Below, one piece after another: positions 1-35,706 of a stretch of DNA of 35,706 bases. A program made the translations under genes and the position numbers. The stretch's first letter is position 1, and every line of letters starts with the position of its first letter. Under the pieces are notes generated by a model. That model made no database searches. It was not told the origin of the DNA and saw only the letters and a program-made list of their open reading frames with translations. This DNA is from Phycisphaeraceae bacterium. Its GTDB lineage: Bacteria; Planctomycetota; Phycisphaerae; Phycisphaerales; Zrk34. The stretch is from positions 1 to 35,706 of the forward strand of contig JANQFT010000358.1 in NCBI GenBank assembly GCA_028277685.1, given 5' to 3'.

Positions 1-3000
1 ACTCCGAGATTGGCGGCATTTACCGAGCTGCCGGATTCAACCAGCAAATCGGAGGTGCCTCGGGCAGCGATGATGATACGTCCCGAGGTCGTGAGGTTAC
101 CGCCATCCGCGAGGGTCACAAAAGAGACGTCAAAGCGGGAGTTCAGCGATGTGTCGAGTCGCCGACCGATCAGTTGCGAGCCGGTGCCGCTGATTGACAA
201 TTCGCCATTGCGGTAGACGGCATAGCCGCTGCCGGTGGTCGGGAACGCCACAGTGGCACCGTTCTCGATGGAAAGGTCTGCTCCATTGACGAAGATCGCG
301 GAGTCTGAAAGCGGGTCGTTACTCTCGCTTGTGAGGGTCAGATCTTCCGTCACACGGACCGCACCATCCAGCGCACGGAGCCGACCGAAGCTACTGCCTG
401 CCCCGGATAGTGTCAGCGTACCGGTTCCCTCTTTCAGGATTCGCCCATCGGTGGTACCCATGAGCAAGCCGCTGTACACGGTCGACGCATTGTTCGTACC
501 GACGGTGAGCGTGTGGGAAGCAATGTCGAGAGCGCCGCTCCCCGCCAGAGCGCCGATGGTTGCATCGAGCCCGTTGATCCTGAGCCCATTGTCGGTGTTG
601 ATGTGCACGGTGCTGTTTTGCAACGCGAGTTCGTTGCCGAGGGCGAAAGCTCCTTCGTTAATGTTCGTGTCGCCGGTGAAGGTGTTGGCACTGTTGAGTG
701 TGAGTCCGCTGTTGCCGACTTTTGTGATGCTACCCGGTCCGCTGCCGGCATCCGAGAAGACACTGTTAATCAAAGCAGTAAACCCATCCGCCCCGATGGT
801 GAGTGCCGGCCCCCCACTCAGTGGATCGGAGAGCATGATGGAGGCGGAATCCCCAGTAATCGCGCCAACGGTGAGTGACGCTTGATCGACAGTCACCTCC
901 GTCAGTTCGGATAAGACGCTGAGAGTTTCGGAGACGGTGACCGAGGCGCCGTCTTCGATCGTCAGGCTTCCTGTGCCACCTCGGATATTGACGGCAAGGC
1001 CACCGAGACTCAGACGTCGGGCCTCTATGGTCGAGCCCGCGCCCGTCACGACCGCTGTGCCGGACGAGTTCGTTTCGCCGCCAAACGAAAGCGAACTCGC
1101 CGTGACCAAGTCGCCCCCGCTCTCGATGTTCAGCTGCCCGGAACCTCTCGAGCCGACAACCAGCGAGTCGGCGAGATTGACGAGCCCCTCGTTCGAGATC
1201 ACCAAGGTCGAATCGTTACCCGTGTTCTGCGCGGACATCTCGATGCGCCCGATTCCAGTGAGTTCGGATCCCGCGCCGTCCACGGTGAGCGTGCCGTCTC
1301 GGAGATGCGCTTCGCCACTGGACATTCCCGTGACGACCGCTCCACTGTTGATGGTCAGGTCACCACCGTCGAGGAGGAAGGGGCCCTGACTATCCACGGT
1401 ATTGTTGGTCGAGTTGAGGGCGAGGTTCGCGTTGACGACCACATCCCCTCGGGTGATCCACAGGGTGTCGATCCCGCCGCCTTCGACGCCTAGTGTCAGG
1501 GTGCCGACACCCACCTTGCGCAGTCGGCTTCCCAAGGTACTGTCCAGGTGGCCGTTGAAGGTGGTCGACTCGCTGTTACTGCCGACGGTGATGTCTTGGG
1601 ATCCCACGTTGAAGATCTCGTTGCCGGCCAACCCACCAAGGGTCGCGTCCAGCCCGTTGATGTTGAGCCCGTTGTCGACGTTGATGTTCACGGTTGTGGT
1701 CTGCAGGGCATGGGAGTTGCCCAGGATGACCGAGCCACCATTGATTTGTGTGGGGCCGCTAAACGTGTTCGCGCTGTTGAGCGTGAGTGTTCCTGTGCCG
1801 ACCTTCGTGATGCCGCCGCCGCCAGTACCAAGCCCGGAGTCATGAATCACGCCGTTATAGACCGACGAGCCATTGTTCGTGCCAACGGTGAGGGCCGATC
1901 CACCGCCAAGTGGATCGTTCAGCGTGATGACGCCGGTGACGCCAAGACCTTCCCGAAGGACGTTTGTGGAGAGGGTCGCATGGCTGATGGCGAGGAATGC
2001 CTGTTCCGAGAAGAAAACGGTGTCTCCGGTCACCGTTCCCGCCGCGCCGTTCCGGAGCGTCGCTTGGCCCATCCCACCAGCTTGCGAACCGTTGATCCCT
2101 CCAATGTTGAGATTGCCGACTTGGAAGGTCGAGCCTGCCCCAGCCACCGTCAATTCGCCATCGGAGGTGGCGGTGCCACCTACGTTCAAGTTGTTGGTGA
2201 CGATGTCGCCGCCCGAACTCACGTTGGCAACCGATGTCCCGTCGAACCCAATGGTCACCACCTGATTGATGTTCAAGAGCCCGTCGTTGGTGATGTTTAA
2301 CGTGGCGTTACCGTTGATCTGGGTTTGCGTCATGTCGAAGCGTCGACCAGTCAGTTCGGTGCCAGCACCATCAATGGTGATCGTGCCATTCTCGATGTTG
2401 GCGATTGCGGTCATCGTGGGAAAGCTGACGACCGCGCCATTCTCGATCGTCAGATCGCCGCCATTGACAAAGATCGCACTTTGGCCGAGGGCTTGATTGA
2501 TCGACGAAAGTGCGAGGTCATCTTGGATCACAAGTTCGCCATCGCTAACCCGCACGCTTCCGAAGGCGTTGCTGCCATTCGTGAGCGTCATCGTGCCGGT
2601 GCCTTGCTTGTGGATTTGGCTGTTCGCGGTCCCCGTGATCTGGCCGCTAAAGGTGGTGGTGTCGTCGTTTTGGCCGGCACGAATCTTTGCTGAGCCAAGG
2701 TTGAGATTGCCACTGCCTTCGAGTGCGCCCAGGAGGGCATCGAAGCCGTTGACATCGAGCCCGTTATCCGTGTTGATACTGACTGCGCTATTTTGCAGGG
2801 CGCTTGCATGACCGAGCCGGATCGTGCCACCGGCAATGATGGTATCACCGGTAAACGTGTTGGCACCGGAGAGTGTCTGGAAGAAGTTGCCCAGCTTGGT
2901 CAAATCGCCCGTACCGGAGAGCACCCCGCTGTACTCGCGGTCAGTCGAAGTGGCCAAGGTCAGGTCCTTGGATCCGATATCCAAATTGCCAGTGCCGGAT

Positions 3001-4481
3001 AGTCCCCCAAAGCGGAGATCCCCGGAGGCGATGGCGGCTTCGAATCCATTGTCGATCTGGAGATCGAGCGTTGCGTTCGCAAACTCCGCCCCATTAGAGA
3101 GTCGAAGGGTGCCTGCTCCGACAGAGATCGTGCCACGGTACTGATTCGAATTCTCCGTCACGAACATGGTGCCATTGCCGACCTTGGTCAGCACGTTGTC
3201 CAAGTCGCCGGTGATGGAACCGCCATAAACGAACGTGTGACCGCCACTCACACGGATGGAACCCGTTGCCGTGTTGCTGTCGAAGTCGAAATCGCGCGTC
3301 GTGGCGTGACTGACACTAACGCCTAGTTGACCGCCATTGAACGTCACATTGCCACTATTGTCACCAAGTCGGTTCGCACCCGTGATAGCGAGTTCGCCGC
3401 CTGTGAGCTTGGTGCCACCGGTGTAGGTGTTTTCGCTTGTGAAGGTGAGCGTCCCAGTGCCGACCTTTTCGATCTGCGTATTGCCAGAGATTGTCCCAGC
3501 CCACAAGGTGTTCGCGTCGTTCGCACCGATCGCGAGGTTGGGGCTGATGTTGATCGTCCCGGTTCCCGCCAAGCCCCCAATGGTGCGGGCCTCACCCAAC
3601 AGGCCAAGCCCTTCGTTTGCGCCGTTGGCGTTGACAATCACCGTGTTATTGAGCAGCGCGTTGTCACTGCCGATCCGTAGCCTGCCGTCGTCCACGGTTA
3701 CGGAACCGGTGAACGAGTTGTTGCCGGAGAGCGTCCAGCTGGCGTTGCCGACCTTCACCAAGTTCCCCGTGCCGGAAATGTCTCCGGAGAACTCGGTTTC
3801 GGTGTTTCGGCTTCCCACGGTGACGGTGCGGGAGCCAATATCGAAATTGCCTGTCCCTTCCAGGGCACCAATATTCGCGTCGGTATCGCGAATGTTGAGG
3901 CCATTGTTCACGTTGATGTTGACGAGGGCATTCTGGAAGGCATTCGTATTGCCGTTTTCCAGCGAAGTGGTCCCACTGTTGATGAAGTACGTGCCCGCAT
4001 ACGTGTTCGCATTTGAGAAGCGGATGTTCCCGTTGACGTTGAGATCGATGCCAGCAGCGCCCACTAGGTTGCCCGCAAAAAACGTATCGAGCCCGCTGTT
4101 GCCGAAATTCCAATTGGCACTGTTCGACTGAATCCAGAGCACGTTGGAACCGATGTCGAGTCGACCATTTACGCCGGTGGCGTTGAAGTTGCCGCTGTTG
4201 ATGAGAGTGCCATTTTGGATCAGGTAGGTTTGGCCGTTGTTATTGCTGACCTGTACGCCACCAATGACTTGACCAAGTCCACCAAGCGTGACATTGAACC
4301 TGGTGGCCGAGCTGTCGAAGACAGCAGTGTCCGCGGGGGTCGGGAGGGCACTGCCATCCCAGTTGGCTGGGACGCCCCAAGATGTGCTGATATCGCCTTG
4401 CCATGTCACATCAGCAGCGGATGCTACCGGGGCAACGATCAGCGATAGCAGCATGACACAACGTATTGCGGGGTACTTCAA
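1..4481 (-). CDS. Secreted autotransporter-associated beta-strand repeat protein (partial, 3' end beyond window)
   Basis: A single minus-strand frame stays open from about 4481 to the left edge (about 1,490 residues). I translated it through most of its length without a stop. A TTG at 4481 gives the best N-terminus, MKYPAIRC..., with a hydrophobic core and signal peptidase site VASA|AD. The first ATG, at 4454, would remove the basic n-region. An in-frame TAA lies just upstream of the TTG. The mature protein is Gly/Asn/Thr-rich and made of motifs such as KVGTGTLTLNSANTFSG, typical of passenger-associated (PATR) repeats. A ~361-364-residue superunit recurs: its NINVDNGLNINGLDATLGGLAG segment-type block falls near 562, 1645 and 2737. 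Probable role is an extracellular beta-solenoid surface or adhesin-like protein. The C-terminal anchor (PEP-CTERM, autotransporter barrel or other) is outside the window, so the export route is unknown. Confidence 0.85.
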   Translation of the reverse strand, partial: MKYPAIRCVMLLSLIVAPVASAADVTWQGDISTSWGVPANWDGSALPTPADTAVFDSSATRFNVTLGGLGQVIGGVQVSNNNGQTYLIQNGTLINSGNFNATGVNGRLDIGSNVLWIQSNSANWNFGNSGLDTFFAGNLVGAAGIDLNVNGNIRFSNANTYAGTYFINSGTTSLENGNTNAFQNALVNINVNNGLNIRDTDANIGALEGTGNFDIGSRTVTVGSRNTETEFSGDISGTGNLVKVGNASWTLSGNNSFTGSVTVDDGRLRIGSDNALLNNTVIVNANGANEGLGLLGEARTIGGLAGTGTINISPNLAIGANDANTLWAGTISGNTQIEKVGTGTLTFTSENTYTGGTKLTGGELAITGANRLGDNSGNVTFNGGQLGVSVSHATTRDFDFDSNTATGSIRVSGGHTFVYGGSITGDLDNVLTKVGNGTMFVTENSNQYRGTISVGAGTLRLSNGAEFANATLDLQIDNGFEAAIASGDLRFGGLSGTGNLDIGSKDLTLATSTDREYSGVLSGTGDLTKLGNFFQTLSGANTFTGDTIIAGGTIRLGHASALQNSAVSINTDNGLDVNGFDALLGALEGSGNLNLGSAKIRAGQNDDTTTFSGQITGTANSQIHKQGTGTMTLTNGSNAFGSVRVSDGELVIQDDLALSSINQALGQSAIFVNGGDLTIENGAVVSFPTMTAIANIENGTITIDGAGTELTGRRFDMTQTQINGNATLNITNDGLLNINQVVTIGFDGTSVANVSSGGDIVTNNLNVGGTATSDGELTVAGAGSTFQVGNLNIGGINGSQAGGMGQATLRNGAAGTVTGDTVFFSEQAFLAISHATLSTNVLREGLGVTGVITLNDPLGGGSALTVGTNNGSSVYNGVIHDSGLGTGGGGITKVGTGTLTLNSANTFSGPTQINGGSVILGNSHALQTTTVNINVDNGLNINGLDATLGGLAGNEIFNVGSQDITVGSNSESTTFNGHLDSTLGSRLRKVGVGTLTLGVEGGGIDTLWITRGDVVVNANLALNSTNNTVDSQGPFLLDGGDLTINSGAVVTGMSSGEAHLRDGTLTVDGAGSELTGIGRIEMSAQNTGNDSTLVISNEGLVNLADSLVVGSRGSGQLNIESGGDLVTASSLSFGGETNSSGTAVVTGAGSTIEARRLSLGGLAVNIRGGTGSLTIEDGASVTVSETLSVLSELTEVTVDQASLTVGAITGDSASIMLSDPLSGGPALTIGADGFTALINSVFSDAGSGPGSITKVGNSGLTLNSANTFTGDTNINEGAFALGNELALQNSTVHINTDNGLRINGLDATIGALAGSGALDIASHTLTVGTNNASTVYSGLLMGTTDGRILKEGTGTLTLSGAGSSFGRLRALDGAVRVTEDLTLTSESNDPLSDSAIFVNGADLSIENGATVAFPTTGSGYAVYRNGELSISGTGSQLIGRRLDTSLNSRFDVSFVTLADGGNLTTSGRIIIAARGTSDLLVESGSSVNAANLG

Positions 4482-4809
4482 TATAAAGCTCGGTTAATTT
4501 GGAGAATAATCGACTGGGCTGTTTAGTGAATCGCTAATGGGTGCGAAGAGGCCCAACGGAAGCATACACCCAAAAAGTTAAAGTAAAATTAATGATCCTT
4601 TTTTAGTAACAAAGGGTCTTAGGAAGCCTACGGGCCGCATCGCCGAATGCGCCCGGGAACCGAATGCAAGTTTTGCCGTAAGTTATTTTATGTCAGATAT
4701 TTAAGGATAGACAAACTGGGTTCAGCCTTGTTTTCGTTTGTTGCGATCAGCCCAAACCGCCCTGCTGGAGGGCTTATCAGGCCGGAGTGTCCAGAATTGT
4801 GGAGCAGGA
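4482..4809. other. Non-coding stretch upstream of the repeat protein
   Basis: No convincing gene here. The AT-rich part at about 4555-4615 probably holds the promoter and leader of the beta-strand repeat protein, but I could not fix -35 and -10 boxes. An imperfect inverted pair, GATCCTTT and AAAGGGTC, lies at about 4593-4618. From about 4730 the sequence may be the terminal tail of the IS whose transposase remnant follows. Confidence 0.4.
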
Positions 4810-5122
4810 TAAGAAGGACTCGAATGAGCAGCGTGTCGGTCGTGCTTCAACAATCCCCGAGAGATTGGGTGCAGACAACCGGCCCAAGCAGTGGGGGGTT
4901 ATTGGCAGGCTGTAGACAAGATTCGTCAGGAAACTGTAGTACCCGGTTGCCCTTGGACTGATTCGGCCGGTGCTGGTTGTAATAGCCAACGAATGTCTGC
5001 ACGATGTAATCCAAGTGCTTGAGACTAAAGCACACGAACCACCCGAGGCACTCCTTCTTGAGTGTCGCGATCCGCGATTCGGCAAAGGCGTTGGCGTTCG
5101 GTGCCTTGATCGGTGTCTTGAC
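4810..5122 (-). pseudogene. Truncated, frameshifted transposase (integrase core C-terminal part)
   Basis: The minus-strand translation from 5122 reads VKTPIKAPNANAFAES, then KKECLGWFVCFSLKHLDYIV and YYNQHRPNQSKGN. This is the C-terminal third of an rve/DDE integrase core as found in IS3-like and related transposases; the Glu of AFAES matches the third catalytic acidic residue. The two catalytic Asp residues and the whole N-terminal part are missing, because the sequence changes at 5122/5123 into an inverted-repeat element. An apparent frameshift lies near 4855: one extra base in the C-run would restore an LGGLLKH-type C-terminus in place of the premature stop seen now. I call it a dead IS remnant. 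The open frame starting at 5182 (111 aa) is a chance fusion of repeat sequence to transposase and probably not a gene. Confidence 0.75.
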
Positions 5123-5679
5123 GCGGTGTGTTCTCCTCCATACATCAAGCAGTCTCCGTACGGACTCTCTGTTTTTGCTCAATAAACAGGGATTTTTCTC
5201 TTTTCGCAGGGAAGATGGGGGTTTAGGCGGTTGGTCGCCTGCGGTTACTGGCTGAAACGGCGGGACTTACGGCGGCTCACTTTCGAATTCCCTACCGCAC
5301 GTAACAGGGAACGAGCAGGGAATTGACAGGTGAAAGGCGGGGTGCTTAGCGGGCCTGGCCGGGGGCATGAGCGTGGTGGTGGCCGCGCTACGAACACGGC
5401 TTAAATCTGGCCTTCGTTTAGGGGTGTTCCATATTGTTGGCGCCTCGGGGACACAAAAGCGCAGATCGACACCACCCCATTCCCTGCTAGTTCCCTGTTA
5501 TGTCGAGTAGGGAATTCAAGCCTCAGCCGCCGTAAGTACCTGCAATTCCACAGTTAACCAACGGTGACTTACCGCCCAAATTCACATCTTCCCTGAAAAC
5601 GCGGCGATATCACTGTTAGTTGGCCAGAAACAGGGAAATCAGACAGAGACTCATCGATGTATGCGGGAGAATACACCGC
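5123..5679. repeat. Fold-back (MITE-like) element with two 201-nt inverted arms
   Basis: The left arm (5123-5323) and the reverse complement of the right arm (5479-5679) align over 201 nt with no net length change. Blocks are nearly identical: ends GCGGTGT/ACACCGC, CAGGGAAGATG (5207-5217 against 5585-5595), ACTTACGGCGGCT (5265-5277), GAATTCCCTAC (5285-5295), AACAGGGAAC and AGCAGGGAAT. A 155-nt spacer (5324-5478) separates the arms. The word CAGGGAA/TTCCCTG is scattered through both arms in both orientations. No coding sequence was recognised. The left boundary coincides with the point where the transposase remnant is cut, which suggests insertion into, or rearrangement with, that IS. Confidence 0.75.
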
Positions 5680-5707
5680 AATTGACGTTCAGTGATTGGG
5701 CAATCTT

Positions 5708-6718
5708 CTACAGGTTCAGTGGGCGATCGATTTCTGTGAGCATTTGCGACTGATCCACAATGCCGGGTTGTGTGAGCCATTCCATGCGGTTATCGCGACG
5801 GTGGGCTGAGGGGCGGAACGACACAGCGCGGTTGGCGATCTCGATAGACTGCCAGCCGGCATCGGTATGAAACACACCCTTGAGCCGAAGCACCTGATTG
5901 TCCGCGATGCCCTGATGACAGATGCGCATCAGGTTGATCATCAGAACCTCTTCATCGAAGCTTCGCCCGGGGTCAAGTATGAACCCCCCTGGGTGCACCG
6001 TCGGATCGTGGGCGTGATCATGATCGTGATGATGATCATGATCACCATCATGTTCGTGGTTGTGATGGTGATGATCGTGCGCAACCGGTTCAGGCGTCTG
6101 CGGCGGGTCGACGGATAGATCAAAGATTTCCGAAGGCAGTTTCCCGTGGGATGTGGTGAGCACACGCAGCTTCGGCGGGTCGAGATTCTCGCCCCATTCC
6201 TGGGCTGCTTTGATCTTCGCATCGCTGACTTGATCACATCGATTGAAGACCAGGATATCGGCGGCCTCGCAGAACACGTTGAAGTAAAGAACGCGCTCGT
6301 ACGTTTTGGCATCAAATTGGGACGCGCTCAGGATCACAATGGTGGGCTGCAGGCGGATTCCGAGTTTCTCTTGATATTGCTCTAACAGGTCAATCACCTG
6401 CGCCGGTGACGCCATGCCACTGGGTTCAATGATCAGTCGATCCAGCGTCTGTTCTGAGAGGATGCGATCGATACACTGGGGCAGCTCCGCCAGCATGGTG
6501 CAGCAGATGCAACCGCCGGGGATATTGAGCACTTTGGTTGACGGAGACTCGGCCTGAAGCATCGTGCTGTCGAGACCAATGGGACCAAAGTCATTGACCA
6601 GCACGCCGACACGTTGGCTCGATGCGTGGTGGCGAAGGTAGTTGAGAATCGCGGATGTCTTACCGACACCCAACGGGCCGGAGACGATGTGGCAGGGAAT
6701 GGTCGGCGTTTTCATCAT
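5708..6718 (-). CDS. COG0523 (CobW-like) GTPase with poly-His metal-binding loop
   Basis: 336-aa G3E-family GTPase. Visible motifs are Walker A SGPLGVGKTS (residues 13-22), the family metal-binding signature GGCICC (68-73), EPSG (98-101) and the base-recognition motif NRCD (159-162). Residues 214-242 form a linker of almost only His and Asp, as in metal-buffering COG0523 proteins such as HypB- or YjiA-like zinc chaperones. A CobW C-terminal domain follows. It is the last gene of the minus-strand metal operon, after the HisI-like gene. ATG at 6718 or 6715 are both possible. Likely role is GTP-dependent zinc delivery or storage in the cytoplasm. It differs clearly from the upstream COG0523 gene at 8546-9787, so the two are not a recent duplication. 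Metal identity is inferred from context. Confidence 0.88.
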   Translation of the reverse strand: MMKTPTIPCHIVSGPLGVGKTSAILNYLRHHASSQRVGVLVNDFGPIGLDSTMLQAESPSTKVLNIPGGCICCTMLAELPQCIDRILSEQTLDRLIIEPSGMASPAQVIDLLEQYQEKLGIRLQPTIVILSASQFDAKTYERVLYFNVFCEAADILVFNRCDQVSDAKIKAAQEWGENLDPPKLRVLTTSHGKLPSEIFDLSVDPPQTPEPVAHDHHHHNHEHDGDHDHHHDHDHAHDPTVHPGGFILDPGRSFDEEVLMINLMRICHQGIADNQVLRLKGVFHTDAGWQSIEIANRAVSFRPSAHRRDNRMEWLTQPGIVDQSQMLTEIDRPLNL

Positions 6719-6743
6719 GATGCTGCGGCTCGATCATAGTGAG

Positions 6744-7214
6744 TTAGAGCTGGGTGGGGTTGGGAGCATCACCATAGACCTTCTTTGGATCGAAAGTCTT
6801 TTCCTGCTCCGTAAATCCCAGCGGTTGGCCAGCCTGGTCGCCAAACGGAACGGCCCGGTAGAAGCATGAGCGGTATCCGACGTGGCAACTGGCCCCGCCC
6901 TGGACGTCCACGCGCAGCCAGATGCAGTCCTGATCGTCATCGATGCGCATCTCCTTAACGCGCTGCACCAGGCCGCTGGTAGCGCCCTTGTGCCAAAGAA
7001 CCTTTCGACTCCGACTCCAATATACAGCTTCGCCCAGTTTGATCGTTTGCGTGAGCGCCTCGGCGTTCATGTAGGCGTGCATGAGCACTTCGCCGGACGT
7101 GAAGTCCGTCGTGACCACGGGGATCAGTCCATGCTCATCGAACTTGGGTGCCAGATCGGAGCCTTCTTCGACCTGCTCGACGCTTTGTCTTTCTGAAAAT
7201 GTTGAATTACTCAT
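6744..7214 (-). CDS. hisI: HisI-like phosphoribosyl-AMP cyclohydrolase (operon paralogue)
   Basis: 156-aa protein with the PR-AMP cyclohydrolase signature: [17 protein letters not shown] (residues 65-81), the Asp cluster IDDDQDC (91-97), [12 protein letters not shown] (109-120). The family hydrolyses the purine ring of phosphoribosyl-AMP in histidine synthesis and normally uses Zn plus Mg. Here the usual DCD cluster reads DDDQDC, so one Cys is shifted; Cys97, Cys110, His111 and Cys117 remain, and a metal-dependent reaction is still plausible. No other his gene is nearby. HisI paralogues beside COG0523 genes are a known feature of zinc-limitation regulons, and that is the likely job here. Start ATG 7214 follows AAGGAG with a 9-nt spacer. 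The gap to the second COG0523 gene is 25 nt, consistent with one transcript. Confidence 0.88.
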
Positions 7215-7270
7215 TTGTCAGTTCTCCTTGTTCTGTCAACGACTGAACGTGTCGTTGTTGCGGTCGATCA

Positions 7271-7570
7271 TCATTCGTCGCCCGCGCTGATCACGTCTGG
7301 TCCTTTACCTGTTCGTTTTTCGTAGTAACCGTCGCCCGCCTTGACGTACTTGGTCAGGCCGTGCGCTTCGAGATTCTTGTCGGACAGCAGTTGCTTGGTT
7401 CCCGATTCGGAATACTGCCCCGCGATATGAGGTGGCTGAATCAACCGACGCACCGGCTGACCCGTTGTGGGATGCTTCGTCAGCGGCTCATCGGACATCT
7501 TCTGCATCACCTCGAACAATTGGCCGGGTTCGTCATCGTCCAACACGACTTCATACACATAAATCGGCAT
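7271..7570 (-). CDS. FmdB-like regulatory protein lacking the zinc-ribbon cysteines
   Basis: 99 aa. The start MPIYVYE and the segment FEVMQKMSDEPLTKHPT...GQPVRRLI match the FmdB family (usual pattern MPIYEYxCxxCG...FEVxQxMSDxPLxxCPxCGGxVRR). All four zinc-ribbon cysteines are gone: the first pair is replaced by VVLDDDEPG and the second by KHPTTG. The whole protein has no cysteine. This is what a zinc-independent (C-minus) paralogue would look like, and its place in a zinc-type regulon supports that reading. ATG 7570 has GGAG 8 nt upstream and overlaps the TGA of the preceding gene by one base (TGATG), so translation is coupled. Biochemical function of the FmdB group is poorly defined. Confidence 0.82.
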   Translation of the reverse strand: MPIYVYEVVLDDDEPGQLFEVMQKMSDEPLTKHPTTGQPVRRLIQPPHIAGQYSESGTKQLLSDKNLEAHGLTKYVKAGDGYYEKRTGKGPDVISAGDE

Positions 7571-7956
7571 CACTTCTGCTCCAAGGCTACGTCCGATGAA
7601 ACGGTGGATTCATTCTGCGTGTCGGTGGCGGGTCGGCGTTTGTAAGCGACGATGCCCACGATCAGTCCGATGGCGGCCGAGAGCAAACCCCGCAGGCAGG
7701 CCAGGAGCACCCCGCCACAGCACGGGCAGGGGGTGAAGATGATGGTGGAGATCAGGCCCCACCCCACACCCTTGGAGGTTGCCCGACCCAGGCGCGAAGA
7801 CAACCAGGGGAATCGCTGGTTCTTGTGGTCGTGCTTGTCCGTATTGTCGTGATAATGGTCGTGGCAGTCGCACCCCGAAACGCAGGTGCAGGGCGTCTGA
7901 GATCGCTGTTCAACCAAAGCATCAGTTTGGACTAAGGGTGTCACCGTCGGCCGCAT
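7570..7956 (-). CDS. Small Cys/His-rich membrane protein, unrecognised
   Basis: 128 aa. Residues ~22-46 are a metal-binding-like tail: CTCVSGCDCHDHYHDNTDKH followed by DHK. Then comes a hydrophobic part of probably two transmembrane helices (residues ~68-108) with the motif TPCPCCGGVLLACLRG at the start of the first helix or loop. The C-terminus is polar. I do not recognise the family. The Cys-rich loop next to a helix is reminiscent of small Mer-type metal-handling proteins, but similarity is not strong enough to assign. It lies 27 nt after the Ni-SOD stop and overlaps the FmdB-like start by one base, so it belongs to the operon. A plausible role is membrane metal binding or transfer, possibly serving the Ni-SOD or a zinc system. 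Confidence 0.7.
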   Translation of the reverse strand: MRPTVTPLVQTDALVEQRSQTPCTCVSGCDCHDHYHDNTDKHDHKNQRFPWLSSRLGRATSKGVGWGLISTIIFTPCPCCGGVLLACLRGLLSAAIGLIVGIVAYKRRPATDTQNESTVSSDVALEQK

Positions 7957-7983
7957 TAGAGTGTTCCACTTTCTTGCTTGGCA

Positions 7984-8478
7984 TCAATGCTTGTGCGACT
8001 TACTCCAAACGTGTTTGATACCATGAATCGCGTTGCGGAGCCGGGTGACGGCGGCGGCATCGGTGGTCTGCTTGGTCTTCATCGCCGCGATCATCACTTC
8101 ATGGTGCAGCGCAAGCTTGTCCAGGTAGGCGTCGTAACCTTCAGCGCCCTTGGCGACAGGCTTGAGCTTCTGGGCAAGGAAGTACTCGCTTGTCACGCTC
8201 ATGATGCGCGATGCATGTTCTTCCTTGGCGATCGTCCAGCGCACGAATTGCTGCTGACTTTGCGCGTCCTTCTTGCCCGCGAGTTCGTTCATCAGTTTCA
8301 TCGCTTTGTCGATCGTCGTTGCATCTTCATACAACGCCTTGATGCGAGCATTCTCATCAAAGATGCCGCAAGGCACCTGGCAGTGTGCATGCGTGCTTGA
8401 GACAGACTGATTAAGGATCGTGATGCCGGCTGCGATAACGGCGAGAACAACGGCGACGGTGGTGAGTGACTTAAGCAT
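7984..8478 (-). CDS. sodN: Nickel superoxide dismutase with N-terminal signal peptide
   Basis: 164 aa. Residues 32-40 read HCQVPCGIF, the nickel hook of Ni-SOD (family pattern H-C-x-x-P-C-G-x-Y): His32, Cys33 and Cys37 would be His1, Cys2 and Cys6 of the mature enzyme. A helical-bundle-type sequence follows. Position 9 of the hook is Phe rather than the usual Tyr, and position 3 is Gln rather than Asp. Classical Ni-SODs carry a short propeptide removed by the SodX protease. Here residues 1-31 form a hydrophobic export signal ending THA|HC, so signal peptidase would itself expose His1. The enzyme would then be extracytoplasmic, dismutating superoxide outside the cytoplasm. ATG 8478 follows AAAGGGAG. 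It lies 67 nt after the first COG0523 gene, and no sodX is visible nearby. In a zinc-type regulon it could replace a Cu/Zn-SOD. Confidence 0.88.
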   Translation of the reverse strand: MLKSLTTVAVVLAVIAAGITILNQSVSSTHAHCQVPCGIFDENARIKALYEDATTIDKAMKLMNELAGKKDAQSQQQFVRWTIAKEEHASRIMSVTSEYFLAQKLKPVAKGAEGYDAYLDKLALHHEVMIAAMKTKQTTDAAAVTRLRNAIHGIKHVWSKSHKH

Positions 8479-8545
8479 GGGTGACTCCCTTTGCCAGTGG
8501 CATGATCGTGAGCGGTGAGTACGTTGCGCGTTAGCTGGCGTGCAT

Positions 8546-9787
8546 CTACTGCGTAACCTGGGGTTCCCAACTCGGCAGTGGGTCTTCAAATGTCTGCCAC
8601 TGCTCTGGGCCAAGCGCGATTTCTTCGCTGGTGACCAGCGCCGCGTCGAGCTTGGCTTCCAGTGCTTCGCGGTCCATCTCAACACCGATGAACACGATCT
8701 CCTGGCGACAGTCGCCGACTTCGTCGTCCCAGATTTCATCGATCCACTCGCGCGTCTCCGGGTCTTGCGGCCAGTTGTCTTTGCCAATCGCCGCAAACCA
8801 GTACCCAGCCCGATCGATCTGCAGCGACGAGCCGGCTTGCGACCACACGCCGCAATAGTGGGGCCGAGAGGCGACCCAAAGGTAACCCTTGGAGCGGATC
8901 ACGCCATTCATGCCAGATTCTATGGCGTCCATCAGCCGCTTGGGGTGAAAAGGTTTGCGACGGCGGTAAACGAAACTGCCGATGCCGTATTCCTCCGTCT
9001 CGGGGATGTGCTCGCCGTTGAGTTCCTTGATCCAACCGGGCATCAGCGAGGCCTTCTCTTCATCGTAAAGCCCCGTGCCGACCACCTCGGACATCTCCAT
9101 CTGACCGCGCTGCGTGCGAATCAGTCGGGCATCGGGATTCATGTGATGGAGGATGCCCTCCAGTCGTTCGATCTCTTTGGTCTCGACCAGGTCACACTTG
9201 TTGATGACAATCACGTTGGCAAATTCGATCTGATCGGTCAGCAGATCGACAATGGTGCGTTCGTCTTCTTCGCTCATGCCAAGGTCCCGATCGCGCAGGT
9301 CCTGGCGGCTGTCGAAGTCGCGCAGGAAGTTCGCGGCATCGACCACCGTGACCATCGTGTCGATGGCGGCAATGTCACTGAGCGATCGACCGTCTTCATC
9401 TCGGAACGAGAACGTCGCGGCGACCGGCATCGGTTCGGCAATTCCCGTCGCCTCGATCAACAGGTGATCAAACCGACCTTCCTGTGCCAGCCGATTGACT
9501 TCGACCATCAGGTCTTCCCGAAGCGTGCAGCAGATGCAGCCGTTGGTCATTTCGACCATCTTCTCTTCGGTGCGCGACAGTTCCGCACCACCATCGCGAA
9601 CCAGCGATGCGTCGATGTTGACTTCGGACATGTCGTTGACAATCACCGCAACGCGCAGGCCCTCACGGTTGTTCAGAACGTGGTTGAGCAAGGTCGTTTT
9701 GCCGGCTCCGAGAAAACCGGACAAGACGGTGACGGGTAGTTTCGTTTCGTGCATTGAATGCGGCCTTTCGTATCGCTCGTTTTGCAT
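8546..9787 (-). CDS. COG0523 (CobW-like) zinc-chaperone-type GTPase
   Basis: 413 aa. Walker [13 protein letters not shown] (residues 23-34), the CxCC signature [10 protein letters not shown] (81-90), EATG (112-115) and NKCD (196-199), followed by a CobW C-terminal domain ending in the PGQTW-like segment [15 protein letters not shown]. This layout matches the zinc-regulated YciC/ZigA/ZagA branch, proposed to deliver zinc to client proteins when zinc is scarce. MQN at 9787 begins 6 nt after the ATPase stop with GGGGTGAG as possible Shine-Dalgarno. MHETKLP at 9754 is the alternative start and fits the usual family N-terminus better. No poly-His stretch, in contrast to the other COG0523 gene at 5708-6718. 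Confidence 0.92.
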
Positions 9788-9793
9788 AAGTAC

Positions 9794-11851
9794 TCACCCC
9801 GCGATACGTCCAATGACTGGGTCAGAGTCAACAGCTGGCATCGGCTGTGTGCCCTGAGTGCGTTTCTTGGTTCGGGCTGATCGATTCCGTTCCATATCTT
9901 CAAGCAGTGGCAGGTTCTCACCTTGACGGATCAGTCGGGCTGAGTTGAAGACCACCACGATGGAACTCACGCCGTGCGCGAGGGCGGCCACCAGCGGCGT
10001 GATGTAGCCGAGGCCCAGCAGCACGATCATGGTGAGGATGTAGAACATGACGAAGGTGATGTTCTGTCGAATCACACGGGTAGTGGCCCGAGACAGGCGA
10101 ACAAGGAACGGCAGCCGATTGAGTTGACTGTTCATCAAAGCGATGGAGGCGGCGTTGATGGCCACGTCTGAACCGGCTGCGCCCATGGCGATGGATAAAT
10201 CGGCAGCCGCGAGCGCTGGGCCGTCGTTGACGCCATCGCCAATGACGGCGACGGTGTGACCACGCTGCTTCAACTGCTGCACGATGTCGAGCTTGTCGCC
10301 CGGCAGTGCCTCGGCCACCATCCCGGACAGATCAAGTGAATCGGCGATCTGTTCGGCTGGGCCTTGGCGGTCACCGGTGACCATCATGCGCTGTCGGACG
10401 CCCAACTCGCGCAACTCCTGAAGGATAGTTGCTGCACCTTCGCGTGTCTGATCAGATAACCCAACCCATCCGATACAACGACCTGCCTCAGCGAGTAACA
10501 GAACACTCATGCTACCTGCATCCTCGAGCAGGTTGGCGGGGATGTAGATGCCGCACTCCCGAAGCCAAGCTTCCCGGCCAGCCATGACCGCGCTGCCATC
10601 ACGCGTGCCACGCACACCACGACCCGTTACTTCCTCAAAGTCTTCGACCTCGGACAAGTCGATCTTTGCGCGCTGGGACATGGCCACCACGGCACGCGCA
10701 ATCGGGTGACGGGAGTGTTGCTCAAGCGACGCAGCCAATCGCAACAAGTCAGCCGGGTCGGTTCCCTCAGCCGGATATAGCCGTGTCACTGCGAGATCGC
10801 CTGTGGTGAGTGTGCCGGTCTTGTCGAACACGATTGCGGTCAGTTTCTGAGCGACTTCGATGTCTGTGACTCGCTTGACCAGGATTCCCAGGCGGGCTGC
10901 GGCCGTCAGCGCAGCCACCATGGCTACCGGACCTGAGATGATGATCTCCATCGGACAGGCGATCAGCAGAAGGCTAATGGCCAGTGAGATGTCACGTGTG
11001 AAGAACAGCAGGATACCAGCAATACACAGCACCATCGGCGTGTAATACCCAGCGAAGCGGTCCAACATCTGAGTGACAGGTGTCTTGTAATTCGCGGCAT
11101 GCAGAATAAGTGCCTGGACTTTACCCAGCGTGCTCTCAGCAAGCGGCTTGTCGACCTCGATCTTCAGCAGACCCGTCAGATTGATGCTGCCGGCGAAGAC
11201 CTGGTCTGATTCGGTCTTGTCAACGGGGTGAGATTCGCCGGTGATGTACTTCTCATCCAGCGAACTGAAGCCGGAAAGCACCCGACCATCGCAGGGAACC
11301 TGATCGCCCGGACGCACAAGTACCGTATCGCCAATCTGCAGTTGTGTCGCTGCGATTTCTTCCTCGACCTCATCTTTCAGCCGTGTCGCACGCTTGGGTG
11401 ATACTCGGATCAATGACTCGATGGTCTGCCGCGCGCCGGCTGCAGTTCGATTGACGATGAGTGAAGCGACAAACATGAACAGGGCGATGGACGCCGCTTC
11501 CACATAGCGTGAGGTCGCGAAAGATGCGCAGAACGCCAGCATCACCAGTTCTTCGGTATGGACCGGCCCATCCGTTCTGGAACGAAACAGGCCACGGATG
11601 GTGCTGAATATGACCGGGATACCGAGCAAGATCGCCGCCAGCATCGCCAACAGCCCAGGTTGCTCGGCCGTTTCGAACAACGCATAGGCCAAAAGCGCAC
11701 ACACCAGCATCACCGCGCCGATCATGGCGATGATCAACTGCGGATCGATCCGAAGACGTTCATCGCGGGGCGCTTCTCCAGTTCCCACCTGCACTGTGCT
11801 GCCACCGTCGCCACTGACATTGCGGCCAGGGGACTGGCTCTCATTCAGCAT
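9794..11851 (-). CDS. P1B-type heavy-metal-transporting ATPase with unusual CPM motif
   Basis: 685 aa. Actuator motif TGES (204-207), phosphorylation motif DKTGTLT (343-349), the P1B hallmark HP in SRHPIA (382-383), TGD (492-494) and GDGVND (538-543). The transmembrane metal site, normally CPC or SPC, reads CPM (299-301), and the last membrane pair carries AHGVSS (625-630), slightly like the HEGxT motif of the P1B-4 (Co/Fe/Zn) group. There is no N-terminal CxxC metal domain. Start ATG 11851 has AGGAG with a 7-nt spacer and overlaps the end of the regulator gene, suggesting coupling; an in-frame opening back to 12160 is antisense-free shadow of the regulator. P1B pumps usually export metal, so its place in a zinc-acquisition regulon is odd. 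Import, or filling an extracytoplasmic enzyme, are alternatives. Confidence 0.88.
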   Translation of the reverse strand: MLNESQSPGRNVSGDGGSTVQVGTGEAPRDERLRIDPQLIIAMIGAVMLVCALLAYALFETAEQPGLLAMLAAILLGIPVIFSTIRGLFRSRTDGPVHTEELVMLAFCASFATSRYVEAASIALFMFVASLIVNRTAAGARQTIESLIRVSPKRATRLKDEVEEEIAATQLQIGDTVLVRPGDQVPCDGRVLSGFSSLDEKYITGESHPVDKTESDQVFAGSINLTGLLKIEVDKPLAESTLGKVQALILHAANYKTPVTQMLDRFAGYYTPMVLCIAGILLFFTRDISLAISLLLIACPMEIIISGPVAMVAALTAAARLGILVKRVTDIEVAQKLTAIVFDKTGTLTTGDLAVTRLYPAEGTDPADLLRLAASLEQHSRHPIARAVVAMSQRAKIDLSEVEDFEEVTGRGVRGTRDGSAVMAGREAWLRECGIYIPANLLEDAGSMSVLLLAEAGRCIGWVGLSDQTREGAATILQELRELGVRQRMMVTGDRQGPAEQIADSLDLSGMVAEALPGDKLDIVQQLKQRGHTVAVIGDGVNDGPALAAADLSIAMGAAGSDVAINAASIALMNSQLNRLPFLVRLSRATTRVIRQNITFVMFYILTMIVLLGLGYITPLVAALAHGVSSIVVVFNSARLIRQGENLPLLEDMERNRSARTKKRTQGTQPMPAVDSDPVIGRIAG

Positions 11852-12245
11852 GCGCGGTCTCCTCATTTTGCCCCGCGCGGCAATGGCTGCATCTTCCGTG
11901 AAGCGTGATCTCGTGCTGTTCAACCTCGAAGCCCGGCGGCGCCAGCTTCGCAATCCCGCGCAGACATCCGTGGACGTCGTACGCTTCCCCGCACTCACGA
12001 CAGACAAAATGGTGATGATGACCCCGGTCGGTCGGCTCGTAGCGCACATCCTTGCTGCCCAGTTCCACCGCCTGCAGTTCACCATCATCCTGCAAACGAT
12101 TGAGATGCCTGTACACCGTGGCAAGCCCCAGTGTCGGTACCATGCGGGACGCCAACTCAAGGATATCCAAAGGGCGCAGTGGGCCGGGGGCGTCGCGAAT
12201 GACCTTCACGATGGCGCTGCGTTGACTGGTAAGTCTGGTGCTGAT
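11841..12245 (-). CDS. Fur-family regulator, Zur-like, with probable AUC start
   Basis: 134 aa if started at ATC 12245. The N-terminus STRLTSQRSAIVKVIRD matches the first helix of Fur proteins. The winged-helix core contains GLATVYRHLNRL (residues 40-51). The dimerisation domain has HHHHF (76-80), CREC (82-85) and CSHC (119-122), the paired cysteines of a structural zinc site. No ATG, GTG or TTG lies between the in-frame TAG at 12284 and the GTG at 12209, and that GTG would cut off the first DNA-binding helix. GGAAG sits 7 nt before ATC 12245, an ideal spacing. It leads the operon and overlaps the ATPase start. A Fur-box-like palindrome in its promoter suggests autoregulation. Zur rather than Fur is inferred from the neighbouring genes. 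Confidence 0.85.
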   Translation of the reverse strand: MSTRLTSQRSAIVKVIRDAPGPLRPLDILELASRMVPTLGLATVYRHLNRLQDDGELQAVELGSKDVRYEPTDRGHHHHFVCRECGEAYDVHGCLRGIAKLAPPGFEVEQHEITLHGRCSHCRAGQNEETAHAE

Positions 12246-12336
12246 GGCGACGCTTCCTTTTGAATTGCGCTTGTTGCACCACTACTCCCCCGGTTGGCTC
12301 AGCAATCCAAATCTCCCCCCATTTCTTAATTTAATA

Positions 12337-12364
12337 ATGATAATTCATTATCAATATGTGTCAA
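12337..12364 (-). promoter_or_regulatory. Promoter of the regulator operon with overlapping Fur/Zur-type box
   Basis: On the minus strand TTGACA (12364-12359) is a perfect -35 box and TATCAT (12342-12337) a 5/6 -10 box, spaced 16 nt. Between them and covering the -10 is the perfect inverted repeat TGATAAT-TC-ATTATCA (12338-12353), very close to the classical TGATAATnATTATCA Fur box. Binding would block RNA polymerase, as expected for metal-dependent repression. Transcription would begin near 12330, leaving a leader of about 85 nt. Confidence 0.75.
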
Positions 12365-12444
12365 GACTGCAGTGTGCAACTCGCCAGAGCAGTGGGGTCT
12401 ATCCCGGCTTCTGACCTTGGTTCTTCTGGCGAGCGAGTTTGCGA

Positions 12445-13209
12445 TTACCAGCCCGCAGTGAGGTAGGGCGCGTCGGGTGGTTTGACGCGAGAATGGGATG
12501 CGTCAATGATGGCGATCTGCGGTTGGTTGGCTGATTGACTGACGGTGATTCGTCCTTCAATCCTGATCCACTGGTCGGACTCAGGCAGGGGTTGCTGGTT
12601 GGTCTGGACGAGCACTGCGATGGGCACAGCATCGGCAGCGCAACATGCGACCACGAAACGGAAGATGAGGAAAGTATCGTCGGGAAGCGAGGGATCTCGG
12701 TAGGTGCGTCCGATGGTCGCAATGCGTCGGCCGGCCATCGCCGGGCCGTCGGTGACAATGGTCTGCAAAGAGACGGACGACAGTGTTGAGGTTGCCTGGT
12801 CGTCATGGCCCCATGGTTGGGACGCAACGTTCTGCGTCAGCGAAGCTAGTGAAGCAGGCGCAAGCCATCGGCTGGCGAACGCGTTGGCATTCAGACTCTC
12901 ATGGGTTGGCCCAGCAAGGGTCAACCAGACCGGCAAGAGCAACAGGGCAACAGACAACCAACGGCCCAGCGAAGACTTTGCAGAACAACCGCAACCTGAA
13001 CTTGAAGATATTTTGGCGGTCTGCGCATAGAGAAGAATGAACAGTCCACCGATGGCAACCGCCAGCAGTGGCCAGAAATCTGTCGCGATGTAGAGTTGGT
13101 ATTGGCCGTGCAAGAGCAACAGTATCAAGCCGACCATCCAACCGATCAGACAGATGAACTGGGGGCTGAACCATTGCTTCCAGTGCTTTTCGTGGCAAGC
13201 GTGAGTCAT
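12445..13209 (-). CDS. TIGR03943/DUF1980-family putative permease subunit (YcgQ-like)
   Basis: 254 aa. The N-terminal third has two membrane helices (about residues 17-36 and 44-62), then SSSGCGCS (70-76), another helix (about 84-101), then a soluble part with RFVVACCAADAVPIAV, the typical C-terminal motif of this family, and an OB-like end IRIEGRITV. These proteins are partners of DUF318 permeases and recur in zinc-repressed operons. The start ATG overlaps the permease stop as ATGA (13209-13206), so the two are co-translated. The substrate (zinc or a zinc ligand) is inferred. Confidence 0.83.
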   Translation of the reverse strand: MTHACHEKHWKQWFSPQFICLIGWMVGLILLLLHGQYQLYIATDFWPLLAVAIGGLFILLYAQTAKISSSSGCGCSAKSSLGRWLSVALLLLPVWLTLAGPTHESLNANAFASRWLAPASLASLTQNVASQPWGHDDQATSTLSSVSLQTIVTDGPAMAGRRIATIGRTYRDPSLPDDTFLIFRFVVACCAADAVPIAVLVQTNQQPLPESDQWIRIEGRITVSQSANQPQIAIIDASHSRVKPPDAPYLTAGW

Positions 13210-14288
13210 GAGCCGCCTCCGATCAGCAGGTGGGTGAGCATACTGAACCCAAAGACGCCGGCGCAGACCAACGCGATGATCCAGGCGACAGCGGTGCGCT
13301 TCATGAAGGCCAGATACATCGCGGCCAGTTTGATGTCCATCATCGGGCCCAGCACGAGGAAGGCCAGTTGTGCCGAGAAGGCCAAGATGCCACTTAGGGA
13401 AGCAGCCACAAAGGCGTCAGCTTCGCTGCAAAGATTAAGTCCGCCGGCCATAGCCATCATGGCCAATGTCGAAAACACCGGCGAGGCGCCAATTGAGGCG
13501 ACAATCTGTCGATCCAGCGCGGTATGGATGATCGCGGCCATCAGCGCCCCAATGACCAGGAAGCGGCCAACCAGCAGGAAGTCGTCGACCGCGTGTCGCA
13601 TGGCCTCGGTCAGTCGCTCGCTGAGAGGTTTGCGTTGATGTTTGCCGTGGCCGCCACATGTTCCCGATCCGTGTTGGTGGGTGTGCCCGCAACCGCAACC
13701 GGTATTCGGTTTGGCGTGTTGCAGCAGGATTGAATCGGTCTGTCTCCACCGCCAGCGGATGATCAGCGGGACAATGACCGCCACGATGTAACCGCCCACG
13801 GTGCGAAGTACGACCATGCGCGTGTCGCCCAGATAGGCGACGGCCGTGGATGCGATGACCAGGGGATTGACGATCGGTGCGGCAAGCATGTATGCCAACA
13901 CGGCCGGAAACGGTACACCCTTAGCCAGCAGACGCCGCGCGACCGGCACGACGGCGCATTCGCACACAGGCAGCAGGAATCCGCCCAGTGCCGCGACAGG
14001 AACGGCCAGGTACTGACGTCGCGGAATGATGCGCGTCAACCACTGTGGGCTGACGAACACCTCGATCACCCCACCGATAATCGATCCGAGTACCACAAAG
14101 GGAATCGCCTCCAGCAGAATGCTGACCAGCGTGATGCGGAACGTGGCACCGGAGGCAGATTGCCCCAGCAGCCATGGCATGGCCACAATGACAAACAGGA
14201 GCATCAAAACGATGACCGGCCGCGCCACTTTCACCAGCGAGAAGCCGGGCAGAACCCTAGGGATGGAGTTCGAGGTCAGTTGACTCAT
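13206..14288 (-). CDS. DUF318-family permease (YcgR/YraQ-like)
   Basis: 360 aa, polytopic, probably eight or more helices. Hallmarks are LPVCECAVVPVARRLL (106-121), AAPIVNP (136-142) and NLCSEADAFVAAS (285-297). A cytoplasmic or external loop at 198-217 is packed with Cys, Gly and His (GCGCGHTHQHGSGTCGGHGK), suited to metal binding. Start ATG 14288 (MSQLTSN) overlaps the TGA of a short upstream reading frame as ATGA. A longer opening from 14495 exists but is Arg-rich and not conserved in character. The family moves ions or small ligands and in zinc-repressed clusters is proposed to aid zinc uptake. It forms a pair with the TIGR03943 gene downstream. Confidence 0.86.
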   Translation of the reverse strand: MSQLTSNSIPRVLPGFSLVKVARPVIVLMLLFVIVAMPWLLGQSASGATFRITLVSILLEAIPFVVLGSIIGGVIEVFVSPQWLTRIIPRRQYLAVPVAALGGFLLPVCECAVVPVARRLLAKGVPFPAVLAYMLAAPIVNPLVIASTAVAYLGDTRMVVLRTVGGYIVAVIVPLIIRWRWRQTDSILLQHAKPNTGCGCGHTHQHGSGTCGGHGKHQRKPLSERLTEAMRHAVDDFLLVGRFLVIGALMAAIIHTALDRQIVASIGASPVFSTLAMMAMAGGLNLCSEADAFVAASLSGILAFSAQLAFLVLGPMMDIKLAAMYLAFMKRTAVAWIIALVCAGVFGFSMLTHLLIGGGS

Positions 14289-14491
14289 GGCGTCTCTCTC
14301 ATGCGGCCCCGGAATGCGCCTCGATGACTCATGAGTATGAACATCGCGCGGTCGCCGCCTCGCAGTTCCCTTCGGCTGTATTGTGTCAGGCCTTGAGATG
14401 AAAACGTGATATCGGCCTGCGAATACATCGCGTCTGCGCTTAACTGCGAAGTGATCACCCATGTGTTCACGCAGAAGCACTGCGTGGACAA
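14285..14491 (-). CDS. Possible small protein ahead of the permease
   Basis: A 68-codon frame starting at TTG 14491 ends in TGA that overlaps the permease ATG as ATGA. The third codon positions are G/C-rich, as in real genes here, and the residue mix (STQCFCVNTWVITSQLSADA at the N-terminus) is less skewed than the competing Arg-rich frame. There is no clear Shine-Dalgarno and no recognised family. It could equally be leader RNA. Confidence 0.3.
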   Translation of the reverse strand: MSTQCFCVNTWVITSQLSADAMYSQADITFSSQGLTQYSRRELRGGDRAMFILMSHRGAFRGRMRETP

Positions 14492-14566
14492 GCATTGTTA
14501 TTATGTTGATCCGGAAGTTGGCCGGCGGTTAGTATGATCGTGACACAAACTGCAAGGAGCGCATCC
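14289..14566. promoter_or_regulatory. Divergent intergenic region between permease and His-rich gene
   Basis: Promoters for both directions must lie here. The AT-rich segment at 14491-14516 is the best candidate for a regulator site, but I see no palindrome as clean as the one at 12338-12353. On the plus strand TATGAT at 14533-14538 is a possible -10 box. Confidence 0.4.
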
Positions 14567-14935
14567 ATGTCAGATTGTCCATTGCATGCTGATCACCCTC
14601 ACCAACATGGCCCAAACTGTGGTCACATAGCCATCCGCCACGATGGTCACGTCGATTATGCCCATGACGGCCACCTGCACCACCAGGCGCCCGACGGAAC
14701 CGTCATCGAGCATGTCATCGGCGTGACGGAACAGAATCCGGAAGGTTGCCGTCCGGCGAATGGCAACTTGGGGCACGATGCAGACCATGTTTGTGGCCCG
14801 GGCTGCGGCCATGAGCCTGTGCCGCACGGCGATCACACCTGCTACCTTGTTATCGACGAGACCGGTCAGGCACGGTTGCACCATCCCCATGGCGACCACT
14901 GCGACGACCATGGACCGGTCGAACTCGCTGGTTGA
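14567..14935 (+). CDS. Small His/Cys-rich, probably metal-binding protein
   Basis: 122 aa, no recognised family. His makes up about a fifth of the residues, arranged in HADHPHQHGPNCGH (residues 8-21), HDGHVDYAHDGHLHH (25-39), CGPGCGH and HHPHGDHCDDH near the end. No signal peptide or membrane helix, so it should be cytoplasmic. Start ATG 14567 has AAGGAG with a 7-nt spacer; the opening at 14534 is longer but lacks such a site. It is transcribed away from the permease, and by position and composition may store or carry zinc (or nickel) for the island. Confidence 0.75.
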   Translation: MSDCPLHADHPHQHGPNCGHIAIRHDGHVDYAHDGHLHHQAPDGTVIEHVIGVTEQNPEGCRPANGNLGHDADHVCGPGCGHEPVPHGDHTCYLVIDETGQARLHHPHGDHCDDHGPVELAG

Positions 14936-15519
14936 GTCTCCCTCTTGGCTGGTGGCGAAAGGGATGCTGAGATAATCATCTGCGCCATGGCTCACTCTGT
15001 CGTCAGCCGTGAACGCATGTGAGCAGAGTGGTCAGCAGGCGGACAGGCATGAGCCGGGCCTCCTCTCTTGATCCCTGTGACAGTTGGAGTAGGAAACCGG
15101 GTCGTGGCTCGGTGGTTGCTCCCAGAAAGCACCGTAGACGAACCGATTGGTGGTCTGTGTGCCAAACTGTGGCTTTACAGGCAACAGTTGCACCCACCAC
15201 TCCCGACACCAAGCGGTCTCAACTGCCCACATTCAAGCCCCTAATCCTTGGCTACATGCCACATTCCATGTAATAAACTGAACTTATGGCACAGCCCTGT
15301 GGTTTTGTAAGTCGTAGAGACGCCCCCAAAAACACCGGCCTGGCCAATCTGAGCGCGACCGTTACCGTGACGCATGAAACTGGGCGCGATAATATGGATG
15401 TGGCGGTTTGCCCATCACGAAAGCGCACCGGCATCGATCAAGCTTAAGTAATCTGCGATTGCGCTCGGCTGTATCTAGAACTCGCACACATCTACCGTTT
15501 CTTCATCACTGCAATCCGC
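14936..15519. other. 584-bp region without recognised features
   Basis: Short open frames exist on both strands (for example 15032-15232 minus and 15252-15434 minus) but none has a family signature or a Shine-Dalgarno. No tRNA, terminator hairpin or repeat stood out. It separates the metal island from the carbohydrate operon, whose last gene ends at 15520. Confidence 0.5.
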
Positions 15520-16983
15520 TCAGGGCGCGACTACCGCGCATTCAATGCCTAGCACGTCAGCAATCATCTCGATGGTTTGTGCGTGATGACCGATGCCCAG
15601 AGCGAAGTGGTGTGTGGGACCTTCTTTAACCCAGGCTTTTAAGAAGGTGCGAATATCCGGTTCGAAGAATCCGCGGGTATTGGTGTTGCCGGTAGGTGGG
15701 ATCGGGCCACGCATGCTTTCGCCTTCACCAACAACGAACTTAAACTTGCCGTTGGCGGTCTGACCGATACTCAGCATCGTGATCGGCCCTTCTTTGATCT
15801 TGAATTCCACGCTTGCCCCGGAGCCAGGCTTGCCGTGGTACTTCAGCAACGATCGCAGTACGGGGCGCCCATCGGCAATGTTGATGTGGTGCGGTCCATC
15901 GTGCCCAACCAGGACAAAGCCTTCTTCAAAATCGATCGGATGGAACTCCGCGAAGCTTCCGCCGATCTCCAGTCGATCCATGATGAGCATGGCGATACAC
16001 GTTTTCAGGTCGCTTTCACCGCACATGGGAAAGCCTGCCGCCGTCAGCAGGGAATTGCCCACGATCAGGTTGGTCACAAGTTGCCGCATCGGCGAATCCG
16101 GCTCGGCCTCGTAGTAGTACGCTAAACCATCCAGTCGTTTTTCTGCGATGAACTTGTCGAGCGCGACCGCGGTGGTCGCTGCTGTTTGTAGATCCGCATC
16201 TGTCAGTTTCGTGGTGACCGGATCGTCTTTGGGATCGGGCGTGTCGAATAGGGCAAGGATTTTGCGTTGCTTCTCGGCAATCTCTTCGGCAGTCACGGTA
16301 CGTTGCTGCCTTAGCAGATCATCGCATTCGGTCTGCACAATGTGACAACCGAATGCCGCGGTGAACGCGGTGGGGTCGCTGTGCATGTCGAGCATGGACT
16401 CCAACACGTGCCCGAAGTGTCCGATCCGTGCGCGGCGAAGATCATGCAGCACTTTGGCGATCTGGCACCACTGGGCCAGCTCCGCATCGGCAGTCGGATC
16501 ATCTTCCATGGTGCCGAGAATCACCGGCGGTGGTTGCTTGCCCATGCGAATGGCCACGCCGGTGAACTCCGGCACGGAGCAGAAATCGTCATTGCATAGC
16601 TGCATGAACGTGGTGGCTTTCGCATAGTCGAGCGCTTTGAGCGGTTGAAGCGCGACCAGCACGATCGGGACATCCAACTCGCGGATGATTTTGCCGAAGG
16701 TGGATGAGGTGGCATACGTAACCATGTCACAGAACACCAAATCCAGTTCCGCGGCTTTAAGTTTCGGCAGCAGCGCGAATGCGCTTTCGGCACCGTCAAT
16801 CATTCCATAGTTGATCGCAGTCACACCGCAGGCATGCACCTTTCTGGTCAGGCGGTTGAGTTTGTGATGCATCTGCTCAAGCAGGCCGTCGAACTGGGCC
16901 CAGTATGGATGATGTCCGACACCAAACACACCAATGCGTGCAGTCAACGGTTTACGTCTGGGAATCGTTGGAACGTCGCTCAT
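15520..16983 (-). CDS. L-arabinose/L-fucose isomerase-fold protein
   Basis: 487 aa. The region around GESDLKTCIA (residues 322-331), GGSFAEFHPIDFEEG (341-355), LVGHDGP (358-364) and LGIGHHAQT (462-470) lines up with the four catalytic residues of L-arabinose isomerase: Glu323, Glu346, His361 and His466 or His467. The spacings resemble E306/E333/H350/H450 of E. coli AraA. The N-terminal part is a Rossmann-like domain typical of the family. Likely reaction is aldose-ketose isomerisation of a pentose or 6-deoxyhexose with Mn2+; the actual sugar cannot be told. MSDVP at 16983 is the chosen start. It is the last gene of the operon, 16 nt after the 832-aa protein. Confidence 0.8.
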   Translation of the reverse strand: MSDVPTIPRRKPLTARIGVFGVGHHPYWAQFDGLLEQMHHKLNRLTRKVHACGVTAINYGMIDGAESAFALLPKLKAAELDLVFCDMVTYATSSTFGKIIRELDVPIVLVALQPLKALDYAKATTFMQLCNDDFCSVPEFTGVAIRMGKQPPPVILGTMEDDPTADAELAQWCQIAKVLHDLRRARIGHFGHVLESMLDMHSDPTAFTAAFGCHIVQTECDDLLRQQRTVTAEEIAEKQRKILALFDTPDPKDDPVTTKLTDADLQTAATTAVALDKFIAEKRLDGLAYYYEAEPDSPMRQLVTNLIVGNSLLTAAGFPMCGESDLKTCIAMLIMDRLEIGGSFAEFHPIDFEEGFVLVGHDGPHHINIADGRPVLRSLLKYHGKPGSGASVEFKIKEGPITMLSIGQTANGKFKFVVGEGESMRGPIPPTGNTNTRGFFEPDIRTFLKAWVKEGPTHHFALGIGHHAQTIEMIADVLGIECAVVAP

Positions 16984-16999
16984 GGTTATCTCACAGGGA

Positions 17000-19498
17000 T
17001 TACCATCGGACATAAAGCGCACCGGTGTGTCGCTGTACGTGGATGGTGTGGTGAATCGAATCGCGTTTGGTTGCGACCGGTTCCGTCCAGAGTTGTGCTT
17101 GTACGGAAACCTCTTCGAGTGTTCTTGCTGCGGGATCGGGGCAAAGCGTGACGTCGGCGTCAATGAGTCCACTCAGGCAGAAGTGATGGCGATATCCAAG
17201 TGGGACGCTCAAACGCTTGCAGTGAACCACGCCATCTGCCATGCGAACAAATGCATGGACGCGTTGATGAAAAGATTTACCGAAACACTCACCGGCGAAT
17301 CCATCAATGATGGACGTTTCAGTTTCCTCATAGATCGGCGCGCCGAGTGGAGTGCGAACTCGCAGTTGCGCCGATGTGTTCGGCTTATGCCCCGTGAAAT
17401 ACCACCCCCCTCGGTGTCGTTTTATGAAACAGTAGACTGGGCGGATGCCTGGGTGATGACGACGCTGCACCAGGTCGTAGCCGAATGTGCTAAGCATCTG
17501 TCGCATGACATGTGCTGCTTGCACACTTGCGGATGGTCCATCCCACGCGGCTTCAGGGTGTTTCGAAGACGGGTCCATGCCGACGGTCGACCGCGCCCAA
17601 CCCAAACATCCGCCAACCCATTCCGGTTCGGCGCGGCTGATAGCATACGCGCGTCGTTTGCCACCGTATTCAACGGAGGCACGCAGCCAATCTTCGTGCA
17701 GACACACCTCGCGAATGCCACCACCACTGACCAGTGCACGGTGAATCAGGGGAATGGCATCGGTTGTTGAATGACTTTGCGCGATATCACTGGCCAGACC
17801 CAGTTCCGCTGCGCCCGGGTCATCTTCGTCGGGTGCAGGTGTTTGGGTGTCGAACACATCATTTGGAAGGTCGGTGTGATAGGTCAGGGGGCCATCGATG
17901 GGTGATTCGTGCGTCACGCCGAGTGCAGCGCAGAATTCCTGCGATGCGAACTCGGTGGAGCCGTAAAAAAGTACGTGTCCGCCGTGTTTGACGTGATCGA
18001 TCAATCGCACTGCGTACGGCCAATCACCAAGCGGTGCCGGCGCGATGAAAATTGCTTCAGGCAATTTGCCGGTGTCATATAGCTTGCTGAAGACATCGCT
18101 GCTGCATACGGTGTTCAACGGCAGGCCGAAGTCGATCGCCCGGCATATGAACCAATCATGCGCGAACACATGGGGTAGGCATTCTGAACTTTCGCGCAGA
18201 AGGTGATGGTATTCATCAAATGGGTAGACCCAGACGACAGGCCCGGGCGCATCGGGTGCGTGGTCCAATGCGCTGAGCAGGTGAGTGGTAACCTGATGAG
18301 CCTGGTTCTCGGATAATTCACCCTGAGAGTTATCGATGGTCAGCAGATTCATGTCGGTGGCGGTTTCTGCACGCGCGCTGTCGTTGATGCGGCACACCGA
18401 CATCGGTACATGAATATCGAATGGTTCCTCGCCGTAATAGTCATACCATGGCATCGTGGCGAACCAGGGGTCATTCAGATAGAAACGAAACGGTATGCGG
18501 CTGGTCCATGTTTTCGCTAGGCGCGAGAGATAGGCCACCATCTCCAGCCCCAACGCGCGCGAACCCCAGGGCGGATTGCACGGTGGGAACTGCAACCCAC
18601 CCATTTCGTGAATGGCCTGATGATCACAGGCGTCGGTTGCCAGGTCCATACCGATAGAAAAGTTCGTACCACGCACTTCGATGGGCGAATCACATTGCTT
18701 ACGGAAATCGTGCCAGAACTGGTTGGTGCGCTCGCGCTGGTCGGTTGCGCGCTCGGGGGTGAACCGCTCACCGTCGAACAACTCGCCCCGTGAGATCCAT
18801 GGGTGATGGCTATAGCCAAAACCGTTAGAAAACCAGAGGAAGTCAAACCCGAGCTCCTGGCCAAATGCGGCAAACTGCTTTCCAAGGAATGTACCCAGAG
18901 GTAACGAGTCAGAGATTCCTTCAAGGAAAGCGGCATACTTTTTTGCGTGCGGCTGGAGTGTCGCATGGTGCGTGATGAACTGCATGGGCGACGGCCAGTC
19001 CGGGTACATCGGTTGAAGCAGTTCAGGATGATGTTCATATCGCCATGGGCTGTCTACGAATTCCGGGCCGGGGTCGAGGGTGGCCCCGATTTCGAGGGGC
19101 AAGCCTGTTGTCTCTGCTGCAGTTTTTCGGAGCGATTCGTTGATGCGGCGAAGGTCTGCATAGGAGATATTCAGCGGCTTATCATGAAAGGGTCGGGCTG
19201 CATTACGGCTGAAGTGCTCGATCTCGGGATTGTTTGCCGAAGGGTATTGGAGATTGCTGAAGCCGATGCTGTCGGCATAGGGGAGTGAGTCTGTCTCGCA
19301 TCCGGACCATGTGAGTATTTCGTCACCGTTGCCGATCCACAGCAGAACGGCAAGCGCATCTGCCCGTGCGATGAGGGCGCGCCAGTGATGCCAGATCAGG
19401 TGACAGGTCGACGCGATGCCCGAAGCAGTCAGGTCGCTGAAAGGCTTCAGGCTCAGTTCAAGCGTCAGTCTTCTCAATCTTCGAGAGGGAGGAATCAT
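17000..19498 (-). CDS. Large unrecognised protein, possible novel glycoside hydrolase
   Basis: 832 aa from ATG 19498 (MIPPSRRLRRLTLELSLKPF). No signal peptide, so probably cytoplasmic. I do not recognise the family. The first ~480 residues look like a TIM-barrel enzyme, with aromatic and acidic segments such as GATLDPGPEFVDSPWRYEHH, FLWFSNGFGYSHHPW and VVWVYPFDEYHHLL. A middle part (EAIFIAPAPLGDWPYAVRLI, then HVKHGGHVLFYGS) resembles the glutamine-amidotransferase-like trimer domain of GH42 enzymes. The rest appears beta-rich. It follows the DUF6785-like membrane gene by 40 nt and precedes the isomerase by 16 nt, so it likely acts on a sugar brought in and then isomerised. Function is inferred from context only. 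Confidence 0.75.
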   Translation of the reverse strand: MIPPSRRLRRLTLELSLKPFSDLTASGIASTCHLIWHHWRALIARADALAVLLWIGNGDEILTWSGCETDSLPYADSIGFSNLQYPSANNPEIEHFSRNAARPFHDKPLNISYADLRRINESLRKTAAETTGLPLEIGATLDPGPEFVDSPWRYEHHPELLQPMYPDWPSPMQFITHHATLQPHAKKYAAFLEGISDSLPLGTFLGKQFAAFGQELGFDFLWFSNGFGYSHHPWISRGELFDGERFTPERATDQRERTNQFWHDFRKQCDSPIEVRGTNFSIGMDLATDACDHQAIHEMGGLQFPPCNPPWGSRALGLEMVAYLSRLAKTWTSRIPFRFYLNDPWFATMPWYDYYGEEPFDIHVPMSVCRINDSARAETATDMNLLTIDNSQGELSENQAHQVTTHLLSALDHAPDAPGPVVWVYPFDEYHHLLRESSECLPHVFAHDWFICRAIDFGLPLNTVCSSDVFSKLYDTGKLPEAIFIAPAPLGDWPYAVRLIDHVKHGGHVLFYGSTEFASQEFCAALGVTHESPIDGPLTYHTDLPNDVFDTQTPAPDEDDPGAAELGLASDIAQSHSTTDAIPLIHRALVSGGGIREVCLHEDWLRASVEYGGKRRAYAISRAEPEWVGGCLGWARSTVGMDPSSKHPEAAWDGPSASVQAAHVMRQMLSTFGYDLVQRRHHPGIRPVYCFIKRHRGGWYFTGHKPNTSAQLRVRTPLGAPIYEETETSIIDGFAGECFGKSFHQRVHAFVRMADGVVHCKRLSVPLGYRHHFCLSGLIDADVTLCPDPAARTLEEVSVQAQLWTEPVATKRDSIHHTIHVQRHTGALYVRW

Positions 19499-19538
19499 GA
19501 CCGGGCGCGTTTCAGTTCGTGGTCGGAGGGTGGGAGCA

Positions 19539-21983
19539 TTAGATACGGAACACGCTGTACGCTGGCGGGGTTGTTCCAGTGGACAGGTAGTAGATCGCCC
19601 CCGCGATGATCCAGCCCATCGCGGCCAGTAGTTCGCCGGCAATCAATCCGATCATGAGTGGTTTGGTTTGTTCGTAACCCCGCATGCCCCCCAGTTTGGT
19701 GACGCCGGTGCGAATGAACCAGCCCATCAGGAACGACGAAGCCAGCAGGTAACCCGGGTACGTTCCCCAAACCAGGAAGATCACCGGATGGAGTGGCCAC
19801 CAGGGCAACCGCACACGCGCAATCCAGCAAGCCGCGACCAATCCCAGACCCAGCCCAATCCAGGCGAGTGTTTCACGACTGACCTCGGCGAAACTCAGTC
19901 GCTGCAACATGCCGATCGTTTCGAGGCCAGCCAGATCTCCATCTGCCTGAGCTTGAGACGCGTACCTTGCGAGTGAATCGAACGGCTGAGCGGGCAAAAT
20001 ACCGCGCGCCCACGGATTGAAGATGTTCGCACCATGGACGTAACCTAACCAGAGCGTCACCCCCAGCGCAACGATAAAACCCACCACGATCATCAATCCC
20101 ATGGGACCAGCCAATCGTCCGATCCGCGCTGGTTTCTTATTGTCTGAAGCTTTGTCAGCGAACCACAAGCCGTTACAAAGATACGTCATGAGCAACTCGC
20201 GGGTGTCGCCAATCAACACCACCGACGCGATCGCCAGCAAAATGTAATTCTCTGGGCCGATTGCTTTGAACCCGAGCAGGCCGGTCAGAATGCCCACCGG
20301 TAGCCAGAATGGTTGTACGAAGATGGCGCCCGTCTCAGCATTGATGCGCGCGACCATCACAATCGCACAGTAGATCAGCACCACCATTAACACCGCCCAC
20401 AACACGTGTAGCCCAGCGTAGCAGAGAATGGCCACGGTCAGGATGGAGCACACTGCAAGTATCCGCGCCGCATGTACGGCATAGCTGGGTGTGTCGCTGT
20501 GGCGCTTGAGGCCGATTGAAGCTTTTGCCACATTCAGATAATGCCTTCGTCCCAAGTACAGCACCATGGCTGCGCCGCCGATGTACCCCCCGAACAGCAT
20601 CAGGTTGTGCATTTCAAAGCCGATGTAGCTGTTGCGTATCGCAATGCCGTGGCCAATCAGCACGGAACAAAACGCGACCCACACGATCCCTGCCAGACCC
20701 AGGCTCAACGAAACATCGCCCGCCAGGAAGAACGCGAACGCTACCACAGTGATATAGAACCGCGGACGGCTTACGGCCCATACGCCCTGCACTGTGCGAG
20801 AGCTTGGGAATAGTTGCTCAAGTGCGCTGAAGTCGAACTTCAACGGAATTTTGAAGAACCACAAATCCCATTGCGCCAGGCCGTTGAGCAAGTGAAACAA
20901 CACCGCCGCGATGAGTCCCACCCAGAACAAGCGGGCTGTGTTTCGAAACGCATCTGAGTAAAACGACTTTGGGGCAGATTGCACCACATCATGCATGAAC
21001 CGGCCGACAGGGAAAGGTAGCAGTTCATTATGTGCCCATTGCGGATAGCAGATTAACGCCAAGCACAGTGATCCCACGCCCAACAGCAAAGCGGCAAAGC
21101 CCCAAATACGTAACGTTGGCCACCACTGCCCCCACGGTACGGAACTGAGGGTCGCATCGCGATCGCCATTCACAAATCCTCTGATGACCGGGGCATGGGT
21201 GTTGCCGTTGGCGATGAGAATGTCCCGTGGCTGCGGGGCTGGAGCCACATTTCCCTGGAATACTACGCTCAGTACCTGACGCCGTACTCGCTGGTCGGCC
21301 AACGCGCGCTGGTCTGACTCATCCTCTCCAAAGGCATCACGTGCATCCACGAATGTGCGTAGCACAGGGTCGCGATCCAGTAATTCTGCCGTTGGATTGG
21401 GTGGTCCATCTTTCACGTAAACGTTGAGCAGTCGCGGCACTAGTTCGACCACGGTGGCATCGTCTTCTGAGTCGATGGCTTCCTGGAGTTGCACCGGTTC
21501 GGTGCGCGATAGATTTTGCCACAGGCGACCAGCGAATGAATCCTCGTCATCTGCATGGTTGATCAGGTGTTCGGCCAAACCATGCGCATCTCGAATGTAC
21601 GCCTGGGTGAGCATGGGCGCGGTGCCGGGCGCGTACGCCATGGCCTGGGTGCTTTTCCATGCGGTCTTGGTCGTCTGCAGGTAGGCGGGCATGGCGATGT
21701 TGGTGGGGAAGATTTTCATGAAGCTTCCGCCGGGCCAACCGCAAGCCGCCATGGCGATTGCGATCATCACCGCGATTTCCGTGGCGCGCAGTTTCAACCG
21801 CACCCCCAATTGCCGCAGTGTCGGCCCGATCAGGAACAGCCACACCAAGAGCACGCCGAGTAGTGCGATGGGCAGCTTGCAGCCGATCAGGCTGGTCTGC
21901 CGAATAACCATGTCGTTGAACCCGGTCAACGCACTGATCGCCAGGCCAAGCAGAATGCCAATCACTATCGATCTGAAAGTCAT
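19539..21983 (-). CDS. DUF6785/DUF6784-like multi-pass membrane protein
   Basis: 814 aa with more than a dozen hydrophobic helices, interrupted by a soluble segment at about residues 105-275. Segments such as RATEIAVMIAIAMAACGWPG, PQWAHNELLPFPVG, and the C-terminal WWPLHPVIFLVWGTYPGY followed by SFLMGWFIRTGVTKLGG are typical of a family seen in Planctomycetota and Lentisphaerota and distantly like oligopeptide transporters. Inner membrane; an uptake role for a glycan breakdown product is plausible from its place between a dehydrogenase and a putative hydrolase, but unproven. ATG 21983 has no obvious Shine-Dalgarno. Confidence 0.75.
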   Translation of the reverse strand: MTFRSIVIGILLGLAISALTGFNDMVIRQTSLIGCKLPIALLGVLLVWLFLIGPTLRQLGVRLKLRATEIAVMIAIAMAACGWPGGSFMKIFPTNIAMPAYLQTTKTAWKSTQAMAYAPGTAPMLTQAYIRDAHGLAEHLINHADDEDSFAGRLWQNLSRTEPVQLQEAIDSEDDATVVELVPRLLNVYVKDGPPNPTAELLDRDPVLRTFVDARDAFGEDESDQRALADQRVRRQVLSVVFQGNVAPAPQPRDILIANGNTHAPVIRGFVNGDRDATLSSVPWGQWWPTLRIWGFAALLLGVGSLCLALICYPQWAHNELLPFPVGRFMHDVVQSAPKSFYSDAFRNTARLFWVGLIAAVLFHLLNGLAQWDLWFFKIPLKFDFSALEQLFPSSRTVQGVWAVSRPRFYITVVAFAFFLAGDVSLSLGLAGIVWVAFCSVLIGHGIAIRNSYIGFEMHNLMLFGGYIGGAAMVLYLGRRHYLNVAKASIGLKRHSDTPSYAVHAARILAVCSILTVAILCYAGLHVLWAVLMVVLIYCAIVMVARINAETGAIFVQPFWLPVGILTGLLGFKAIGPENYILLAIASVVLIGDTRELLMTYLCNGLWFADKASDNKKPARIGRLAGPMGLMIVVGFIVALGVTLWLGYVHGANIFNPWARGILPAQPFDSLARYASQAQADGDLAGLETIGMLQRLSFAEVSRETLAWIGLGLGLVAACWIARVRLPWWPLHPVIFLVWGTYPGYLLASSFLMGWFIRTGVTKLGGMRGYEQTKPLMIGLIAGELLAAMGWIIAGAIYYLSTGTTPPAYSVFRI

Positions 21984-22091
21984 GATCTTGGGCTCGATAC
22001 GCCATCGAAGCGAGAGAACGGTATGGGCGCCAATACGCTGGGCAAAGCCTGTTGTGTATGGTGATGATCGGCGTGAAGTGGTGTATTGGTT

Positions 22092-23081
22092 TTACAACTT
22101 GCTCCAGTTCACAGCCGCGGTGAGCAGGTCACTTCGGTCGCGCAGTTGCTCATAGACGTGGGGCGCATCGGCGGGATGGATCTCGTACTCAATCAGATCA
22201 TCCACGACCAAAACGCCAGAGTCGATGGCTGCCAGCGCCCCGCTGACATCGGACCGACCATGATCACGGGCAAGCAGAAAACAGGCTTCTTTCAAGAAGG
22301 CATTGAAGTAATCCACTTTGAAGTGGTCCGCATAGCTGCCTTGGATCAGGTACAACGGTGCGCTCTGATCGACAACGCCCCAGGTGCGCGAACGCAGCAG
22401 GGGCACGGCCAGGTCGATCACTGCGGGAACGCCGGTGCTATCGGCCACGATGTCTGCGCTATTCGCCCGATCAGATACAACCGGTTGAAGTTTCTCATCA
22501 ATCACCATGGCATCGATCCCGCAGGCGCGCGCCTGTTCGACGCGCGATTCGCACAGGTCGCAGGCCAGCGTGGGAGCAACCGTGTTGAACAGACGTGCAC
22601 TGAGCTGACCAATCAAGCCCAACCCTAGCACGATCACTGGAGTATCTTTGGTGGGTTTGGCCATTTGAAAACCGTGATAAGCGATGGCCGCCATCTTGCA
22701 TATCGCCGCCTGTTGCGTCGACACGTTATCAGGCAGTGCGCGTAATGCGTCACCGGGCACGAGTAGATGCTGGGCGTGGCCCCCGAATTGACTGTTCACA
22801 TCAAGATATCGCCCACCGTACGGACAGCAGACCGTGTCACCCTCGGTCACGCCGCTGTTCTTGCCCGCCTTGAGAACGACACCGGCCGAACTGTAACCGG
22901 GTACCAGCGGAAACGGACCGTCGGCCTGTTTACCCGCGATGCAACGCAGCTCTGTTCCAGGACTCATCACACTGTATTGAGACTGCACCACCGCCTGCCT
23001 CTGGTCGGGATCGGCTATGGCCACTTCCTGCAACTCAATGCAGTCAGGCGACGGGGCAACAAGGGCGTGGGTCTTTGGCAT
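22092..23081 (-). CDS. MDR-superfamily (zinc-type alcohol-dehydrogenase-like) oxidoreductase
   Basis: 329 aa. N-terminal GroES-like part with QYSVMSPGTELRCIAG, the motif of the BchC/threonine-dehydrogenase-like branch, then PGYSSAGVV, and a Rossmann domain with VIVLGLGLIGQLSARL. The structural-zinc cysteines and the catalytic Cys-His pair of classical alcohol dehydrogenases are not evident, so it may work without zinc. Probably an NAD(P)-dependent sugar or polyol dehydrogenase. Start ATG 23081 has AAGGAA with an 8-nt spacer; the TTG/ATG-rich opening to 23102 is less likely. About 190 nt separate it from the prepilin-like gene and about 110 nt from the membrane gene. Confidence 0.82.
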   Translation of the reverse strand: MPKTHALVAPSPDCIELQEVAIADPDQRQAVVQSQYSVMSPGTELRCIAGKQADGPFPLVPGYSSAGVVLKAGKNSGVTEGDTVCCPYGGRYLDVNSQFGGHAQHLLVPGDALRALPDNVSTQQAAICKMAAIAYHGFQMAKPTKDTPVIVLGLGLIGQLSARLFNTVAPTLACDLCESRVEQARACGIDAMVIDEKLQPVVSDRANSADIVADSTGVPAVIDLAVPLLRSRTWGVVDQSAPLYLIQGSYADHFKVDYFNAFLKEACFLLARDHGRSDVSGALAAIDSGVLVVDDLIEYEIHPADAPHVYEQLRDRSDLLTAAVNWSKL

Positions 23082-23270
23082 CAATCGGTTCCTTGAATAC
23101 ACAGTGCAGGGGTTGCTCCTGCTGGATCGCGTGATGGCCGCAGGCTTGCGCCATCAGGTGGGGGGAAACGCCCGGATTAGGTCGCTGGAAATTTTGGCGT
23201 GCATACCGGCTGGGCAATACATCCCTGAATGCAGACAACGCGGTCTGCATCCCCCGGAAAGAGGACCAGT

Positions 23271-24077
23271 TCACGGGTTGTCATCGAACATCATCTCCAA
23301 GCCGGTGTTAAAGTTTGTGTATAGGGTGTTTTCACCGATGTACCCCACACCCAGCAGGTGGTCGAGTGCACGCTTGCTGGTGAGAACACGGGCGTGGCCG
23401 TCCAGGAAGGCCATATTCCACACCTCGCCATGGGCGAGAGAATTCTTACCGAGGTAGTCGTCCATCGAAATCACCTGACGATTACGTTCCACGCGGGGCC
23501 AGAATGTTTTGTTGTGCCAGCCGTTGGATTGAATCTGATAGGGCCTGTCGTCGCTCAGGCTGTTGAAGCGCAGCGGGTTCCACAGATAGCCAATCCGTAC
23601 GAAGCCTCTGTTGCCTTCTTTCAAGCCCCATGGCCCATGGTTGTAGAAGCCGATGTTGCGCTGGCCATCTTCCTTGCGGCTTGGGCAATACGCCACCTTG
23701 GAGCCACCCAAAGCACCGCTGGCGTACAAGCTGCCGAACCAGAGCGGTCTGTCCGTTACTTTTGTTCCCCCATCCACATATCCATAGCCGGATGTGCCTG
23801 CGGCGATGTAACCATGCAACGGCCTTCTGGCCCAACGTCCATTGCCCAGGTTGCTGACGCGTGGAGGGTCGGTATCCGGGGTGAAGTCTCCACGGTGATC
23901 ATTAGCCTGCAGGTTGGTCGACATCGCAATCTGTCGCTGATTCGACATGCACACCGTCAATTCGGCCTGCAACCTGGCCTTGCTCAGGGCTGGCAAAAGA
24001 ATACCTACCAGCAATGCGATGATGCTGACCACCACGAGTAACTCAACAAGCGTGAAAGCTCTTTTGCATGCGAACAT
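23271..24077 (-). CDS. Prepilin-type N-terminal domain protein with H-X9-DG tail
   Basis: 268 aa. The N-terminus KRAFTLVELLVVVSIIALLV is the type IV prepilin / type II secretion pseudopilin methylation motif with cleavage before Phe. A conserved-type globular domain follows and ends in HGEVWNMAFLDG, the H-X9-DG signature seen in the large pseudopilin-like families of Planctomycetota. ATG 24077 is chosen because GGAG sits 7 nt upstream; MER at 24089 and a start at 24152 are alternatives. It would be processed by a prepilin peptidase and assembled or anchored at the cell envelope. It heads the carbohydrate operon and is divergent from GH16. Confidence 0.87.
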   Translation of the reverse strand: MFACKRAFTLVELLVVVSIIALLVGILLPALSKARLQAELTVCMSNQRQIAMSTNLQANDHRGDFTPDTDPPRVSNLGNGRWARRPLHGYIAAGTSGYGYVDGGTKVTDRPLWFGSLYASGALGGSKVAYCPSRKEDGQRNIGFYNHGPWGLKEGNRGFVRIGYLWNPLRFNSLSDDRPYQIQSNGWHNKTFWPRVERNRQVISMDDYLGKNSLAHGEVWNMAFLDGHARVLTSKRALDHLLGVGYIGENTLYTNFNTGLEMMFDDNP

Positions 24078-24236
24078 AGCCCGCTCCATCACGGTGCCGG
24101 CATACCGGCGAAGTGTCTGCTGTACAGAATCAACTGTACCCGATGGAGTCAAAAAATCAAATAATCAAAGGTGTGATTAATGATATTTTTGATTCCAGCC
24201 CCTCGCTGCCCTGCTCTAGGTGTGTTATGATTGGCT
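24078..24236. promoter_or_regulatory. Divergent promoter region with two perfect inverted repeats
   Basis: AT-rich region between the prepilin-like gene and GH16. GTACAG-AATCAA-CTGTAC (24122-24139) and TAATCA-AAGGTG-TGATTA (24162-24179) are both perfect 6-bp half-sites with 6-nt spacers. They look like operators for dimeric regulators, and could control both directions. No -35/-10 pair was fixed. Confidence 0.55.
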
Positions 24237-25148
24237 ATGAGTTGTTACTTGTTGACAGGGTTGTTTCCCATGTACATGGCATTGTTGTGCTTCGCTTTTG
24301 TTGGTATCGGCTGTGCCCAGGTCGCACTTTCCAGTGAGATACCCGCATACCAGGGGTACCGGTTGGTCTGGAATGATGAGTTTGATCGGGCCGGAAAACC
24401 CGATCCGGCAAAATGGACCTACGAACTGGGCTATAGACGTAACAAGGAAGCTCAGTGGTATCAGCCCGATAATGCCATCTGCCGTAACGGCAAGTTGGTC
24501 ATCACGGCCAAGCGCGAGAAAAAACCCAACCCCGAGTGGGAGCCGGATGCCACGGGTTGGAAAAAATCGCGTCGGTACATCACGTACACATCTGCCTCGG
24601 TTACCACCAAAGGTTTGCACGCATGGCAGTACGGGCGGTTCGAATTCCGCGCCAAGATTGATATCGATGCCGGCATGTGGCCCGCCATCTGGATGCTCGG
24701 CGCTAATCGTGATCAGGCGGGCTGGCCAGAGAGTGGCGAGATTGACATCATGGAGTATTACCGCGGCATGTTGCTGGCCAACACGTTTCATGCCAATGCG
24801 AAGGGCAAGCCCATTGGCAATGTCTTTAAGAAAGACTTGAAGAAGTTGACCGGAAAGGATCCGAAGAAGTGGGCTTCGCGTTATCACGTATGGCGAATGG
24901 ATTGGGACGAAAACCAGATCAAGTTCTTTGTCGACGATCAACTGCTTAGCACCGTCGATATCACGAAGACGGTGAACAAGACACCCGATAAGAGCAACCC
25001 ATTTCGTCAACCACACTACCTGATCATGAATGTTGCCGTGGGGGGCAAAGCAGGCGGAGACCCAAAGGACACGCGATTTCCCCGAAGGATGATGGTGGAT
25101 TATGTTCGCATCTATCAGCGCACTTCAACGGGCGACACCAAGGAGTAA
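24237..25148 (+). CDS. Glycoside hydrolase family 16 enzyme
   Basis: 303 aa. The GH16 catalytic motif reads PESGEIDIMEYY (residues 164-175): Glu168 nucleophile, Asp170, Glu173 acid/base. Upstream are LVWNDEFD, the usual start of the beta-sandwich, and YGRFEFRAKI (132-141). Residues 1-~28 form an export signal; Cys26 in VGIGCAQ might be a non-canonical lipobox. GH16 members cleave beta-1,3/1,4 glucans or galactans such as laminarin, agar and carrageenan; the motif with an extra Met (EIDIME) fits the laminarinase/agarase-type beta-bulge group. Start choice among 24231 (TTG), 24237 and 24270 is uncertain. It is followed 6 nt later by the sulfatase, which hints at a sulfated substrate. Confidence 0.92.
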   Translation: MSCYLLTGLFPMYMALLCFAFVGIGCAQVALSSEIPAYQGYRLVWNDEFDRAGKPDPAKWTYELGYRRNKEAQWYQPDNAICRNGKLVITAKREKKPNPEWEPDATGWKKSRRYITYTSASVTTKGLHAWQYGRFEFRAKIDIDAGMWPAIWMLGANRDQAGWPESGEIDIMEYYRGMLLANTFHANAKGKPIGNVFKKDLKKLTGKDPKKWASRYHVWRMDWDENQIKFFVDDQLLSTVDITKTVNKTPDKSNPFRQPHYLIMNVAVGGKAGGDPKDTRFPRRMMVDYVRIYQRTSTGDTKE

Positions 25149-25154
25149 CCAGCG

Positions 25155-26528
25155 TTGAAGAACACCATGGCTGCTTTGGCTTTCCTCTTCACGGCCTTGG
25201 CTTACAGCAACATTGCTGCCGGAGTGCGCCCGCCGAACCTGGTCATCGTGCTGACGGATGATCAAGGTTACGCCGACGTCGGCTTCAACGGTTGCAAGGA
25301 CATTCGCACACCGAACCTGGATCGGCTGGCCAAAGAGGGCGTGCGCTTCACCAATGCGTATGCCACCTATGCGGTATGTGGCCCAAGCCGCGCTGGATTG
25401 ATCACCGGGCGCTATCAGGATCGCTTCGGCGCCAGTCGTAATCCCACCGTCGACTACACCGTCGAGAACAACGGCGTACCCACGTCAGAAAAAAACATTG
25501 CTGAACTGTTACAACCTGCCGGTTACACCAGCATGGCGGTAGGCAAGTGGCATCTGGGTACGCATCCCACGTTGCGTCCACGCAAGCGCGGCTTCAACGA
25601 GTTCTTCGGGTTCCTTACCGGTGGTCACCAATACTTCCCTGAGGAACTCACGATCGAACGCCTCAAAGATGTCACCCGTAAATGGGACTGGTATCGCACC
25701 AAACTTCTGCGCAATGAAACGCCAGTTGAGATCGATGAGTACCTGACCGATGAGCTGACCGACGCGGCTGTGGACTTCATCGGCCGCACGAAGGACAAGC
25801 CTTTCTTCCTGTACCTGGCATACAACGCGCCGCACACACCGCTGCAGGCATCCAAGAAGTATCTCAAGCGATATAAGAACATTGCCGACAAGAAGCGCCG
25901 CACTTACGCTGCGATGGTATCAGCGGTGGACGATGGCGTGGGGCGTATTCTCGATGAACTGAACAAACACAGCATTGATGAAGACACGATCATCGTCTTT
26001 CTTTCTGACAACGGTGGGGCGAAGAACAACGCATCGGATAACAAGCCACTGCGTGGGCACAAGAGCTCACCGTTTGAAGGTGGCATCCGGGTGCCATTTG
26101 CCATGCGTTGGCCAGGTCACCTGCCAGCAGGCGTCACTTATGAGCACCCGATCATTTCACTTGATATCGCGGCTACCATCGTCGCACGTGCCGGTGTTAC
26201 TGTGCCGGCGAACAAGCCGCTGGATGGTGTCGATCTACTGCCTTATCTCACAGGAGAAAACAAGGGCAAACCGCATGAACGTTTGTACTGGCGCTGGTAT
26301 GACCGCAAGCAGTTTGTGATTCGCGATGGTGACCGCAAGCTGATTACCCGGCAGGGACGTGATGATATGTTGTTTAACCTGCAGGGTGATTTATCAGAGA
26401 AGTCGAATCTTGCTGCGCAACAACGAGATCAGGTAACTGAACTGCAAGCGCAGCTACGAATATGGAACAGGCAACTGGTTGATCCGATTGCTCCGGGCCT
26501 GAGTTACTGGAACCCCAAAAAACGCTGA
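25155..26528 (+). CDS. Secreted type I sulfatase
   Basis: 457 aa. The formylglycine motif C-x-P-S-R is present as VCGPSRAGLITGRY (Cys75), with metal-binding LTDDQGYAD (33-41), KWHLG and FLSDNGG further on, as in S1-family sulfatases. It needs a formylglycine-generating enzyme, not seen here. The start is best read as TTG 25155: AAGGAG lies 9 nt upstream, and it gives a basic n-region MKNTMAALAFLFTALAYS for the signal peptide; ATG 25167 is the alternative. It would remove sulfate esters from glycan fragments in the periplasm or outside. Part of a tight operon with GH16 and the PhoD-like gene. Confidence 0.92.
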   Translation: MKNTMAALAFLFTALAYSNIAAGVRPPNLVIVLTDDQGYADVGFNGCKDIRTPNLDRLAKEGVRFTNAYATYAVCGPSRAGLITGRYQDRFGASRNPTVDYTVENNGVPTSEKNIAELLQPAGYTSMAVGKWHLGTHPTLRPRKRGFNEFFGFLTGGHQYFPEELTIERLKDVTRKWDWYRTKLLRNETPVEIDEYLTDELTDAAVDFIGRTKDKPFFLYLAYNAPHTPLQASKKYLKRYKNIADKKRRTYAAMVSAVDDGVGRILDELNKHSIDEDTIIVFLSDNGGAKNNASDNKPLRGHKSSPFEGGIRVPFAMRWPGHLPAGVTYEHPIISLDIAATIVARAGVTVPANKPLDGVDLLPYLTGENKGKPHERLYWRWYDRKQFVIRDGDRKLITRQGRDDMLFNLQGDLSEKSNLAAQQRDQVTELQAQLRIWNRQLVDPIAPGLSYWNPKKR

Positions 26529-26552
26529 CCCTTAACTGAACTGGAAGACATT

Positions 26553-28769
26553 GTGCAGAAGCAATTTTGCTTATCCGTGGTGCGCGCCATTTTTTGTGGT
26601 GTGATCCTGTGTGCTTGCCTGTTCGTTCATGCCGACGAATACGCATTGAACCTGGAGGGCAAGCGTATCTGGGCCGGCCCAGATTGCTGGGCCAAACCCA
26701 TGCAGTACTGGTCGGTGCATGATGGCGAACTGCGTTCCCAGGCTGCGAAGAACGTCACGTGCAGCTTGATGGCTTGCGAGATCGCGCCGGCGGCGAATTT
26801 TCGGGTCAGCGCCAGTATTCGATTGTCAGGTCAGCCGGGTGATCCGAAAAAGGTGCGGGGCGGGTGGTTGTTGGGAACGCGTGGTGCAGTGCCCGATTGG
26901 CGCAGTCGCGCGCTCGAGCCACAGGCAGGCATTATGGCGGGTGTGCGAGCGGATGGTTTCTTGTTTGTCGGGAAAGACATCAGCATGCATTCATTGCCAA
27001 TGAGGAAGCCGATTAAGCTGGAAGCCAGTTATGATGTGAGCAAGCAATTACTAACAATCCGTGGGCAAACAGGTGCAACGTCCGTTGCCCACGCTGTAGA
27101 TGTCAAGCCTGATGTGCTAAAAGGCGGTATCGCGTTGCTCTCTGACGGACCAAAGCGGCGCCCCGTAACGCAACAGGACACGGTGGTCGGTTGGCAATAT
27201 CACGATGTGCGGGCCATCGGAGATGGTATCAAGGTGTATGCCGATCGCACGTTTGGCCCGATTCTCTGGTCGCAGTACACGTTGAGTCGGCGCGTTCTGA
27301 AGCTGTCGGCACAGATGCCGCCGATGGGGGCGCGCGATGCCGACATGGTGACGCTTGAAGTGCAGCGTGATGGCGGTTGGCAACGCATCGCGAGTTCGAA
27401 GATTGAGCCAGATGCCCGCATTGCCGTGTTCCGCATCAACGATTGGGACGACACAAAGCCAACGCCGTACCGCGTCGGCTACCGATGGCGCGATCGTGTG
27501 CACATCTGGTCGGGTACCGTGCGTGCCAACCCGGTAAATCAGCCGACGTTCAGTCTGGCTGCGTTCACCGGTGACTATGGTTACGCCTTTCCCGTGCCAC
27601 GTATCGTGGCCGAGGTGAAACGCCGCAACCCCGATTTACTGTTCTTTTCCGGCGACCAACTCTATGAACGCTACGGTGGGCACAGTATAACGCGCAAGCC
27701 CATCGATGTTGCGATGGTTGATTACCTCCGCAAGTGGTACCAGTTCGGCTGGACATGGCGTGAAGTACTCAAAGATCGGCCGATGGTGGCCATCCTTGAT
27801 GATCACGATGTCTTTCAAGGCAACCTGTTCGGCATGAATGGCAAACCCACGCCGAAGGGCAAGACATTCGATTGGGGCGGTTACGTGATGGTGCCGCGCT
27901 GGGTGAACATGGCGCAGCGAACGCAAACCGCGCACTTGCCCGATCCAGTTGACCCCAAGCCACTGCCAACAGGTATTGATGTGTATTTCACCGCGCTCGA
28001 TTACGGCGGTGGACGATTAGCGGTGATCGAAGACCGCAAATTCAAATCCGGCAAAGGCGATCTTCAGGCTGCCTGGCGCGCAGGCCACCCCAAAGACGAT
28101 TCGCTGACCAGCCTCGATTTTCCCGGCGGCACCATCCTTGGCGAACGGCAGCACCGTTTCCTGGAGGACTGGGTTGCCGGTGCCTCCACTGGTGCGTTCA
28201 ACGCGGTGCTCAGCCAAACGATGTTCGCGCAGGTTCAAACGCATTCCGGTCCGAAACTGCGGCGCAGCCGGCGCGATCGCGATACCAATGCCTGGCCACA
28301 AACACCCAGGAATGAGGCACTGCGCATTCTTCGCCGCGCTAAGCCGGTGCTGATCTGCGGTGACCAGCATTTTGGTGCACTCGTACGACTAGGTATCGAT
28401 GACTATGGAGACGGCCCCATCACGTTCATGACCACCGGCACATCCAACGGCTGGCCTCGCGCATGCTGGCCCGGCATTGAAGAAAGTGATCCTGCCGAAG
28501 CGAACGTTGACCCGCGTGGCAAACGTCTGGACGCGTTTGGTCATCCTGTGGAGGTGCTTGCCGCGGCCAACCCCGAGCCACGCAGCAACACCCGTAAGCA
28601 TGCCGATGTTCAGGCCAAAGCGCGCGCGAAAGGTTCAGGTTTCGGCCTGGTAACGTTCAACAAACAACAGAAAACAATCACCTTCGACATGCTGCGCTAT
28701 CCCGCGCAGGATGACCAACCCGCTGATTGTTTCCCAGGTTTCCCGTTGACCTTGCCGATGCAGCGCTAA
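26553..28769 (+). CDS. Secreted PhoD-like metallophosphatase with N-terminal beta domain
   Basis: 738 aa. Signal peptide ends at LFVHA|DE. Residues ~30-215 look like a concanavalin/LamG-type or DUF1080-like beta domain. The phosphatase part has TGDYGY (about 339), SGDQLYE (366-372), LDDHDVF (415-421) and CGDQHFG (602-608), the metal ligands of PhoD-type alkaline phosphatases. GTG 26553 with GGAAG 5 nt upstream is the start. It follows the sulfatase by 24 nt, so is probably co-transcribed. Substrate unknown; proteins of this kind near sulfatases may act on glycans or phosphate diesters. No clear terminator follows. Confidence 0.85.
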   Translation: MQKQFCLSVVRAIFCGVILCACLFVHADEYALNLEGKRIWAGPDCWAKPMQYWSVHDGELRSQAAKNVTCSLMACEIAPAANFRVSASIRLSGQPGDPKKVRGGWLLGTRGAVPDWRSRALEPQAGIMAGVRADGFLFVGKDISMHSLPMRKPIKLEASYDVSKQLLTIRGQTGATSVAHAVDVKPDVLKGGIALLSDGPKRRPVTQQDTVVGWQYHDVRAIGDGIKVYADRTFGPILWSQYTLSRRVLKLSAQMPPMGARDADMVTLEVQRDGGWQRIASSKIEPDARIAVFRINDWDDTKPTPYRVGYRWRDRVHIWSGTVRANPVNQPTFSLAAFTGDYGYAFPVPRIVAEVKRRNPDLLFFSGDQLYERYGGHSITRKPIDVAMVDYLRKWYQFGWTWREVLKDRPMVAILDDHDVFQGNLFGMNGKPTPKGKTFDWGGYVMVPRWVNMAQRTQTAHLPDPVDPKPLPTGIDVYFTALDYGGGRLAVIEDRKFKSGKGDLQAAWRAGHPKDDSLTSLDFPGGTILGERQHRFLEDWVAGASTGAFNAVLSQTMFAQVQTHSGPKLRRSRRDRDTNAWPQTPRNEALRILRRAKPVLICGDQHFGALVRLGIDDYGDGPITFMTTGTSNGWPRACWPGIEESDPAEANVDPRGKRLDAFGHPVEVLAAANPEPRSNTRKHADVQAKARAKGSGFGLVTFNKQQKTITFDMLRYPAQDDQPADCFPGFPLTLPMQR

Positions 28770-29097
28770 ACCACCGGTTCCATCCCGCAGGCATAACTTG
28801 TCGCACAATGCATGCGCCAGCGCAGACCCGCTATCGCTGTGGCCGCGCGATGCACATGCCGCATGGCGCGCCTGTTTGTTAAGCGAACAATAATTTGCCG
28901 CCTGACTGGGAATTCTCTTGAAATGCCTAAATCAAACGATAGATTATTGAATACCGTTCGTATTCGCTGGGGGCGGCACGTGGCCATTTGTTCTTAGGGC
29001 TCGTTCCATTCGGAATCCGGTGGCTGAGTATGCGTGTACGCCCAGGCTGGTGCCGGGGCTGGTTCCTGTCTCTCCTCATTTCATCTGGAGCATGGTC
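28770..29097. promoter_or_regulatory. Intergenic region with candidate operator before the beta-helix gene
   Basis: No gene seen. The 12-mer ACGATAGATTAT at 28936-28947, in the context AAATCAAACGATAGATTATT, occurs again upstream of the other beta-helix gene (35304-35315). An imperfect GC-rich hairpin lies at about 28843-28870. Confidence 0.45.
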
Positions 29098-31974
29098 ATG
29101 CAAGGTAGGACGGCCAAACAATTGCTGCTGGCCACAGCATGTCTGTTGATGTGGGTAACCACATCGCTGGGCGCGACGTATTACATCGATCACGACAATG
29201 GTAACGACAGCACTGGAACGGGTACGATCGGTTCACCGTGGAAATCGATGACGAAAGCCGAGGCAGAAGCGGATGGCGGGGATACGGTTATCATGCGTGC
29301 CGGTACGTATCCCAGGTTTACCTGGAACCGCAACCATTCGCGCACGGACTATCTCACGTTCAAGGCTTACTCCGGTGAGTATGTCAAGATTAACGGTGGC
29401 TTAGGGCTGAGCTACGACAAAAACCAATGGAATCCACATGAACTTGAATGCTGGCTGGCGTTTGAAGGCCTGCACATTTACAGGCACGATTACAGAATCA
29501 AAATCATCAACTGCCGAGGCGTGCGATACGTCAAATTCAAAGACTGCGAAATCTGGGGCAGGACCGAAACAGACAATGACATTCCCGATGGCGACTCAGG
29601 CCGGGGCATTGGCATCGATGCCTATCTTGCTCGAGATATCTATATCGACGGTTGCGACATCCACGATACCGGCATAGGGGTTTACTTTCTTGCCTATGAC
29701 AGTGAACTGACCAACAGCAAAGTTCACCATGTAGTTCAGGATTGCGTCAAAGTCGTCAACTGCAACAACATTCTGATCGAGGACTGCGAATTCTACCAGG
29801 CAGAGGACCCCACCTGGCACTGGCATTGCGATGCCATCCACATTCACTCAACGATATCACTTGATGGGGCCTCATGGCTGAGACACGCATCGAACAATGT
29901 GACCATCCGAAGGGTGCGTACCTGGGACATTCGGCATCAATCGGTAATCAGCAACGGCAATAAAGAAATTATCGGAAAAGGTTTCTCAACCCCCTATGCC
30001 GACAACCTGCTCATTGAGAACTGCCTGTTCGAAGACAGTATCGATGTGGCGGGGACGGCGAACGAGATCAACGTTGAGCGGCATACGAATATCACCATCC
30101 GCAATGTCACGGCCCCGGGCATCAAGTATGGTCAGAACTCGTCGTTCCGCATGAGTAACACCATCTGCAAGACTGTCTACCAGGCGGGGAGTTCCACCTC
30201 CTTGTACAACGACTACAACCTGATCTCAGATGCTGCCCAGGAAGACTTTGTTCCTGGCTCGAATTCAATTGTCGGTATCTACGGCTTCAAGAAGCTGTTC
30301 ACGGATTACGACAACGGCGATCTCTCACTCATGCCCAACTGCCCGGCCATCGACGCGGGTACCTCTACCGATGCCCCACAATACGACATGGTCGGCAATC
30401 GTCGCTGGGATACCCGTGGCGTGGCCAACACCGGTGGACCGACCAGTCCCGTCACCTGGGACATGGGTGCGCTGGAGTACCAGGGAACCTTCGGCTTTAA
30501 TGGTGAAGCGCCCGCCACCATCACCGAAACACACTCGAACCTCGGCACTGGTAGCGGCATCGTCACCATCACTTCGCCCGGCAACTTCGAGTTTGTGATG
30601 AAAGAATCACAGGGCGGTCGCATTGCCGAGTTTTATGATCTGACGGAAGACCCCGGTAAAACCCGCAACCTTGGCAAGGACGACACCACCGTGTATGGCC
30701 TGTGGGACAGCCGCTACCTGTCCAGTGAGATCGCGGTACATAAAAACCAGGGTACCACCCGCAGTCTCGAAGTGGTGCACGTGGATGACATGCGCGTGGT
30801 GGTCAAGTGTTCAGGCACGCTGACGACCAACATGCCGTTCGAAGTGCTCTATACGTTCTATCCACCAAATTACCAAGCAACGTATGTTGATGTGGTGATG
30901 CATCTGACCAACAACACCGGCTCGACAGTGAGCACCAGCGATACTAAGCACTACACTCGCGTGGCCAACGATCCCAGTGGCTACATCTACGACTGGGAAG
31001 CCGAGTTGGGCGACAACAACGGTGACCGCTACATGCAAGTGATGACCGGCAGCAGTTGTAATGTGCCGAACGTAGCGGTGGGTCGTTACATCCGTGTTTG
31101 CGAAAAAGGCTTAAGCGGGCTGACGACGGGCTATGATGACACGCCCGTTGCCGTGTACTTCTCGGCAGCATCGCGTAACATTGCGCCGGGCGAAACACTT
31201 GTCGACCATTTCTACCTGCGCAGTAATCTGGCCGCATCGCCTACGTTATACGTCGATGACAACCTGAGCAGCGATGGCTATGTCTCCGTCTACTGCCCGA
31301 ACTACTTCGAACTCATTTTTGATGAAGACGCGGGCGGTGGTATTCGTGAATTCTACGACCTGCGTGTCGATCCGTTAGCGCAGACAAACTTTGCGGAAAC
31401 GGAAATCCACGACTACGCCCTGTTCGATATGAAGCACAAGGATGCGACCACCCAGATTCATAAGGGACGGCACGGCTGGAACGATGTTTCACTGGTGACA
31501 ACCCAGGACGATGAGGTGGTCGTTCGTGTCACCGGCAAGCAGAATGTTGGCGGTCAGTTGGTTGATTTTACCTGCGATTACAGCATCACCCCACCAACGA
31601 GTACTGGTACATCGTGGGATATTGACCTCACCCTCGATAACAACACCGGTTCCACCGTTCCGTCAGGTGACGACGTGGCATATCTTCAAGTGCGGCCAAA
31701 CTTCGGTGGGGACAGCTTCAACTGGCAGAGCAGTAATGGCGACAGTAGCGGTAACGACTATTGGATCAAGGCGACTGTTGGCAGTAGCGCGACAATCGAT
31801 CCCGTTACCCCGGGGCTGTTTTTCAAGCTAACCGAGAAATCGTATGGCACGAAGCAGGGTGGCGATAACGGTGCTCCGCTTATGAGCATGCGTTTTGGTG
31901 CTGCTTCCCAATCCAATGGCACCAGCGTGACACGCAGCTTCATCCTTGAGACCAACATCCAGCACGATCCGTAA
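29098..31974 (+). CDS. Secreted right-handed beta-helix protein with duplicated C-terminal domain
   Basis: 958 aa. Start ATG 29098 (MQGRTAKQLLL) has TGGAG with a 7-nt spacer; the signal peptide ends at TSLG|ATYY. Residues ~27-480 start with YYIDHDNGNDSTGTG, GDTVIMRAGTY and continue as beta-helix rungs (NILIEDCEFYQ, NVTIRRVRTWD, NLLIENCLFED), ending in a choice-of-anchor-Q-like segment PAIDAGT...WDMGALEY. This is the architecture of pectate-lyase/alginate-lyase-like (PL6/PbH1) proteins. Two homologous beta domains follow: NFEFVMKESQGGRIAEFYDL (from ~30571) and YFELIFDEDAGGGIREFYDL (from ~31297). Catalytic residues could not be fixed, so lyase activity is a suggestion only. A terminator follows directly. 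Confidence 0.83.
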   Translation: MQGRTAKQLLLATACLLMWVTTSLGATYYIDHDNGNDSTGTGTIGSPWKSMTKAEAEADGGDTVIMRAGTYPRFTWNRNHSRTDYLTFKAYSGEYVKINGGLGLSYDKNQWNPHELECWLAFEGLHIYRHDYRIKIINCRGVRYVKFKDCEIWGRTETDNDIPDGDSGRGIGIDAYLARDIYIDGCDIHDTGIGVYFLAYDSELTNSKVHHVVQDCVKVVNCNNILIEDCEFYQAEDPTWHWHCDAIHIHSTISLDGASWLRHASNNVTIRRVRTWDIRHQSVISNGNKEIIGKGFSTPYADNLLIENCLFEDSIDVAGTANEINVERHTNITIRNVTAPGIKYGQNSSFRMSNTICKTVYQAGSSTSLYNDYNLISDAAQEDFVPGSNSIVGIYGFKKLFTDYDNGDLSLMPNCPAIDAGTSTDAPQYDMVGNRRWDTRGVANTGGPTSPVTWDMGALEYQGTFGFNGEAPATITETHSNLGTGSGIVTITSPGNFEFVMKESQGGRIAEFYDLTEDPGKTRNLGKDDTTVYGLWDSRYLSSEIAVHKNQGTTRSLEVVHVDDMRVVVKCSGTLTTNMPFEVLYTFYPPNYQATYVDVVMHLTNNTGSTVSTSDTKHYTRVANDPSGYIYDWEAELGDNNGDRYMQVMTGSSCNVPNVAVGRYIRVCEKGLSGLTTGYDDTPVAVYFSAASRNIAPGETLVDHFYLRSNLAASPTLYVDDNLSSDGYVSVYCPNYFELIFDEDAGGGIREFYDLRVDPLAQTNFAETEIHDYALFDMKHKDATTQIHKGRHGWNDVSLVTTQDDEVVVRVTGKQNVGGQLVDFTCDYSITPPTSTGTSWDIDLTLDNNTGSTVPSGDDVAYLQVRPNFGGDSFNWQSSNGDSSGNDYWIKATVGSSATIDPVTPGLFFKLTEKSYGTKQGGDNGAPLMSMRFGAASQSNGTSVTRSFILETNIQHDP

Positions 31975-32004
31975 TCATCAGTGTTTCTCACGCAATTGGT
32001 TCCG

Positions 32005-32037
32005 GCGTCCAGGCGCGCAAGCGTCTGGACGCTTTTT
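32005..32037 (+). terminator. Rho-independent terminator
   Basis: Twelve-base-pair stem GCGTCCAGGCGC / GCGTCTGGACGC (one G-T pair), GCAA tetraloop, then TTTTT. It ends transcription of the plus-strand beta-helix gene, 30 nt after its stop, and lacks a T-run in the opposite direction. Confidence 0.9.
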
Positions 32038-32144
32038 CATTGAACATCTTGTCATGATGAAGTCCGTAGTCTATGACGCGCCATGAATTGATGCGTCACG
32101 TGATATGTGCATCGCAAGGTACGCACGGCATCATACACGGAGAG

Positions 32145-33164
32145 TCATGAAGTGAGTTCGGATGTACACGCGGAATTGGGCGTGTACCGCGCCGCCTCAT
32201 CACACATCGCCAGGTAATTCTCCGGCGGTATTGAGTCCACAATCGAATGACTCGAACAGACCACGTAACCCCCGTCATTCGCGAGCCGGTCAATATGCTC
32301 ACGCACTTCAGCCCGCACTTCATCGGGTGTGCCACTGGTAAGCACGCCTGCGGCATCGATGTTGCCGATCAGCGTCAGGTGTTCGCCCCAGTCAGCTTTC
32401 ATTCGGTAGATATCGTTGGCGACTGGCTGAATGGGATGCACCGCGTTCACGCCCCACTTAACCAGGTACGGCAGAATCGGTGCCTGCATCCCGCAACAAT
32501 GGAAGATGATCGGCTTACCGGTAGCCTTGGCTGCTTGCACCAGGCGACGTGCACGTGGTGCCCAAAGTTCAGCCAGGTGGTGCGGACTGATCATCGGTCC
32601 CGTGCTCGAAGAGACATCATCACCGATGTAGTAAAGGTGATAGGGCATGTCGGAGATGGCATCAATCAATCGCAGATGATAATCCACGAACATGTCCATC
32701 AAATGCTCAACCAGTTCAAGGTCGTCGTACAACCACATCATGAACGACTCGATCGGCACCGGCCCCATGGCCATGTATGTCAGTGTGAGCGGGCCGGTCA
32801 GCCGGGCGACCACACCAAGATTCGTACCTTGTATTGCATCGAGGCAGGCTTGCATGCTTCCTCGTGCATCCACCGGGTCAGGGATGACGATCGCGTCCGC
32901 ATCTGCACGTGATTCGATCGAACCTTCTTCCGCCATCCAGGTCAACGAGCATACGATGGCATCCTGTCCGGTCATCCGGGCAAGGCGTACGGCGTCTTGC
33001 GGAGCCACCGTCCAGGATGTCACCGACGAACCTTCGGCAGGCATGCCAAGAAGCTTCCGGGTCGAGCGGTTGTCGACAATGATCTCGAAGTTGGGTACGC
33101 GATCGACTGGTTTACGCTGCAGAGCGTTGAGTAAACGATCAATATGGGAATGTTGCACGTTCAT
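32145..33164 (-). CDS. Uroporphyrinogen-decarboxylase-family (methyltransferase-like) protein
   Basis: 339 aa. Pattern of the URO-D/MtaA superfamily: RVPNFE near residue 22, RLTGPLTLTYMAMG, the metal-site region YYIGDDVSSSTGPMISP, FHCCG (place of the family's HxCG zinc motif) and GNIDAAGVL. True HemE enzymes have different N-terminal Arg/Asp motifs, so this is more likely a corrinoid-type methyltransferase or an enzyme of unknown role common in Planctomycetota glycan loci. The ATG overlaps the stop of the upstream beta-helix gene as ATGA, so the two are co-translated. No corrinoid protein is seen nearby. Confidence 0.82.
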   Translation of the reverse strand: MNVQHSHIDRLLNALQRKPVDRVPNFEIIVDNRSTRKLLGMPAEGSSVTSWTVAPQDAVRLARMTGQDAIVCSLTWMAEEGSIESRADADAIVIPDPVDARGSMQACLDAIQGTNLGVVARLTGPLTLTYMAMGPVPIESFMMWLYDDLELVEHLMDMFVDYHLRLIDAISDMPYHLYYIGDDVSSSTGPMISPHHLAELWAPRARRLVQAAKATGKPIIFHCCGMQAPILPYLVKWGVNAVHPIQPVANDIYRMKADWGEHLTLIGNIDAAGVLTSGTPDEVRAEVREHIDRLANDGGYVVCSSHSIVDSIPPENYLAMCDEAARYTPNSACTSELTS

Positions 33165-35254
33165 TGCGCTCGACGTTGAATGGTGACTTCGACACGGTGT
33201 ACATTCGTGCGATGCGAGCCATCCTTGGAGTTGCAGTACAGCCCGATTCGCCCCGTGCGAATCGCTTTCGGGCTGTCGTCTATTGCATGCATCACGACTT
33301 TGCCGTTCTGCTTGACCTGGATGCTTACATTCTGTCCCTGATCGGAAACGGCAAACGTGAACTTGCCGTTCTTTAAATCCCGGAGAATGGGTTTCGTGTT
33401 GGTGAGCGTGTGGGATTCAATCTTGCCGTTGCTGTCTTCTGTGCGTCGCGTGATTTTCCCGGCCACCAGATCAACCAGGTACCCGGTGGTGTTTCTGCTT
33501 GCTCGAAGCAGAACGCCACCCCCTTTGTTGTTGTAGACGTTGGATAGATTGACCGTCGCGCTGTAGTCCGCCCAATCGTCGCCTGCGGTGCTGATCATCC
33601 AATACGCTCCGGCCTTGGGCTTGCGACCCATGTAGATGCCCAGCTTCCCGCGCCCATCCACACGCCAAGGGCGAAAACCCTTTGGTGCTCTCCATGCGAG
33701 ACCCTCCATCCCGGCACCAGCGAGCCAGGGGTCTTCACTGGTGTTGGCATCCATGAAGTCATCGATGTACCGGCGGATGGGCTGAGTCTTCTTGGGTAGA
33801 GGCTTTTCTGCTTTGGGTGATCGGCCAGGCAGTTCAAATGCACCGCAGTCGGGCCGAAGATCCCGCTTGACACCATTCATATCCTTGGCATCTTTCGCGT
33901 AGTCACCGATGAGTCTGGTGCCCCGATCGATCGCTGGGCTGCCGGGTTTGAGTACGCCGTCCAAGGCATCGGGGTTGGCAAACATTGCATCCGGGACAAC
34001 TTTGTCGTTTCGGGTGAACGCGCCCGGTGCTTTGGGGCTCAGGTGGTGATACAGGTTGTGTCCTACTTTCCAGCCGGGCGACACATAGAACTTGTTGCAC
34101 AGGATGTTGTTGTAGATCTGTACACGCTTGCATCCAGCGTTGATGCGAAAGATGTGGCGCTTACCGGTGATCTCGCGATCCTTGCCCTGAAACGTTCTGC
34201 CGCCGTGAAAGTAGACGAAGCTGTTATGACGGAAGATCACGCCGTCCGTCGGAGAGGCAATATTCACGGGGTTGGCATAGGTTGGGCCGAACACGCAGTT
34301 CTCAATCGTGACGTCCTTGTTCCAGAGTGTGTCCTTCTTGGCCGGTGCGTTGTTGAATTGGATCGCCTGCGACTCGACATCGTAGATGACACATCCGCGG
34401 ATGGTCAGCCGCTCGTTCGCAGCAGACATATAACCCGGGCCAGGAATAAAGATGTGGATGCCATCACAGTGGCGGTTCCAGTTCTCACCTTTCGGACCTC
34501 GAAGAGACTTGCGCCACTGGTTGTCGTGCAAGCCATCGTCGATGTTGTGGATGCGGCAGTTTTCGATCAGCGAATCTTTGCTGCTGATCGCGCGAATGCC
34601 ATCGTGGGTCACGCGATGAATGTGGCAACCAATGATCTTCTTCTCCGGCCCGAGGATCACAACGCCAATACCGCTGCGCGTGATTTCGCAGTCACGTGCG
34701 GTCTGGTCATAGCCGTCACCGAAATACACCGCGGTCTTTGACATGTTCTCTGAAGATCCGGTCCATGGGCCGATCTTCTCGATGAGGCAATCAACAACCT
34801 GGAAGTGCCGGCCACCGGAAATCATCACGCCGTCGAGAATGTGAACACCACGCACACGCAGGAAAGCATCAAACACACCGCGGCGTGATTTGCCCTTCAT
34901 CACGGAAAGCTTCGCGCCGATGGTCACCCGTTCGATGGATATCGATTCGCGCGAACTCTTGACCCCCGGCACAGGCGCGATGGTGACGTAAGCGTTCTGA
35001 TAGAGATGCTTTCCTTTGCCGCCGAGATAATGGATGGCCGAATACTTGCCGGGAGCCAGGTAAATGTTGTCGCCGCCCTTCGCCTTCTTCATCGCTTGAG
35101 CAATGGATTGCAGGGGGCGATTCTGCGTCCCTGAAGAGGCATCATTGCCAGCAGCCGCATCGACATACCAATCGGCAGCCCATGCTTCACCGGTCCAACA
35201 CGCAATCACCAGAACGACAACACAACGCGCCCAAACGAACTGTCCGTGAAACAT
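33161..35254 (-). CDS. Secreted right-handed beta-helix protein with C-terminal lectin-like domain
   Basis: 697 aa. Signal peptide ends at GEAWA|AD. WYVDAAAGNDASSGTQNRPL and GGDNIYLAPGKY mark the DUF1565-type start of a parallel beta-helix (residues ~27-440), with rungs such as DSLIENCRIHNIDDG and RLTIRGCVIYDVESQ and an end GSPAIDRGTRL...CGAFELPG. After a Pro/Lys linker, residues ~500-697 form a concanavalin-like (DUF1080/LamG-like) beta domain. Probable polysaccharide-binding or lyase-type surface protein. Gene start ATG 35254 has AGGAG with an 11-nt spacer. It lies downstream of a LacI-type regulator and shares a 12-mer promoter word with the other beta-helix gene. Confidence 0.84.
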   Translation of the reverse strand: MFHGQFVWARCVVVLVIACWTGEAWAADWYVDAAAGNDASSGTQNRPLQSIAQAMKKAKGGDNIYLAPGKYSAIHYLGGKGKHLYQNAYVTIAPVPGVKSSRESISIERVTIGAKLSVMKGKSRRGVFDAFLRVRGVHILDGVMISGGRHFQVVDCLIEKIGPWTGSSENMSKTAVYFGDGYDQTARDCEITRSGIGVVILGPEKKIIGCHIHRVTHDGIRAISSKDSLIENCRIHNIDDGLHDNQWRKSLRGPKGENWNRHCDGIHIFIPGPGYMSAANERLTIRGCVIYDVESQAIQFNNAPAKKDTLWNKDVTIENCVFGPTYANPVNIASPTDGVIFRHNSFVYFHGGRTFQGKDREITGKRHIFRINAGCKRVQIYNNILCNKFYVSPGWKVGHNLYHHLSPKAPGAFTRNDKVVPDAMFANPDALDGVLKPGSPAIDRGTRLIGDYAKDAKDMNGVKRDLRPDCGAFELPGRSPKAEKPLPKKTQPIRRYIDDFMDANTSEDPWLAGAGMEGLAWRAPKGFRPWRVDGRGKLGIYMGRKPKAGAYWMISTAGDDWADYSATVNLSNVYNNKGGGVLLRASRNTTGYLVDLVAGKITRRTEDSNGKIESHTLTNTKPILRDLKNGKFTFAVSDQGQNVSIQVKQNGKVVMHAIDDSPKAIRTGRIGLYCNSKDGSHRTNVHRVEVTIQRRAQ

Positions 35255-35460
35255 CAGACACGCACTCCTGTGTTGGGACTTTGCCGCTTAAATCATTAAT
35301 CATACGATAGATTATACGATTTTTCATGTCTTAGCAAAGGCTTCCCTATGCCGCACGCCAGAAGGGTGATGCGGGCGCAATGGAGTAGCCGTTGCCGTGC
35401 GGCCGGATGCAGTGCGCACAGGTAACGTTGCGGCGCGGGGGTTACGCAACAGGAGTCGCG
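35255..35460 (-). promoter_or_regulatory. Promoter/operator region between LacI-type gene and beta-helix gene
   Basis: AT-rich at 35285-35330. AATCATACGATAGATTATACGATT (35297-35320 region) is an imperfect palindrome and contains ATACGAT twice as a direct repeat; ACGATAGATTAT is shared with 28936-28947. A plausible LacI-family operator. Confidence 0.45.
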
Positions 35461-35706
35461 CTATCGCCTAGTGGATTCGCGTTCGATGAGAACGGGTTCC
35501 ACGCATTGAGGGGTTACGCTGTTTCCTTCAATCAGGGAGAAGAGAATCTTCGCGGCCGCGGTGCCGCGCTCGAAGGAATTGGTGCGAACGGAAGTCAAAG
35601 GCACCATGGCGAATTCACAGTAAGGCGCATCGTCAACGCCGACAATCTTGACATCTTCCGGGATGCGTCGTCCCATTGAGAGCAGAATGCGCTCGGCTTC
35701 CATGGC
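35461..35706 (-). CDS. LacI-family transcriptional regulator (partial, C-terminal end)
   Basis: The last ~81 residues of a periplasmic-binding-protein-like effector domain: ILLSMGRRIPEDVKIVGVDD, then LTSVRTNSFERGTAAAKILF and VEPVLIERESTRR at the end. VGVDD followed by a Leu-Thr-Ser-Val-Arg segment is characteristic of LacI/GalR proteins. The DNA-binding half is beyond the right edge. It sits upstream of the beta-helix and URO-D-like genes and probably controls them in response to a sugar. Confidence 0.85.
   Translation of the reverse strand, partial: AMEAERILLSMGRRIPEDVKIVGVDDAPYCEFAMVPLTSVRTNSFERGTAAAKILFSLIEGNSVTPQCVEPVLIERESTRR

Follow-up and report, generated by a model that had tools for sequence, protein, structure and literature searches.

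A nickel superoxide dismutase whose export signal is predicted to end at the nickel-binding histidine

Most accounts of nickel superoxide dismutase (NiSOD) place it in the cytoplasm and make it dependent on SodX. A gene in the window, by which we mean the whole stretch of 35,706 nucleotides of Phycisphaeraceae DNA analysed here (contig JANQFT010000358.1), raises the question of whether some NiSODs are exported and matured by signal peptidase. If an export signal is cut exactly at the nickel-binding end of a protein, a dedicated processing protease should be unnecessary. Our main reading, to which we give a probability of about 0.83 on the strength of sequence comparisons, is that this NiSOD would be exported by Sec and cut at His32 by signal peptidase I, so maturing free of SodX.

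The precursor and its leader

The gene lies at 7984..8478 on the minus strand and encodes an exported-type NiSOD precursor of 164 residues (P0001), assigned by Pfam and by the fold match of its model. Its ATG is at 8478 and a Shine-Dalgarno-like GGGAG (8485..8489, minus strand) stands six nucleotides upstream; the plus-strand frame over 7984-8478 is broken. The protein begins MLKSLTTVAVVLAVIAAGITILNQSVSSTHA, up to the predicted cut, and continues HCQVPCGIFDEN. The Pfam family Sod_Ni (PF09055) matches residues 28-160 with 107.8 bits, passing its gathering cut-off of 25. The sodN equivalog TIGR02753 gives 43.1 bits, below its curated cut-off of 90; three other exported proteins score 35-53 bits and four canonical ones 161-198 bits. 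The AlphaFold model of P0001 has a mean pLDDT of 88, with high pLDDT in the mature domain, and the best 16 Foldseek matches in the PDB are all NiSOD, the Y9F mutant 3g4x among them. These matches have a probability of 1.00 and TM-scores (target) of about 0.63-0.73, with E-values no better than about 0.01-0.08. By sequence, a profile of the exported branch matched nothing in the PDB, although the fold search did find NiSOD. The nickel hook HCQVPCGIF, residues 32-40 (8359..8385, minus strand), is assigned from the sequence and from its invariance among relatives; its HCQVPC part supplies the NiSOD ligands His1, Cys2 and Cys6 of the mature protein, plus Pro5.

Immediately before the hook, residues 1-31 (8386..8478, minus strand) are assigned as a Sec-type signal peptide from their sequence and from leader statistics over 134 relatives. 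The parts are an n-region MLKSLTT with Lys3, the hydrophobic VAVVLAVIAAGITIL (core residues 8-22) and a c-region NQSVSSTHA. With K3, that core, and T29-H30-A31 at positions -3 to -1, the leader has the features of a Sec and signal peptidase I substrate, and the predicted cut, THA/HCQVPCGIF (the slash marks the cut), falls between Ala31 and His32. An earlier note on this DNA had placed the hook right after a hydrophobic signal peptide with THA/H as its cleavage site, and the minus-strand translation of 164 residues confirms this. Tat export was considered and rejected: the leader has no twin arginine, and RR occurs near the start in just ten relatives.

The NiSODs for comparison came from three sources: the window's order, 392 Planctomycetota genomes, and 80 named contigs spread over many phyla. 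After removal of duplicates the set holds 151 sequences, of which 134, from many phyla, are of the exported type and 17 are of the canonical, SodX type. The best ten-residue hydropathy of the leader is at least 1.9 in all 134 exported sequences and at most 1.6 in all 17 canonical ones; a seeming 50-residue leader in one canonical sequence (L119) proved to be an artefact of start choice. Of the exported relatives, 124 (out of 134) have small residues at the places -1 and -3 before His1, whereas the same small-x-small rule shifted 1-7 residues upstream holds in 9-47 of them, a comparison to be read without a test of independent trials since the sequences share ancestry. Exported leaders run from 18 to 52 residues, so the register with His1 tracks the cut and not the start codon. 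Leader anatomy and this fixed register across 134 relatives thus lend support to the suggestion in the earlier note that export and cleavage would free His1.

The leader might nevertheless be an uncleaved membrane anchor, or be cut upstream of His1 (for example at Ser27 or Ser28), which would leave His1 blocked or in need of a second protease. The c-region of P0001 is fairly long and offers weaker candidate cuts after Ser27 or Ser28, and relatives in the families f3 and f38 have leaders of 30-52 residues, most f38 members (such as L170, L173 and L177-L179), like L016, being without the motif at His1. We consider this improbable, given that the -1/-3 rule is kept exactly at His1 by so many exported relatives, including the nearest kin of P0001 (TEA/H, ADA/H and AMA/H). 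Even so, ten of the 134 exported-type leaders lack a signal-peptidase motif at His1 (L170, L173, L174, L177-L179 and L016 among them), reading for example TRAR/HC, MRAW/HC or GPPL/HC, with L179 and L177 as examples of the first and last of these. The signal-peptidase mechanism is therefore not valid for every member, and in these relatives either another process must free His1 or His1 is not always freed. Some of the motif-less leaders resemble a signal peptide with an extra pro-segment.

For P0001 itself, cleavage by signal peptidase at His1 remains the preferred reading. The general (Sec) pathway would carry the precursor out of the cytoplasm, and signal peptidase I would cleave the Ala31-His32 bond during export, freeing His1 at both its amino group and its imidazole. 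We infer that the cut truly falls at His1 and that the metal is nickel, bound outside the cytoplasm by His1 with Cys2 and Cys6; SodX would then be unnecessary, and the enzyme would dismutate superoxide in the same extracytoplasmic location. In an oxidising periplasm Cys2 and Cys6 could become paired, which would count against this explanation. How a thiolate hook loaded with nickel outside the cytoplasm would withstand oxidising surroundings, and how it would fare against competing copper, is a testable question.

Two NiSOD branches and the distribution of SodX

In a tree of the mature parts, a single branch with a support of 100 parts the exported from the canonical sequences, implying one change. 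The tree was made by a quick method from few columns and is unrooted, so it gives this change no direction, be it from SodX to signal peptide or the other way round. As far as the leaders tell, the signal-peptide NiSOD is a property of the whole branch and not a peculiarity of one gene.

The two groups differ in their hooks. The exported hook is HC[QE]xPCG[IV][YF] (n = 134), position 3 always being Gln or Glu; canonical hooks are mostly HCDGPCGVYDP, with Asp3 in 17/17, behind a leader that is usually short. His1, Cys2, Pro5, Cys6 and Gly7 are invariant in all 134 exported and 17 canonical sequences, an invariance partly built in because the hook motif served in part to gather the set. With numbering from an alignment to 1t6i, the residue equivalent to Streptomyces Tyr62 is Tyr in 134/134 exported sequences, and the equivalent of Lys64 is missing throughout the exported branch, where Leu or Met is found. 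The earlier note had also drawn attention to Phe in place of Tyr at hook position 9. Phe9 is indeed present in P0001, but it recurs in 12 of the 134 exported NiSODs through about ten changes on the tree, which rules out any special meaning for it.

At least two His residues lie within the last 12 positions of 86/134 exported sequences, against 0/17 canonical ones; His-rich tails were seen at the exported C-termini of, for example, L010, L014 and L165. One might guess that such a tail catches nickel outside the cell. The same feature, together with the failure to reach the sodN equivalog cut-off and the changes of Asp3 to Gln or Glu and of Lys64 to Leu or Met, could also mean that the exported branch is not a nickel SOD at all, but binds some different metal (copper, for instance) or works in metal scavenging or sensing. 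Other secreted proteins with an N-terminal His do bind nickel or copper for transport (PMC12537917). This seems rather unlikely here, however, since no exported sequence departs from His1, Cys2, Cys6 or the Tyr62 equivalent and the fold search led to NiSOD alone. In addition, iron limitation induces an Alteromonas macleodii gene that carries a nickel SOD annotation (PMC7190382) and that may or may not have an export leader.

A nickel SOD thus remains the favoured identity of the exported branch, and it leaves the matter of the protease. The window's genome (88% complete, 651 contigs) encodes one NiSOD and a signal peptidase I, and the TIGR02754 profile for sodX has no match in it, so that the genome search called for in the earlier note came back empty; Pfam and NCBIfam profiles likewise reveal no sodX among the proteins of the NiSOD gene cluster. 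Canonical NiSODs occur in 14 Planctomycetota genomes, with a sodX-like gene just downstream in 13; in the fourteenth (G198) the contig stops directly downstream, leaving 13/13 testable cases with sodX. By contrast, sodX lies beside the exported NiSOD in 0/44 Planctomycetota genomes (Fisher p 4e-13, valid if the genomes are independent). Three Planctomycetota genomes hold both forms, and in these sodX adjoins the canonical gene only. The pattern is repeated among 50 genomes of several phyla reached from exported loci: a sodX-like gene is found in only five, and in 5/5 it directly adjoins a second, canonical-type NiSOD. This pairing with the canonical paralogue in dual genomes argues more strongly than anything else here for SodX serving the canonical form only. 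Two of these five canonical-type NiSODs have the hook HCDIPCKIYDP; NiSODs with this hook, which has Lys at position 7, lie beside sodX-like genes at 1429-1929 (minus strand) of L241 and 1426-2028 (minus strand) of L242.

Might sodX or another dedicated protease sit in the missing 12% of the genome and process the NiSOD? The assembly is incomplete, and the relatives contain weak S24/S26-like matches. The TIGR02754 search was nonetheless as negative in all exported-only genomes scanned as in the window's own, including five single-contig ones (G123, G222, G373, G395 and G413); and where sodX does occur it pairs with the canonical paralogue. A search for a conserved partner gene beside the exported NiSODs produced none, the largest cluster (71 loci) being on the opposite strand and resembling antisense ORFs. 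A hidden protease of this kind is thus very improbable. SodX is one of the S24/S26 peptidases and so a relative of signal peptidase; the SodX model gives weak cross-matches to most control genomes, as fits this kinship. Canonical leaders also have Ala at -1 of His1 in 17/17 cases, with endings A-x-A or V-x-A. Given leaders so alike at the cut and a SodX akin to signal peptidase, gain or loss of a hydrophobic segment may have been enough to switch the protease. The claim in the earlier note that signal peptidase acts instead of SodX accordingly gains from the absence of sodX in the window's and the exported-only genomes; its wording that SodX was replaced goes further than the unrooted tree allows.

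The zinc-scarcity gene cluster

The NiSOD gene is one of ten on the minus strand whose order is as follows: an ArsP_1-type permease (13206..14495, start uncertain; PF03773, 202 bits); a DUF1980/TIGR03943 putative permease subunit (12445..13209; TIGR03943, 119 bits, over cut-off); a Fur-family regulator (11841..12209; PF01475, 61.6 bits); a heavy-metal P-type ATPase (9794..12160, start uncertain and probably near 11.85 kb; TIGR01525, 517 bits, and TIGR01512, 442 bits, over cut-off); zigA, for a zinc metallochaperone GTPase (8546..9787; NF038288, 627.6 bits with a cut-off of 600); NiSOD; an uncharacterised 128-residue protein with a CPCCGG motif (7570..7956); an FmdB-type zinc-ribbon protein (7271..7573; PF09723, 32.8 bits with a cut-off of 34.4, and TIGR02605, 28.7 bits, both under cut-off); the phosphoribosyl-AMP cyclohydrolase HisI (6744..7214; PF01502, and NF000768 over cut-off); and a second COG0523/CobW-type GTPase with a His-rich stretch (5708..6718; PF02492, 122.5 bits). 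Directly upstream of NiSOD and in the same direction, zigA is separated from it by a gap of 67 nt. COG0523 genes together with Zur mark a zinc-scarcity regulon, and genes of this Zur-regulon type are present here in ZigA/COG0523, HisI and the DUF1980/ArsP pair. The regulator is a putative Zur, judged from this context; it reaches no Zur-specific or NCBIfam equivalog cut-off and scores 25 bits against PRK11639. Upstream of it is a perfect palindrome of the Fur-family type, TGATAATGAATTATCA (12338..12353, no strand).

The nearest relative of the P0001 protein, 76% identical, is the NiSOD of locus L194. That locus retains the regulator, zigA, NiSOD, the 128-residue protein, the zinc ribbon, HisI and the second GTPase, and the palindrome recurs there, again upstream of the regulator's orthologue, with one mismatch. 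L194 has an extra protein of about 400 residues, FAD/NAD(P)-binding in appearance, at 8129-9376 (minus strand), at the point where in the window the 128-residue protein directly follows NiSOD. In the window's genome there is a second Fur-family gene (L229), whose start is closely preceded by CGATAATGCATTATCG.

NiSOD and zigA probably share a transcript, controlled by a repressor of the Fur family that is probably of the Zur type. The place of NiSOD behind zigA, in a cluster that looks like a Zur regulon, makes a zinc-free backup for an exported Cu/Zn-SOD plausible, and we put the chance that the exported NiSOD stands in for such an enzyme under zinc scarcity just short of even. The window's genome encodes a SodC whose signal is of the lipoprotein type, along with an Fe/Mn-SOD that has no leader; SodC is also present in the L194 genome. 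In two NiSOD-bearing relatives (L235 and L236) the exported Cu/Zn-SODs have long His-rich N-terminal stretches. There is an even chance, on the other hand, that the position in the cluster is accidental and that the enzyme answers nickel, iron or oxidative stress, which would touch the regulatory part of our reading only. More than 100 exported loci were examined and such a cluster was seen at just two, the window and L194, so a general association of NiSOD with zinc genes was rejected; so too was the idea that exported NiSOD explains an absence of SodC, the two showing no association in 101 relatives (p 0.58). Both results, and the regulator's failure to reach a Zur-specific cut-off, fit an accidental position; the tight same-strand packing behind zigA, the palindrome conserved in both genomes and the SodC carried by each speak against it.

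Taken as a whole, the scheme would comprise two old NiSOD branches, one cytoplasmic and SodX-dependent, the other exported, matured by signal peptidase and loaded with nickel outside with help from a His-rich tail, with the present member in a Zur regulon as the zinc-free replacement of an exported Cu/Zn-SOD. So complete a picture is tentative, and we hold it somewhat more doubtful than not. The link to the zinc cluster suggests a metal-sparing swap between SOD types.

Comparison with known systems

The exported branch is large and little described. A secreted branch of this size would change where nickel SODs protect cells, and secretion would be an easy way of making active NiSOD in a heterologous host. 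It could also explain NiSOD genes that seem orphaned for want of sodX: a missing sodX in some cyanobacteria has been read as possible loss of function (PMC8346466), and the NiSODs concerned may or may not have export leaders. NiSODs with signal peptides are already known in passing, since PMC12537917 (2025) seeded a search with the signal peptide of one from a planctomycete and recovered many NiSODs. That paper does not mention SodX and, in its accessible text, does not discuss the class structure or zinc context of these proteins. In the literature that our searches reached we found no description of SodX-free maturation by signal peptidase, of which the sodN diversity survey of Dupont et al. 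(2008) may hold a prior account.

With the canonical SodN/SodX system (Streptomyces; TIGR02753/TIGR02754; 1t6u, 1q0d), P0001 shares the Pfam family, the helical-bundle fold and the His1-Cys2-x-x-Pro5-Cys6-Gly7 hook, and both precursors are cut, in P0001 by prediction, just before His1, which in the canonical set examined also follows an A-x-A-type sequence. P0001 differs in its export leader, hydrophobic where the canonical one is short and soluble, in the lack of sodX and of an equivalent of Lys64, in Gln3 for Asp3, in a His-rich C-terminus and in a score below the sodN equivalog cut-off. The seed of PMC12537917, WP_230780104.1 of Roseiconus lacunae, is likewise a planctomycete protein with a Sod_Ni domain and a signal peptide followed by His, MTRLLTATLALMFTASIASA preceding H at the cut; its signal peptide was used to find other metalloproteins. 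Secreted N-terminal-His metalloproteins (the LPMO histidine brace, CopC, DUF4198 and anglerases; PMC12537917) also have a metal-chelating N-terminus made by signal-peptide removal, but their folds are unrelated to NiSOD and they have no Cys2/Cys6 thiolate hook. Finally, the ubiquitin-NiSOD fusions of algae (PMC6332867) likewise carry NiSOD behind an N-terminal part unlike the short SodX-type leader; these are eukaryotic, with ubiquitin in place of an export signal, and there removal of ubiquitin would presumably free the hook.
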